A stretch of DNA of 64,000 bases. It comes from Aurantiochytrium sp. KH105. Taxonomy: Eukaryota; Sar; Bigyra; Thraustochytrida; Thraustochytriidae. Each line of letters starts with the position of its first letter. The first letter of the stretch is position 1. Below are positions 1-64,000 of this stretch, one piece after another. A program made the position numbers and the translations under genes. The stretch spans positions 248,001-312,000 of the forward strand of contig BGKB01000036.1 of assembly GCA_003116975.1 (NCBI GenBank), written 5' to 3'. The notes beneath the pieces were generated by a model, which was given only the letters and a program-made list of their open reading frames with translations, was not told the DNA's origin and ran no database searches.

Positions 1-3000
1 CAGGTGAGCATTGTGGCGTCTGCGGCAGCCTCGGATGGAAACTTTGCAGCATACGAGGTAAGCTTTGATGGGGTGAATGGCGACTTTCCGCCCTTGAAAC
101 TTTCCGATGCAGTTTCAGAGGTGGAAGAACTTCGCAACGGGACGAGCGAGATTCTCGGCGGGCTGGTTGAAGTTGAGGTAACCACCAACGCTGGTTTCTC
201 GAATCTCGTTTCAATCAACTTGGACGTCTACCGGGCGGATGAGCTGAGCCAAGAACTCGCAGACGCTTTTCCAGAGTACAGCTCAGATCTCTTTTCAATC
301 TCAGTGGACCGTAGCTCGTCTGGCATGGGTAGAAACGGGGCTCGAATCCTGACCATCCGTCTCCCCCCATACTTTGATTTCGCACTTGCATCCACAGAGG
401 CCATGCATGGAACAGGTGTCACGATTTCAACAACAGTGGAAACGGGCCTCGCCGCAGATTCGGGCACATTTCAGTTCCGTATCGTGTGGCCAGCAAACCT
501 TGGATTCTCATCATTCTCAGGGACGCTAGCAGTCGACGCTTCAGCAGCAGATGTGACAGCAGAAATTCTTGCGTTAGAACCTAGCTTCCCGCTCGGCCAA
601 GTTGTAGAGGTGGATACAGGCCCGTTCCGGTACGCTTGGCGAATCGAGCTTGATACGCCTGACATGGCATATTCCAGCACGGATCCGCACCACTTTGAGA
701 TTGACGATAGTGGTCTCATTGGGTTTTCTGCTTCCGCGATTCTCGAACGCAGCGCCAAATTCAACGAGGTGCAGGAAATTGCCACTGATACGGCGTCCGT
801 CAATGGGCGTCTCTCTGGTGTCTTTGCTCTCACGCTGGGCGAAGCATATGGGAGGGTACGTGGACTTGCATACGATGCCAGTGCCGCTGAGGTACAGGAT
901 GCCATCCACACGCAAGCGCCGCTCATGGGGGCCGTGTCAGTGTCACGTACAGATCTGACCCGGACGCGCTATGCGTGGACGGTCACCTTTTTAGAGCTTG
1001 CGGGGACACTGCCCAGATTCCAAGTCGACACATCCTCTCTGCACTCCAGTATACCTGGCGACGAGGCACTTGTCACCGTGCGGAAAGTTCAGCGAGGCGA
1101 AGGAGAACCTCTCTATGGCGCATTTACGCTCCGCTGTCTGCACTGCGCTCCTGGCGTTCAGGAAACGTTCATCCCGTTTGATGCGAGCGCGGCGGAGTTC
1201 CGCGATGGTGCAAACGAGTTGCTGTCTCGAGGCGGGTCGCTTTCGTCCATCAGCGAAGTTTCTGTAAGCAGCCCTGACCTGAATGGAGCTCGCGCATGGA
1301 TGGTGACCTTCGCAGCCGGCAAGGACGATGCTCTACCTCCCGATCTCGAAGTACGTCTTGGGTCGTTGGGCGGTTCAGGAGCAAACGTTGACCTCCGTGT
1401 CGAAACCGCCGCAAGTGTCGCCGAGGTTCAGTCGATCAGTGTCCCGTTGACCTTGTCGGGCTCAGCAAGCTGTCTGGCAAATGGCGGGTCTTTCAGCTTT
1501 GCTTTTGCAACGAGCCCGGGCGACATGGCCTCTCTGATCGCTGACGCTCTCGGAACCGACGAGACAGTGAGCGTGAGTCGCGCGGATGGCGCCAGCGAGC
1601 GGATCTGGCGTGTGACATTTCAAGACCGCGTCGGAGATGTGCCTGATACGCTCCTCGCCTGTTCAAACCCAAGTTTTAATGTCGCCACGCAGGTGCAGGG
1701 AACAGGCACTCCTTTGGGCGGCACATTCTATCTTCGGCACGATGGCATGGTCTCTAGCGACCTTGCCTTTGATGCAAGCGCTGCTGAGGTCGAAGCCGCT
1801 CTAGGTGAGCTGGGAATTGACGTTCTCGCTGTGGCACGATCGACTAGTGCTGACTTCAATGGTGGGCTGGCATGGGAAGTTACTCTGGGTCGTAACGTGG
1901 CTCCTGAGCCCGTTTACGCGGGAAGTCTAACCGGAACAAACGCACGAGCATATTGGGCTGCGGTCGAACCTTTTCTCGAGCCTCGCAACGAGACCTTTTC
2001 ACTTGTCTTTCAAGACCAGTACACGATCGCTCTGAACGCGACTTCGACGGCGGCAGATGTGGGTGCTGCTCTCGAGGACCTCGAAAGCATTGAGTCCGTC
2101 AATGTTGTCCGATCTGATGATTTTGCAGATGGTCGTGTAACCTGGGCAGTGACCTTTGTCCCATACGCGAACGGCGAATTTACGCTGCAGTATGGCGAGC
2201 AAGATGAGTTGAGCGCGCTTGGCAATCCTTCTTATATTTCAATCCTGAAAACTCAAGCAGGCACGAATGGACCAGAAGGCTCCTTCGAACTTAACGTACA
2301 GGGTGGAGCGGCTAATCAGGCTATTGAAATCCAAGTTGGAGCCGCATCGTCTAGCGCTGCCCTTTCTAGTGTTACTGCTGCTCTGGAGACGCTGTACCCC
2401 GATGCGACGCCCGGATCGCTGCAAGTTGTCCAGGATGGCCCAGATGAGAGTGGACGCGTGGAATGGGCGTACGAGCTGACTCTCGACCCCTTATCGTCTA
2501 CGCTATTCAGCGGCCTCACGGCAACCTCGACCACTGTCACGGTAACCACCTCTCGTACTTCCAGCGCTGAGCGCGCGTTATCCGGGTCATTTCGTCTTTT
2601 CTGGGTTGATGACTCGAGCGATATTACCAGCGACCTTGACCTCAGTATCGATGCAGACGGACTCATTTCCGAGCTCGAAGCCTTTGCAAACATTGCTTCC
2701 GTTTCGGTAACAAAAGAGCAAAGTGAGAGGAGCGATGACGGTATTTCTGTGGACACCGTTTTTGCGTGGGAGGTAACTTTCGCACCGCGCGCAGACGGCG
2801 CAAGAAGTAACGGGCTGCTGGGTATCGACGACGCGACGCTTGAGGGGCCATCATCGACGGCTGCGGAGATCATCGTGGCTGAACTCGAGACGGTGAACGA
2901 GGAACAGACAATCACGCTCGTTCCGACCGGGGCATCCTTGACCGGAGACTTTCTCATTGGCGTGCCGGGCACCTGGCTTGGTTCCCAAGACCAAGCTGTC

Positions 3001-6000
3001 GTGGAGTGGACAAGTACAATTGCAGCAACTGCATCAGCTGAAGACGTTGGGAGCGCGCTTGCCGAGGTTTTTGTCAGAAACGGTTTGACATCACCATCCA
3101 TCTCGGTATCGGCGTCTGGACTCTTTGCCTGGCGTGTTGTGGCTCTCGAAACCGTCGTTGGCAACCTTGACCCGCTCCTTGTTGACGATGCGGGGTTGGT
3201 AGGCCTCGACTCGTTCTTTGTGAATGAGGATATCAATGGAACATCAGAGAGCATGAGCGGTACCGTTGGGCTTGTGGTGCGCGGTCCGTGCTATGAGGAT
3301 GGAGCATGCCGCGTCCGTACGCTTGGTCTAGGTGTCGCATCTGATACCACCGCAGATGACCTTCGTGCAAGTCTTGCAGCTCTTGACGACTCCTGGTTGC
3401 ACGACGTGCAAGTGTCACTGGACGCCAATACAACAACAGGAGATCGCGAGTGGAAGGTTACATTCATGGACGGTGGGCCATTTCAGCGTCTTTACGTGGA
3501 CGAGGATACTACCACGCTCGTAGGTTCCCGTGCTCGCGTACGTGTCGATGAAGAGGGCGCCGAGGCACCGGTCGGCGTTGTGACAGTTGACGTGTCCGTG
3601 AACGGTCAAGACTTTACGGCAAGCAATGTCCAGTACGAGTACCTTGAGCTACCTGTTGTACACGGCGTGTATCCAAATCACGGGTCAATCGAAGGTGGGA
3701 CACTGGTGCTGGTCATAGGCGATAACCTGGCAGTACCTGATGCCAGTGATCGGCAGCTCTCGTGCAAGTTTGGCGACACCGCGCCCACGGAAGCGTACGC
3801 GGTGAATGCGTCATGCGTGTATTGCGTGACCCCGGCAGTTGGATGGGAAGGCCCGCGTACGGTGATGATTGGAGTTCGTGGCGCTGCTTTTTATTCGGCA
3901 CGGGACGTCAATTTTACCTACTTTGAGCCGCTGCAAGTAGACGAGCTCTCGCCATTGCTCGCCCCACTTGGTGAGAACGTCGTGCTTCAAGTCCGCGGCT
4001 CTGGCTTTGTCCCGACAGATGAACTTGTATGCCGTTTCCAGATTGTACAAGAAGGACTGAAAGCCGAGGACGACGATGTGGGTCCACTTGTGGTATCTGC
4101 GGCCTGGATCGACGCATATGAGCTACGCTGCACTCTCCCAGTGACGGCGTTTGAGAATCCTGCGCGTATTCGCGTGGAGGTGTCGGCCAATGCGATGGAT
4201 TTTGTCACGGCCCCTGTACACGTCGTTCTCTTTACGAAGCCAACCGTGACAAGCATATCTCCGCGAAGCGGGCCTGCTGAGCGTCCGGGGTCGCAATTGA
4301 CCCTTCGTGGCTCTGGATTCGTAAACGCGCCGAGTCTTGTCTGCCGCTTCGACGAGGAGCTCGTTGTTCCTGCCATTTTTGTCAACGCCGAAGAGATTCG
4401 GTGTCTGACGCCTGTCTTGGAGCTTCCTCTCGACTATTTCCCGCTCCGGCGACACACGCACGATGACGGAACAGCGCTTTTCCCTAACGCTCATTACTTT
4501 CCGCTGTACCTGTCGCGCCTGGTTGACGTCGAAACGAGCGTGAATGGCGCGGACTTTCATCGAACTGGTTTTCGCTTTCTTTACACGCAAGAGGCCACCG
4601 TCACGAGTACAATTCCAGGAGCGGCCTTCGTGGGGACGGCGTCCGGTCTCACGCTCTTTGTGTCGGGCACCGGGTTTGTGAACTCGACAGACTTGACGTG
4701 CCGCCTTGGGCATGAGACAGCACGTGCGTTGTACCTTGCACCAACGCTGTTGTCTTGTCATATTCCGTCAAGTCCCGACGCCGATCCGTCTACGGGTCTG
4801 GGACGCGACCTGATTGTGGCTGTCGCAAACAACGGGCAAGACTTTTCGACTGATTTCGTTACCTTTCACAGCCTTGGGCGCTGCCCGGGCGGCATGTACT
4901 GCCCAAATGCAGTGCAGGCTCTTCGCTGCCCTCCAGGCGCCTACTGTCCGGGTGCTGGCAATGGAAACTTTACCCTTTGTCCGAAGGGCACCTACCAGCC
5001 GATGCCTGCAACCGAAGGTTGCCTTCGGTGCCCAATTGGCTACGCGTGCCCCGAAGAAGGCATGCGTGTACCCCGCCTTTGCCCGGCAGGTTTTGTATGT
5101 GATGTCACCGGAACCGAGGAGCCCCGGCAGCCTTGCCCAGAAGGCCACTTTTGCTTGGAGGGCACGGCCACTACAGCGACGACATGTGGTGACCCATCTA
5201 TCCTGTCAAGCGAGCTGACCCCGGGCAGGCGACTCAGCGAACTAAGTGGTACTCTTCGGCGGCATCGCGCTCCGCTTGGCGGCGACTTTGTGCTCGGCGC
5301 GAGATCCACGGCGTGCTGGAGCAATGCGACGGAAGACTTTGGCCTGCAGGTATCGAGCTACCCAGCCAGGTTTTGGGCGGAACGCCATCTCTTACCTCTC
5401 GACCCAGACGCTCCCTTTGTCCCGATGCGCGGTCGCTTCTGCCTCGATGATAGCTGCCTGCGTCTTAGTGATGCGGATGCAATGCGCGTTACGGACTATG
5501 CCTTCCAGTACTCGAACTTCAATCTGCGGCGCCCGGTCCCCTGCCCCGCCGGAATGTACTGTGCGCCCGGCACCGCCGTTGGGGAGAGCCACATGAAGAA
5601 CGTGACAACACCGCAGCCATGTTTCGAGAATATGTACTGCCCCGAAGGCAGCGCCTCGCCTCAGGGCGCAGGGGACTGTCCACCGGGATTCTACTGCCCT
5701 TTTGGTACGAGGCTGACGTGCCCTGTGGGTACGTATTGTCCTCGGAGTGGCATGGACACGCCGCTCCCTTGCCCGCCAACGACCTTTAACAGCATGGTCG
5801 GTCAGACGACTTGCACTGCGTGCCCGCCGGGGTACTTTTGCCCGGGATTTGGCCGCGTTGACCCAGCAAGCTGCCCTCCCGGATTTGTGTGCTCGCAAAG
5901 CGGTCTTGAGCGTCCAGACACGCGCTGCCCTGCAGGTTTCTACTGCTCGAATGGCACGATGACTTCGGATGTCTTTCGCAATGATACCACATTGCGCCCG

Positions 6001-9000
6001 TACCCGTGCCAACCGGGCACTTACTGTCCTGGAGGCGTGGGCTATGACGAGCTGCTCGAGGGTGACTATCTGTATGCGCAACCCTGCGCACAAGGTTTCT
6101 ACTGCGAATTGGGCTCAACGTCCCCCAAGGGATCTGGCTTGTGCCCCAAGGGCTTTTACTGCCCCAAGAACGCATCAGTACCAATTCCCACGGACCCTGG
6201 TGAGTTCGCGTACCTCGAAGGTACAGTTCAAGCTGCAAAATGTCTTCCCGGCTTCTATGCGCCGACCATCGAAACCGTCTCATGCTACCCGTGTCCTGCA
6301 GGTACGGAGTGTGTGAACGACGGTACCTCGGAGGCTCTAATCTGCCCCCCGGGAACCTACAAAACGATGACACAACCCGGCGAGAGTGTTGTGTGCCGAG
6401 GCTGTCCCGCTGGAACATGGTCCAAAAACTGGGAACTTCGAGATAGCGATGAATGCACGATTTGTCCCCCGGGCGTAACGTGTCCAATGGATGGAATGTC
6501 GTTTCCTTGTTCGTACGATGACCTTCCAACCCCATACACGCCGACAGGTCTCAGCGAGTCGCAATACAAGTGTCTGAACAAGGGCACCAACTTTTACTAT
6601 GGGCACTTGGAATGGCCAATCGACGCTCGCGGCCGCGGACCGAACTTGGTCGACTCTGACAAGGTACAAGGAAGCGAGGAAATCATTCTGGACGCGGACG
6701 GAAACGAAGTCACGGTGACTGTACAGTGTTACAGCAATGCACAACCCGAGGGAAGCAAGGTCTACCAGCGATTCCGCGATTTTCACGGCCCGCGGTACGA
6801 AATTCAATCCGGCGGTGTGTACCATCAAGGATACGGAGATGGCACGTACGAAGGCTACTTTGGGCGTGGCTCGCTCTTTATCGAGCAACCGGTGTCAGCT
6901 ACCTATTATGCGTCTCGAAACTGCACGCCGGGGTACTTTCAGTACAATGCCAGCACTCGTTCAGACGACTGGGTGGTTGGCACGTGCGAGGCGGATCTCA
7001 TTTGCGCCTACACAAACAAAGCGGAGGCGCAACCTTGTAACGAGGGCTATATTTGCGGTCAAGGCACAAATGCTGTGAACGCATTGGACATTGAATGCGC
7101 GCCTGGATACTATTGCGATTTTGCGACGACCACAGACGTGAGTCTCGAAGCTCGTCAGGGAAGGTACGATGCGCTTTGTGAAGAAGGATATTACTGCGAG
7201 CGGGGAACGGGCAAGGGTCAAGCTCAGTCAAAACCATGTCCCGTGGGCTACTTTTGCCCCACGGGGCTTGCGAATCCGTACACGGGCATCATGGCGAGTG
7301 ACTCATTGACGCGGTCGCTAAATGAGACCACGGCAGACCCCTTTTACAACTATCTCTATACTGCGACGTGGGACCCTGAAGGCTTTGAGCCGCGCGAGAT
7401 CTCCGAGCATGATGATAGATGTTTCAAGGGGATCAACGAGGAGCTCTTGAACACATACGAGATGAAGCGTACCGCCGAGGGCCTGTATGATGGATACATT
7501 TGCGTAGCCACAGCGAATGATCTTCGCTGCGGCCGGGACCACAAGTGGCGGCTTATTGCGGACACGATCGATCGGCAACGTTGCGACTGCGATACATACA
7601 AGGAACGCGCGCTCTTGGTGTTTAAATTATGGAGCTGCACGCGCAACGACAACGAGACGGCGTGCGCAGATCTCGTGGACGATGGTGACGGCTTTCTTGC
7701 GACGTTTGCGTACACAACAAGCGAGTTGAAATTCATTCAGTCCCGAAAACTATGCGCACAAGCTCTTGATCCTTCGATCGAGTGCGAAGATGTGCCGCAC
7801 GGTGAACTGGTGGAGTCAACGCAGAACGGTACTTCTCTGCAGTCTGGCAAGGTGGTCTATGACATGGAGACGTACTGCAATGGTATGGAGGACCCCGAGG
7901 CTTGCATGCTTTTCAAGTTTCGCAATGACGCCTCTCAGTTGCGTAAGCGCAGCATGGCATTTGCTTCTTACGACGATCTCAAGTCCTTTGTCTTTACAGA
8001 TGGCGAGAATCTCATCGATGACGACGCGTCAACCTTGCTGGGTCAACGTTTGATGACCCGGCACGGCATCGCGGCATCGACATCAAGTTACAACCCCTAC
8101 CAGGGCGCCTTTTCGGCTCAGCTTGACATCAAGCTCGCCTGCTCGCTGACTGAGCAGTGTTCCTACACGGACGCCATTTTGTACGACCTTTGGGCGGCTG
8201 TGCAATTCATTGATGAGTTTGGCGACGCTGCAGAGGCATTGTTGGAATCCTCGCGCCTCGATTCGTGTGCCTGCCAGGATCTCGCGCGTTGTCCTGACGG
8301 CACGACCTCGCTCGTGGGCGCAAACAACATTTACGATTGCGTCAAGAATGATAACGAGGTCCTCGAGCGGCTCATGCCATTTGTACCTACCAACCCGCTC
8401 ATCAATATGAGCGGCTGGGAGGATACCATAGAGCTTGTGGATCGTGAGCTCAGCGAGGAGGAAGAAGAGGCCGGCGTCTTTGGCCAATATGTGACCTCGG
8501 ATGGCTACGTGGGCATGGGCAAGGTGCCTCTCAAGGCTTGGGACATCGCCGTTGTCACGATGGACTTTCGAGACCTCATGCGGAATCTCACCTACAACGA
8601 TCACTACCAGCTGTCCGTGTACTTGGACTGCGCGCCGTGCAAGGTACGGTTTGTGTGTTCCACGATTGATGAGGACGAGCGGCCGGAGTGCTGCGACTGC
8701 GATCCACACGGGCTTCCGTACTTTTTTGAGGATGTCTACTATGAGCCTGAAGACTACCCGGACAACAAGCACGCACTGGTACAGGTTTCGATCAGCGCAA
8801 TGCGAGACCTGGAGGTCATCTTTGTGCTAGAGCTCCTGCACGGCTTGTACTATGGGCCCTTTCACGACATCTCCCCGGCGTCGGGCGATATCGTGATTCA
8901 TCGACCCTCCCGGGCCAACTGGGGCCAACGTGACCAGTTCCTCTCCGTTATTGTTGCCGAGGAATTCGAAGACCTTGCGTTGCCTTATAATTTGCCTCTT

Positions 9001-12000
9001 TCGATGCGCAGTTCTGGTTCTGCATCTGGTCTTGACTATAGCACATACGAGGTTGAGGACGATGCCTTTATCGACCGGATCGCACGGATCAAGATCGGTG
9101 ACCCAGAGTACGGAATTCGTTCCAACACCGATTTTTCTGGTGACACGCTTGAAAGGAGGCAACGACGGCGGCAATTGCAATCAAGCGACGGAGAGTACAC
9201 GACGATCGACGATCTTCTGGATGGTGCAAACAACAGCACAAACAATACACTAGAGTATGTTGCACGAGACCCTGCGTCCGTCTTGGCGCGGGATGAAGGC
9301 TGGTGGGATCTCGTTGATGGCGAGGGCGCGGACTTTTTCGCATTGCATTATTTACCCTTTTTCAGCAATTGCCGCGAATACGACTCGCACATCTTTCTGA
9401 GCAAGGTGCTGGAGATGCACCCAGCACCCCATTGCACGCATGTGTCCTTGGAAGAGACCATCTACGTGAGCCCTTACCCATGGAAGGATCAGCTCGAGCC
9501 TCAGGCAGACGATTGCCGGCTCACACCGGAAGAGCTCGACGAGCTGTACGCTCCCGACAAGTTTTGCGTTGATGCTGGCGATTGCGCTGACAAAGAGGCA
9601 GAGTACCCAGGCATGTCGCTCTCTTGCACATATGAAGAGGAAATCTATCGCGCGGCGTCCAAGACGCGGTGGTACGAAGCTGCGGAAGGCAGCACCTTGT
9701 TCCACATTACCAAGTACCCGGTGGCTGTCGACGACTTTGTGACAACCGAGGACGAGAAGTGGGGCCGGCGCGACAACCTTGCTGACTTGATCGGTACGGA
9801 GAATCTCATCCCGATTGAAGTTGAGGAAGACTTTGGCAGCCAAGAAAACCTGGTACCGCGCAAAGTGTACTTCTTTCTTATGTACTACCAGTACACTGCG
9901 GAACAAAAATCGATCGTGTATGGTTCAATTCGTTTTGACGACATGTGCACGATCAGCGATGACCCGGCAGTGATTGAAAAGTACTCCAAGTACAACCCTC
10001 CTATTGGGGAGTGCGAGAGCGAGGACTTTGAGTACACCTTGTACTTTCGATGGAGCCCTCTCGGATGGTTCGATCTGATCAACACGTTCCAGTTTAGTTG
10101 GGATGTGTACGCCCTGTTTTTCGCCATTGTCGGTGCTGGAAGCACACTTGTCGGCATCGTTCTTTGGGCGTTTTCTCGCGTGTTGACGCGTCTCAAGCAC
10201 CCACCGCCTTTCAAGTTCTTTTCGTTTTATCGGACCGTCGCCAAGCCTTCTGCCTACGGAACACTCCTGGGCTCGGTCCCTGTTGCCCTCGCAGCTCTCG
10301 TAACGCTTGTCTGGTTTGACTGGCTCGGGTCCGACGAGCCAGCCAAGACGCCTTCGGCAGCGACATTTGAGGGTATCACGGGCAACTTTCAGGACACGCT
10401 CATTCTCACCGACAAAAATCGCGAGCGTTACCGAAAGGGCCGCATGGGCTTGTCCTTTATTGTCGTGTCCTTGTACTTGGTGATTGCCTCGATTAAGCTC
10501 GCCATTCCTGCCAACAGGTTTGACGAGCGCAAGCGCGACGAGAAGGCGAAATATGGCGTGCATCGTGGAGACAGCGACGAGCTCGAAGAGCTCAATGACG
10601 ACGAGCTGGAATCAAGCGTCACATGGCAGCCACGTTTCTGGAAACGCTCGCATGCCGTCTTGCTCAGCCTGGCGGAATCGCTCGCGCTCTTGGCGATTTT
10701 CGAGTTTACTTACAGTGGCATTTTCGAGACGTACGTGGTGGAGTTCCTCGTCTGCTTCAAAATCGGACACATGATGCTGAATCTTTTCCTGCAAGACATT
10801 CTACGGGACGTGCACCTGATCGCTCCCTTTGTGGTTGTCATTCAAGTCGTGGAGATGACCGTGACCATGGGTGCCTCCGACTTTATGGATTTCGTTGTCT
10901 CCTACGTGGTGGAGCTGGGAATGATGCTTGTTGAGCGGCTCGTTGCAGAGCCTGTCACAGACCACATTAATCTGATGTGGCCAAAGTGGAAACTCATGCT
11001 GCGCCGTCGGTTCGTGAATAACCGTCGCAAGATGACGCGAGATCAACGCGCGCGCGAAGAGGCCGAGTGGAAGAAGGTGAACGAGCTCATTGCTCTAGAG
11101 ACAGAGGGAGTGGAGCCCCTGCTTGGAGCCTATGCTACCTACGTGAATTCTGCTCAAGCGCTCATGATGGCGCCCTTTGTGAATATCTTCCTCATTGTCT
11201 TCAACAAAACCACTGAGATCCCCGATGGATACGGCATCAGAGAGACTGATCTCAAGTTCTACTTTATGTTCTCGCTGCTGATTATTCCCTTCACGCTGGC
11301 GATGGACATTTTCCTGCTCAACACGCAAGAGCTTACGCTTGGATTCAAGATTTACGAATACGTTTCCTACCAGCAGTACCGGTTTTCCGTGCGCGAGCAT
11401 CGGTGGCAAATGGACGCCGACACCGTCGATGAGAGTATTGCGCCCAAGTTGCAGTACATTGACAGTCTGTGCTTTTCCTCGCAGTACTTTTTCCTGGCCG
11501 GTTTGCACGCATGGGGTATTTTGCTTTTTGTCTTTGGCGTCACGGTTCACATTCGCAACACGTACAATCTGTTTGCCGATCCAATGATGCCGGCCATTGT
11601 TCTCGTTGTCTGGTTGCTTTGCATTCTCTTTGAGAAGCTTTTGCGAAGGGTAGGCGACAAATTGCGCATCTGGCGTCTCAAGAGCCTCGAGGGCACCGTG
11701 GATGACGACGTTGCTAACAAGCTTGCAGTGGGCGCCGGGCGCCAGGAAGATCTCGAGCAGGAGCGTCTCGAGCTCCAGGCGATGAACTCGGAGCGTTTTC
11801 GCCATCGCTTCCTCGAGCGCAACCGTCCGTGGATTCTCCAGCATTTGGCCGAGCTCCTCACCCCGCGCACGCTGCAGATGCCCGGCCCGGACGGACGTCC
11901 AAACATTGAGTACATTCGGGACGTCTACAACGACCTCGTCGCGATGGGCGAGGGCAGGCGCCAGGTCGGAGATCGCGAAGATATTTCCTCGGACGAAGAA

Positions 12001-13605
12001 GATGACCAGGAGCTTTTGCGCCGGAATTGGTCCAAGGCTCCGCTGAGCGCATCGTCGAAAGCCATCGCGCAGTACTGGTTGATGCGAGCCCGCCAGCGCC
12101 GGGCTTTCCATAAGCTCGTCAAGGGCCACATTGCCAAACAAGTCGATGATACGTGCGGCAAGTGCGGGCGCAACCAGCAGAGTGGCGTGCAGATGTTCGC
12201 TGAGCTTGCCGATGAGAATCACCAACCGGACCCGCGAGCGCTCGATAAGCTCATTCGGGCTTACGAGGAGGCATACCCGGGCAAGGGATTCGATGGTGCG
12301 CTGTGGCAAGCTTTCTTTCGTGGTCATGCGATCTTCACGACGCGCTGCCAAGTCTGTCTCGATCAGCAACGGCAGGCCGAGATGGCCAAACGGCGAGAGG
12401 CCATGCGGGCTCCTGGCGCAAGCCGTGTGGCTCGTGCTGTGGACATATCTTCTGACGAGGAGGACGAGGCCGACGATGATGTCTATGACCCAGTCATTGT
12501 GTCTCGCACTTCGACTGAAGGTCGCGCCATGCTGAAGTGGCTCAATGCTGCACGCACCCGACTTGGCGGCGAATTTCCGCGTCCTGATGCTCGAGAGCAA
12601 ATGAAAGAGTACGCGAATCGCATGAAAGACGCCAAACTGCGCAAGGAGGCTCGTCGCAAGTCGCGTCGCGCTGCAAAGGAGGGCAATGCCTCGCAAGCTG
12701 GTGGCAGCGACGGTCCTGGGGCACGAAGTCGCGGCATCGCCAACCCGGACCTCGACGGGCCTGAGTTTGGTCAGGTCTCTTTGTCTGCTGCAAGCACAGC
12801 CATTTTACAACGCTGGGTACGGAGTGCGCAGGCTTCGCTGGTGACCAAGGGACAGCAAAAAATGACGCAGGTTCGAGTGGACCTGGACGGGGTGCTCGAT
12901 CAGATGCGAGAGGAAGACGATTGGTTCTTTTCGGCCGACTTTCGCCACGAGGGTCTTGCACTCCAGCAAGAAGGCATTGAGCTTCGGGACAAGGCTCTTG
13001 CTTTGGACGGCGACGCGCAGATACGAATTGGCGAGCTTGAGCAACAGCTTGAGGCCTTCCGCATTGAGACAAATCAAGAGATTGATGGAATGACTGCGAC
13101 ACTGGACGAATACATCCAGCAGGAGAAGCTCAAGACCATCGAAGACGCCGAGGACAAGATTCAGGAGCTCACGCAGGCGATGCAGCAATTGAAGGATCAT
13201 TTCAAGCTGGAGCCGAACCTCACCTCTGCACAGCGCACGGAAAAGACCAAGAATCACAACCAGCAAGTGCAGCAGATGGAGCAGCGCATCGCCAACGAGC
13301 GCGCGCATCAGCTCGAGCAGCTCGACATTCGTCTCCAAGAGAAGCGCGATGAACTTCGTGGGAAGATTGAGAAACTCAAGCAGGCGTTGGCTCTAAAGAA
13401 GCGCGATACCAACGAGGCTATTCTCGCCATTCGCCAGGAGGTCAACGCTCAGGTTGCTCCGGGAGAGACGAAGTTTCAGCGCACTGCGATTGTATATCTG
13501 AACAAGGCAAACCGCAAGATCGAAGCGAAAAAGGCTGAAGACGCTGCGAATGCTAACGCGAAGCAGCCAATCGTCAAGAAGCAGCGACGCCGTCGCAAAA
13601 AGTAA
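1..13605 (+). CDS. Giant multi-domain membrane protein (repeat array, TIG domains, Cys-rich GCC2/GCC3-like region, multi-TM, coiled coil); 5' end outside window
   Basis: The frame is open from the window edge to TAA at 13603, so at least 4534 codons are present and the true start lies upstream. Residues about 1-1190 form at least nine degenerate repeats of about 100 residues, each with a [FV]DASAAEV-like helix and a W.VTF strand. Four TIG/IPT-like Ig folds follow near 1217, 1313, 1415 and 1531 (for example GSIEGGTLVLVIGDNL). Residues about 1625-2420 are Cys-rich, with many C(P)xGxYC units of the GCC2/GCC3 or ephrin-receptor-like type. After a long non-repeat ectodomain come about eight hydrophobic segments (near 3366, 3417, 3481, 3550, 3603, 3752, 3829, 3863). 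The C-terminal part has acidic SSDEED patches, two CxxC pairs (near 4050 and 4116) and a coiled coil (about 4320-4520). It is probably a plasma or flagellar membrane adhesin or receptor; function is inference. Confidence 0.85.
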   Translation, partial: QVSIVASAAASDGNFAAYEVSFDGVNGDFPPLKLSDAVSEVEELRNGTSEILGGLVEVEVTTNAGFSNLVSINLDVYRADELSQELADAFPEYSSDLFSISVDRSSSGMGRNGARILTIRLPPYFDFALASTEAMHGTGVTISTTVETGLAADSGTFQFRIVWPANLGFSSFSGTLAVDASAADVTAEILALEPSFPLGQVVEVDTGPFRYAWRIELDTPDMAYSSTDPHHFEIDDSGLIGFSASAILERSAKFNEVQEIATDTASVNGRLSGVFALTLGEAYGRVRGLAYDASAAEVQDAIHTQAPLMGAVSVSRTDLTRTRYAWTVTFLELAGTLPRFQVDTSSLHSSIPGDEALVTVRKVQRGEGEPLYGAFTLRCLHCAPGVQETFIPFDASAAEFRDGANELLSRGGSLSSISEVSVSSPDLNGARAWMVTFAAGKDDALPPDLEVRLGSLGGSGANVDLRVETAASVAEVQSISVPLTLSGSASCLANGGSFSFAFATSPGDMASLIADALGTDETVSVSRADGASERIWRVTFQDRVGDVPDTLLACSNPSFNVATQVQGTGTPLGGTFYLRHDGMVSSDLAFDASAAEVEAALGELGIDVLAVARSTSADFNGGLAWEVTLGRNVAPEPVYAGSLTGTNARAYWAAVEPFLEPRNETFSLVFQDQYTIALNATSTAADVGAALEDLESIESVNVVRSDDFADGRVTWAVTFVPYANGEFTLQYGEQDELSALGNPSYISILKTQAGTNGPEGSFELNVQGGAANQAIEIQVGAASSSAALSSVTAALETLYPDATPGSLQVVQDGPDESGRVEWAYELTLDPLSSTLFSGLTATSTTVTVTTSRTSSAERALSGSFRLFWVDDSSDITSDLDLSIDADGLISELEAFANIASVSVTKEQSERSDDGISVDTVFAWEVTFAPRADGARSNGLLGIDDATLEGPSSTAAEIIVAELETVNEEQTITLVPTGASLTGDFLIGVPGTWLGSQDQAVVEWTSTIAATASAEDVGSALAEVFVRNGLTSPSISVSASGLFAWRVVALETVVGNLDPLLVDDAGLVGLDSFFVNEDINGTSESMSGTVGLVVRGPCYEDGACRVRTLGLGVASDTTADDLRASLAALDDSWLHDVQVSLDANTTTGDREWKVTFMDGGPFQRLYVDEDTTTLVGSRARVRVDEEGAEAPVGVVTVDVSVNGQDFTASNVQYEYLELPVVHGVYPNHGSIEGGTLVLVIGDNLAVPDASDRQLSCKFGDTAPTEAYAVNASCVYCVTPAVGWEGPRTVMIGVRGAAFYSARDVNFTYFEPLQVDELSPLLAPLGENVVLQVRGSGFVPTDELVCRFQIVQEGLKAEDDDVGPLVVSAAWIDAYELRCTLPVTAFENPARIRVEVSANAMDFVTAPVHVVLFTKPTVTSISPRSGPAERPGSQLTLRGSGFVNAPSLVCRFDEELVVPAIFVNAEEIRCLTPVLELPLDYFPLRRHTHDDGTALFPNAHYFPLYLSRLVDVETSVNGADFHRTGFRFLYTQEATVTSTIPGAAFVGTASGLTLFVSGTGFVNSTDLTCRLGHETARALYLAPTLLSCHIPSSPDADPSTGLGRDLIVAVANNGQDFSTDFVTFHSLGRCPGGMYCPNAVQALRCPPGAYCPGAGNGNFTLCPKGTYQPMPATEGCLRCPIGYACPEEGMRVPRLCPAGFVCDVTGTEEPRQPCPEGHFCLEGTATTATTCGDPSILSSELTPGRRLSELSGTLRRHRAPLGGDFVLGARSTACWSNATEDFGLQVSSYPARFWAERHLLPLDPDAPFVPMRGRFCLDDSCLRLSDADAMRVTDYAFQYSNFNLRRPVPCPAGMYCAPGTAVGESHMKNVTTPQPCFENMYCPEGSASPQGAGDCPPGFYCPFGTRLTCPVGTYCPRSGMDTPLPCPPTTFNSMVGQTTCTACPPGYFCPGFGRVDPASCPPGFVCSQSGLERPDTRCPAGFYCSNGTMTSDVFRNDTTLRPYPCQPGTYCPGGVGYDELLEGDYLYAQPCAQGFYCELGSTSPKGSGLCPKGFYCPKNASVPIPTDPGEFAYLEGTVQAAKCLPGFYAPTIETVSCYPCPAGTECVNDGTSEALICPPGTYKTMTQPGESVVCRGCPAGTWSKNWELRDSDECTICPPGVTCPMDGMSFPCSYDDLPTPYTPTGLSESQYKCLNKGTNFYYGHLEWPIDARGRGPNLVDSDKVQGSEEIILDADGNEVTVTVQCYSNAQPEGSKVYQRFRDFHGPRYEIQSGGVYHQGYGDGTYEGYFGRGSLFIEQPVSATYYASRNCTPGYFQYNASTRSDDWVVGTCEADLICAYTNKAEAQPCNEGYICGQGTNAVNALDIECAPGYYCDFATTTDVSLEARQGRYDALCEEGYYCERGTGKGQAQSKPCPVGYFCPTGLANPYTGIMASDSLTRSLNETTADPFYNYLYTATWDPEGFEPREISEHDDRCFKGINEELLNTYEMKRTAEGLYDGYICVATANDLRCGRDHKWRLIADTIDRQRCDCDTYKERALLVFKLWSCTRNDNETACADLVDDGDGFLATFAYTTSELKFIQSRKLCAQALDPSIECEDVPHGELVESTQNGTSLQSGKVVYDMETYCNGMEDPEACMLFKFRNDASQLRKRSMAFASYDDLKSFVFTDGENLIDDDASTLLGQRLMTRHGIAASTSSYNPYQGAFSAQLDIKLACSLTEQCSYTDAILYDLWAAVQFIDEFGDAAEALLESSRLDSCACQDLARCPDGTTSLVGANNIYDCVKNDNEVLERLMPFVPTNPLINMSGWEDTIELVDRELSEEEEEAGVFGQYVTSDGYVGMGKVPLKAWDIAVVTMDFRDLMRNLTYNDHYQLSVYLDCAPCKVRFVCSTIDEDERPECCDCDPHGLPYFFEDVYYEPEDYPDNKHALVQVSISAMRDLEVIFVLELLHGLYYGPFHDISPASGDIVIHRPSRANWGQRDQFLSVIVAEEFEDLALPYNLPLSMRSSGSASGLDYSTYEVEDDAFIDRIARIKIGDPEYGIRSNTDFSGDTLERRQRRRQLQSSDGEYTTIDDLLDGANNSTNNTLEYVARDPASVLARDEGWWDLVDGEGADFFALHYLPFFSNCREYDSHIFLSKVLEMHPAPHCTHVSLEETIYVSPYPWKDQLEPQADDCRLTPEELDELYAPDKFCVDAGDCADKEAEYPGMSLSCTYEEEIYRAASKTRWYEAAEGSTLFHITKYPVAVDDFVTTEDEKWGRRDNLADLIGTENLIPIEVEEDFGSQENLVPRKVYFFLMYYQYTAEQKSIVYGSIRFDDMCTISDDPAVIEKYSKYNPPIGECESEDFEYTLYFRWSPLGWFDLINTFQFSWDVYALFFAIVGAGSTLVGIVLWAFSRVLTRLKHPPPFKFFSFYRTVAKPSAYGTLLGSVPVALAALVTLVWFDWLGSDEPAKTPSAATFEGITGNFQDTLILTDKNRERYRKGRMGLSFIVVSLYLVIASIKLAIPANRFDERKRDEKAKYGVHRGDSDELEELNDDELESSVTWQPRFWKRSHAVLLSLAESLALLAIFEFTYSGIFETYVVEFLVCFKIGHMMLNLFLQDILRDVHLIAPFVVVIQVVEMTVTMGASDFMDFVVSYVVELGMMLVERLVAEPVTDHINLMWPKWKLMLRRRFVNNRRKMTRDQRAREEAEWKKVNELIALETEGVEPLLGAYATYVNSAQALMMAPFVNIFLIVFNKTTEIPDGYGIRETDLKFYFMFSLLIIPFTLAMDIFLLNTQELTLGFKIYEYVSYQQYRFSVREHRWQMDADTVDESIAPKLQYIDSLCFSSQYFFLAGLHAWGILLFVFGVTVHIRNTYNLFADPMMPAIVLVVWLLCILFEKLLRRVGDKLRIWRLKSLEGTVDDDVANKLAVGAGRQEDLEQERLELQAMNSERFRHRFLERNRPWILQHLAELLTPRTLQMPGPDGRPNIEYIRDVYNDLVAMGEGRRQVGDREDISSDEEDDQELLRRNWSKAPLSASSKAIAQYWLMRARQRRAFHKLVKGHIAKQVDDTCGKCGRNQQSGVQMFAELADENHQPDPRALDKLIRAYEEAYPGKGFDGALWQAFFRGHAIFTTRCQVCLDQQRQAEMAKRREAMRAPGASRVARAVDISSDEEDEADDDVYDPVIVSRTSTEGRAMLKWLNAARTRLGGEFPRPDAREQMKEYANRMKDAKLRKEARRKSRRAAKEGNASQAGGSDGPGARSRGIANPDLDGPEFGQVSLSAASTAILQRWVRSAQASLVTKGQQKMTQVRVDLDGVLDQMREEDDWFFSADFRHEGLALQQEGIELRDKALALDGDAQIRIGELEQQLEAFRIETNQEIDGMTATLDEYIQQEKLKTIEDAEDKIQELTQAMQQLKDHFKLEPNLTSAQRTEKTKNHNQQVQQMEQRIANERAHQLEQLDIRLQEKRDELRGKIEKLKQALALKKRDTNEAILAIRQEVNAQVAPGETKFQRTAIVYLNKANRKIEAKKAEDAANANAKQPIVKKQRRRRKK

Positions 13606-15029
13606 TTGCTGGCCTTCCTTTGGACCAGAACCCTCATTCATTCCCCTCTTCCCCCAAAAAGAAAAGATAAGAAGCGAAAGATGATATTATATTTACTATT
13701 CCATGATCTATCAGTCAGCTCTGAGGCAGCAGAACGAAGTCAGCTGGCACACCAAATTGGCTTTTCTACTCATTCTTCGTTCGCCACGCTGGTATCCGTG
13801 AAGTCTGGGAGGCTTCTAGCTGAGCATCGATCTCCATCGTCCAGTTTTTACCCAGTGAGAAGATTAACGAAGTCCTCACATGATGAATGAGCACCGAACC
13901 ACTCAACCTTGAATGGTTTTGCACGAGAAGAAGTTCACAGTCGCTTGCCTGGGGCGTGTTCCCTATGCCAACGTGGACCGGTGCTTTGGCTCAGCCAAAC
14001 CAAGCATGTCACGAATGTGAGAAAATGCATAGAATAGAAAAGTAGGTACACTAGGCCGGCCTCCTTCTAAGCTTGAATTGCTGGTATCAGTCACCGTGCC
14101 TGGCTGGGACCTGCAATACCAACATGCGGATCTCAGCTTGCCCCTTCTTTCTCCAAGTTCGACAAGAAGAGAAGAAGAGGAAGACCCTCCAATCTTAGTC
14201 AATTGTTCGAACGAACAAATCAAAAGCGTCGCGAATCAGTGAGGCTAGCATATATATGTATATAAGACAAAGCGAAGATCGGCGCACAAGTTACGGGTCA
14301 TTTACCGAACGGAGTCTCACATGAACCGTAAGAGTCGAACAGCTGCTTCCGACGCCGGTAAAGCAAGAGCTTCTTCCACCTGTCTCAATCTAGTCATTCA
14401 TTTCTTCTTACGTTCGACCCGAATCAACAAAAGTGTTTCTTCTTAACTTCAAAATTGCTTTGTACAGAAGCATAGTGTGCTGAAGGGTCTCTCGTCAAGC
14501 CTGCACAAGCACGCTTGTTTAGAAACCAAGAGAACGAATGCAGTTCTTGCCAAATACTTTTTAGTGTATCTTAAGCATTTAAAGTATTTTTCAAAAAAAT
14601 TCTATATCATTAGAATTATAATAAATATATAAAAATATATATTACATAATAATATTTTTAAGATCAAGGTCAATGTTTATATACTATATATTATATATTT
14701 ATAGTTTATTTTGTATAAGATAGATTTTGAGATAAAATATATTTAATATTTTGTATAAATCGTATGAAAGTTGTTATATATGTTGAATTGTGGTCGGGCG
14801 TCCAAGCCTTGGGATTAGTAGTTGGCGCACACGAACGATTCGAAGACTCGTGTTCTCTGCTGGTCTGCTAGCCTTGTATGCAGCCAAGACAGCAATGAAA
14901 AATCAATGATCCTATTTGATCGCTTTCCAGCCACCGACGGCAAGCAGGCGCGCGCGTAGGCTCGTGGGCGTCCCCACGGCTCTACGCGCGGCGCTGCCGC
15001 CGGTGCTTACGCGCGCCTTCGCTTAGGCT
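13606..15029. other. Intergenic region with AT-rich island
   Basis: I see no convincing gene here; the open frames are short and of unlikely composition. The region goes from ordinary mixed sequence to a strongly AT-rich block (about 14571-14790) and back to GC-rich sequence by about 14930. It separates the giant gene from the broken-gene cluster. Confidence 0.6.
14571..14790. other. AT-rich island of about 220 bp
   Basis: This stretch is almost entirely A and T, with runs such as TATATATTATATATTTATAG, in a window whose genes are GC-rich. It has no reading frame of note. It could be a nuclear insertion of organelle DNA, an AT-rich replication or centromere-type element, or decayed mobile DNA; the sequence alone does not decide. 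Confidence 0.7.
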
Positions 15030-15964
15030 AGCGAGCGCGCAGGTGGAGTATCAAACGAGAGACAAGCGAGTTGATGACGAAGAGGACCCGAGCGTGGTGA
15101 GCGAAATAGTCCGCGTCTACAAGCCGTGGCTCTTGAAAGCAGAGTTGCTCGCGCTGGCGAGAGAGGGCGTCCACACAGCCATCCTGAGCCCGAACGGCCG
15201 GTGCCTCTTTCCCGCCAACTTTTTCGACAAGAGGTGCAAACCCGCAGCGAAGCTTTTGATCGAGATGGACGGACCGAGCTGGCCGCGGGCGGAGCAGCAG
15301 GCGTGATTTTGTCCGGGAGAACTTTCCTCCCATCGACGGCCATGGCCTGGCGCTTGCCGCGAAAGTCGCGCCCTCGAACGAAATCAATGACCTCTTCGTG
15401 ACACACGGAACCGTCGAGACCCTTCGGCGCGTCCCCGTTGCGCGGTACGCGGATCTCGCGGCGTGGGTTACTTCGCCATAGTGGGTGGGGGGGCGCATTG
15501 CTTACAACGGGACCTCTGTGTACGCCATCGCTAGACAGCTCCGCTCCTTCGATTCAGTCACCGCGGACGACGCCGGCAGAATCGTCGCTTTTCGCGCTGC
15601 CCTGAAAAGAGCGCGGCCCAGCCTGCAAAAGACCCAATCTGTCGCCGAGTTCATCGCCAAAGACGAGGATCCGCCGCGTTTCCGATTCCTCTTCGCCGTC
15701 GAGCCCTTCCGGCCGTCGCTGCGACACATTTTCGGCTCAAGCGAGTTCGAGGAAGTCCAGCGGGAGGCCTTTCTCGAACCGTTCAGCGAGTACTGCGAGA
15801 GGGCCGTCGTCATCCGCCAGGCGCTGCTTCCGCTGGGGGGCACAGGTCTGGGCGAAACGATCACCGAGGAATTTGTAGGCCAAGACATGCGCTGGGAGAC
15901 CCTGAATGTGCTCGCGAGATTTGCCCTGCGCCAAGGCAGAACTCCTCTTCCCGCTAAAAGATAA
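15030..15964 (+). pseudogene. Interrupted gene of unknown family
   Basis: Successive plus-strand frames here have coding-like composition, including a last piece of about 150 codons (15485-15964) rich in amphipathic segments such as SSEFEEVQREAFLEPFSEYC. They look like one old gene that is now broken a few times. I do not recognise the family. It lies directly upstream of the tandem REase-kinase fossils and may belong to the same accessory insertion, but no shared sequence was seen. Confidence 0.4.
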
Positions 15965-16036
15965 GAAACATTCATTCTCCCCGCACACACCCTCAAACCT
16001 AACCTAAACCTAGTTGGTTACGCGTGAGCAAGTGAA

Positions 16037-18035
16037 TCACGGAAACCTCTTTCTTTTCAACTGCAGACCCAGAACGACGCACGCGAGCGAGTGAAGGAGA
16101 GAGGGCTTGCGTGCGCGCGCACGAGCGAGCGGGGAGGAGAGAAAGAGAGCGGGCGCGGAGAGGAGCGCGCGCGTGGGAGAGGGAGAGAGGGCGGCGCGAT
16201 GGCGACGACGAAGCCTTTCGCCGAGGTCCTTCTTGACACACCAATGGAATGCGCCTCGATGGTCGCTCATCTCGATGCGCACGGAGCAAGGACAATGCAA
16301 CTCGTCGAGCAAGTTGATCCCGATTTTTTCAATAACGATTTGGCCCCGAGAAGCCGCTCGAGCTCGCAGTACTCGTCGAGGAGCCGAGGAGGCCTTGCGC
16401 TCCAAAGCGGCGTGCAAGCTCGCCTCGACCTGTTCCCCAAGCGTGTGACCCGCTGGCGGGATTTCCACGACGAGGTTGGATGGGATACATTCAGGCAGGA
16501 GGCCGGCTTCGGCGACGTCCAGGTCCGAGAAGTCCAATTTGAAACCAATGCTAGGCATGTCACTAGGATCAACGAAAATGGAGCAGTCGAACGCTTTAAT
16601 TCTAGGTTCGTGGACTCAGCGATGCAAGATGCGTTATCACTTTATGCACGGACGGCTCCAAACGGATGGACGTCCAAACGGATGGACGCCCTTTGTTGTC
16701 GATGTGGAACAAGAGGCGACGGGCGTTGGGCACCGGGTGGACATGGTGTGGTCTCGGGAAATGGGCATTGGCGTTGATCGCTCTAGGGCTGGCATTTACA
16801 TCCCGGGAGATCGGAGCCGCGCGCGCTTCCTCGTGCACGAGCACAAGTCGCCTGCGAAGTTTCCCTATGGCCTGACCGAAGACGATCTCGACGATCTCAC
16901 CGAGTCGTACGCGCGAGGTGCGTCTGATACTCTCGACGAGGCCAAGGAAATTGTGAACAACGCCTGGGATATGGCTTGCGACGACCTGGTCGACTATTGG
17001 GAACTGGGAGAAGGTTTCCATGACCGGGAAAGCTCTGTGCGGTTTCGCTATCCAATTATCCAAATCTACGTTTACATGCTGCGCTCTTTCTGCAAGTACG
17101 GCGTTCTCTCCACCACCGACAGGACTTGGTTCTTCAAGATTGACAACGACAACGTCTTGCACATTTCGGAATCGTTCCTCTCGACGGCGACGGGTCGCGG
17201 ATCGATGCGACATGCGTACGCGTGCATGCTGCGCCGCAACTTGGTCAGCGCGGCGCGCCTGACGCTCGACGAGGAGCATTTGCGGGCCATTTGCCAGACG
17301 GACATTCGGTTCGGGAATCCCGATTGGGCCGACGTCTGGCGTCGGTTCGGTTATCACGTCGGCGCGGGGGCATCGGCAAGTGGCGGGCGTCGCGGAGCCG
17401 CTCCGCCTGGCGTTCAGACCGACACCGCCTCGCTTGGGGACAAAGAGGCCCTGCGCAACCTTCTCCCGCTCAAGAGCGACCTTAGCTTTCCCTACGCCGG
17501 CGGGCTGCTGGACGTCATCAAGCAGTACCCCGAAGGCCAGTATGGCTTCACGATCCGCGTCGACACGGGCGGCGTCGACACGGTCGTCAAGGTCATGACC
17601 CCGGCGAAAACCCGGGAAGAAACGCACGTGGCAGAGTCTGCCTTTTGGCACGAGATGGACGTCTACTGCGAGCTGCGCTCCCTCTGGGGGACGCACGTGC
17701 GCCCTGGTACCTGTACGGCGGCCGCCACATCTTCAACGACCTCATCGTCGCAACCACCTACGCTGGCGAGTCGCTCGATTCTAGCACCGTGAGCGAGGAC
17801 GTTCGAGAGAAGGCCCGGGCGGCGCTCATGGCTGTGCACGCGGCTCGCGTCGCGCACCGCGACGTGCTGCTGCGGAACTTTGTCGTGGACGATGCTGGCA
17901 CCGTCCGCATCATCGACTTCGCTCAGGCCAAGATTGATGCGTCTATCCGCGAACTGAATAAGGACTGCGAAGACTTCGATCGCGTCTTCTCTCGCGCGCT
18001 AAAGAAAGGCCATCCCAAGACCTGACGCGCGCTCG
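16037..18035 (+). repeat. Tandem repeat unit A (about 2 kb)
   Basis: The unit begins in the 5' flank, where CAGACCCAGAACGACGCACG matches 18582-18603 almost exactly, and runs through the REase-kinase gene to its 3' flank. It is the upstream member of a direct tandem duplication with the unit at 18557-20575. The shared 5' flank includes a GA-rich stretch just before the ATG. Confidence 0.75.
16199..18025 (+). pseudogene. Crinkler-type REase-kinase gene, copy A (fossil)
   Basis: This is copy A of a tandem pair and it looks broken about twice. Parts in order: a short N-terminal region (MATTKPFAEVL...); a PD-(D/E)xK nuclease-like domain with Asp in GVGHRVDMVW and an ExK in FLVHEHKSPAKF, followed by a CKYGVLSTTDRTWFF segment typical of Crinkler-type REase domains; and a C-terminal kinase-like domain with an H-x-D catalytic loop, Asn and IIDFAQAK. 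This REase plus kinase layout is known from the C-terminal regions of Crinkler/CR-type effectors of oomycetes and fungi. No LxLFLAK-like header is seen. Good similarity to copy B over the whole length suggests a fairly recent duplication. Confidence 0.65.
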
Positions 18036-18556
18036 CGCGCACGGCTTTCTCTCCTCTGCTTTTCTTTTTTGTTTTCTAGTTTTTTTGTTGCTTATTATTA
18101 TTTATTGCACTGTGAATGGACTTTCCAGGTCCGCGGTGACCCGAGTAATGCGGCAATAGTCCAGCGAATCCTCGTTTGCGATGATGAAGGGCTCGTAGGC
18201 TTTGACCATATTTTCGAAAGACAATTCGCCGGTATCGCTTTTGATCTGTGCCTCCAGACTTTCCATTCCTCGACGAGGAACATGGCTGATTCGCCACTGG
18301 GTTCCAGGATCGAAGCAAGGCAAATGGGAGAAGGGTATCGGTCTAAAGTCCGGCTTCTTTAATGTTGCCATGCAGATTGGCGCGGGTGACGCGGTTTTTC
18401 GGTATGACCGAGAGCGCCTCCGTTAAACCGTAGGTTGTACAAACACTCTAAAAGAATTTTCAAGGTGTTTGGCACACTCGGATTGATAGTAATTTTAAAG
18501 ACCAGTAGGCTATACCAAACACTCCGATTGGTAGGCCTATCCGCACAGCCCTTGGT
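18026..18556. other. Spacer between tandem units, with a coding-like remnant on the minus strand
   Basis: The spacer starts with a T-rich tract after copy A. Most of it is occupied by the minus-strand remnant described at 18102-18371. The right end (about 18430-18556) holds nothing I can name. Confidence 0.5.
18102..18371 (-). pseudogene. Possible gene remnant, 89 codons, unknown family
   Basis: A minus-strand frame of 89 codons has natural protein composition (for example FENMVKAYEPFIIANEDSLD) and low-complexity bias is absent. Coding-like sequence seems to continue upstream of it, so it is probably the tail of a longer decayed gene. Its family is not recognised. It lies antisense in the spacer between the two REase-kinase copies. 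Confidence 0.3.
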
Positions 18557-20575
18557 TGTGACGAAAACCTATTTCTTGCTATACAGACCCAGAACGATGC
18601 ACGCCAGCGGATGAATAAGGGAGGGCTTGCGTGCGCGCGCACGAGCGAGCGCGCGGAGAGAGAGAGGCGCGGAGAGGAGAGTGGAAGGATCGCGCTCGGG
18701 TGCGCGTGGGAGAGGGAGGAAGGGCGGCGCGATGGCAACCACGAAGTCTTTCGCTCAAGTCCTCGCCACCATGCCGATGGAGGACGCCGCGATGACCGAC
18801 AACTTCGAAGAATCGATTACGCGCGGGCTGCAACAAATTGAGCAAGTTGATCCCGATTTTTTCAACAGCGAACAAGACGCGAGAAGCCGCGCAAGTTCGC
18901 AGTACTCTTCGCGGACCCGAGGAGGTCTTGCGCCCCAAACTGGCGTGCAAGCTCGCCTAGACCTGATCCCCACGCGTGTGACCCGCTGGAACAGTTTCTA
19001 CGATGATGTCTAATAGGATGCATTCGAACAGGAGGCCGGATTTGGCGATGTCCAGGTCCGAGAAGACCACTTCGATACCAATCTTATGCCGATACTAAGT
19101 CTCAACGAGCAGGCAGCATCCGATCGCTTCGGCGACGGGCTGCGATTCCCGGTGTTGCGCCGTGTCGTATCATCCCGAGCTACGGCGTCGCCAAACGGCT
19201 GGACACCCTTTAATATTGCCGCTGACGTCGAAATGACCGGCGTCGGACATCGCGTTGACTTGGTGTGGACTCGGCAGCGTCCCACTGCCGGCGATCGAGC
19301 CAGTGCTGGCATCGCCGTCACGACAGTCGCGAACCGTGCGCGCTTCCTCGTGCACGAGCACAAGTCGCCTGGGAAGTTCCCCTATGGCCTCGCCGACACC
19401 GAATTGACCAACATTGCTCGAAATTGGGCGCAAGGTTCGCATAACTCACTCGACGATGCCAGGAATGCTGTGAACGAAGCCTGGGAGGGAGCCTGTGACG
19501 ACCTCGTCGACTATTGGGAAATGGGAGAAGGTTTTCGTACCCGCGAAGGCTCTGTGCGTTTTCGCTACCCGGTCATCCAAATCTACGTTTACATTCTACG
19601 CTCTTTCTGCGGGTACGGCGTTCTCTCCACCACCGACAGGACTTGGTTCTTCAAGATCGACCATAAGAACGTGTTGCACATTTCAACGGTGTTTCGCTCG
19701 ACCGGCACAGGCCTCAAATCGATGCGTTATGCGTACGCGTGCATGCTTTACCGCGCCGTGGTCGGCATGGCGCGCCTGGAGCTCGACGAGGAGCGTCTGC
19801 GTGCAATTTGCCAGACTGACATTCGCCGCGGGTCTCCCGAGTGGACCGAGGTATGGCGCCGTTTTGGTTATGGCGACGGCGCGGGGGTGACGACGAGGAG
19901 TGCGCGTCGCGAAGCCACTCTGCCTGACGATCGGACCAACGCCGCCTCGCTCGGCGACAAAGAGGCGCTGCGCGAGCTGCTTCCGCTCAAGAGCGACCTT
20001 CACTTTCCCTACGCGGGAGGCCTGGTGGACGTCATCAAGCAGTACCCCGAAGGCCAGTATGGCTTCGCGATCCGCGTCGACACGGGCGGCGTCGACACGG
20101 TCGTCAAGGTCATGACCCCGGCGAAATATCCGGAAGAAACGCACATAGCTGAGTCTGCCTTTTGGCACGAGATGGACGTCTACCACCAGCTGCGCTCCCT
20201 CTGGGGGACGCACGTGCCCTGGTACCTGTACGGCGGCCGCCACATCTTCAATGGCCTCATCGTCGCCACAAGCTACGCCGGCGAGTCGCTCAATTCCAGC
20301 GCCGTGAGCGAGGACGTTCGGGAGAAGGCCTGGGCGGCGCTTACGGCGGTGCACAACGCTGGCGTCGCGCACGGCGACGTGCTGCTGCGGAACTTTGTCA
20401 TGGATGATGCTGGCACCGTCCGCATCATCGACTTCGCCCAGGCCAAGACCGGCGCGTCTATCCGCGACTTTCAGAGGGACCGCGACGACTTCGACCGCGT
20501 CTTCTCTCGCGCGCTAACGTAAAGCCACCGCAAGAACTGACGCGCCGCGAAAGACTAATGTACTCAGGGCCCTCG
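18557..20575 (+). repeat. Tandem repeat unit B (about 2 kb)
   Basis: Direct repeat of the unit at 16037-18035. Its right flank (GCGCCGCGAAAGACTAATG..., about 20539-20575) recurs once more at 21058-21093, which marks the original right edge of the repeated unit. Confidence 0.75.
18732..20522 (+). pseudogene. Crinkler-type REase-kinase gene, copy B (fossil)
   Basis: This is copy B of the tandem pair; it appears broken about once and is otherwise the better preserved copy. Parts are the same as in copy A: an N-terminal region of about 90 residues; an REase-like domain with GVGHRVDLVW and FLVHEHKSPGKF supplying the D...ExK signature; the YGVLSTTDRTWFF segment; a variable linker; and a kinase-like lobe with VAHGDVLLRNF and IIDFAQAK. 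The family is a known class of eukaryotic effector-type proteins. Whether this organism ever deployed it outward or in genome conflict cannot be told from sequence. Confidence 0.68.
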
Positions 20576-20633
20576 ATGGCACAACTGGCGATATTGGTGT
20601 CGAGGAGGGCGTAGAGTACGCAATGGCGCACCT

Positions 20634-20990
20634 GTGCCTAAGAAAAAGAGCGTCGGGCGCCCTGTAATGAAGTACTACATGACTCCGGAGGCCTTCAAAG
20701 AGTTCTACTTTGCCTCCCGCTCGAAAATGGGCGGCGTGGTGCGCAAAATTTTCGTGAAACTTTACGACGGGACGAAACGTTTGAAGCAGGTCATCGCCGC
20801 CGGCGAGGTGGCGCTGGTGCGAACGCAGCAGCAGCCCAGTGCCGCGCCTCGCGTGATCGAATCGGCCAGGACGCGGCTCGATACGTGCGAGTCGACGAAG
20901 AAAATCGGCAAGGTCTTGCGCATGTCGGGGCCACAGCTCTTCGCCTTCATCCACGGCCTGATTAACGAGGTGGCGACAGGCGTGAATTGA
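20634..20990 (+). CDS. Small ORF with MSV199/AntA-like segment (possible virus- or mobile-derived remnant)
   Basis: The frame is open upstream, and the first ATG is at 20667. A short basic stretch (VPKKKSVGRP) precedes KYYMTPEAFKEFYFASRSK, followed by VRKIFVKLYD. This recalls the MSV199/AntA-type domain (typically YxLTxExxKxxxM..R...G...RxYFIxxE), common in large DNA viruses and phage antirepressors. The match is by eye and rests on about 35 residues. The ORF is wedged between copy B and a third family remnant, so it may have arrived as an insertion. It is treated as a probable fossil; intactness is unknown. Confidence 0.4.
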   Translation: MPKKKSVGRPVMKYYMTPEAFKEFYFASRSKMGGVVRKIFVKLYDGTKRLKQVIAAGEVALVRTQQQPSAAPRVIESARTRLDTCESTKKIGKVLRMSGPQLFAFIHGLINEVATGVN

Positions 20991-21093
20991 ATAAGGACTG
21001 CGAAGACTTCGATCGCGTCTTCTCTCGCGCGCTAAAGAAAGGCCATTCTAAGACCTGACGCGCCGCGAAAGACTAATGCACTCAGGGCACTCG
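20991..21093 (+). repeat. Third, short remnant of the REase-kinase tail plus right flank
   Basis: The stretch 20991-21060 is almost identical to the 3' end of copy A (17957-18031), sharing GACTGCGAAGACTTCGATCG. The following bases match the right flank of unit B. It is therefore the end of a third, mostly lost family member (fossil). Confidence 0.75.
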
Positions 21094-22088
21094 ATTCTAA
21101 CTACCGCTGAGCGTTAATTCTTTTGCCTTTCGCTGGGGGAGGGTCAGATGCATCCTTCTAGAACGATCGTCCCGAGCGCTCGCAAAATTGTCGCGTAATT
21201 TAGGTAATACTCAGTCCGGACCAGTCATGCGAGGCCGCAAAATGGGTTGCAGCAAGATGCGTTGCGGCAAACTGCTTTGCGGCAAACTGCGTTGCGTTGT
21301 GGCGCGGCGTGACTCTGATATTATGAATTTGAGACTTGTTCTTTTTTGGCCAAAGCACAACTACGCTTGAATTGAATTGACCAAGCAAGGTGAGATCGCT
21401 AACAAAACTCAAAGATATACTATCTGTAAAAGGAAAGGTATCGCTGTGATCGCGGGGAATTGTCATCAACGATGCTTTTGCCAAGTTGAGCCGCTCTGTA
21501 TGTAAGCAAGCATACACACACGTACATTTAATTTAGCGGCATATGGCTGCTTGCGTCTGCAGACTGCTTTGAGCTATCGAAGCATCAGTTTGGCTCGTGA
21601 ATGCCAGTTTGAATGACTCATACCTAAAGAGAGGCTAAGTTTGGTGGGCGAGGTCCAATCTTGCTTCGCACATTCAGATTTTTAACACGGAGTTCGCGAG
21701 TAAAGTACGTGATCGTCTCCTCATAATCGAAGGCCTCCTGGGCATCAGACCCATCCGGCTTTGCCTCGATCGGCGCGCGGCCGCGGCAGCGTGCGCGCGA
21801 CCCCGGGGGAGGACGCCGGCCGGGAGCGCGCGGGCGTGCGGGGTGTCCCTGCAAAATTGCTTCGGCCCGGCAAAGACCTAATCAGCAGCTAATCATCAGG
21901 AAGCATCTTAGGGAACAAGCAGGCAGAACCGGGACCTGCGAGCCCCTGAGCGTCCGTGCGGGCCTTGCGGGGGCGTAGAAGGCGCGACAAGGCCGGTGGG
22001 CGAGCCGCATGAGCGGAGTAGAAGTGAGATTGGCGCAAATGCATCGGAATTATCTTTGTTTATCGTTACGTCTGGGGTCAGCAAGTCG
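21094..22088. other. Intergenic region with a short 15-bp repeat array
   Basis: I find no supported gene. At about 21244-21300 there are roughly four imperfect copies of a 15-bp unit (GCGTTGCGGCAAACT). Around 21770-21850 the sequence turns very GC-rich. The right end leads into the 3' side of the minus-strand gene at 22089. Confidence 0.5.
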
Positions 22089-23021
22089 TCAAACCTCCGA
22101 CCTCTGCTTCTTGAGGGCATGCTTCATGTTGGCGAGCTTGGTCTTGAGCTGCTTGTCTTCCGGAAACAACGCCGGCTTGTCACCTGGCATCGCATTCCAG
22201 TCTGCCTCGGTCTGGCCCCACTTTTCGCGGAAGAAGTGGAGGGCATCCATCGTGGTCAAGGATTGCTCGAGTGCTTCTTGGAGCGTTGCGATGTAGCGCG
22301 GGTCCAGCCGGTGGCGCTTCCGCTTGGGAGCACGCTCTGCTTGCGTGCTGCCTTGCGTGCTGCTCTGCGTGCTGCTTTGCGTGTTTTGCGTTGCTTGCCC
22401 ATGGCCAGCGGATTGCCGAGCTCTTCGCATCTGTGCCCACTTGTTGATGATGGTCTTGTCCTGGAGGAACTTGCTTGGCTTTGGCCCTCCGAGCGCGGTC
22501 AACGCGGCCTCAGTGGCGCCCCATTTGCTCCGAAAGTAGTCGAGGGTCTCGTCCTTTGTCAGATTCTGGTCGATAGCTTCTCGAAGGGTGGCGACGTAGC
22601 GCTTGTCCATGCCTCGGCCCGCTGGAGTGTCGAGAGGACGACCCTCCTTCTGAAGTCTGAAAAGACGTTGGATCTCCGTGTTGATGTCGGCTTCCCCCGG
22701 TATGTCCATCCTGAAGGGATAGTGCTTCTCCAAGCTCTCGAGAATAAGTGAAGCGGACTGTTTGGCGCCTTGGTCTCGGATACCTCGCTCGAAGATCTCG
22801 CGGATAGTTGCTCGCCACGGCTCCATGTCGATCTTCTCGCCGTAGAGCTTCCCGTGTGAGGGACGGTGCGCCCAGCCTGGCTGGTTGCGGTCTGCAATGG
22901 GGGTGACAAAACCCCTCGCGTCTTCGTACTCAGGTTGGTCGCTGCGCATCATATCATCCACACGGCAGAACCGGCGGCGGCGCCTCTTCAGCTGCCTCCA
23001 TATGGCCCTGTTCCTGCGCAA
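22089..23021 (-). CDS. Unknown protein with two internal repeats, 310 aa
   Basis: The frame runs from ATG at 23021 to a stop at 22089. Two copies of a module of about 60 residues are clear: DKRYVATLREAIDQNL (near residue 139) and DPRYIATLQEALEQSL (near 240). Each continues with a [YF]FR.KWG.TEA segment and ends in a basic helix. A weaker third copy may begin near residue 75 (EPWRATIREIFERGI). The N-terminus is very Arg-rich and the linker between modules is rich in Thr, Gln and Ser. The basic ends and helical repeats would fit a nucleic-acid-binding protein, but that is inference and no family was recognised. An upstream in-frame ATG is not needed to include the repeats. Confidence 0.6.
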   Translation of the reverse strand: MRRNRAIWRQLKRRRRRFCRVDDMMRSDQPEYEDARGFVTPIADRNQPGWAHRPSHGKLYGEKIDMEPWRATIREIFERGIRDQGAKQSASLILESLEKHYPFRMDIPGEADINTEIQRLFRLQKEGRPLDTPAGRGMDKRYVATLREAIDQNLTKDETLDYFRSKWGATEAALTALGGPKPSKFLQDKTIINKWAQMRRARQSAGHGQATQNTQSSTQSSTQGSTQAERAPKRKRHRLDPRYIATLQEALEQSLTTMDALHFFREKWGQTEADWNAMPGDKPALFPEDKQLKTKLANMKHALKKQRSEV

Positions 23022-24322
23022 GCCCGTGCGTGAACCACGCGCACAGGCTACCCTTGACCGCGCGCCCTCTCACAGGTTTTCCTGGGCAGCAAGGCCCGTA
23101 CACCCGCGGCGGCACCGCGAGCCCGCCGCACCCCTGCGATCCCCGTCTGCTCCCGCCGTTAGGCGCGCCGCCCTCCCCCTTCTGCTCCGCCCTTCACGCG
23201 CCCGCCTGCCCATATATTATATAGGGCGCCCCGGGGCGCCCGCGGTCTAACTTTGCAACGAGTTGACTTTGCAGACCAAGACTGCGGCAATCGACGTTTC
23301 TCGCCGGTGGGCGAACGGTCGACCAACCGATTCGAAAAAAAAATCAAAGCCGGAGGGGTCTAGGTGCCGATTGGCCTTCGCAAAATCATGTATTTCTCTC
23401 GTGGACTCCGTGTTAACAGCTTGATTCAATTATGAAGGCAAGCACGCATGCATGCACAGTGTCTGTTTCAAGCTGAGTGTCATGGGCATACCTACCGGCA
23501 TGGAGGTTGCATTGCAACCGTCGCGGGCACAGCCGTGGCTAGCCAAACGTCCGTCCCCGCCTTGAAGACACAAGATAGGGAAACCTTCATTTCGAATTGC
23601 CAAGACTTCAGGCTACGTCCTGGTGGAGAGGCTGCTGTCAGCGTCAAGCCCAGACAGAACTCGTCTTGTCTATCCATCCATTTTTGGCAGGTAGCAGCCA
23701 CATGAATGACTGATCTCTCGCGCGCTAGAAGCACGAGATAGCGCGTATCCGCTTGGAAGGTAGAGTGAGTGCCAAGCATTAGTAAATAGAATTGGTTTGT
23801 CGGACAGCATCAATCTGCTGATTGCAGATGGGATGGGTCGATGAGATCAACGTGCACCCGTCAGGCTCGTGTGCAATGGTACTATGTATACGCATGTACA
23901 TACGTATGTTTACCTAAGGAGAGGAGAGTCAGGCATCGAGGTCTGGAAGACGTAAAAGAAATGAATCCTTTTTCCTTTTGCTTTCAAAATCAAATCAGAC
24001 AAAGCAGAGCGAACAAACAAAACACATAGTGATGGAGTAAAAAAAGTAGTAATAAGACGAGAGTCGGTCGTGTCTGTGGGTGAGGTAGCCTTTTGGTAGG
24101 TTGACTCGGTACGGGTTTTCGGTTGAGCAATGACTGAATCGGTCGACCAACAGCGCAGGCCGAGCGGGCAAAGCACACATACACACACAAACAGAGAGAG
24201 AGAAACGACTGGGACCCCCAGCAGTCTCCATTCGTTGATCCATCGAATCATGATCGAGTCGGCCAGATAACAAACGTGTAATATCTTGTCCGACGCGAAA
24301 CCAAAACAAACGAAAGACGTCC
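23022..24322. other. Intergenic region upstream of 22089-23021
   Basis: The part next to 23021 probably holds the promoter of the minus-strand gene (see 23212-23241). From about 23440 to 24320 I see only short frames without recognisable features, including an 85-codon one at 23448. The right end is the 3' flank of the kinase gene. Confidence 0.5.
23212..23241 (-). promoter_or_regulatory. TATA-like element next to an 18-bp perfect palindrome
   Basis: TATATTATATA at 23212-23222 is followed directly by GGGCGCCCCGGGGCGCCC (23224-23241), which equals its own reverse complement. The pair is about 190 bp upstream of the ATG at 23021. It could serve as a core promoter with a dimeric factor site; the direction is not certain. 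Confidence 0.35.
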
Positions 24323-27300
24323 TCAAATATTGGGTTTCCAGCCCGAGCGGTCGACGTCAGCATCCTTGAAGCGCGGGTCGTACTTGTTTTTGAACGATAC
24401 CGAATTAAAGCGCCTAAAGTCGCGAATCTTGGGCTTGAAGGGAGCCTTGAGTTTCCCGTCTTGCAATTTGGCCATGGGAAACTTGGCAAGAAAAGGGTGC
24501 TGCGCAAGACCAGCACGCACGAGCTTGACGCGCTTGGGCTTGCGGGGCTCGAGCAGCCCTGTGATAAATTTGCGACAGTCCTTGCTGAACTGGGCGTGAT
24601 CTGGGAACTTGATGTCGTCGGCATCTTGGTGACCCAAGACCGCCTCGTAGCAGTCCATGGGCGAGCGTCCCTGAAATGGCGAGTTTCCAGCAATGAGCTC
24701 ATAGGCAAAGACGCCAAGAGCCCACCAATCAACGGCGCTGTCGTGACCGCGGCCGAGGATAATTTCGGGAGCCATGTACTCTGGTGTACCGCAGACCGTG
24801 TAGGCAATGTTGGTCTTCTTGGCAAGTCCAAAATCTGCGATCTTGAGGTAGCCGTCGGCGGTGAGGAAAAAGTTCTCGGGCTTGGCATCGCGATAGATGA
24901 TCTGACAGGCGTGAATGGCTTCAAGGCCGCAAAGCACAGAGGCAATGTAGAACTTCGCATCCTTTTCGACGAGTCGCGGACTATCGCGGCGGGAGCGGCG
25001 CATTGCGCCGTACATGTCGCCGCCGTCGCAGAGCTCCAGGAGAAAATAAATGTTTTTGCGGTCGTAAAAGGCTGCAAAGAGGTCGACGACGAAGCGGGAC
25101 TGCGATTTGTGCGAAATCTCGGCCATGGCATGCCGCTCGTTCTCGACCATTTCCTCCCAGCCGTTGTCGGTGATGAAGCAGCGGCGGAGCGTCTTGAGCG
25201 CGAGAAAGTTGGGCAAGGGGTGGGTCTCGCCTGTCTTCGGGTCTCTCATGAGGACCTCGCGATCGGGAGCAGGGCGTACGAGGTGGACGCGTCCGAAGCT
25301 ACCCTTTCCGAGTTTAGAGAGAGGTTCGAGGTCGTTGAGGGAAACCGAGTTGCAGGGGAGCTCAAGGTCCTCCCAGGAAAGGTCGCCCGCGGTAGTCGAG
25401 GTGTCGACCAAGTCCTCGTCATCCTCTTGGTCGGATTCGTCAGTATCAAACTCTTCGGACTGGTCCGATGTGGCGCTGGGAAGGCGCACGCCGCCAGGGC
25501 TCGCGGGGGAGCCGCGCTTGGAGGATTCAGTAAAGGACGCTTGGCGTTGCTGGTGCTTGACCTTGATAGTCTGCAGGGTGGTCCGCACGTACTCCTCGAC
25601 GTCGGTGGTGGGCGCAGAACCGCCGCGCTTGGCCTTGAGCGTGCCTCCGCGCAGGCCCTTGCCGCTTCCGGATGCGTCGGGAAACATGGTCTGCACGTTG
25701 TCGGCCCATCGAGCCTTGATGGCCTCTCGCAGAGGACCAATGAGGGACTCGAACTCTTCGACATCGAGCGTAAGCGTGGTGGTTCGGTCCTCGGAGGCGA
25801 CCAGGCGCACGTCCGACTTGGTTGCGCGCTCGAGCAGAGCCCACTCTCCAAAGGACTCGCCGCGGCGCAGGACAGACTTGAGCTCCTCGCCAACGAGCAT
25901 GTCAACGCGACCGGATCCGACAATAAGGACCTTGTCGAGGGTGTCGCCGCGCTCGAGGATGATGTCGCCGGCCTTGTAGACCTTTTCGGTCATGGCGTCC
26001 GCGAGTGCAACGAGCTCCTCCTCGCTGAGGTTATCGCTGAGGACCTCCATGCTGTTGAGGCACTGCATCTTCCGGGCCTGGCGCTTTCGGGCCTGGGCCT
26101 TGCGAATTTCGAAAAAGGTGCGGCGGTCGATGGCCCAGAGGACGCCGTCCGTGACGGCGCGCACGGTGACGGCCGCGGGCTGTTCGTAGAGGAGAGCGAG
26201 CTCACCAAAAAAGGTGCGGGGTCCCTTTTCGGCGACAAGCTCGGGGAGGGCATTGTCTTCGTCGCGCCTGCGGTAGACGTGGTAGGATCCCTTTTCGATG
26301 ACGTAAAAGCTGTCGCCGACCTCGCCCTGCTGGACAACGTCCTCGTGGGCCTTGACGGAAACGCGGTACATGCGGGAGACGAGTTCGTGCATGGAGTGGG
26401 CGTCGAGGTCGTCGAAGAGCATGCCGGAGAGGGAGATTGACGTCTCGATGGTGTCCTTGATGAGTTGCTCCGTGGTAGGTGTCTTGACCTCGATGCGGCC
26501 CGTGGGTAGGCCGCCGCCACGCATGAGGGGGCGCACGGCCATGCGGGGTCCGGCTTCCTGGACCTCGCGCTGAGGGGCCTGCCCGGACCTGAATTCGCGA
26601 GGGTTGTCGAAGACGCCGCTAAAGTACTTTGCGCGGGGCAAGGTTTCATCGCCGGCCACCGTGTTGAAGCGCGGGGTCGAGAGCGCGTGGTCGCCGTTAA
26701 AGTCGTCGGTACCAAAGGGGTCGCCGTCACCCTTGGCTTTGGAGGTGGCAGCGCCGCCGGGGGCAAGGGCGCGTGCCTGCTTTTGCGGCTTTTGCTTGGG
26801 CGAGGAAGCAGTGGGGCCGCCGTCGCTGGGGAAGGCGCCTTGCTCGTCTTGCGTTTGCGACTCGCGGTGCGAGGCAAGTTGCGCAGGGGCGTCGGGGAGG
26901 CGGGCCGTGTGACGCGGTTTGGGCTTGGACCAGAAACAGAGCAAGCCACCGCCACCGCCACCGCCACCGCCACCGTTGCTCTGGCGTCGAGCTTCGCCGA
27001 CATAGCCGCTGTTTTCCTCCTCAAAGACGTCTGCCGGGGGGGGTGGGAGGTCTTCTTGATCAGCAAAGTCGTCCTCGTCCTCGTCTTCGCTGTCGATACT
27101 CGTATACGAGGTTTTGGCCTTGGGCTTGGATGCCCCTGGTGGTGGGGGCACGCCGGCGAGGTCAACCTCATCGCCGTCGGTGAGGTCCTCGGCGTCCTTT
27201 TCGTCGAGGTCGCCGACGACGGGAGGCGCGGGATGGGTGTCGTGCTCGCGGAAGCGGGTGCGGCCGCGGGTGGTGTTGCCTCGCTTCGTGGTGTTGCCTC

Positions 27301-27937
27301 GCTTCAAGGTGGTACCCTCGTGGCGTTCGATTTGCTCCGCGAGGCGCTTGGCCTTGCTCATGAAGACGTCCGAGTCGTGGAGAAAGGTAGTGGTCATCTT
27401 GATGGACTCGCGCTCGCGGCGCTTGTCGAGGGTTCCTGCTGCGGGGCGGTTGGCCATGAAGCCGGAGACGGCCGTGCCGATTTTGCTGGTCCGCTTCGCC
27501 TTGGGCGCGGCGAGTTTCTGGTCGCCGTCTCGGAGGCGGAGGATGGCGAAAACCCAGCGCTTGCAGACATCTTCTGTGGCGGCGCGCAGCATCATCGAGG
27601 GCGTGCCGTCGCTGAAGACGATTTCGAACTTGATGCCCTTGTTGCCGACAAAGAGTATTTTTTTGATGTTGGACACGTAGGCCGTCTTGCGGTCGCCCTG
27701 CGCGAGGCGCTCGGCGCCCACGAACTCGCGCATGTTCGTGCCGTGTTCGTAGTGGCTCAGTGTCCACGTCCCGTCGGCGCCTGCGCTGAGGACGAACCAG
27801 CATCGCCGCCACCGCTCGACGCCGCTGAAGGACTTTTCCTTCTTCTGCAGCCACCCGGACAGCGTCTCGCCGACGTTGTCCTCTGCGCTCATCTCCTCCT
27901 CGTCGGCGGCCTGCTGCCGCGCCTCTGCGGTCGCCAT
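24323..27937 (-). CDS. PH-domain cNMP-type AGC protein kinase (PKG/PKA-like), 1204 aa
   Basis: The protein combines regulatory and catalytic parts as in PKG. A PH domain lies at about residues 20-140 (TLSGWLQKKEKSF ... RCWFVL). Acidic and Gly-rich linkers follow. Two cyclic-nucleotide-binding folds lie near 504-625 and 632-740, and an AGC kinase near 869-1152, with GKGSFGRVHLV, YRDAKPENF, DFGLAKK and GTPEYMAPE, then an AGC tail ending in FNSVSFKNKYDPRF. The phosphate cassettes read FGELALLYEQPAAVTV and FGEWALLERATKSDVRL; the usual Arg is Ala in the first and Lys in the second. The ATG at 27937 was chosen because it sits in GCCGCCATGG and is followed at once by the PH domain. The frame is open further to an ATG at 28252, which would add 105 Ala/Arg-rich residues. 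Confidence 0.88.
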   Translation of the reverse strand: MATAEARQQAADEEEMSAEDNVGETLSGWLQKKEKSFSGVERWRRCWFVLSAGADGTWTLSHYEHGTNMREFVGAERLAQGDRKTAYVSNIKKILFVGNKGIKFEIVFSDGTPSMMLRAATEDVCKRWVFAILRLRDGDQKLAAPKAKRTSKIGTAVSGFMANRPAAGTLDKRRERESIKMTTTFLHDSDVFMSKAKRLAEQIERHEGTTLKRGNTTKRGNTTRGRTRFREHDTHPAPPVVGDLDEKDAEDLTDGDEVDLAGVPPPPGASKPKAKTSYTSIDSEDEDEDDFADQEDLPPPPADVFEEENSGYVGEARRQSNGGGGGGGGGGLLCFWSKPKPRHTARLPDAPAQLASHRESQTQDEQGAFPSDGGPTASSPKQKPQKQARALAPGGAATSKAKGDGDPFGTDDFNGDHALSTPRFNTVAGDETLPRAKYFSGVFDNPREFRSGQAPQREVQEAGPRMAVRPLMRGGGLPTGRIEVKTPTTEQLIKDTIETSISLSGMLFDDLDAHSMHELVSRMYRVSVKAHEDVVQQGEVGDSFYVIEKGSYHVYRRRDEDNALPELVAEKGPRTFFGELALLYEQPAAVTVRAVTDGVLWAIDRRTFFEIRKAQARKRQARKMQCLNSMEVLSDNLSEEELVALADAMTEKVYKAGDIILERGDTLDKVLIVGSGRVDMLVGEELKSVLRRGESFGEWALLERATKSDVRLVASEDRTTTLTLDVEEFESLIGPLREAIKARWADNVQTMFPDASGSGKGLRGGTLKAKRGGSAPTTDVEEYVRTTLQTIKVKHQQRQASFTESSKRGSPASPGGVRLPSATSDQSEEFDTDESDQEDDEDLVDTSTTAGDLSWEDLELPCNSVSLNDLEPLSKLGKGSFGRVHLVRPAPDREVLMRDPKTGETHPLPNFLALKTLRRCFITDNGWEEMVENERHAMAEISHKSQSRFVVDLFAAFYDRKNIYFLLELCDGGDMYGAMRRSRRDSPRLVEKDAKFYIASVLCGLEAIHACQIIYRDAKPENFFLTADGYLKIADFGLAKKTNIAYTVCGTPEYMAPEIILGRGHDSAVDWWALGVFAYELIAGNSPFQGRSPMDCYEAVLGHQDADDIKFPDHAQFSKDCRKFITGLLEPRKPKRVKLVRAGLAQHPFLAKFPMAKLQDGKLKAPFKPKIRDFRRFNSVSFKNKYDPRFKDADVDRSGWKPNI

Positions 27938-28324
27938 GGCGGCTCGCCCGCGCGCCCGCCCTCTCGCTCGCGCGCTGCCTGCTCGCTCACGTGCGAGGCC
28001 TTTGCGCCTTTGCCTCTGCTCGCTTGCTCGCTCGCTTGCGTGCGTGCGTGCGTGCGTGCGTGCTTGCACACGAGCCGAGCCGCGTCGAGTCAACTTGGTC
28101 GTCGGGTCTGGCGCCGCCTGTTCGCGCCGGGCAGCCAGCCAGACAGACGGCCAGGCAGCGAGACGGACAGGCTCGGCCCGGACCACGCCCGCGCGAGCCT
28201 CCAGCCGGTCGCTCCTCCAGCCCGGCCTCGTCCGCTGCCGCGCTCCCTCCACGGACTCGCAGTCGCGGCGTGGGGCCAGCTCGGCCGCGCTCGCCTCGCC
28301 GTCGCGCGCTCTCCGATTTGCTTG

Positions 28325-28363
<39 letters not shown>

Positions 28364-28364
28364 T
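28325..28364. repeat. (CTTT)n microsatellite
   Basis: Ten uninterrupted CTTT units, followed by a long pyrimidine-rich stretch on the same strand. Confidence 0.95.
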
Positions 28365-28499
28365 TACTTTGCTTGCCTTGCCTTATTTTGCCTTTTACTA
28401 TTATTAGCCTTGCATGCAAGTGCTGCTTCTCTACTTTATTTGCTTTTTACTTCATTTTCCACTTTCTATTCTCCACTTTCGCCCTGCCTTCCTTGATCC

Positions 28500-28720
28500 T
28501 TGATTTATCCTTCCTTCTTTCTTTGCCCCGCCCGGCCTTGCCCCTCCTCCCCCTCTCTCTCCCCTCCCCCTCTCTGCTTCCCCCCCTCCCATTCTTCCTT
28601 CCTTCTTTTCTTCGTTCCTTCCCCCCTCCCTTCCCCTCTCCCTCTGCCCCTCTGCCCTCTGGCCCCTCCCCCTCCCCTCCCCTACTTTCCCCCCTTTTTT
28701 TTCTTTCCTCTCCGCGGCAC
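28500..28720. repeat. Long polypyrimidine tract
   Basis: About 220 bp in which nearly every plus-strand base is C or T. It lies roughly 600-800 bp upstream of the minus-strand kinase start. Mirror-symmetric purine/pyrimidine DNA can form triplex structures; whether this one does is unknown. Confidence 0.85.
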
Positions 28721-29227
28721 GTGCACGTGCGAGCGAGCGCGTGCACCCGCCCGCTCCCGCTCCTGGCCGCCCGCCTGCAGTGCACTGGCCGCCCGCCGGC
28801 CTGCTGCTGTTTGCACTGCTTGCACTGCTTGCACTCCCTCCGGCCGCCGCTGCGTGCAGGATCCGCTCGCCGTCCCGTGCTCGCTTCCTTGCGTGCTTGC
28901 TTGCCTCCCCGCCTCCCCGCCCTCGCGCGGCCAGTCCCAGCCAGCGCGGCCGGCCGTGCCGCGCATGCCGCGCGTGCCGCCTGGCTGGCTGGCCGTTCCC
29001 CCGAAGTGGGCGATGCTAGTATTTACTACCTCCTCGTTCTAGATACAGCGGCCGCGCAACAGTGCAACAGTCAGTGCACTGCAGGCAGGAGCCGCAGCTG
29101 CAAAGAGGAGGGCGGGAGGGAGGGAACGAGGGAGCCATGGACGTGCAGGCAGGCAGGGAGAGGCGCCCCGCTGGCTCGGTCGGCGCTTGCCTGCTGCTGC
29201 CTGCTGCTGCTGCTGCTTGTCTGCCTG

Positions 29228-29266
29228 TTGCCTGGCTGCCTGGCTGCCTGGCTGCCTGGCTGCCTG
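29228..29266. repeat. Tandem 8-bp repeat (TGCCTGGC)n
   Basis: Four to five head-to-tail copies of TGCCTGGC. Confidence 0.85.
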
Positions 29267-30270
29267 ACCGCCAAGGCAGTGTAGCCAGCCATCAGCCAGC
29301 CTTCCACTCCACTCCGCTCCACTCCACTCCACTCCACCGCTCTGCTGCGTGCAGCACATGACCTGCAGCGGGCTCAGGCCGAGGGAGAGAGGGGGAGGAA
29401 GGGAGCCTCGCGGCGCGTCTGTTCGTGGCCCTTCGTGGCAATCCTTGGTTGGCTCGCTCGCTCGCTCGTTCGTTCGTCCGGCCCATGGAGCACCGGAGAG
29501 GAAAGTGCAGGGGCGGAGAGCGGGCCGCGGCCGGCGGGCGATGGCCCCGCTCGAACGAATGAATGAATGCTCGGCCGCGGGCGGTTGTCCCTGGCAAGCT
29601 TTGACGGTGGATAGATTCGGGCTCCTCTCTCAGGATGGCCGTGCGTGCCGCACCGCTGCTGTTGCTGCTCTTCGTGGGACCGCTCGCTTGCTTGCTTGCT
29701 TGCTTGCTTGCCCGCTCGCTAGATTCTGCACGAGTTGCCATAGTTTCTTTCAAACCAGCTTGCTTGCAGTTGCTTGCATGTTGCCCGCTGTTCAAGTTAG
29801 GATGGGAGCAGCGGCAGCAGCAGCAGCAGCAGCAGTGGCGGCGGCAGCAGCAGCAGCGTGGGCCTTCTTCTTCGTTTTCTTTGTCATCATCATCATCATT
29901 ATCTTCATTATCTTCTTCTTCATTTTCTTCTTCTTCTTCACTTTCTTCTGCTTCATTTTCTGCCTCTTCTCTGCCCCGGCGGCACGAATCTGTCGCTGTC
30001 GCTGTCGACGCCGCCTCTGCCCGTCTCGCAGCCCTGCCCCCCCAACCACGGGCAGCTGCAGCTGCTGCTGCAACTGTTAAAGTTGCTGCTGCACTGATGC
30101 CAGCTGCACCAGTGCAGCAGAATCCTTGACTCTTTTCCCCTTCCGAGGCCCTTGCGCTTCGCTTCGCAGTCGCCTCCGAGCCCTCCTCGTCCTCCGTCTC
30201 CTCCAATGCATGCCTGCCTCACCTGCCAGGGCTGCCGCTCCGCCGCCGCCGCTTGTGCCAACAGCGCCTC

Positions 30271-30299
30271 CCTTCCTTCCTTCCTTCCTTCCTTCCTTC
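30271..30299. repeat. (CTTC)n microsatellite
   Basis: Seven CTTC-type units in a row. Confidence 0.9.
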
Positions 30300-30817
30300 T
30301 TCCTTTTCTTTCTTCCGAATCCGTGCCTCTTCGTGCGACCCCGTCCACTGCCACTTCGTCATGGACCGTGGCCGCATGCATGGATCAACCAATGGATGGA
30401 TGGATGCCTGGATGCTAAGCCTTTCTCTGCTCTTGCGTCCTGGATGCTCTGCGGCGCATGCGGCCGTGCCTGACGCTGCAGCCGAGATGCTCTCTGCACC
30501 GTCCGTCCTGGCAGCAGCCAGCAGTACAGCTAGCTACATGCTAATGCTGCTGCACCTGGCAGTGGCCATGGCTGCAGTGCCACAGCCACTGCCGATTGCT
30601 CTCCACACCAGCCGGGACTCCAAAGGAAGTGTGCGCGCGAGTTTACGTGTGTACGTGCGAGTGTGCACGCGCCATGCGCGGGGTTGATGGTCCATGGATG
30701 GGTGGGGTTGGTGGCCCGCGACGGCCAGCGGGTGGGTGGTGAAGCGCCCTGGCAACAGCAACCAGCAGCAGTAGCACCAGCACCAGCACCAGCTGCAGCA
30801 CCAGCACTTGCTTGAGA

Positions 30818-30852
30818 GCATCGCATCGCATCGCATCGCATCGCATCGCATC
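30818..30852. repeat. (GCATC)7 pentanucleotide repeat
   Basis: Seven perfect GCATC units. Confidence 0.95.
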
Positions 30853-31542
30853 ACGTCATGAAGGCAACCAGTGCATGAAACCAGCCAGCAGTGCCGGCTG
30901 CGGCTTCTGCGCACTGCTTGCTTGCATGATGATCAGCACACCGAGCCACACCAGCAGCAGGCTACTCCCAGACCTGCGTTCGGTGCGAGGACGCGCGCGC
31001 GTACCTTTCGATTCCTTTCCTTTCCTTGCTGCAGAATAATTAGGGCTGCGCGATGCCGCCGTGGCCCTTGCCGCGCGCGCTCGGCACGTTGTCGTACCTT
31101 GAGCATCAGCAGCAGCATCAGCATCAGCATTGCAGCATCAGCATGTCAGCATCAGCATCACGAAAGCTCACATCAGCACGTCGAGGCTGGCTGGCGCAAT
31201 CAGCCGCGCGCGCGGACATGCCGCGCTGCTCAGGCCAAAACTAACAACCGAGAAAAAGAGGAGCGAACCGCAAAAACGCAAATTCCGACGTTGCGACGCG
31301 GGCCACGCTAGTGTGATCGCAAGCCAGCGGGAGCGTTACGAATCAAGCGGTTTCTATTTTCTTACGAGCGGTTTCACGCCCTTCCAGCAGCGAGAAGAAA
31401 AGATCATCGTCGCAGTGAATGTGCTGCCGCATGCTTGCAACCGCGACGGCGAGCGCTCGGCTCGCGACGGCAGACGCCGGCCAAGTAGCGTGAGTGGGCG
31501 CACAGCAAGGCCACCAGTCAACCGGCCATCAAGCCAACCGAG

Positions 31543-33051
31543 ATGGGCTTCGAGAGAGTGCAAGCGTACAGCGACGCCGTGCTGTCCATCGTGGCGACGG
31601 TTCTGGCCGCACCACTCCTGCGTATGACAGAGGCCTCGAAACGCGAGATCCTCATCACGGGACGCTCCCTACGCAGCGTGCTCCTCGCGCCGTACAAGCT
31701 GCAGGCTATGGCCGTCTACTACTGGGCCTTCATGTTTGTGACGCTCGTCTGGTTCTGGCAGGGACCCAAGTTCCACAGCCTCTCCACGACCCCACGCGCG
31801 ACCTTTCTCGTTTACGCCAACTACCTCGAGCTCCTCGTCACAAGCCTGCTGCCCTTTGCCGCCTCCGCCGCCGTGAACTCGGACGAAGCCTCCTCTGGGG
31901 CGCGATCCTTTTCGTACCCGCTGTACCTCAACGTCTTCGCCGTGGCCGCGACACACCTCCTGTTCCAGACGCTGGCACTTTATGTGCGCGAAACACATCG
32001 CAAGGTGTCCTGGCTCCACTTTGAAGAGGCGTGCGCCATCCTCGCCGTCACCGGGGGCGTGCTCATCATCGCCGAGTGGTACGCCGGCTTTGCCTTCTTC
32101 GCCTACCTTGCGATCCCGCCCGTCGTTTACTTTTTCCGCCGCCGCATCGCCTGCGCGGTCTTGCAGCCCGAGCACTCCCCGTCCGCCTTACCCCAAGACC
32201 ATGCTTACGAGCCCCTTGCAGACACGGCCACATTCGACGCCCGTGTTGCACATGCCGCACCACAACGAGATGCACAGACTTCGCTGGAAGGTGTCTTTAA
32301 GAACCGCCTCGAGGCATTCACGGACGGCATCATCGCCGTCGCCGCGACGCTCACGGTGCTCGAGCTCACTCCGACGCCCGCTTGCAAGGAGCTCACCGAC
32401 CCAGAAGACTGCATCTTGCACTGGCAAGACGGATGCCGCCCCACCATGCCGGAACTGCTCGTCTTTCAGTGCGTCTACGACGACACAGAGGACACCGCCC
32501 ACGACAAGCTCCTCCTGATTAGCTACCTCATCTCATTCTTTGTGCTTCACGTCTTTCATTCCCAGCACACGGCCTGTTTCGAGACGCTCACCTCGGGCGT
32601 GACCGACCTTGGGATCCAGTTGCTCAATGCACATTTCGGCGTTTTTGTCGGCATGCTCCCCTTTGCCTTTTCCCTCGTCACCGAGTTTGCCATCGAACCC
32701 ATTTCGGAAAATCGCATCAAGCCCTGGCACGCCAAGCACAAAATCACGCCCGACGAGGCCGCTGCGAAAACGGCTTGCGCGTTTGCAGGCGTCATACTGC
32801 TTCTCGCATCGTTGTGTCTGCTTGGCTTGCTCTTTCGGGCCACCTGGCTCTGCCCCACAGGCACATCTCGCTGGCCTGTCAAGGGGGAAGTTTTGCGATT
32901 CTCCGTCGTCCCCGTTCTCAGTCTCGCGCTCGTCATTTCACTCTCGCTCGGCGCGAGCGAGGCCCTCTTCCTTTGGGCCGCCCTTATTCTCCCGCTCATC
33001 ATTGCTGCTGCAAAGCTTGCAAAAGAGACATGGGCGCTCTCTTCTTCGTAG
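31543..33051 (+). CDS. TMEM175-type endolysosomal potassium/proton channel, 502 aa
   Basis: The protein has the two-repeat layout of eukaryotic TMEM175. Repeat I starts at residue 5 with RVQAYSDAVLSIVATV, close to the metazoan FSDALLSIIATV signature. Repeat II starts near residue 253 with RLEAFTDGIIAVAATL, the classic RxxxFSDG-like motif. Each is followed by further hydrophobic segments, about twelve in total. TMEM175 proteins are dimeric K+ leak channels, also permeable to protons, in late endosomes and lysosomes, and lack the usual TVGYG filter. The ATG at 31543 is preceded by a purine at -3 and directly precedes repeat I. A loop with two Cys (CKELTDPEDC, near residue 285) sits after the first helix of repeat II. 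There are no introns. Confidence 0.85.
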   Translation: MGFERVQAYSDAVLSIVATVLAAPLLRMTEASKREILITGRSLRSVLLAPYKLQAMAVYYWAFMFVTLVWFWQGPKFHSLSTTPRATFLVYANYLELLVTSLLPFAASAAVNSDEASSGARSFSYPLYLNVFAVAATHLLFQTLALYVRETHRKVSWLHFEEACAILAVTGGVLIIAEWYAGFAFFAYLAIPPVVYFFRRRIACAVLQPEHSPSALPQDHAYEPLADTATFDARVAHAAPQRDAQTSLEGVFKNRLEAFTDGIIAVAATLTVLELTPTPACKELTDPEDCILHWQDGCRPTMPELLVFQCVYDDTEDTAHDKLLLISYLISFFVLHVFHSQHTACFETLTSGVTDLGIQLLNAHFGVFVGMLPFAFSLVTEFAIEPISENRIKPWHAKHKITPDEAAAKTACAFAGVILLLASLCLLGLLFRATWLCPTGTSRWPVKGEVLRFSVVPVLSLALVISLSLGASEALFLWAALILPLIIAAAKLAKETWALSSS

Positions 33052-33439
33052 TATACAAAGGCTTTTCACAAAACAAACCCAAACGCAGACCATAAAACAC
33101 GGGATTTTTGCAAGCAATGATGATTGTGAAACCTTAATTAGGCCTGGACAAAGAGTCTAGTCTCGGCACTATGCTCTTCACCCGTCACCCATTCACCGAA
33201 AATGTACATCCCAGGTCGTGCTGACCCAAGCGCGCCCTTTACAGGGTTCTCGCATCCACTGTACTTCTCTTTAGAAATACTTTCTTTACAAAGCAGGTCT
33301 TGCTGACCCAGGCACGACCTACACAGGGCTCTTGCGCCCGAGGCACTCTTTCGAAATTTTTTCTTTACAAAGTGGAACAAATTGAACAAAGTCAAGCCAC
33401 ATCAAGCCAAACCCTGCGCGGCGTGGCGGGCGCCAAGAT
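33052..33439. other. Convergent 3' intergenic region
   Basis: Short shared 3' region between two convergent genes; it contains the 80-bp tandem duplication at 33212-33372 and no reading frame I can support. Confidence 0.6.
33212..33372. repeat. Two tandem copies of an 80-bp unit
   Basis: Copy 1 (33212-33293) and copy 2 (33294-33372) both run from CAGGTC[GT]TGCTGACCCA to TTTCTTTACAAAG, with clear divergence in the middle. The pair lies between convergent 3' ends. Confidence 0.8.
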
Positions 33440-34996
33440 CTACTCCAAAGTCGCAACCCGAGGTCGCCACGCAAACATGGGGACAAAAGGCGCAAAACCA
33501 GCCTCACCACGCTGATCCCGAGCCCTCAAGGTCGTCAGAAGCGCCTCGCACGCTGAGCCACGTTCCTTTGCCAAAGTCTCCAAGCGTTCAATCTGCAGAC
33601 GAAGACGCGCCTTGCGTTTGGCCTGACCACGCTGTTGCCGCTTGCGAGAACTTGCACGAAGAAGTCGCTCCAACGCTACAATGTGTTGAGCGATCGTCTC
33701 GTCGCTCAAGTCCAGACGTGCCACGCGCGATCGCCAGTCGTCCGCTAGGAACTGGTGCTCCGCGCACAAAATGGCATTCTCCGGTCGCTCTCCACTAAAA
33801 CCATCAAGAGGCGTGAGCGACATCTTCGACACACAGTCGTCGCACAAAAGCACAAAGTCCTTGCACACAAAGCACTGAACACCCTCTCGCGTCTCGCTCC
33901 AAGGCGTGGCGCACGAAAGACAGACCGCGCGAGGAATGCTACTGATGCCACTGCCCTCGCCCACAACACTCTGGCTGAAACGCTTGTCGAACTGAAAATT
34001 GATACCCTCGAAAAAGCATTCGCTATCCTTTGCAACGTCCGCACCCTTTTCTTCGTCACCGCCAACAGGGGCCTCTTCGCCCGCTCCTGAGGCCACAATC
34101 TCAGCCGCGGTTGTGGACACTGCTGTTGGGTCTCGCGATGGTGCGTCCTCTCCATTGGCATTTGCCGCTGGAACCCGCGTTGCTACGCCACTTGCCTTGG
34201 CGGCTGGACTAAAGCGCTCCAGATATGAATGAATACCGCCCGCGAGCTGGCTCACTTCGGAAGCCACACCCAAGTTCCGCACCCAAGCGCTTGCCTTTTC
34301 GCAGCGAACCCCGCCTGTGCAGAACATCGCCACGTGCTTGCCCTTGAGGAGATCCTGATTGGCCTCAATCCATGACGGGAACTGAGCAAAACACCGCAGC
34401 TTGGGGTCCACGGCCTGCCGAAAGGTGCCCACGGCCGTCTCGTAATGGTTACGCGTATCGAGCACAACAATGTCCTTGTCCTTTTCGGCTCGTCGCAGCA
34501 ACTCATGGAAATCGTCCGGACTGAGGTGCGTGCCGCCGCGACCGCCCAGAGCAGTTGGCTTGGCATCGCGCATTGGGCCCGTGGATGTCACTTCTGAAGT
34601 CTTTTGCACCACAAGTGCACCTTCAAAGGGATCTTTGCCCTCGGCGCCAGCCCCGCTGTACTTGTATTGAATTCCTGGAAACTCTTTTGTGTTTTCCATA
34701 AAGGCCTCGTACGCGGCCAGCGCCGACATGCTTCCGAACAGGGTTCCATTAATACCCTCTGGGGCCACGCGCATGCGTCCGCTGAGCCCAAGCTCTGCGC
34801 ATTTGGATTCTTGCCTCGAGATTTCCGCCGCAACGCCGTCTCCGAGGTTTACGTACTTGTAAAAGAGGACCACGGCGCGCTTGTCCGTGTCCGCTTCGTT
34901 GTGCTCCTCTTGCTCCTCTTGTTCTTGCTGCTCTTGCTGCACGTCCTCGCGTCGCGGACGCTTGGCCACCGGCCGGGTCGCCGCCGTCTGCTCCAT
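33440..34996 (-). CDS. TrhO/TSTD2-type rhodanese-domain tRNA uridine hydroxylase, 518 aa
   Basis: The core matches the TrhO (YceA) / TSTD2 family. TrhO makes 5-hydroxyuridine at tRNA position 34. An N-terminal acylphosphatase-like part starts near residue 46 (VVLFYKYVNLGD) and has RVAPEGINGTLFG. The rhodanese domain (about 165-275) carries MFCTGGVRCEKAS, with the first Cys (about residue 226) expected to be catalytic. A C-terminal extension (about 345-518) has a Cys cluster, CLSC, CFVC, CDDC and LCAEH, likely to bind zinc, followed by a basic helix. The start at 34996 follows a family-sized N-terminus with a basic KRPRRE stretch; the open frame continues upstream to 35836 but only through low-complexity leader sequence. 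The gene is divergent from HGH1 with about 500 bp between them. Confidence 0.88.
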   Translation of the reverse strand: MEQTAATRPVAKRPRREDVQQEQQEQEEQEEHNEADTDKRAVVLFYKYVNLGDGVAAEISRQESKCAELGLSGRMRVAPEGINGTLFGSMSALAAYEAFMENTKEFPGIQYKYSGAGAEGKDPFEGALVVQKTSEVTSTGPMRDAKPTALGGRGGTHLSPDDFHELLRRAEKDKDIVVLDTRNHYETAVGTFRQAVDPKLRCFAQFPSWIEANQDLLKGKHVAMFCTGGVRCEKASAWVRNLGVASEVSQLAGGIHSYLERFSPAAKASGVATRVPAANANGEDAPSRDPTAVSTTAAEIVASGAGEEAPVGGDEEKGADVAKDSECFFEGINFQFDKRFSQSVVGEGSGISSIPRAVCLSCATPWSETREGVQCFVCKDFVLLCDDCVSKMSLTPLDGFSGERPENAILCAEHQFLADDWRSRVARLDLSDETIAQHIVALERLLRASSRKRQQRGQAKRKARLRLQIERLETLAKERGSACEALLTTLRARDQRGEAGFAPFVPMFAWRPRVATLE

Positions 34997-35248
34997 CTTT
35001 TCGCTCCTCGTCCTCGCCGCGATCCACTCACTCACTCCCTCGCCCAGGGGCTCGCTCCTCGTCCCGATGACACCGCTCGAATCTCCGCAAAAAGAGGACG
35101 CGAGGTCGCGATGGCGGGGTCCGCGGCGCTGGGCTTCTCGCGAAGGCTCTGTGCCAGCCTCGACCGCGGCCCTACGATCCGTGCGAGCGAGCGAGCGCGT
35201 GAGTGACCATGGTGAGTGAGTGAGTGGCTGCCACAGACACGCAGACAC

Positions 35249-35283
<35 letters not shown>

Positions 35284-35504
35284 CGCAGACAGACAGAGGG
35301 ACGATAAAGTAAGGAGAGCATGAGCGCCGCCGAGAGAACGCCCGCCAGCCAGCCAGCCGCGGCACGACGGCAGACCCGATCGGCGCGGCCTGCCTGGGAA
35401 GAGACGGGCGATAGCAGAGCAGGGGGACGGCGCAGGCGAAGGCGCAGGCGTAGACGTGTGCACGCGCTGGCGGAGCACGGAGCGGAGCGCTCGAGGGAAG
35501 CGAG
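34997..35504. other. Divergent promoter region between the TrhO-type and HGH1 genes
   Basis: The 508-bp gap must hold both promoters. It contains GAGTGA-type short repeats near 35206-35226 and the (CAGA)n run at 35250-35281. I see no clear TATA element. Confidence 0.6.
35250..35281. repeat. (CAGA)n microsatellite
   Basis: Eight CAGA units, the same motif (complement (GTCT)n) as at 53565-53649 and 56551-56590. Confidence 0.95.
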
Positions 35505-36722
35505 ATGGACCAGGTCGAGGAACTCGTGGGCTTTCTGCGCGCGCCGAGACCAGACGTGCGCAAGCAGGCCGCAGAGACCGTGCTGCAGCTCACCGGCACA
35601 GACGCAGGCGTGGTACTGCTGCTGTCGACACACGGCGATGACAAGGACGTCCTCACGCTGCTCGCGCGCCTCGTTGGCGACCAGGAGCAAATCGCGAGCC
35701 CTGCAGCCGCGGCGCTCGTGAATATGTCCACCAATGACCGCGCCAACGCCGCTCTGGTCGAGAAAAAGGCGCTGTGGTCGTCCTTGCTCGAGACCCTCAA
35801 GGGTCTCCAGGACGCTACCGCATCGGGCGACGGCATGAAAACAGAAAAGCCCGTCCCGGCTCAGCTCAAGACCTGCGTCAAGCTTCTTAGCAACCTCACC
35901 ACCTCGGTGGCCGGCGCGAACCGCCTCATTGAGGGACGCCTCGGACGCGACTACGCCGGTCTTGACGTCAAGCTGCTCTTGCGCGCTTTCCTGCGCGCAC
36001 CTGCAGAAATTCCAGAGGCCGGCCTCGTACTCACAAACGTGTCGCGTCTGGACGAGGGCCGCGACATCTTCCTTGCCGAAGACGGTCTCGCTTCGGTCAA
36101 GCGCCTCATCAAGCTGGTCACTGCGCACAATCCCGTTTTGCGCCGGGGCGCTGTGCTCACGCTGCGCAACTGCTGCTTTGACCAGGCGCGTCATGGGGCC
36201 CTCCTCACGACCACGGCCTTGGTTGACACCTTTTTGTTGCGCCTTATCGGGCCCGAGGGCATCGAGAGTCCGGAAGACTTTGCTGATCTCTCCACCGCTC
36301 TCCAAGATGCCCTCAATGCCGCGCGCGAACCCGGCGCCCAGCCGCTACGCCGCGAGCCAGAAGGGGACGTGCGCCGCGGCATTGTCGAAACTCTCGTCAT
36401 GTTCTGCTCCACGCGTCAGGGTCGTGTATTTCTCCGGGATCATAACGCTTATGGTGTCGTCAAGGTTTATCACCCTACAGAGTCCAATGAAGACACTTCC
36501 GAGGTCGTCTTCAAGCTCGTCGACATGCTTCTGGGCGACGAAGAGGATGAAGACGACGACAACGAGGTCACGGGAGCAAGCGTGACCGAGCTCGAGCCAG
36601 AGCCTGTCTCCGAGCCGGCGGTCGAAGTCATCTCCTCTTCGGACCCCAAGGAAATGGAGGAAATCGCCCAGGCAAAGGGGGATACCGAAGAGGACGAAAG
36701 CATTTTGCTCGAGGTCGACTAA
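35505..36722 (+). CDS. HGH1: HGH1 family chaperone for eEF2 folding, 405 aa
   Basis: The protein is an armadillo-type helical solenoid over its first 350 residues, with the family's order of landmarks: PRPDVRKQAAETVLQLTG near the start, KLLSNLTT (about 127), LTNVSRLDEGRDIF (about 175), and RRGAVLTLRNCCFDQ (about 212), which matches the conserved RNCCF motif of HGH1. The C-terminus is an acidic tail (EDEDDDNEV and beyond). In yeast HGH1 works with chaperonin TRiC in folding elongation factor 2. The ATG at 35505 has a purine at -3 and G at +4. Size agrees with animal and fungal homologues (about 390 aa). Confidence 0.85.
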   Translation: MDQVEELVGFLRAPRPDVRKQAAETVLQLTGTDAGVVLLLSTHGDDKDVLTLLARLVGDQEQIASPAAAALVNMSTNDRANAALVEKKALWSSLLETLKGLQDATASGDGMKTEKPVPAQLKTCVKLLSNLTTSVAGANRLIEGRLGRDYAGLDVKLLLRAFLRAPAEIPEAGLVLTNVSRLDEGRDIFLAEDGLASVKRLIKLVTAHNPVLRRGAVLTLRNCCFDQARHGALLTTTALVDTFLLRLIGPEGIESPEDFADLSTALQDALNAAREPGAQPLRREPEGDVRRGIVETLVMFCSTRQGRVFLRDHNAYGVVKVYHPTESNEDTSEVVFKLVDMLLGDEEDEDDDNEVTGASVTELEPEPVSEPAVEVISSSDPKEMEEIAQAKGDTEEDESILLEVD

Positions 36723-37851
36723 TAATTCTTCTTTATGATTTATTTGTAGAAAGAGCAAGTCAAGTCTGCACTTTCACATATTTCAATCGGATCGTCTGGG
36801 GCCAGAGAGCGTTTGCGGAGCTCCTCTTTTCCCGCTCAATGATGCTCGAACACAAGAAAGAAGAAACAGAAGCCTTTTCTCCTCAAGTAAGGACCACAAG
36901 TCGAGACTCTTATGTGTTTGACAGTGACATGGGTTTTGTCTGCTTGTTCTCGCCGTTCTCGTCTTTATTCTCCTTAGCGCATGTACACGTATAACCAACC
37001 GACCATCTACGTAGGCCTATCTTCTCCAACGTCAAAGAAAGAATCAAATACCTACCTGAAGCCTTCAAACAGCTTGTTTCGATCCTCTTTCATCATGACA
37101 TACCTTACCGTTCTTTCTTTTCTTCTCGTACGCATTGCTTGCTTGTTTTCACTGTCAATGACTCACAGTCAGCAAAGGAAAGGAAAGGAAAGGAAAAAAA
37201 TTGACGTTTCGCATAACCGACTCCCGTTTCACCCGTTTCGACGATCAACCGTGGCGCTCCGTTGCTCTACTTGCGCGCGGTCATTTTTCACTTTCCAAAC
37301 TGCTGCTCACAGTGGAACACGGGCGGCGCCAAGTGGACCAAAGCGCCTCGCCCGGACGAATGATCTTCTGGCCAGGCTTGCCAACCGCACAGAGCAGCTT
37401 CGCAACCGCGAGCCCGCGGCGCTTTTTTCCCCTCGCGGACGGACTCCGCTCGGCGCGCGTCGTCGCGGCCGTCCGGGCGGCGCCGCTCGATCGCGCGTGC
37501 GTGCCCGCCTGGCACCGCGCTCGCCCGTCGCGCCGCGTCTGCGCGGGCGAGGAGGGACTGGCTCATCGAGTGAGCGGCAGCCGCGACGCTCGGCGCCCGA
37601 GCAGCTTGCCTGACAGGCAAGCGCTTCGGGCTGCGCGTGCGCCTCGAGCAGGCCGAGCACGTCTAGAAGCAGGAGTAGCAGCAGCTAAAGCAGCACCGGC
37701 TAGGGCAGCTAAAGCAGCAGCAGGATCATCAGCAGCTAAACTGCAAAAACTCTCGAGCAATAGCACAAGCACAAGCAGAAGCGGAAAGCCTCGGGGGCCT
37801 CACGCGACGAGCTTATCTAGCTAGCTAGCTCGCTCGCCGTTCGAGCTCACC
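36723..37851. other. Intergenic region upstream of Nup98-96
   Basis: No supported gene. A short run (AAAGG)n lies near 37175-37195. From about 37400 the sequence becomes GC-rich with Arg/Ala-coding frames that look like chance. CTAGCTAGCTAGC at about 37816-37828 lies just before the Nup98 ATG. Confidence 0.55.
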
Positions 37852-40800
37852 ATGTCCTTTGGCACCTTTGGCAGCTCGGGCGGCTTTGGCAGCTCGGGCG
37901 GAGGCGGCTTTGGTAGCTCGGGTGGTGGCGGCTTCGGCAGCAGCAATAACACTGGCGGCTCGCTATTTGGAGGCGGTGGAGGCAACACCGGCGGAGGCTT
38001 TGGCGCCTCGTCAACCGGAGGCGGCTTTGGGTCCTCGAGTGGTGGCTTTGGGTCCTCGAGCAACACAGGAGGCGGCTTCGGTGCGAGCGGCGGCGGAGGT
38101 GGCGGCGGATTTTCCTTTGGCGCCTCGAGCGCACCCAATTCGGCTGGCTTTGGATCCTCATCCAACACTGGTGGTGGCTTTGGATCCTCCAATACGGGTG
38201 GAGGTTTTGGATCCACCAACACGGGCGGCGGCTTTGGGTCCTCCAGCACAGGTGGCGGCTTTGGGTCCACGAACACGAGTGGCGGCTTTGGATCCACCTC
38301 CGGCGGATTTGGATCATCCAACACGGGCGGTGGTTTCGGGTCCTCCTCTGGAGGCTTTGGATCGACAACTAACACTGGCGGTGGCTTTGGATCGCCGAGC
38401 CAACCGTCCGGAGGCGGTTTTGGGTCTTCCGGAGGCTTTGGATCCGCCAACACTGGCGGCTTCGGGTCTACTGCAAACAATTCGGGTGGCCTCTTTGGCA
38501 GCAGTGGCAATAACAATACAAGCTCCTTTGGTGGCGGGGGCGGTTTTGGCAGCAGCTCATCCAACACTGGGTTTGGCGCGTCCAACACGGGCGGAGGCTT
38601 TGGCAATGCTGGCGCGGCCAATAATGGCGGTGCACCTGGAACCGCCATGACCCCCTTTACACCTACGCCCGACTCGGCGAGCAACAGTAACGAGACCTTC
38701 ATGACAATTACCGCCATGAATCAGTACGCCAATAAGTCCGTCGAGCAGCTTCGTTTCGAAGACTATGCTGCGGGTCGTCGACCGGGCGCAGGCGGCAATG
38801 CAGCCGCCGGCGGCGGCGGCTTTGGCGCCGCAAATACCGGTGGTGGTATGTTTGGGAGCAACAACAACGCGGCCGCCGGAAATGCGGGCGGTGGTCTCTT
38901 TGGATCCTCGAACAACACAAATGCCAGCGGCGGTGGTCTTTTCGGCAGCTCTTCGAATACGGGCTTTGGTGCAACCAACAACAACGCCAACAGTGGGGGT
39001 ATGTTCGGCTCTGGAAACAACAACAACAACAGCTCTGGAGGGTTTGGATCTCTTGGCGGATTCGGCTCGTCTTCGCAGCCGCAAAACGCGGGAGGCGGAC
39101 TCTTTGGAAGCACCAACACCAACAACAATAGCTCTGGAGGCGGACTCTTTGGCAGCTCCAACAACAACAACAACAACAACGCGGGCGGAGGCCTCTTTGG
39201 CAGCTCCAACAACACCACCAACAACAACAACGCCTTTGGAGCCTCCAACACGGGCGGTGGCGGTCTTTTCGGATCCTCGAACAATGCACAACAAAACAAT
39301 GCTGGCGGCAGCAGCTTTGGTGGCTTTGGAGCAAGCAATAATGCCAACAGCAGCGGCGGAGGCTTTGGCTTTGGGTCCTCGAACAATACCGCAGGTGCTG
39401 GCGGCGGAGGAGGCCTCTTTGGTAGCTCGAACACCAACACCAGCGGAGGTGGCGGCCTCTTTGGCAGCAGCAACACCAATACGCAGAGCAACCAGTTTGG
39501 CGCATCGAACGGCGGAGGCGGCCTCTTTGGTGGTAACACAAACACGAACACCGGCGCATCCGGCGGTGGCCTCTTTGGTAGCTCAGGAACATCGTCCTTT
39601 GGCGGTACCAACAATAACGCAGCAGGAGGCGGAGGAGGTCTCTTTGGTAGTTCGAACACCAATACCAACACCGGCGGTGGCGGCCTCTTTGGGAGCACTA
39701 CTAACACCAACAATTCGGGTGGCGGTGGCCTCTTTGGGAGCTCGAACACCAACACAGGCGGCGGTGGCGGCCTCTTTGGAAGCTCGAACACGAACACCGG
39801 CGGCGGTGGTGGTGGACTCTTTGGAAGTTCGAATACCAACACGGGCGGTGGCGGCGGTCTCTTTGGCAGCTCGAACACCAATACGGGCGGAGGCGGAGGC
39901 CTCTTTGGCAGCTCAACCTCCAACACGGGAGGCGGGGGCCTCTTCGGCGGCGGAGGCATGCAGCAGCAACAGCCGCAGCAACAGCAACAGACGGGCGCCT
40001 TTGGATCGTCGTCGCTTTTTGGCTCGACGCAAACTTCGTCCTTTATGCAGCAACCGCAACAGCAGCAGCTGCAAAACCCTATGCAGATGCAAAACAACCA
40101 GCTTCTTGCGCAGCAGCAAGCGCTTGCCCTCACAAACGGCGAGCCGTACGCCACCGGTCCTTCGAGCCAGATGGCGCGTCACATTGCGCTGGCCAAGGAG
40201 GCCTGGCAGCCCGTGGCGAATGACGAGTCCAAGGTTCGGGGCGACGGCGAAGGCGACAGCCTGCGCAAGCGGACCGGTTCTGTTTCCAAGTCTGATGTCT
40301 CCAAGACGCCGCGCCGCGGCGCTGGCGCGACTCCGATTGGCAAGGTTCAGATCCGCCCACGAGGCTACGGCCGCACCTATGGCGCTGTTGCTTCAATGGT
40401 TGAGGCCGACAATGGCACTACCCCAGAGTCGAGTTTACGCCTGGCGCGCACAGGCTCCACGCCCAACCCGAGTACGCCCAATCCGGGAGCCCCATCCGGA
40501 AAGGCCGCGGACAAGCTCCTCAAAGATAAGCCGGGCAATGGCGTCCTCAGCCCCGGAGTTTTTGATCTCAACAAGCGTCTTTCCATCAAAAAGGCGAACC
40601 GCAAGAGCACCCCTCTGCGCTTTGCGCAAACGCAAGCCATCACCTCTGGTTCCGCGTCGGTACCATCAGGCGCCAGCGAAGACGTTGCTACGCTGCTCGA
40701 AGGCGCCGATGGTCAGGATAGGGAGTCGCAAGAAGGCAAGGCCATTGATGATGGCGAAGCCAGCGTCAGACGCGAAAATAGCGACAGCCAAGACGACAAC

Positions 40801-43800
40801 TTGGGTGACGTCACCCATGAAACGCCTTCCCGTTCGGGCCGTTCGCGCTTGCGCATCAGCAAGTCGAGTCATCGGCTTGGAGAAACGGCACGAGCAATTC
40901 GCGAAGACATGGGCGGCGCCAACGATGGCGAAGAGGGTGAAAGCCTGCTGGGCACGCCTGCTCGCGCTACGATCCGCTCGCCAGATGACGATCGGCGTTC
41001 GCGAACCGCCACATCCTCGCGCAGCGCGAGACGCAAGGATCCTGTCTCGAAGCACTGCCCACGCATGAGCAAGGCCATGGCCGACGAGGGCTACAGCACG
41101 TTTCCGGCCATGTGGGATCTTGAGCAAATGGCGGACGAGGAGCTCGAGGCCGTGCCAAAGTTCCGCATCCAGCGCGAAGGCTTTGGGTCCGTAGAGTGGC
41201 TTGGCAAGGTTGATGTGCGGGACCTGGACATTGACACCTCCGTGTCCATCGAACCCATGTCTATCGAAGTGTACAAGAGCGAAGACGAGACGCCACCTCG
41301 TGGCACCAAGCTCAACCGTCCGGCAATTTGTACCATTGAGCACATGGAGATTCCTGCTGACTTTGAAGGTTCCAATGAGGACTTTAGCGAGTGGCTCCGC
41401 GAGTACACACCTCAGCTCGACGCTGTCTTCATTGACTACGACCTCGACGACTGTGTATGGACCTTCAAGGTCAAGCATTTCACGCGCTACGGTTTTACGC
41501 CTGGTTCGACCCCTTACCCGCGCTCGGGAAAGCGCCGTGGAGGCCGGAGGGATGGCCAGCAGCACCACAATAATGGCAACGACGACGACGACGAGGAGGA
41601 GGAAGAGCCTCTCGTCTCGTCTGGGGATGTTGCAATGGGCGACCAGGACCATTATGACCAAGAGGGCAACCCGGCCATGCCTGCTCTCGGATCCGGCGGA
41701 CCGGTTGGCGGTACGCCGAGCGATCTCGCAACACAAACTTTCGAGGAACGTATGGTGGTCGCCGGCTCGCACCAGGACCTGGGCCGAGGCTACATGCCAC
41801 GTCTGCTGTCCGGCGGCTCACCGCCTCGACACGGTCCGAGCCTGACCCCGTTTCGACCGCCTACGCATGCACGATCGAGTCTGCAGGGCAGTGATGGTGC
41901 TAGTGGAGCGGCAGGAAGCGCGTCGGCACCTGCGTTGCCGCCTGCGCGCGAGCCGTACTTCCCTGAGCTTGACGAGCTTGCCATCGAGGATGGCCCCACC
42001 TTTCGTATCTTTGCCGAGGCTGGTGCCAAGGTTGCAGACCGCACTAAAGCACCCGTTCGACGCCTGCATCGAGGCTTCCGCGCGAGCTGGGGTCCAGGCG
42101 GGAGGCTCGTCTTTCCTCAAGGCGCAACTGTGCGCACCATGAAGCTCAATGTTGACGATCCGACTCCGGCCGATGGCAAGCGAATCTCTGTGGTGTTGGA
42201 CGCTTGCCGTGCACATGCGCACGCCAAAAGTGTAGGACGTGAGAACGAAGCAAGTGCGGTGCTCGCAAGCACGATTGACACCCTTCTCGATGCCACCTTG
42301 TCCGGTGACGAGGCTGGATCAACAGAAAGGAAAATTTGGTCCCTCTTGCAGGCATCCTGGTTTGTAGGTGGCGCGCGCGTGTCTGATGATCTGTTGGAGG
42401 CCAGCGATGGTCCTCTCGCTTGGAGCGAATGGCGCGAAGCTCTACCGCGCGAGTGCGATGTTGCGAAAAACAACCAATCGGTTATATCGCAGAATTGGCT
42501 CGACAGTCACGACACATGGCTCAAGGCGTGGCTGTCTGCAGAAATCCCCGAGTACCTTGAGAGCGTTGCCGGGGCCTTGAGCCTCAAGGACATCGAGAAG
42601 GCGTCTGCGCTTGCCATGGCCCAGGGTGACCTGCGTCTGGCTACACTCATAAGTCAGGCTGCCGGCGATCGACGGGTGCGGGATCTCATTGCGACCCAGC
42701 TCGAGGTGTGGGAGCAAGGGCAAGCGACCGAACATATCAGCGAGGAGGTCCTCAACGTGTATCGTCTGCTCGCGGGAAACATTCAAAAGGAGCAAAGGGA
42801 CTTGACACAGCCGTGGCTGCGTGCGCTTGCACTCAACGCCTGGTTCGTGCACGACCCTCTGGACAAGCTTTCTGACAGTGTCGATTCATACGCGGCCGCC
42901 TTTGCGACAAAAGAGGCGCCCACGCCGCGACCAGCATGGTTTAACGAATTCGATTGCGAGGAGTGCTACGATACAGTCTACCATGTGATGCAGCTCATGT
43001 GCAGGCCCGGGGAGCATTCTGTCAAAGCCTTGCTAAACCCTCGCGGCTACTGTGGCAACGTTCTTAGCGCAGGTCTTGCCTGGACGCTGTGGCAGGTGAT
43101 GCGGAGCTTTGGCGTGATTGGCGGAAATGCGCTCAATGAGCTCGAGGAGCACCAGCTTGGAATGGACTACATTCTCGAGCTCGAGGCCAAGGGCGAGTGG
43201 CACCTAGCAGTTGCTGTCGCCCAGTTTCTTCCTCGCAAGGCTTTGCGCGAGCGCGCTGCCCGAGTATTGCTCGACCGGTACATGGACGCGGAGTCGACTG
43301 CGCCGCAGGCGCAGGACCGGTTGGATTTCGTCCAGGCTCTGGGCGTTCCCCAGGCCTGGTTGGCGCAGAGCACGGCGCAGCGACGTGGCTTCGACGCTTG
43401 CTGCGGCATCAACGTGCTCGAGAGCCGCCGGGCAGAGGCCGACAACTATGCGCTTGCGCAGGACGTTGCTTCGCGTTGCAAGATCATCAATGAGCACATG
43501 GCCGCGCGCGATATTCTCAATGGAGACACCGAGGATTTGCGCGGCATGATGGAGGAGTATGCCGAGACGATTGATAAAGAGGTGAAGAACAAGGCATCAT
43601 GGGCACAACGTAGTAACGTCTACTTGCAGTACGCTGTGCTGCGCCATCTCATGTCTACGGCTGCAGACGACCGGGAGGCGGCACCGCAGCGTCTGGAGGA
43701 GATTGCAGGTCTTTGCAGTAAGCTGCAGTCCAGCCTTAAAGAACTGCAGAGCAATCCAGCGACTGCGCTCGCGCCTGCGCTCGCTGCGGAGATTGGCACC

Positions 43801-43962
43801 TGGCTGCAACTTCGCGCCACGGAGCTGCTCCGTATCCAGAGCGAAGGCCGCTCTACCGTCTTTGACCACTACGAGACGGCCTTGAGCGTTCCTTCGCACG
43901 AGAAGAGTCTCCGGACGGCCGTGGCTCGCTACACGGTCTCTTTCATCGAGTCTTTTGTCTAA
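37852..43962 (+). CDS. NUP98: Nup98-Nup96 precursor nucleoporin, 2036 aa
   Basis: Residues 1-760 are an FG domain with dozens of GFGS and GLFGS repeats spaced by Gly, Asn, Thr and Ser. They are interrupted near 280-310 by a GLEBS-type motif ([20 protein letters not shown], then DYAAGRR), the Rae1/Gle2 binding site. A Gln-rich patch follows (about 703-770). The autoproteolytic domain spans about 1069-1215, with the cleavage motif reading VKHFTRYGF, so the cut would fall between Phe1210 and Thr1211. The remainder (about 826 residues) is Nup96, with [13 protein letters not shown] near its start and an alpha-solenoid from about 1564. Nup98 gates the pore channel; Nup96 belongs to the Y-complex scaffold. 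The ATG context is CACCATGT. Confidence 0.95.
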
Positions 43963-44340
43963 GTCTCTGCGTTCTAGGTTCTCGTTTTTGATTTGCGTGG
44001 GCCCGGATCGCGACGTGATTGTAGATGTCGCTGGCGACGATGCCTTCGTTCGATCGCGGGGTTGGTCTCGCTCACGTGCTCACACAGTCGAGCAGTCAGG
44101 TACTGACGATCAGACTCTCACTGACTCCTGCCCATCCATTCACCTACTTACTTACTACATCAAAGAAACAATTCAATTCCATCTCACCTCATGCCACTGT
44201 TCGCCCCTCGTCTCTGTTCCCGACGCCCTCTCCTCCTCTTCTGCCGGCACCTGTTCGTTTGCCCTCCTCCACTGTGTGTGCTCGCTGTGGACAGCGCGGC
44301 GCGAGCCTGGCTCCTCCTCCTCCTCTTCGCCGCCGCAGCC

Positions 44341-44378
<38 letters not shown>

Positions 44379-44851
44379 TGCAGCAGCATCGACCCGGCGC
44401 GAGCTAGCTAGCTAGCTAGCCGCTAGCTACGGCCGCTCGCTCTGCTGTGCTGTGCTCTGCTGCTGCGCTCTGCTACTCTGCTGTGCTGTTGTGCTGTCCT
44501 CTGCTCTCTGCTGCTCTGCTCTCTGCTCTGTGCGGCGCCTCGACCGAGAGGCAGCTAGCTAGCTGCACTGGCTGGCTGTTGCAGCTCGCAGCAGGCAGGC
44601 GCCTCCGAGGCAGGGCGCGGACGGCGCGTCGAGGGCGCAGGGCGCGGGAGGGCGGGGCCAGGGCGCGCGGCCTCGCGACGCAGAGCGGCGCTGAGGCGGC
44701 GGCGGCGCTGAGGCGGCGGCGGCCGGCAGAGAGAGGAGAGAGTCTCTCGCGGCCGGGCGCCGGGGCGCGACGGTTTCCCGGCAGGCGCGCGGCGTGCAGG
44801 CGCGGGCGGCGGCGCGGGCGGCGGCGGAGGCGGGGGCGGCGGCGCGCGGAG
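43963..44851. other. Intergenic and 5' leader of the CH-SAM-actin gene
   Basis: This gap holds a CAG/GCA run (about 44338-44376), (GCTA)n near 44400-44425, a CTGCTCTG-rich stretch (44440-44530) and a very GC-rich leader up to the ATG at 44852. The plus frame is open from 44447 in phase with the gene, but the added 135 residues are Ala/Arg/Cys-rich low complexity and are not included. Confidence 0.5.
44338..44376. repeat. (GCA)n trinucleotide run
   Basis: About twelve GCA/CAG units upstream of the CH-SAM-actin gene. Confidence 0.85.
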
Positions 44852-47800
44852 ATGGACGCGGACATCCTGCGCACGCAGCTGCGCAAGACGCTGGGGTCCA
44901 CGAGAGGGTTCAAGCTCGAGGACGACGAGGACGAGGACGACGACAAGAGCAACAGCAACGGCGACGAGGCCGCCTCCGCGTCGAGCAGCGAGGAAGAAGA
45001 CGAGGACGCAGAGGATGACGACGACGACGCAGAGGATGACGACGACGACGACGACGACGACGAGGACGCGCGTACGCCCGTAAGTCTCGCCAAACTCGCG
45101 CCCAAGGAAAGCTCTGATTCTCTTGGAGACCAAATTCGCGCGCGAACAGCAAAGAAGGCCCAGGCGGGACCCTCCGGTCTCCGCGTGGATCAGCAGAGCC
45201 CTCCACCGAGATTCAACCTCAGTGACCATGAAAACGACAACAACGACGACGATGGCGATGATGATGATGATGATGGTCATGATGACGATGACAACGAAGA
45301 AAGCGCAAGTGGGCACTTCTCTCGCGTGAGCGAAGAAGACGACGACGCAGAGAGCACGGGCGCTTCTGCTGCGAAACACGTAGACGGACACGAGGAGGAC
45401 GCGCTCGCTGCGAGTCCATCAAGTCAAACGCACGAGAGGAAGATTGCCGGGGGAGAAACCTCGATGAGCGGTGACGGCGATGATGACGATGTCGAAGTGA
45501 GCCACGCCTCCGTCCTGGATGCGTGGTCGCGTCAAATCGAGTCTTCGTTCGGTCACAAGCAACCTAAACCCAAACGTCGGAATCGAATCGGCAGCAATGA
45601 CTTTGGAGACGATGACTACTACGACGACGAGTTCGGGGAGGACAACGACTTTAATGTACGATACTCGAGCGCGCACGCTTTGCCCGCGAACGCGCAGGCG
45701 CCCTCTCCGCAGACCGACCATGACGCAGACCTGACCCCTCCCGGCGCACAGACGCGAGAGGACTTGGAGAATCTTGGCAAGACGTTCCTCCGCATCAAGG
45801 CAGAGACGGGCGCCTGGCTCGATCGCGTGCTGCATGCGTCAATCTTTTCAGAGGGCGGCCACGTCGACGCCACCGACACCTCGACCCTGTTTGAAGCGCT
45901 CAAGTCAGGCGTCATTCTCTGTCGTGTTGCCAACGCCATTTTACCGGGATGCATTCCAAGCTTTACCTCTGATTTCTCGAGTGAAGCTTCGTACAAGGTG
46001 CCGCTGAGCGAACGTGAGAATATCAAAAAGTTCATTCGCGCGTGCCACGATGCCATGAGCATTCCTGATTCGCTCCTCTTTGAGGTCGGAGATCTGCACA
46101 ATCAGCAAAATATCCCCAAGGTGGTACTGTCGTTACGCGCTGTGGCAGAGTACGCGCGTAAATTCCTCAAGTCGCCTCCAGAGGTCCACTGGCGCAAGCT
46201 GGAAAATGTGGCCTTGACAGAGGACGAGGACGCAGTGCTCATGGCCTCGGCTGAGATGTCAAAACTTGATAGTGCGACCGTCTATCACATGTATGCCGCA
46301 GAGTCTGCTGCCGCAAATGAGTCGGCGGGCTCTGCGGCGGACGCAGATGGCGCGCCGGAAAAGGCTAATTTCGAGAACCGCAAGCGCAGCATCCAAAACA
46401 ACCTCGTTCTTAATTCTCTCCTTCAACAACAGCACCAAAAGCAGCAGCAACAACAACAGTTTCGAGGCGCAGGCGGCAGCGCAAGTGGACACGCATCCGA
46501 GCCTACACCATCACCGCCCGGAACATTCGGTCAAGAGACAGCCAGCTTTGATCCAGCTTCATCGACTGCGGGAGCGTATGCTACGAGCGGCAGCAACAAT
46601 GTCAGCGGCAGTAACACTGCCAGCAGCAGTGCCAACAGCAGTAGCAACAACAGTGTCGCCCCGCCTCCAGAAACGGTAGAAGCCTGGCTCGCGGTGCAGG
46701 GCATGTCCATGTACTATGACGCATTCATCGAGGAAGGCTGGGACGAGCTGGCAACGCTCACACTCATGTCAGAGACGGATCTCCGTGACGTTGGAATCCG
46801 GAAAAAGGGTCATCTGCGTAAACTCGCAAGCGCCATTCGGCAGCTCAAGGCCCGAGGCCCTGCCGCCGTATCCGAGACCAACTCGCCGAGCTCGGCAGGT
46901 GGTCACGGCAGGACGCAGGGCGCGTCTCCTCCCGGTTCGCCGGAACGCAACATTCTTCGCCGTATGGCAGGTTCACCGCGGGGCGGTGTCGCAGCGGCAC
47001 CGAACATGGGCGCCTTGGGAACGCGAGGCTTGCATGCGATGGATCGCCGCGAGCTCTTCAACAAAGAGATGGCATGGGCACAATGTCGTGCACGCGCCAA
47101 CGTGACAATGGACTTGGAGGACGCGAGGGCCATCTGGGCATTGCTGCACGAGGTACGTTCTCAAGTGAGCCGAAGCGAGCTTTCTGCTTCGCGGCCCGTG
47201 GAGACGAGACGCGCGGTGCAGCACCTTGTTGGTCTCACCGAGGATCTTGTCCGGTCGCTGATGCCATTCGAGGCGCCTATCGTGATTGATATCGGTTGGG
47301 ACTCGCTCAAGTGCGGCTATGTGTTTAGCAAGGCGCCCGTGATGCTCCCGTGCGTCGTGGGCAAGTACTCGTTCCCCGCGCCGGGAGGGGCCGCGTCAAA
47401 GTCCCGTTCCCGGGCGCCGCGTGCCGTGTGTTCGGGGCGGAACGTTTTCGATCAGTGCCAAGCAACGTACGGTCCTGGAGCAGGGGACCGTGCGCGCCAG
47501 ATATCAGGTCTAGGCACGGACGAAGGGACCTTTATGATCCGACGGGCGATCCACCGCGGGATCGACTCGATTGTCGACCCCCAGGTCGTCGAGTGGGACG
47601 ATATGGAAATGCTCTTGGAACACATGTACCGGGATGTATTGCAAGCCAAGTCAGAGCAGCACCCCGTGTTGGTCATCGAACCCTGTCGGCGATGGAGTGG
47701 CCTCGAGCGCCAGCGCATGGCGCAAATGTTGACGACGAAATTCAATGCTCCAGCCATTTACTTTTCGCCGGCAGCCCCACTCGTTGCTTACAAGGCGGGT

Positions 47801-49273
47801 TTGAAGAGCTGCGTCGTCTTGGATTTGGGCGAGTCGCGCTCGACGGCAAGCGTCGTCTACAACAACAGACTCGTTAAGGATGCCGTGGTGAACTCGCCCA
47901 TTGGAGGCTTGCAGCTGACGGAACTGATGATGCAATCGTTGACGCAAGACGGATACGACTTCAAGTCTGTATTTGAGGCTCAGAATCCGGCGCAGTTCTC
48001 GTCGACGCGACACTTTCTCGAACAGGAGATGGCTCGCGAGGTCAAGGATCGTGTATGCGTAATTGCGAACTCGTACGAGGAGTTTTGCGTTTCGCCCGAG
48101 AGTCTGCCAGCCTATCTGGGAGACTATTTGCCCAGGGTTAGCCGTGGCGCTCCCTTTTTGAATGTGGGCGAGGCACGTGCGCATGTCCCTGAGGCCCTCT
48201 TTTCACCAGATCTCGTGCGCCGCGACCAGTTCTACAATGGCGGAAGTTTGCAACACATTATCAAGGCGGCCCTGGAGAGATGCACCGAGTCGGTGGCGGC
48301 GACGGCATCAGAGACGGTGCTCATTTGCGGCGGGATGGCGAACCTTCCGGGTCTGGCGGGCCGATTGCAAAAGGAGCTCAATGAATTGTACGCTGTGCAA
48401 TCCCGGAAGCCGCCCCGTGTTATGCTCACATCGGACGAGGATCTTGATGACGTGCTTGCAAATCCTCTGTTCACTGCATGGCAAGGTGGCAGCATGTTGG
48501 CCTTGCAACACGAGTTCCAGTCGCGCTGGATTGCGCGAGAGACCTTTTTGGAGAAGGGCGACAAGGTGTTTACCGAGACGTCTGTGGCAGAAGGTCTTGG
48601 TCCTTTTCCTCTTTACAGTCCAGACACTGCGTTGTACAAGGCAAATCGCGCCGTAAATTCGCTGCGCGATCTCCTCGCCGTTTTGTCGGAGAGCGGCGCC
48701 GGTACATCATCATCATCCGCCTCCTCTTCCTCCTCTGCACTCGCCTCGTCGTCGATGGTGCAGCCAGATACACTGACGTCGGGTCTCTCATCGTCAGGGG
48801 CAGTTGACGAGGAGGACAGCATGAGCGTGAGAGAGAATCTCTCTCCTCGCTCACTCAAGAGTATGATCAATGACGTGGCCATTTTTCTGGACGAGCAAAA
48901 GTGTCCCGAAGTGTATGTCCTCGACGTCAAGATGCACTTGTACGACCGCTACTCTCGCCAACCACCGCGCAAGAGGCTTCCTGTGGAAGAGATTTTGCTC
49001 TCGCTTCCCGACGAGCTCCTTGGCCATTTAGAGCCATACGTGTCTCTCGCCAAGGCCGAGCGTGGTCATCGCGATGGCGCGCCGGGCTCTTTGCGTTCTA
49101 GACGCGGTCAAACAGCAAAGCAACCGGCTGCCGGCGTAAAGCAGAGTGCTGCGCAATCGAGCGCCATTGCCAATCGCCAGCATTTCTCAGAGACCTCCGA
49201 GGATGACGGTCCCAACGATGATGATGACGACGATGAAGACGATGGCGAAGAGTTCTTTGCCATGGCAATTTGA
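44852..49273 (+). CDS. Calponin-homology + SAM + actin-fold fusion protein, 1473 aa
   Basis: An acidic disordered N-terminus (poly-Asp/Glu) is followed by a calponin-homology domain (about 301-438: GAWLDRVLHASIF, LFEALKSGVILCRVAN, ENIKKFIRAC). A Gln- and Ser/Asn-rich linker leads to a SAM domain (about 607-666: VEAWLAVQGMSMYYDAF, DLRDVGIRKKGHLRKL). An actin fold spans about 807-1243, with IDIGWDSLKCGY (phosphate 1), VEWDDMEMLLEHMYRDVL, VVLDLGESRSTASVVYN (phosphate 2), PIGGLQLTELMMQSL, VLICGGMANLPGLAGRLQKE (adenosine loop) and FTAWQGGSMLA, all aligning to actin landmarks. A C-terminal region of about 200 residues ends in another acidic tail. The order of the actin motifs shows a real Arp-like domain. 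ATP binding is uncertain because the loops deviate. The role is probably cytoskeletal; no family with this layout is known to me. Confidence 0.88.
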   Translation: MDADILRTQLRKTLGSTRGFKLEDDEDEDDDKSNSNGDEAASASSSEEEDEDAEDDDDDAEDDDDDDDDDEDARTPVSLAKLAPKESSDSLGDQIRARTAKKAQAGPSGLRVDQQSPPPRFNLSDHENDNNDDDGDDDDDDGHDDDDNEESASGHFSRVSEEDDDAESTGASAAKHVDGHEEDALAASPSSQTHERKIAGGETSMSGDGDDDDVEVSHASVLDAWSRQIESSFGHKQPKPKRRNRIGSNDFGDDDYYDDEFGEDNDFNVRYSSAHALPANAQAPSPQTDHDADLTPPGAQTREDLENLGKTFLRIKAETGAWLDRVLHASIFSEGGHVDATDTSTLFEALKSGVILCRVANAILPGCIPSFTSDFSSEASYKVPLSERENIKKFIRACHDAMSIPDSLLFEVGDLHNQQNIPKVVLSLRAVAEYARKFLKSPPEVHWRKLENVALTEDEDAVLMASAEMSKLDSATVYHMYAAESAAANESAGSAADADGAPEKANFENRKRSIQNNLVLNSLLQQQHQKQQQQQQFRGAGGSASGHASEPTPSPPGTFGQETASFDPASSTAGAYATSGSNNVSGSNTASSSANSSSNNSVAPPPETVEAWLAVQGMSMYYDAFIEEGWDELATLTLMSETDLRDVGIRKKGHLRKLASAIRQLKARGPAAVSETNSPSSAGGHGRTQGASPPGSPERNILRRMAGSPRGGVAAAPNMGALGTRGLHAMDRRELFNKEMAWAQCRARANVTMDLEDARAIWALLHEVRSQVSRSELSASRPVETRRAVQHLVGLTEDLVRSLMPFEAPIVIDIGWDSLKCGYVFSKAPVMLPCVVGKYSFPAPGGAASKSRSRAPRAVCSGRNVFDQCQATYGPGAGDRARQISGLGTDEGTFMIRRAIHRGIDSIVDPQVVEWDDMEMLLEHMYRDVLQAKSEQHPVLVIEPCRRWSGLERQRMAQMLTTKFNAPAIYFSPAAPLVAYKAGLKSCVVLDLGESRSTASVVYNNRLVKDAVVNSPIGGLQLTELMMQSLTQDGYDFKSVFEAQNPAQFSSTRHFLEQEMAREVKDRVCVIANSYEEFCVSPESLPAYLGDYLPRVSRGAPFLNVGEARAHVPEALFSPDLVRRDQFYNGGSLQHIIKAALERCTESVAATASETVLICGGMANLPGLAGRLQKELNELYAVQSRKPPRVMLTSDEDLDDVLANPLFTAWQGGSMLALQHEFQSRWIARETFLEKGDKVFTETSVAEGLGPFPLYSPDTALYKANRAVNSLRDLLAVLSESGAGTSSSSASSSSSALASSSMVQPDTLTSGLSSSGAVDEEDSMSVRENLSPRSLKSMINDVAIFLDEQKCPEVYVLDVKMHLYDRYSRQPPRKRLPVEEILLSLPDELLGHLEPYVSLAKAERGHRDGAPGSLRSRRGQTAKQPAAGVKQSAAQSSAIANRQHFSETSEDDGPNDDDDDDEDDGEEFFAMAI

Positions 49274-49401
49274 TAATGTCTTGTAATCAGATGTGTGATA
49301 CCACGTCATAGACTTGTGTGATGTTCCTGTGGCTCCATGTCCTTTTTTTCTGATCTGACCCGACGCTCTTGATGATGGATGGCTGATTTATCTTTTTCTG
49401 C

Positions 49402-49404
<3 letters not shown>

Positions 49405-49437
<33 letters not shown>
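49405..49437. repeat. (CT)n dinucleotide run
   Basis: About sixteen CT units, able to pair with the (GA)n run 84 bp downstream. Confidence 0.95.
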
Positions 49438-49440
<3 letters not shown>

Positions 49441-49520
49441 GCAGCACTTGAAAAGAAGCCTCGGCGGCCATTCAGCAGGACAAGAACAACTTGCGCGAGC
49501 GTGCGGGCGCGCACGAGAAA

Positions 49521-49539
49521 GAGAGAGAGAGAGAGAGAG
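49521..49539. repeat. (GA)n dinucleotide run
   Basis: About nine GA units, about 95 bp upstream of the HisA ATG. Confidence 0.95.
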
Positions 49540-49634
49540 GAGCGAGGCGAACGGGAGAGACGCCAAAGTAGCGTGAGACTCGTGGCGCCCTGAAGACCGC
49601 GCGTCGCGAGCAGACGCAAAGGCAGCAGAGAAAG

Positions 49635-50567
49635 ATGAAGTTTCGACCCTGCATTGACTTGCATGAGGGCTGCGTGAAGCAGATCGTGGGCGGGACCCTG
49701 ACCGACGACGCGGGCAAGACGCCGGAGACAAACTTTACGTCGGATAAATCCGCAGGAAACTTTGCGGCGCTGTATCAAGAGGATGGCCTTCAAGGCGGTC
49801 ATGTGATCATGCTCGGCAAGGGCAACGAGGAGGCCGCCCTCGAGGCGCTCGGCGCCTTTCCAGACGGGATGCACGTGGGCGGCGGCGTGACGCCCGAGAA
49901 TGCTCAAAAGTACCTCGATGCAGGGGCCTCGCATGTGATTGTGACCTCGTACGTGTTCCGTGATGGCACGATTGACTTTGATAAGCTGCATGAGCTGGAA
50001 AGTGCTGTCGGCAAGGAGCGTCTCGTGCTCGACTTGAGCTGCAGGCGTCGCAGCAACGAAGGGGAGTCGCCGCGTTACTTTGTTGTGACGGACCGCTGGC
50101 AAAAGTTCACCGACTACGAGATTACCCAGGAGAACCTCGAGACCCTTGCACAGCACTGCTCCGAGTTTCTTGTGCATGGCGTTGACGTAGAGGGACTGCG
50201 AGTGGGCATCATTGGCGAGCTCGTGGAGATGCTCGGGCGATGGTCGCCGATCCCGGTCACTTATGCGGGCGGAGCCCGGAGTGTCGAGGATCTGGAGCTG
50301 GTGAAACTTTTGGGCCGTGGCCGCGTGGACCTCACGATTGGCAGCGCGCTGGATATCTTTGGCGGCTCGCTCTCGTATGACACGGTTGTGAAGTGGCACT
50401 ATGCCAATCTGCACGGTGATGACGTCGAGCTGTCTAGCATTTCGAACCCCAAGGAGCGCCTTCGCTGTATGACGGCGCGCACGGCGCTGGAGGCAGATCG
50501 GGCTGCCGTCACCGCGAATGCTGCCTTTCGTACAGCGCTCAAGCTAGCGTCTGCCTCTGATCACTGA
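49635..50567 (+). CDS. Phosphoribosylformimino-AICAR ribotide isomerase (HisA/HIS6 type), 310 aa
   Basis: This TIM-barrel enzyme performs the Amadori isomerisation of ProFAR to PRFAR in histidine synthesis. The N-terminus KFRPCIDLHEGCVKQIVGG contains the first catalytic Asp. The second is in FLVHGVDVEGLRVG, which is the eukaryotic form (yeast HIS6 reads HGVDVEG). Phosphate-binding Gly motifs are seen in GGGVTPENA (about residue 77) and TYAGGARSVEDL (about 214), and IGSALDIFGG (about 236) closes the barrel. Length is close to other eukaryotic HIS6 proteins (about 260-300). The ATG at 49635 begins the conserved first strand, so no longer start is needed. It implies a cytosolic histidine pathway. 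Confidence 0.93.
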   Translation: MKFRPCIDLHEGCVKQIVGGTLTDDAGKTPETNFTSDKSAGNFAALYQEDGLQGGHVIMLGKGNEEAALEALGAFPDGMHVGGGVTPENAQKYLDAGASHVIVTSYVFRDGTIDFDKLHELESAVGKERLVLDLSCRRRSNEGESPRYFVVTDRWQKFTDYEITQENLETLAQHCSEFLVHGVDVEGLRVGIIGELVEMLGRWSPIPVTYAGGARSVEDLELVKLLGRGRVDLTIGSALDIFGGSLSYDTVVKWHYANLHGDDVELSSISNPKERLRCMTARTALEADRAAVTANAAFRTALKLASASDH

Positions 50568-51118
50568 CCACGCTTGACCTGGCAAGCATTGGCAAGCAAG
50601 CGAGCGAGCATTGGCAAGCGTAGGCAAGCATAGACAAGCATAGGCAAGCACGAGATATTTTTTTTTTCTTTTCCCAAAGAGCTACTTTGTACACTTGATG
50701 ATTTCCCGAAGCGCTTTTCGGAACAGGAGTGGATCATGTTTGTGTACGTACTGCAAAGGGTCGCTTATGATGAGCACACGCAAGCTGAGTTTCCGATATT
50801 GCCAAAGAAGAGCATAGAGGAGCGCTACTCGTCCCCTTTTCCCCGAAACGACTCGCTTTGAAGATGGTACTCAAGAAAAGAAAAGAGAAATGAAGACTGA
50901 AAGGTGGAAAAAATCACGTTGAGCAGTAAGCGCGCTCGTTTTGACAGTGCCTCACTCAGAGGCGATGACGACGAGTGCTCGACGCAGACCAACGTAGGTA
51001 TTGCTTCAGTTTCTAATTTTTACTTTTCGAAATCCCCTTTACGTAGTGAGTGTGGTGGGCGACAGTTGCAGAACTGACTTCAGCTGAGATGAAGCTGGAG
51101 CAAAGGAGATGCGAGAAC
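50568..51118. other. Convergent intergenic region with GGCAAGCAT repeats
   Basis: About six imperfect copies of a 10-11 bp unit (GGCAAGCATA) lie at about 50580-50650, followed by a T run. The rest shows nothing beyond 3' flanks of the two convergent genes. Confidence 0.55.
50580..50650. repeat. Imperfect GGCAAGCATA tandem repeat
   Basis: Roughly six copies, with one interrupted by GCGAGCGAGC. Confidence 0.8.
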
Positions 51119-52999
51119 TTAAAGAATACACTGCTTGCCAAGATGAGAGCTCTCGACCTCACTGAGAGGAGAAACGTGAGTCTCAGTGGAGAGGGGACGC
51201 GTCATCATGGCAGTGACAACAAAGTCCTCGGGTTTAAGTTTGCCCGAAAGGATGTTGTTGACAGTGCGGAAGATGGGAAGGTGGAGGTTGCAGCTCTCTG
51301 TGAAAGCAACGGCAACCTTTGCGGTGGGAACACCTTCAACAGTGGTCGACGCAAGGATTTCCTCGAGAGACTCGCCCTTGACGAGGCGGACGCCGCACGA
51401 ACGGTTACGACTGAGGTCGCCAAAGGCGGTGAGCATGAGATCGCCAATGCCCGAGAGACCGGCAATGGTTTCCGGCTTGCCACCCATGGCGATGGCGAGC
51501 GATGTGAGCTCGGCACTGGAGCGCGTCACATACGCCGACATTGTATTGATGCCGAATCCCAGACCCTCGATGAGGCCAGCGCCGATGGCGAGGGGGTTCT
51601 TGAGCGCGCCTCCGAGCTCGACGCCAACGGTGTCCTGGGAGGCGTAGATGCGAAAAGTGGTGGAGGACATGAGGCGCTGGATCTTGACGGCGTCGGCGAG
51701 CTGCTTGGAGGCAACAACGACCGAGGTGGGTTGCTTGGCGACGATTTCCTTGGCAAACGAGGGCCCAGACAAGACAGCAAAGGGCTGCGGGCGGCCAAAG
51801 GCCTCGAGCATGGCCGTGGACAGCAGACTCTGCGTGGCGAGGTGAAGGCCCTTGGCCGTGGAGCAGTAGAGAACATTGGGAGGGATGAGGTCACGGTGCT
51901 CGCGGATCCAGTCCGGTGAGCGCTGTGCGGGAAGGGCGTGGATGATGAGCTCTGTGTTGAGGAGCGCCTCCTTGAGGTCGACGGTTGCAGACACGTTTCC
52001 GGGAAGCTCGTGGCCCGGAAGGTATTGGTCGTTGCGGCGCGTGAGTTTGATCTCGCGCGCAAGCTCGCGGCGCCGAACATAAATGATGACGTTGTGGCCG
52101 TTGCGGGCTGCTGCGGCGGCCATGGCTGTTCCGTAGGCGCCGCCGCCGACGACGGTAATTTTGACAGGCTTTTGTGAGGCGTTTGAGGGTCCGAGGTTGA
52201 GCTGCTGCCAGAGATGGGTGGTGAGGCTGTCCTTGGAGGAGGAGCGGGACAGCTCGGGCGTGTCGATATCGGCAGGGTCAACGTGGGAGAGGTGTCGCGT
52301 GAGACCCTTGGTAAGCATGCGTTCGTGGGTCGTGGTGGCGCCTCTGTGTTTGCCCTTGCGCCAGTTCTGGTATTGGGTTCTGTAGACGCTGAGAACGTCG
52401 GCAAAGGCGTCGACGTCGTCGTTGCGTCGGTACTGGTCGATTTCCGTCTCGCGTTCCAGAACGGCCTTGGCGGTTTCCACAAAGCCGCGCCGTTTGCGGG
52501 CTACCTCGGAGGGGCTCTCGGCGACCTTTTGCGTTGACGCGGACGCCTTTTGGGAGGCACCCTTGCCATTGCTGGCGAGCTCATCTTTGGATCCCTCTTG
52601 CTCGACCAGAGAAGCCACTTGAGCCTGCGTCCCGTCGACGGTCTCGGCGGAAGCGAGGGGCGGTTCGCCGCTGCCAACGGCTTCGCTGGCGGTACTGCTG
52701 CCGCCGTCCTGCAGCGGGTAGGCCATGGACGGCTCTTGCTGGTGTTGTTGTTTTTGATGTTGTTGTTGCTGCTGCTGCTGCTGCTGATGCTGCTGCTGTT
52801 CGAGCGCGAGCTGCTGCGAGAGCTTTGCGATGTGGAAGGCGATGGCCGTCGTGTCTTCGGGCGTGAACGCGCGTCCTGCGCGGCGTTTTTCGCGGCGCGC
52901 CTTCTGGGTCATGAGGATGCTCGCGAGCGCGCCCAGCGATGCCCCCGCCGTCAGGAACGCCATCGCCAGCAGCACGTTCTTGGCGCCGTCGTCGCCCAT
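51119..52999 (-). CDS. NAD-dependent glycerol-3-phosphate dehydrogenase (GpsA type) with N-terminal membrane anchor, 626 aa
   Basis: The catalytic part (about residues 278-600) interconverts dihydroxyacetone phosphate and glycerol 3-phosphate, the backbone for membrane lipid and storage fat. It shows the Rossmann motif VVGGGAYGTAMA (about 280), STAKGL, LSGPSFAKEI, the catalytic Lys segment GALKNPLAIGAGLIEGLGFG (about 461) and GLSGIGDLMLTAFGDLSRN. Ahead of it is an extension of about 275 residues: a hydrophobic helix at 8-30 (VLLAMAFLTAGASLGALASI), a basic KARREKRRAGR stop, a Gln/His-rich tract (about 66-88) and a stretch with helical character. The helix suggests anchoring to a membrane, perhaps ER or mitochondrion. 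The ATG at 52999 is the first that includes the helix. No peroxisomal PTS1 is seen at the C-terminus. Confidence 0.9.
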   Translation of the reverse strand: MGDDGAKNVLLAMAFLTAGASLGALASILMTQKARREKRRAGRAFTPEDTTAIAFHIAKLSQQLALEQQQHQQQQQQQQQHQKQQHQQEPSMAYPLQDGGSSTASEAVGSGEPPLASAETVDGTQAQVASLVEQEGSKDELASNGKGASQKASASTQKVAESPSEVARKRRGFVETAKAVLERETEIDQYRRNDDVDAFADVLSVYRTQYQNWRKGKHRGATTTHERMLTKGLTRHLSHVDPADIDTPELSRSSSKDSLTTHLWQQLNLGPSNASQKPVKITVVGGGAYGTAMAAAAARNGHNVIIYVRRRELAREIKLTRRNDQYLPGHELPGNVSATVDLKEALLNTELIIHALPAQRSPDWIREHRDLIPPNVLYCSTAKGLHLATQSLLSTAMLEAFGRPQPFAVLSGPSFAKEIVAKQPTSVVVASKQLADAVKIQRLMSSTTFRIYASQDTVGVELGGALKNPLAIGAGLIEGLGFGINTMSAYVTRSSAELTSLAIAMGGKPETIAGLSGIGDLMLTAFGDLSRNRSCGVRLVKGESLEEILASTTVEGVPTAKVAVAFTESCNLHLPIFRTVNNILSGKLKPEDFVVTAMMTRPLSTETHVSPLSEVESSHLGKQCIL

Positions 53000-53564
53000 C
53001 CTGCGCGCCCGCCGTGCCTCCCGCCGCCCCGCGCCGCCTCCTCCTCCTGCCCTGCTCTGCCCTGCTCTGCTCCTGCTGCTGCTCCCGCTGCAGTGCAGGT
53101 CTGCCCTGCCATGCCCTGCCCGGGCTGCCCTGCCCTGCTGCTATCTATCTAGTATCTGTCGATCGATCGATCTAGCCAGCCAGCTATCCCAGCCGCCGCA
53201 GCCGCTTCGTATCCTGCCTGGTTCGCGGGTCGCCTCGCCTCGCCTCGCCTCGCCTCGGCCGGGCGCGCTCCGTCGGATCTGCCGCAGCCCCGCCGCCGCC
53301 GCGCCCGCCGCGGCTGCCGGCCGCACGCGCGGAAGGTACGCCCGCGCGTGCCCTGCGGCGCCGCGGCTCCGCCTGCGCCCTGCTCGCTCGCGGCATCTTG
53401 GCGTCGTGGCATCTCGTCCTGCGGCACGATCCGGCCTCGCCCTCGCCGCCGTGCAGGACCACCGCGCGGTCGTCGCCGGCCGGCGCGGCGGCCGCCCTGC
53501 TCCGCCGCAGGCAGCGCGCCTCGCCTGCCGCCTGCGTCTGCGCCGCGCGCGCCTGCGTCTGAGC

Positions 53565-53648
<84 letters not shown>

Positions 53649-53649
53649 T
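53565..53649. repeat. (GTCT)n microsatellite ending at the assembly gap
   Basis: About 21 GTCT units run up to the N gap, so the array is probably longer than assembled. Confidence 0.97.
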
Positions 53650-53650
53650 T

Positions 53651-53809
53651 NNNNNNNNNNNNNNNNNNNNNNNNNNNNNNNNNNNNNNNNNNNNNNNNNN
53701 NNNNNNNNNNNNNNNNNNNNNNNNNNNNNNNNNNNNNNNNNNNNNNNNNNNNNNNNNNNNNNNNNNNNNNNNNNNNNNNNNNNNNNNNNNNNNNNNNNNN
53801 NNNNNNNNN
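53651..53809. other. Assembly gap (159 N)
   Basis: Run of 159 N directly after the (GTCT)n array, which is the likely reason for the gap. The stated length may be an estimate. Confidence 0.99.
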
Positions 53810-54387
53810 CGGCGGGACCCGGCGCGGCGCCCGGCGGGTGGGACGCGGCCCCGGCGAGCCGCGGCTAGCGACAACGGTAGGGCCAGCACCAGGAGCCCGC
53901 GCAGGTGGAACCAGGCGCCTGTGACCGGCGGAGTGGCCCCCGGCGACCGGCAGCGGCAGCTTGCGTGCAGCAGCTTGCGTGCAGAGGCCGCCGCGCGGAG
54001 GAGCAAGCGAAGCGGGACTTCTTCTGCTGCCAGCTGAGCAGGGCCGGCGGCGGCAGCGGGCGCTGCGAGGATGGAGAGGATACTATGTAGAATGATGGAG
54101 CGACAGAGATGGAGAGAAGGCGGGGCGTCGCCTCGGCAAGCAGACTTCTTTTTAGTATGTTGGACTGGATGTGACCAACGAGCAGCGCGTATGCAGCGTA
54201 TACGTGGAGAGAATGCAGCGTGAGCAAGCCGGACTCCTGGTGTAAAACTGGATGCGAACATGGAATGGAATAACAGAGGTGGAGAGAGCGCAGTGCGACC
54301 AGTTAGCTAGCCAGCCAGTCAACCAGCCAGCCAGCCAGCCAGCCAGCTGCAGCTGACAACCTGAGCAAGCCAGAATCTATTCTCCGG

Positions 54388-54560
54388 TTACATAGACGGC
54401 TGAAAGTTCTCTTTGGCAAAAAGCGAGGCGATCACGCCGTCCCTTGAGACACGTGCGAACACAAAGAAGTCCTTCTTGTTCATGCTATTTCCCAAAGTCG
54501 CCGTCACCAGCTGACAGTCCACGTTCTCGTTTGATTTCGAGTTCACTGCGATCTTCCTCG
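54388..54560 (-). pseudogene. Possible gene remnant or last exon, about 57 codons
   Basis: The minus-strand frame ending in a stop at 54388 reads like natural protein over about 55 residues (for example NKKDFFVFARVSRDGVIASL, then FAKENFQPSM). It has no good start, so it would be a C-terminal piece: either the last exon of a spliced gene or a decayed copy. The family is not recognised. Confidence 0.3.
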
Positions 54561-54683
54561 GCGGCCAGCAGTGGCAATTAGCTGCACCAGGCTCGCCGCG
54601 TCTTCAACTTCTCGTTCCCGTCTGACTGACTGGTGACCAGAGATCCAGCACTCGTTTTGACCTGGTTGGGTCTACATGCATGC

Positions 54684-54725
54684 ATGGATGGATGGATGGA
54701 TGGATGGATGGATGGATGGATGGAT
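54684..54725. repeat. (GGAT)n microsatellite
   Basis: About ten GGAT units. Confidence 0.97.
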
Positions 54726-54946
54726 CCCCGGCATGGTGTGCATGGAGCCTGGTGCTCCCCTTTCGATCCAAATTGTTGACAACGAGCATAGCGAGTATAA
54801 CGGGGACTCATTTTCAATCCCCCTCAAGTGCAGCAGCAAAACCCAAGACGCGTACTCGCAACTTCCTTTGCTTTCTGGCTCGAATCAACGCACTTCGCCT
54901 CGAACTCGCTCGCCAACGCTCCGTTAGACCGTCGCGTCCCAGGCCC

Positions 54947-54990
54947 GCCTGCCTGCCTGCCTGCCTGCCTGCTTGCCTGCCTGCCTGCCT
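54947..54990. repeat. (CTGC)n microsatellite
   Basis: About eleven units with one interruption (CTTGC). Confidence 0.9.
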
Positions 54991-54993
54991 GAT

Positions 54994-55119
54994 TCATTTC
55001 GCGCACTTGTTCCGCCCAGCCAGTTGAACCACTTTCGAGCGGATGGCGTCCCTCAAGTAGACGATCACGAATCCGCACTCGAACGTGAGGTTCTGTCCGG
55101 CGCGCCTCCTCCACTTCAT
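54994..55119 (-). CDS. Possible small ORF, 41 aa
   Basis: ATG at 55119 to a stop at 54994. The composition (GQNLTFECGFVIVYLRDAIR and beyond) looks more protein-like than its surroundings. It is too short to call firmly and could be part of the same remnant as 54388-54560. Confidence 0.2.
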   Translation of the reverse strand: MKWRRRAGQNLTFECGFVIVYLRDAIRSKVVQLAGRNKCAK

Positions 55120-55422
55120 TTCTCTGCACCTCATTTCATTTCACTTCACTTCCCTTCACTTCATTTTATCCAATTCGCATGAACAATCGACTGTGATCTC
55201 TTGGGGTCGGCCCTCTCGCCTCGCCTCACCACGCCTCGCTTTGGATGCTCTTTCCGCCCAGTCCGGCCGGCCGGAGCGACTGGCTTGGCCTGCCAGTGGA
55301 GTGGCATGGCTTGCTCGGAATCGGATTCGCCACCGCCACTAAGTTCACTTGCTTACTCCTTGCCGGCTGCTTTGGCACCACGTTAACCCCTTTCGTGGGC
55401 TCCTCGGCAAGGCCGGCCAGCA

Positions 55423-55481
55423 ACTCGACTCGACTCGACTCGACTCGACTCGACTCGACTCGACTCGACTCGACTCGACTC
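55423..55481. repeat. (ACTCG)n pentanucleotide repeat
   Basis: About twelve ACTCG units without interruption. Confidence 0.97.
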
Positions 55482-56550
55482 AATCCGACTCGAGCGCAGA
55501 CGCGTTGGCGCAGTGAGCGACGTCGAGACCGCAGCATACTACTACATCCATCCATACATACATACATACTACATTCGCAAAGTCTGCGTTTTTCGCGCTG
55601 GTCTGGGCCCTCTGCGCCGCCTGCCCGAACCGAGGTCGGGCGCTCGCTCCCTTCGCTCGCCAGCATGCCAAGCCAACCTGATGAGCATGTCAAGCCAACC
55701 TGGCTGATGAGCACGGCTCAACATAATCGTAAATAAAGCCATCTCCTCTCCTGGCCCCGATGAGACCAAGCAAGCTCTACCATGTGTCTGCAGCATGATC
55801 AACGGTCCGAGGCGAAGCGAGTAGCCCGAACTCACAATCGATCTCTCGAGTCGTTCGGACGGACGTTGGGCGTTGGCGCCGTGATCGCGCTTCGAGTGGG
55901 CGGCGCGGGGCAAGCTTTCTCGGAAACCATCCTCGAGCTGGTAGTCAAAAGGCGGCGCCGACCAGCCAGCCTATCAAGCGATCGGGTACAAGACGGAATT
56001 TACGTAAAAGGTGCTGCCAGATGGTGGCAATGACGGTGATAATGGTGATAGTATTGGCTTTTCAAAGATCCGACGGACCCACCACTGACACTCTGGTCGC
56101 AGCTACCTGCTGAGCTGTATACCACAGGCCGGTAGAGGTTGATCCTGCTCGCTGTCGCCAGCGCATCCAAACCGCAAACGTCACCGACCGCCATAACCGA
56201 CCCGCTTGCTGCGCAGCCCAAGGCCCAACGCAGCCGCGAGGAGAAAGTCCGGCTCGCTGGCACATGCATGCGAGCAAACATACACACGCACAAGCACGCA
56301 CATCAACTTCTACGCGCACACACCTTGCTCACCTCCACCCCTGGCGCGTGCCGCCGCCCTGAGCTTGCTGCCCGTACAAGATCGATCGATCGTCCGTGCG
56401 TCCTGCCCGCGCTCCACCTGCCACTGCTGGCCGCAGCTGCTTCTTCGAGCGCCGTGCGGGCCTCCGCAGGTCCCGTCTCCGCCGAGCGCAGCGCGCGTGT
56501 TCGTGTCTGTCTGCTCGCTCGGGCGTCTGTCATCAGCCTCGTCTGTCATT

Positions 56551-56590
56551 GTCTGTCTGTCTATCTGTCTGTCTGTCTGTCTGTCTGTCT
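56551..56590. repeat. (GTCT)n microsatellite
   Basis: About ten units with one ATCT variant, about 590 bp upstream of the PAH-domain gene. Confidence 0.95.
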
Positions 56591-57174
56591 TGGGCATTGT
56601 CTGTCTCATCCCTCTGCCAGCTCCAAGCTGCCAGGAAGCGGCAGCGGACGAAGGCACAGACAGATCCCGAGCACCGGGTCAAGACTGCCGGCGACCCGGC
56701 GCCGCCCAGCCGCCGCGAGCAGCAGCACCAGCACCAGCAGCTCCGCGGCAGCCGCCAGACCCTCGCGCGACCCTCCGGGCAGCCTCCAAGGCAGGCCGGC
56801 AGGCTGGCAGGCGCGCAGGCCTTCTTCGCTCGCTGCACGTGCACGTGCTGTTTTGCTGCACGCGCTGCAGATCGACCAATCTATCAAATTTTCACTGCTA
56901 CACTGCTGTGCCGCTCGCGCCCTCCCTTTCGCCTCGCCCGGCTCCCTTTCTCCCGCCCGCATACCTCACCCGGCTCGAGGCGCGGCGGCTCGCGGCGCGG
57001 CGGCTCGCGGCGCGGGCGCGGAGCTCGGAGCCCGGGGCGAAGCGAGACCAAGGCTCGAAGGGACGAGCGAAGCCTGGGAGCGAGGCGTCGCGAGGCGCGC
57101 AGAAAGAGCGAACTTGGGAGGCAAGAGCGCACGGACGCTCGCTCGCTCACTCGCTCGCTCGCACGTGCCGCGCG

Positions 57175-57613
57175 ATGTGGCGCCTCTTCGCGAGCTCGCG
57201 GCAGCGCGCGGCGGGCGGGCAGGCCTCGCGCGCGGGTGAGGCCGGCGCGGCGGCGGGCCGCGAGCGCAGGCCGTCCCGCAGGCGGCGCTCGAGCGCCCGT
57301 CGCAAGAGCGGCGAGGACCCGCGCGAGGACCACGCCGGCCCGACGCCGGCACTGCCGCCGCTGCGCGAGGAGAGGAGGACCGAGCGCGGCACCACCGAGC
57401 CCCCCGCGACGCGAAGCAGCGCCGCCAGCGCCACGCTGAAGGCGAGCGCCGCGCCCAGGGTCTCGCGCCGATCCGTGAGGAGGTCGCGCGGGCCGAACAA
57501 GAAGAACAGCGCAAGCCAAGGCGCCGTCGCTGCTGGAGGACCTGCGGAGGAAACCGAGCAAGCGATGACCTTCTTCGATGGCAACGGCGACATTGATGAC
57601 GACAACGAGATCA

Positions 57614-57647
<34 letters not shown>

Positions 57648-58959
57648 TGTCCACAAGGACGAAGACGACGTTGATAATAATGACAATGGCGAAATGGAAG
57701 ACGAATTTGAAGAGACAGAGGTAGAGGCAGAGGAAAGAGAGGATGCAGTCGCGGTGGCAAGTCCGCCAATCCAAGACGCTCCGACGAAAGCGGCAAAAAA
57801 AAGAAACAGAGGACCGCGCAAAAGTCTGGCCCAGCGCGTGAGAAACTCTCTGAAAAAGGCGCTCCCCAGCAGCAAAAGGACCGGCCTCACATGCGTTCCC
57901 TTGCCATCGGACGCCCAGTCGCCCTCGCTTTTCCAAACGGCAGGGCTCTTGCAGCTCATCGCCTTTCACGACAACATTGCCGCAGCAGCCGGAGAAGACA
58001 TCTTTGACGAGTACCTCGACTTACTTTCCCGCGCAAAGACGCAGGGCGAGCTTCGACGCGAGGTATACAAGCTTCTCGCTGGCCACAATGACCTCGTGGG
58101 CGAATTTGAAGCCTGCCTTGGCAATCCGCCCCCAGGCGTGGGGGCCGACAATGGGAAGACTTACTCTGCAGATGAAGCAGCAGAGAGTCTTGAACAAGAA
58201 AAAGATGCTTCTGCCTCGATGCAGCGACAAAGACAACTCAGCGCTGGAGTCGATGACGACTGGCGAACTCGAGGCGGGTCCGCAATCGAGGGCTTGCGAC
58301 AAATCGGAGTCGCCGCGGGTCTCAAAACGACTTTCAGCGAAGGCCTTCTGCTCCCTCGGCTCTACGACAGCGCTGATGAGTCCACTTCGCCCACGCTACG
58401 CCAACGTTCACGCCAACGTTCACGCCAGCTTGCACGTCGAATCAATTCCTTGGAAAGCTCGCTCTCCATTGACGGTCAAGAGGTCAGCGATGACGATGGC
58501 GACAGCGATAGCGGCTCGAATGAGGAAGAAAACATTGATAGCGACAGCTTGGCTCTTGACAATGCGATGAACGACAATACCGATGACGACGACGACGGCG
58601 ACGACCATGATGGTAATCTCGTTGTCAGCGATGCCGATGCAATGGAGGATGCAGTCAACGACCTCGATGATGCTGATTTGGACGAGTCAGGAGCAAAGGT
58701 AGATGAAGCACTCGATGTCGCCGATCTGCGCACTGATGAGGCGTCCGACTTGCAGACTTTGCTTGAGCACTTTCGCGACGGTTTAGGTGATGACGAAAGC
58801 GCTTACCAGGACATGCTCGACATCCTCGAGGACCTCCACCAAGGCCGAATCACACGCGCCTTGTGTGCACAGGCGCTCGAAGAGCGCTTGGAAGTCACTC
58901 ACGAAGATCTCCTCGACGACCTCACAGATCTTCTTGACGCCGTCGATGCTGCGGGCTGA
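57175..58959 (+). CDS. Acidic nuclear-type protein with SIN3-like PAH domain, 594 aa
   Basis: The N-terminal 130 residues are Arg/Ala-rich. A poly-Asp/Glu stretch (about 140-195) follows, then a basic patch (KRNRGPRKSLAQRV). Residues about 256-318 fit a paired amphipathic helix domain as in SIN3: AGLLQLIAFHDNI, DIFDEYLDLLSRAK and EVYKLLAGHNDLVGEFEACL, where GHNDLVGEF matches the SIN3 GHPDLIxGF element. The middle is acidic and Ser-rich. The last 55 residues (YQDMLDILEDL, ALEERLEVTHEDLLDDLTDL) look like a second, degenerate PAH. It lacks the rest of SIN3, so it is probably a chromatin or transcription adaptor. The start at 57175 is the most upstream reasonable ATG; 57565 (MTFFDGNGDIDDD) is an alternative giving 464 aa. 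Confidence 0.65.
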
Positions 58960-59385
58960 ATGCTTCGTCTTCGCCCTCATTTCCCTTTTTGTATCTTGTT
59001 GTTATTGTTGATGTGTGTTCTTCTTTTTCCATAAATAACCGATGTTTCCCTACGGACCTGGGCTCGATCGCCGACCGCATCATAAACATTCTCGTGGGCA
59101 AATCGACGCATACAAAGGGGGAGAAAAAACGAAAAGGCTGTCTCTCTTGTTGGACACTCCCGGCTGATCAAGCACATCTCTCTTTTCCTTTAATGTCAAT
59201 CCCTCGTTTGTCTATCCTTCGCTCCGCACTTCTCTGACTCGGACTCACTGGTCTAGCGCTCTCAAGTTCTTTCTGTTCGTGAAAAAGTTACGGCGGGCTG
59301 GCGGTCGTTAGTTAGTTAGGCCTAGCGCCGTCAACTCTCCTGACAGACCAGCGAGGCAGACGCAAACCCACCCGTGCATGGCGGC
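58960..59385. other. Intergenic region upstream of Pol kappa
   Basis: A gap of 426 bp between two genes on the same strand, T-rich at the left (3' flank of the PAH gene). Nothing else stands out. Confidence 0.5.
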
Positions 59386-61503
59386 ATGTCCACGGCAGCG
59401 CACGGGGCGGGCGAACCCTGTGGCGATGGGCTGCGCGAGCGGGAAACTGTGCGCACTGGCGGTCGCCATGGAGGCGAGAGTGCAGCGTCTCGCGCCACCT
59501 CGGCGTCCGCCAAGGACGAGGATGCAGTCGAGGCGCCACGGAACGGGTCCGACTTCGCGCACCTCTTCGTGTTCGCGAACGAGAAGGCGGGCATGAAAAA
59601 GGTTGACAAGGAACACGTCAACCAGATCGTCTTTGAAATGAGCAAAGGGTCTGAGCATTTCAAAGAAGCCCAGCGCCGCGACGAGCGCACCCAAGCCGAA
59701 GTGCGCAAGCTGCGCGCCAAGCTTGCAACAACCCTCGAGAGCGATCTCGCGCCCGTACGCCACCGTGTCGACGCCAAGGTCACCAAGCTCTTGCGCGAAC
59801 GCGATCTGAGCCGCATTTACTGCGTCGTGGACATGGACTGCTTCTTTGCAGCCGTCGAAATGCGCGACGACCCCAGTCTCGCGGGAAAACCCATGGCTGT
59901 CGGCGGACTTTCCATGATCTCCACCACCAACTATCTCGCGCGCGAATACGGTGTGAGATCCGCAATGCCTGGTTTCATTGCGCGCAAATTGTGCCCTGAA
60001 CTCGTCTTTGTCAAGTCGAACTTTGACAAGTACCGTCAAGCTTCGCAAGAGGTTCGCGATATCTTGAAAAAGTACGATCCCAAGCTCCATGCAGGCAGCC
60101 TTGACGAAGCCTACATGGACATCACCGACTTTGTGGATGTTAAAATTGCCACGGAGCAGGCCGGCCCTAACCTCGACGCGGATGCGCAAACGGCACGGCG
60201 TTTCCATTTCGCGGAACGTGTGGTTCAGGCCATGCGCGACGAGGTGTCAGCACACACGAGACTTACGTGCTCCGCGGGTATTGCCCGCACGCGCATGCTC
60301 GCCAAGATTGCTTCCGATCGCAACAAACCCAATGGCCAATGCGTGGTGCCCTGGCAGCCCGAAAAGATGCTCCGATTCACTCGCGAACTTGCGATTCGCA
60401 AGGTGCCTGGAATTGGTAAGGTCGCAGAGAAAAAGCTCAAGGACGCTCTCGGCGTGGCCACCGTCAGGGACCTATGGGACAATCGATATTTGTGCGCGCA
60501 CCTTCTTTCCGCCGTTCAGGCAGATTATCTCCTGCGTGTCACCTTGTGCTGTACCAATCCCTCTGTATCCAGCTCGCAGGCGTCGTCATCGTCAGCTGCT
60601 TCTTCTTCTTTTGCTGCTGTTTCTGCTCTTCCTTCTGCGTTCGGGCAGGGCGAAGACAATCAGCGGGGACGCAAGTCCATCGGAATGGAGCGCACATTCA
60701 GCCAGGGTGCGAGCAGCGTTCAGGAGCTTTTTGATACCTGCTTGGACATTTGCGCTCGCCTTTCCCGTCGATGTGTGGAGAAACAACTCATCGGCCATTG
60801 CGTAACCCTCAAAATTAAAAAGTCGTCCTTTGAGGTCTTTACGCGCCAAACAATCGTCACCAATGCCGTGCCACGCTGTGCCGACGGGACCGATCTCTTT
60901 GAACACGCGCGCGAGCTTCTCGCCAGGGAGATGCCCTGTAGACTCCGTCTGATGGGTATCAAGGTGTCCAAGCTTATTGATCCCTCGCATGCCCCGGTTG
61001 CGAGACCACCAACAAGCCGATCGGCCCAAGCTAACATCAAGGCCATTTTTGCGCATCCTCCAAGAGAAGTGGAGCCCCAAGATTCTGGGGAAAAGGCACA
61101 AGGCGAATGCCCGGTCTGCGCGCAGCCATTAAATGCATTTTCCACCACTGAGGCTACACGCCATGTTGATGCATGTCTGAACAATACGCAACAATCTCCA
61201 CCATCAAGAGACTCGAACAAACGCTCAACGTCTTCGCTCGCTTCCAGCGAGAAAGCGACGCACAAGAAGCGGGCGCGCTCAAGTGTGGGTCTGCGGGCTT
61301 TCTGGGCAGACGAGGCGGGGGATACAAAGCACCAGAGTCCTGCAAAAGTGAGCGGGCACTCAAAGACAGATACAGTGTGCCTTATCGATCTCGACTCTCC
61401 AGGTAAAGATTGTCAGCAGCGGTGTCCTGCATGCGGTCAAACCATGGATGATGCGTCGAACGCTGAAATGAATCGTCATCTTGACGCCTGTTTGATGAAG
61501 TAA
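59386..61503 (+). CDS. POLK: DNA polymerase kappa (Y family) with two UBZ4 zinc fingers, 705 aa
   Basis: This is a translesion DNA polymerase acting in the nucleus. The N-terminal clasp typical of kappa is present (AGMKKVDKEHVNQIVFEMSK, near residue 66). The palm motifs VVDMDCFFAAVEMRDDP (about 147) and SLDEAYMDITDF (about 238) supply the metal-binding acids, and CSAGIARTRMLAKIASDRNKPNGQ-type sequence follows (about 295). A Ser/Ala-rich insert (about 390-415) sits before the little finger domain, which holds the GMERTFSQGA motif. Two UBZ4 fingers close the protein: CPVC...RHVDAC (about 575) and CPACGQ...RHLDAC (about 680), which bind ubiquitin on PCNA. The start is the first ATG of the frame. 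Confidence 0.95.
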   Translation: MSTAAHGAGEPCGDGLRERETVRTGGRHGGESAASRATSASAKDEDAVEAPRNGSDFAHLFVFANEKAGMKKVDKEHVNQIVFEMSKGSEHFKEAQRRDERTQAEVRKLRAKLATTLESDLAPVRHRVDAKVTKLLRERDLSRIYCVVDMDCFFAAVEMRDDPSLAGKPMAVGGLSMISTTNYLAREYGVRSAMPGFIARKLCPELVFVKSNFDKYRQASQEVRDILKKYDPKLHAGSLDEAYMDITDFVDVKIATEQAGPNLDADAQTARRFHFAERVVQAMRDEVSAHTRLTCSAGIARTRMLAKIASDRNKPNGQCVVPWQPEKMLRFTRELAIRKVPGIGKVAEKKLKDALGVATVRDLWDNRYLCAHLLSAVQADYLLRVTLCCTNPSVSSSQASSSSAASSSFAAVSALPSAFGQGEDNQRGRKSIGMERTFSQGASSVQELFDTCLDICARLSRRCVEKQLIGHCVTLKIKKSSFEVFTRQTIVTNAVPRCADGTDLFEHARELLAREMPCRLRLMGIKVSKLIDPSHAPVARPPTSRSAQANIKAIFAHPPREVEPQDSGEKAQGECPVCAQPLNAFSTTEATRHVDACLNNTQQSPPSRDSNKRSTSSLASSEKATHKKRARSSVGLRAFWADEAGDTKHQSPAKVSGHSKTDTVCLIDLDSPGKDCQQRCPACGQTMDDASNAEMNRHLDACLMK

Positions 61504-62091
61504 GACTCTTTATTGTTGAGATAAGGCGTTGCTGTGTCTTTTTTGATGACAAACAAAAACGATGGCTCATCATCGGTGATTTCGCGGTGGGACGTACAAA
61601 GTAGTAGGGTCGCAAGCGGATATATGGTCTCGTTCCATCACAATACCTTCCGAGTACGCAAGGATACGAACTTTTTGAAACTGGCACGTGAATTGCGACA
61701 ACAGTGTGGTGAGAGATATGCAAGATTGCACCCAAACTGCACTGCCTGAAGTCCATGTATACTTGTTGCGAAACGTTGTGTGCCCCCCTTTCTGCTTGTT
61801 GTATTTTGGAACATGCGCTAATGCGTTTCGGTGCAAACAAATCTGCACAGAGCGGAATCTGAGGAGACAAATAAAACATGCGGCGCAGCAAGTATGTAAG
61901 AATTGAATTCGTAGTCAAAGAGTCTATCGCGAGCGAAAGAGATCAGAAGCGCAGGTGCCGTCAAGTTGATGATGAAACGTGTTGAAAGCAAAAAATGATA
62001 CAGTGTTATATGTTTCTTCTTCATCTTCTTCGTCTTCTTTTCTGGTTCCTCTTTTCCTCCTTCACAATACAGTCTTTTCTGGTAGATGAAA
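61504..62091. other. Convergent intergenic region
   Basis: Mixed, fairly AT-rich sequence between Pol kappa and the small minus-strand gene. I see no gene, repeat or RNA in it. Confidence 0.55.
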
Positions 62092-62709
62092 TCATATCAG
62101 TTGCAAGCGACTAGACTTGCCGCGTGCACGTCCTCGCTTACTTGGACCTGAGGCACGCTCCGAGTATGCTTGGCCGCGCTGTCGAGATTTTTCTTTGCGC
62201 TGCCGCGCTTTTCGCGAGAGGTTCGGTTGCTTTTTCTTTTTGCTACTCAGCGCAAGACCAGAACCAAGGCCTGTGTCCCCAGCAGTGGATGCCAGAGATC
62301 CCGACGTTGCCTTTGTGCGCGCAGTCCCATCAAGGTTGAAGGTTGCTTCGGACGATGCATGCGACGAATGAACACGCAGAGCAAACTGGTCAATAACGGA
62401 GAGTCCACGGCCAAAGTCCTTGCGCGAAATCGACGACGTCGCCCCTGTGCTATCCTTGCTGTCTTCTAGCAGACTCTTGGGTCGCACAGGGACCGCGTCG
62501 AGGGCGTCAAAGAGCGAGGATGCCATGCCGTCAAACTTTTTGGCATCTTTGCGGCGCTCCAACTCCTCGACACGTTGCGCGGCGGCAGATTTCATCATGC
62601 CGCCAGGATTTCCACCGGTTGCGCTGGCGTCTCCGCCATCTTTGCTGGCCCCCTCGCGCGCCGAGGCCAGCGAGAGTCCGCGACTCAGCTCCTCCACCGC
62701 CGCCTCCAT
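62092..62709 (-). CDS. Small protein with basic C-terminal tail, 205 aa, family unknown
   Basis: The frame from ATG at 62709 gives MEAAVEELSRGLSLASA at the start, a short conserved-looking block in the middle (KKFDGMASSLFDALDAVPVR, KDFGRGLSVIDQFALRV) and a strongly basic tail (SSKKKKQPNLSRKARQRKEK and beyond). Such tails are common in nucleolar or ribosome-assembly proteins, but I cannot assign a family. The frame is open upstream to 63138, but those 143 residues look like untranslated leader and would overlap the CFAP97 gene end, so the shorter start is preferred. It follows CFAP97 on the same strand. Confidence 0.5.
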   Translation of the reverse strand: MEAAVEELSRGLSLASAREGASKDGGDASATGGNPGGMMKSAAAQRVEELERRKDAKKFDGMASSLFDALDAVPVRPKSLLEDSKDSTGATSSISRKDFGRGLSVIDQFALRVHSSHASSEATFNLDGTARTKATSGSLASTAGDTGLGSGLALSSKKKKQPNLSRKARQRKEKSRQRGQAYSERASGPSKRGRARGKSSRLQLI

Positions 62710-63134
62710 GACAGCGTCGGGGCTGCGGTTTCCCTTCTCGAGCCGAGCTCGAGCGGACGCGTCGCGCGAGGATGCTGGTCTACGATGTGCGGTGCCTCGC
62801 CGCGTCGGCGCACCGCGCCTTGCCGCGCTTCGCCGTGCCGCTGCGCCGCCTTGGCCCACGCCAAACGAATGCGAGACTGCGACGACTGGTCCAAAGCGGA
62901 GGCCTCCGAGAGGCCGGGGAGAAGGGTGTGGTGTGGAGGGGTGCGCAAGGGGTGCGCGCACACACCGTACACACGCGTTTCCCTCGAGGTTAGGCGAGCA
63001 AGCGAGGTGACGCTGATTGTGACTTGCACGAGCAAGCGGCAGCGGCTGTCTGGCTGGCTGCTGGTGATAAGTAAAGCTGGTTGATGTTGAAAAGGTCTGG
63101 ACAAGAAACGATAATTTTCCTTTGTTATATAAAC
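62710..63134. other. Intergenic region between CFAP97-type gene and the small gene
   Basis: 425 bp of GC-rich sequence with no gene supported; it probably holds the promoter of the minus-strand gene at 62092-62709. Confidence 0.5.
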
Positions 63135-63872
63135 TCATGGGAGAGGCTCGAGGGACTTTGCGTCGGGTGGAGCTCCAAGGGCGCGAAAGTCGGCGTAGCC
63201 AGATGAAGAGCCATTGAGATGCGAAGTCGAAGCGCTTTCGCCGTGCAGAGATCGGTCAAGCTTTTCACGCGAGTGACGCTGGTACTCGGAGTCAAGCGAG
63301 GGAATAAGGCCGGAGCGAGAGCGCGAGACACCCTTTTTGCCTGATGCCCCGGGCTCCCCGGCACCAGGCCCGCGCCGCCTCCTGCGCCGACGCTTTTTGT
63401 CGCCATTTACAGGGTATTCGCAAATGTTCCGCACATAGCGCTCCTGCAATCGACGTTCTTCCTCCCATTGCGCGTGGTCGTAGTATGGCTGGCGCTCCTG
63501 AATGCGACGCAAAATCTTTTGGTTTTCCTCTGTAATGCGCTGCAGCTCCTTCTTCCTGTACGATTTGTTGAGGCTCTTGGTGCCCTGCCTGGCGGCGGCC
63601 TCGTTTTTGTTGTCGAGGGCCTTTTGCGACATAATGTACGACATTTTCTCCAGTAAGAGCCTGTTCTCCCGCTCAATCTTGAGAAAGTGCTCCTCCATCT
63701 GCGCCTCCTTCTTCTTATTGTTTGTCAAGTGTGAGGGTTTCTTGGGTGGCGTGTTGTCAATAGCAGGTCGCATTGTCTTGAGTCGCTCGCGATGCGCCTT
63801 TTGCCGCTGCTCGATCTGCTTCGCGTACAAGAACTTGTTCGAGCATGGGTTTGCCGCTCGACCGCGAAACAT
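63135..63872 (-). CDS. CFAP97/Hemingway domain protein, 245 aa
   Basis: The KIAA1430/Hemingway domain is visible at about residues 48-150: HFLKIERENRLLLEKMSYIM, then SLNKSYRKKELQRITEENQ, then ILRRIQERQPYYDHAQWEEE. This order (acidic helix, ERxNRxLLxKMxxIM, linker, RxxELxRIxxENQxIL, PxY) is that of CFAP97 and CFAP97D proteins, needed for motile cilia and sperm tails. The C-terminus carries a basic block (KKRRRRRRRG) and a low-complexity tail. The ATG at 63872 directly precedes the domain with a short basic start. It implies a flagellated stage such as a zoospore. Confidence 0.85.
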   Translation of the reverse strand: MFRGRAANPCSNKFLYAKQIEQRQKAHRERLKTMRPAIDNTPPKKPSHLTNNKKKEAQMEEHFLKIERENRLLLEKMSYIMSQKALDNKNEAAARQGTKSLNKSYRKKELQRITEENQKILRRIQERQPYYDHAQWEEERRLQERYVRNICEYPVNGDKKRRRRRRRGPGAGEPGASGKKGVSRSRSGLIPSLDSEYQRHSREKLDRSLHGESASTSHLNGSSSGYADFRALGAPPDAKSLEPLP

Positions 63873-64000
63873 CTTGCTACTTCGCTCGCCCTACGGCGCA
63901 ATCGGACGGAGGTTATGCGATGGTCGCGAGGCAAGTTAGTGTGGATTGACAATACGAGTGCAAACAATCGCGCGAGCACACTTCAAAGCGCAAGCAAGTT

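Follow-up and report, generated by a model that had tools for sequence, protein, structure and literature searches.

Actin and its relatives are, to our knowledge, mostly single-domain proteins. Arp3 is a known filament template; other Arps, those of the nucleus and of dynactin, act as structural hubs. We know of no CH or SAM domain in Arp4 and of no actin domain in IQGAP, Rng2 or GAS2. Filactin of Dictyostelium has an actin domain close to conventional actin, according to sections of one study (PMC2441452). Parts of another account describe the labyrinthulomycete net as unique, actin-containing and largely unknown in its molecular parts (PMC12221091). A literature search with partial coverage of Hondaea and ectoplasmic-net actin papers turned up no description of a protein joining CH, SAM and actin, an architecture likewise unfamiliar to the initial annotation of the locus described here. 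Compared by description, the part of section 9 of PMC12221091 that tabulates ectoplasmic-net candidates names no such protein.

The window analyzed is 64,000 nucleotides of contig BGKB01000036.1 from Aurantiochytrium sp. KH105. On its forward strand, which carries all features below, one open frame of 1473 amino acids runs from an ATG at 44852 to a stop codon ending at 49273 (44852..49273), with no intron needed. Pfam orders its domains as CH (aa 341–435, 37.4 bits, cut-off 26), SAM_1 (aa 605–666, 46.8 bits, cut-off 23) and Actin (aa 809–1239, 183.4 bits, cut-off 27), which bears out the initial annotation of three folds in one unbroken frame. Stop-free sequence in the region extends for up to 1617 codons, whereas 300 single-base shuffles gave no run longer than 310. 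An MDAD or MDAS N-terminus in all five distinct family members backs the start ATG. A second genomic copy (C17) is also a single frame of 1473 aa, and dN/dS between the two copies is 0.164. A bacterial promoter scan was discarded as not meaningful in a eukaryote.

The second copy and four diverged proteins retain the same domain design, so we regard the CH-SAM-actin protein as a real family. Members with a named source have so far come only from Hondaea and QPX, both thraustochytrid labyrinthulomycetes. The viral contigs searched contained neither relatives of the family nor actin relatives. Long low-complexity linkers join the domains, which could suggest that two neighboring genes, or a fusion made in assembly, have been read as one protein, but that reading is contradicted by a frame without any stop and by identical domain order in both genomic copies and the four diverged relatives; we consider it exceedingly improbable. 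One of these relatives is a transcript-derived protein that holds the CH, SAM and actin domains together, contrary to the two separate genes that the initial annotation had named as its possible undoing.

The CH module (aa 295–445, 45734..46186; Pfam match at 45872–46156) is of the single IQGAP/Vav/calponin type. Its profile score exceeds the cut-off of 26 in all five members, barely so in P0006 (26.4 bits). Pfam finds one CH stretch in the protein rather than the tandem CH1-CH2 of filamin and alpha-actinin, and single-CH proteins outrank tandem-CH proteins in profile and fold comparisons. IQGAP membership is not indicated, as Pfam returned no IQ or RasGAP-related match in the protein at E up to 1. 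By profile, Vav and PIX, whose CH domains are regulatory, are about as close as IQGAP, and GAS2 (E 0.018) is far weaker than Vav (7e-9). The initial annotation reasoned from the general statement that CH domains bind F-actin to a tether on filaments. The generalization is too broad, since sections of PMC12084551 term F-actin binding by single CH3 domains controversial. The tether itself is possible, because this CH is of the single type-3 group and, according to the same sections (PMC12084551), one protein of that group, GAS2, does bind F-actin.

The SAM domain (aa 605–666, 46664..46849) scores above its profile cut-off in all five members. Residues invariant among the five lie on both of its faces: GW on the acidic one and K, GH and R on the basic one. 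Face charges range from −5 to −9 against +7 to +9 across the five. Such opposite charges make head-to-tail self-association plausible, as the initial annotation had proposed for oligomerization, although charges alone are no proof of a polymer. The two modules might instead belong to a signalling scaffold with no direct link to F-actin: CH would fold back onto the actin domain in Vav-like autoinhibition, and SAM would bind a receptor-like partner. The CH profile, which puts Vav and PIX level with IQGAP, and the similarity of the SAM to Eph and Eph-binding SAMs would suit this arrangement, but Pfam found no GEF, GAP, kinase or GTPase-binding domain at E up to 1, and we judge it unlikely.

The divergent actin domain (aa 809–1239, 47276..48568) is directly preceded by conserved helices seen in alignment and predicted structure (aa 726–806, 47027..47269). 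A first structure prediction used an alignment of six family rows only. It folded CH, SAM and the C-terminal domain; the actin part was poor, with most pLDDT blocks below 60, Foldseek TM scores by target of 0.23–0.26 and rmsd of 17.9–22.3 Å among the 50 matches listed. The prediction was repeated with an AF2 alignment of 42 rows, including 35 real actins taken from 80 actin-family loci (L040 was left out for an internal stop). The resulting model has a full-length actin fold at aa 807–1245, close to the aa 807–1243 of the initial annotation, though the 35 actins will have pulled it towards actin. The other outcome that the annotation had named as a refutation, a prediction lacking this fold, thus did not occur. 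Profile score and predicted fold together place the domain in the actin superfamily (PF00022). Additional residues occur at two places, one between the D-loop region and residue 79 of actin and the other after residue 199.

The actin signature motifs, initially reported as a full set, are present by position, but the phosphate loops and catalytic residues are degenerate. In the phosphate-1 (P1) loop, DIGWDSLK (47288..47311), actin S14 is replaced by W and G15 by D. By alignment, A974 (47771..47773) stands in place of the catalytic Gln137. The phosphate-2 (P2) loop, DLGESRST (47822..47845), has E for D157, S for G158 and T for H161. Gln137, His161 and intact P1 and P2 loops, which define a conventional actin, are replaced in all five members. 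The P1 Asp, Gly and Lys are retained in all five, and the adenosine-side GG in all four members that reach that point.

Most conventional contact residues are also replaced. In the sets of residues taken as the D-loop, barbed-side longitudinal surface, plug and target cleft, the window's protein keeps 1/16, 3/25, 2/13 and 4/14 actin residues, respectively, and so lacks most D-loop and filament contact residues of conventional actin. The same site sets give 5/16, 13/25, 6/13 and 12/14 for the genome's Arp1; 4/16, 10/25, 5/13 and 6/14 for its Arp2, an assignment backed by PDB matches; 1/16, 8/25, 4/13 and 6/14 for its Arp4; and 3/16, 8/25, 2/13 and 4/14 for an Arp3-like gene (L019) assigned by eye only. 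These counts bear on the initial proposal that the actin domain caps or templates a filament through contacts like those of actin, with CH and SAM keeping the protein in place. A full-length predicted actin fold and a CH type that in GAS2 can bind F-actin, according to sections of PMC12084551, speak for it; the sparse contacts, set beside those of Arp1, speak against it. Contact loss is weak evidence here, because the Arp3-like gene keeps just as few residues of the plug and cleft, although Arp3 does act with filaments. Part of the loss reflects general divergence, given that only 100/366 positions are identical to the genome's own actin. The proposal thus survives the low identity, but we hold it to be improbable.

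For phylogenetic placement, the tree combined five family rows and P0019 with 15 actin-family rows drawn from 26 loci of the window's genome. It left out the split gene L018, L023, later L022 repeats, the near-identical P0002 and L021, and most near-identical second copies; both rows of the pairs L008/L009 and L010/L011 were kept. The family's actin domain forms its own branch. AU p-values were 0.029, 0.032 and 0.054 for a clade with Arp1, Arp2 and Arp3, and 0.009 for one with actin, none passing the Bonferroni limit for nine tests. A clade with Arp4-type rows was not rejected (0.11; 0.31 with L016).

A nuclear or chromatin Arp is the alternative that this placement addresses: a pseudo-actin of Arp4 type whose acidic stretches would bind chromatin factors. 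Besides the AU result, its P2 loop resembles that of the genome's Arp4 (L024), which has also lost D157, G158 and H161. An actin-domain profile was run against 7996 candidates selected by shared words. Its sole match within E 1e-10 is an Arp4-type protein of a fungus (E 4e-20, 22%), but with candidates limited in this way a single match says little on placement. The tree itself does not join the domain to Arp4, at a weak fork. L024 has no CH or SAM. In the named relatives, CH and SAM domains of this kind occur mainly in the cytoplasm, which counts against a nuclear role; on balance we hold this reading to be improbable.

A fourth conserved domain, helical and missing from the initial annotation, lies at aa 1331–1404 (48842..49063), with block-mean pLDDT of 82–90 over most of its predicted structure and 65 and 74 at its ends. 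Pfam gave nothing above cut-off; its best match, DUF1409 at E 0.019, came from a single member of the four. A four-sequence profile against PDB at E up to 10 returned only uteroglobin (E 1.2), which is not credible. To the eye the domain resembles the C-linker of cyclic-nucleotide-gated channels; that profile search found no such chain, and we give the domain no name. A single-protein query of the genome matched nothing beyond this gene and the second copy.

Outside the domains, a basic and hydrophobic N-terminal segment, MDADILRxQLRKTLGS (aa 1–20, 44852..44911), is conserved, with 14/20, 15/20, 14/20 and 9/18 identities in P0003–P0006. The acidic, low-complexity stretch that follows (aa 21–294, 44912..45733) is poorly conserved in family alignments. 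Near aa 218–230 it contains the short motif HASVLDAWSRQIE, with segment identities of 14/18, 14/18 and 12/18 in P0003–P0005 and only 3/18 in P0006. For the linker at aa 1276–1330, dN/dS between copies is 1.50, based on five changes. An acidic tail (49211..49273) closes with an aromatic residue followed by AM(AI) before the stop; it is found in four of five members (identities 15/18, 12/18 and 7/12), and the fifth stops short of it. No WH2 motif was matched by Pfam at E up to 10 in P0002–P0006 or up to 1 in P0001.

The reading we favor, with a probability of roughly 0.4, is a cytoskeletal scaffold. SAM would oligomerize head to tail through its acidic and basic faces, and the IQGAP-like CH module would anchor the oligomer on actin filaments or a cortical partner. 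The actin fold would be a pseudo-actin, no longer a polymerizing ATPase, whose conserved new surface may serve as a partner-binding hub, much like the Arps of the nucleus and of dynactin. Such a scaffold might reside in the actin-based ectoplasmic net. Against it stand the disputed F-actin binding of single type-3 CH domains, the regulatory role of the comparably close Vav and PIX CH domains, the lack of any such protein in the net candidate table of PMC12221091 and the linker ratio of 1.50. A bolder version, which we regard as a long shot, would be a labyrinthulomycete invention in which a retired actin is the hub of a SAM-built polymer, CH clamps filaments and the acidic tail, reminiscent of Arp2/3-binding acidic motifs in ending with an aromatic residue, calls in Arp2/3 for the bothrosome or ectoplasmic net. 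If the scaffold reading is true, large scaffolds can take up a pseudo-actin as one of their modules. The conserved fusion of an actin with altered catalytic residues, a CH of a filament-binding group and a self-association-type domain offers a concrete, testable case of what may be an actin structure specific to this lineage.

Among known systems, the CH group is that of IQGAP/Rng2 and GAS2 by profile or fold, but Pfam finds no IQ, RasGAP-related or GAR domain in the thraustochytrid protein. Caskin, ANKS1, SHIP2 and Eph have the nearest SAM sequences and folds; their ankyrin, SH3, kinase or phosphatase domains are absent by Pfam. In filactin, too, a long N-terminal extension precedes the actin domain, but that domain is near conventional actin, and the sections of PMC2441452 concerned do not mention CH or SAM. 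Arp4/BAF53 (ACTL6A) has in common a degenerate P2 loop and weak sequence similarity, although a common clade, while not rejected by the AU test, was not recovered in the tree. With actin and the Arps (PF00022) the domain shares the full predicted fold, but it differs in its replaced catalytic Gln and His, altered phosphate loops and unconserved D-loop, and it stands on its own branch.

An uninterrupted frame at 44852-49273 encodes a protein of 1473 aa; the longest stop-free run of the region is 1617 codons (at most 310 in 300 single-base shuffles). Pfam places a CH (calponin-homology) domain at aa 341-435 (E 3.2e-9), SAM_1 at aa 605-666 (E 3.7e-12) and Actin at aa 809-1239 (E 7.1e-54), all three scoring above their cut-offs, which bears out the initial annotation's reading of three folds in one unbroken frame. 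Its surroundings are unremarkable: the gene lies downstream of a Nup98-96 precursor gene and is followed by genes for a member of a histidine-biosynthesis family and for an NAD glycerol-3-phosphate dehydrogenase. The Nup98-96 precursor gene (window 37852-43962) is a single open frame with FG repeats, a GLEBS motif and an autopeptidase domain. An N run also lies next to short simple repeats at about 53600-53900.

The genome (76 Mb, 367 contigs searched) contains two copies of the gene, on contigs C36 (the window) and C17, each a single 1473-aa frame. Since near-equal pairs are also common among the genome's 40 actin-family matches, we infer that the copies are probably alleles or unmerged assembly. 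Between them, dN/dS is 0.164 for the whole gene: 0.057 in the helices and actin domain, 0.104 in CH, 0.074 in SAM, 0.095 in the C-terminal domain, 0.231 in the acidic stretch, 0.275 in linker 446-604 and 1.50, from 5 changes, in linker 1276-1330.

The top database match, from the thraustochytrid labyrinthulomycete Hondaea fermentalgiana, bears the name 'Actin' (99% identity overall, a rounded 100% over aa 295-1473). Two protein searches, covering word-selected candidates of 0.55-1.75 times the query length, gave further relatives, with identities of 62% (P0003, from the alignment), 51-53% (P0004), 46-48% (P0005) and 33% (P0006). Each of the four carries CH, then SAM, then Actin, all above cut-offs, as in the window's protein. 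P0006 ends inside the actin domain, at profile position 310 of 410, perhaps through a gene-model error. QPX (Mucochytrium quahogii) is also a thraustochytrid. The name of P0005 carries the label MMETSP0098, which according to PMC6011583 denotes a New York strain of QPX sequenced in a transcriptome project; all three domains therefore lie within one transcript-derived protein there, contrary to the prospect of two separate genes. Among the candidates covered, family members of named source come from Hondaea and QPX; the family may be spread more widely.

Conservation extends beyond the named domains. Residues 1-20 and the helices at aa 726-806 are conserved to varying degree in all five distinct members, and a motif around aa 218-230 in four of them. 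Beyond the actin fold, three more elements are conserved in all four members that extend far enough: a segment at aa 1244-1275, a helical domain at aa 1331-1404 and the acidic tail. As a protein query, the helical domain found only the C36 and C17 copies among the best candidates in the genome, and sequence comparison with known families matched none.

Active-site residues were mapped through the alignment in actin numbering. Asp11, Gly13, Lys18, Asp154 and Gly156 are unchanged in all five members, which also share Ser14 to Trp, Asp157 to Glu, Gly158 to Ser and His161 to Thr. Gly15 is Asp in four members and Asn in one; Gln137 is Ala in four and Gly in one. With Gln137, His161 and other active-site residues replaced, ATP hydrolysis should be lost, judging by actin's known mechanism.

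We compared the positions taken as filament contacts with those of the genome's Arps. Actin residues kept in the window protein, Arp1, the Arp3-like protein and Arp4, respectively, number 1, 5, 3 and 1 of 16 in the D-loop; 3, 13, 8 and 8 of 25 on the barbed longitudinal surface; 2, 6, 2 and 4 of 13 in the plug; 4, 12, 4 and 6 of 14 in the cleft; 4, 8, 2 and 6 of 14 on the pointed side of subdomain 4; 5, 7, 4 and 3 of 15 at other lateral positions; and 100, 198, 134 and 120 of 366 in the whole domain. The longitudinal surface is conspicuous as lost. In each of the plug, cleft, pointed subdomain 4 and other lateral sets, however, the window protein keeps at least as many residues as the Arp3-like protein, Arp4 or both, so even with these contacts lost it may act at a filament. 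Within the family, the actin domain is kept (311 of 429 aligned residues identical with P0003, 101 of 301 with P0006), so its surface probably binds some specific partner.

Elsewhere in the genome, L012 has its best PDB match in Arp2, L005 in Arp1 and L024 in Arp4, making Arp2/3 and dynactin-type complexes likely. Three divergent Arps (L014, L016, L026) were given no name. The divergent actins L008-L011 (G000:C2, C194) have an open frame of about 290-500 aa ahead of the actin domain, and Pfam gives no match besides actin. At L113:429-5636 (G000:C20), a single frame of 1735 aa contains four Actin stretches, amounting to roughly two tandem domains and a fragment, followed by Roc and COR-A and by a TIR_2 match that is weak and below cut-off. 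This actin-ROCO fusion is perhaps an even more unusual protein than the CH-SAM-actin one. Its second copy, near G000:C121:90035-92032, is known from actin matches alone. Actin genes L027, L028, L035 and L045, on contigs filed under bacteria, including cyanobacteria, share 77-94% identity, by best segment, with those of the thraustochytrid and are probably eukaryote contamination, or else transferred genes.

The protein may act as a scaffold in which SAM would form oligomers, CH would be a possible tether and the pseudo-actin would serve as a hub. According to PMC12221091, the ectoplasmic net contains an actin cytoskeleton and most of its parts are unknown, which makes it a natural place to look for the protein; the candidate table of that paper does not name it.

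The individual parts are known, and public databases already show the domain content, in the precomputed Pfam annotation of P0002, a near-identical family protein. Our searches of the open-licence literature turned up no account of either the combination or this altered actin. The nearest precedent known to us for an extended actin is Dictyostelium filactin (PMC2441452).
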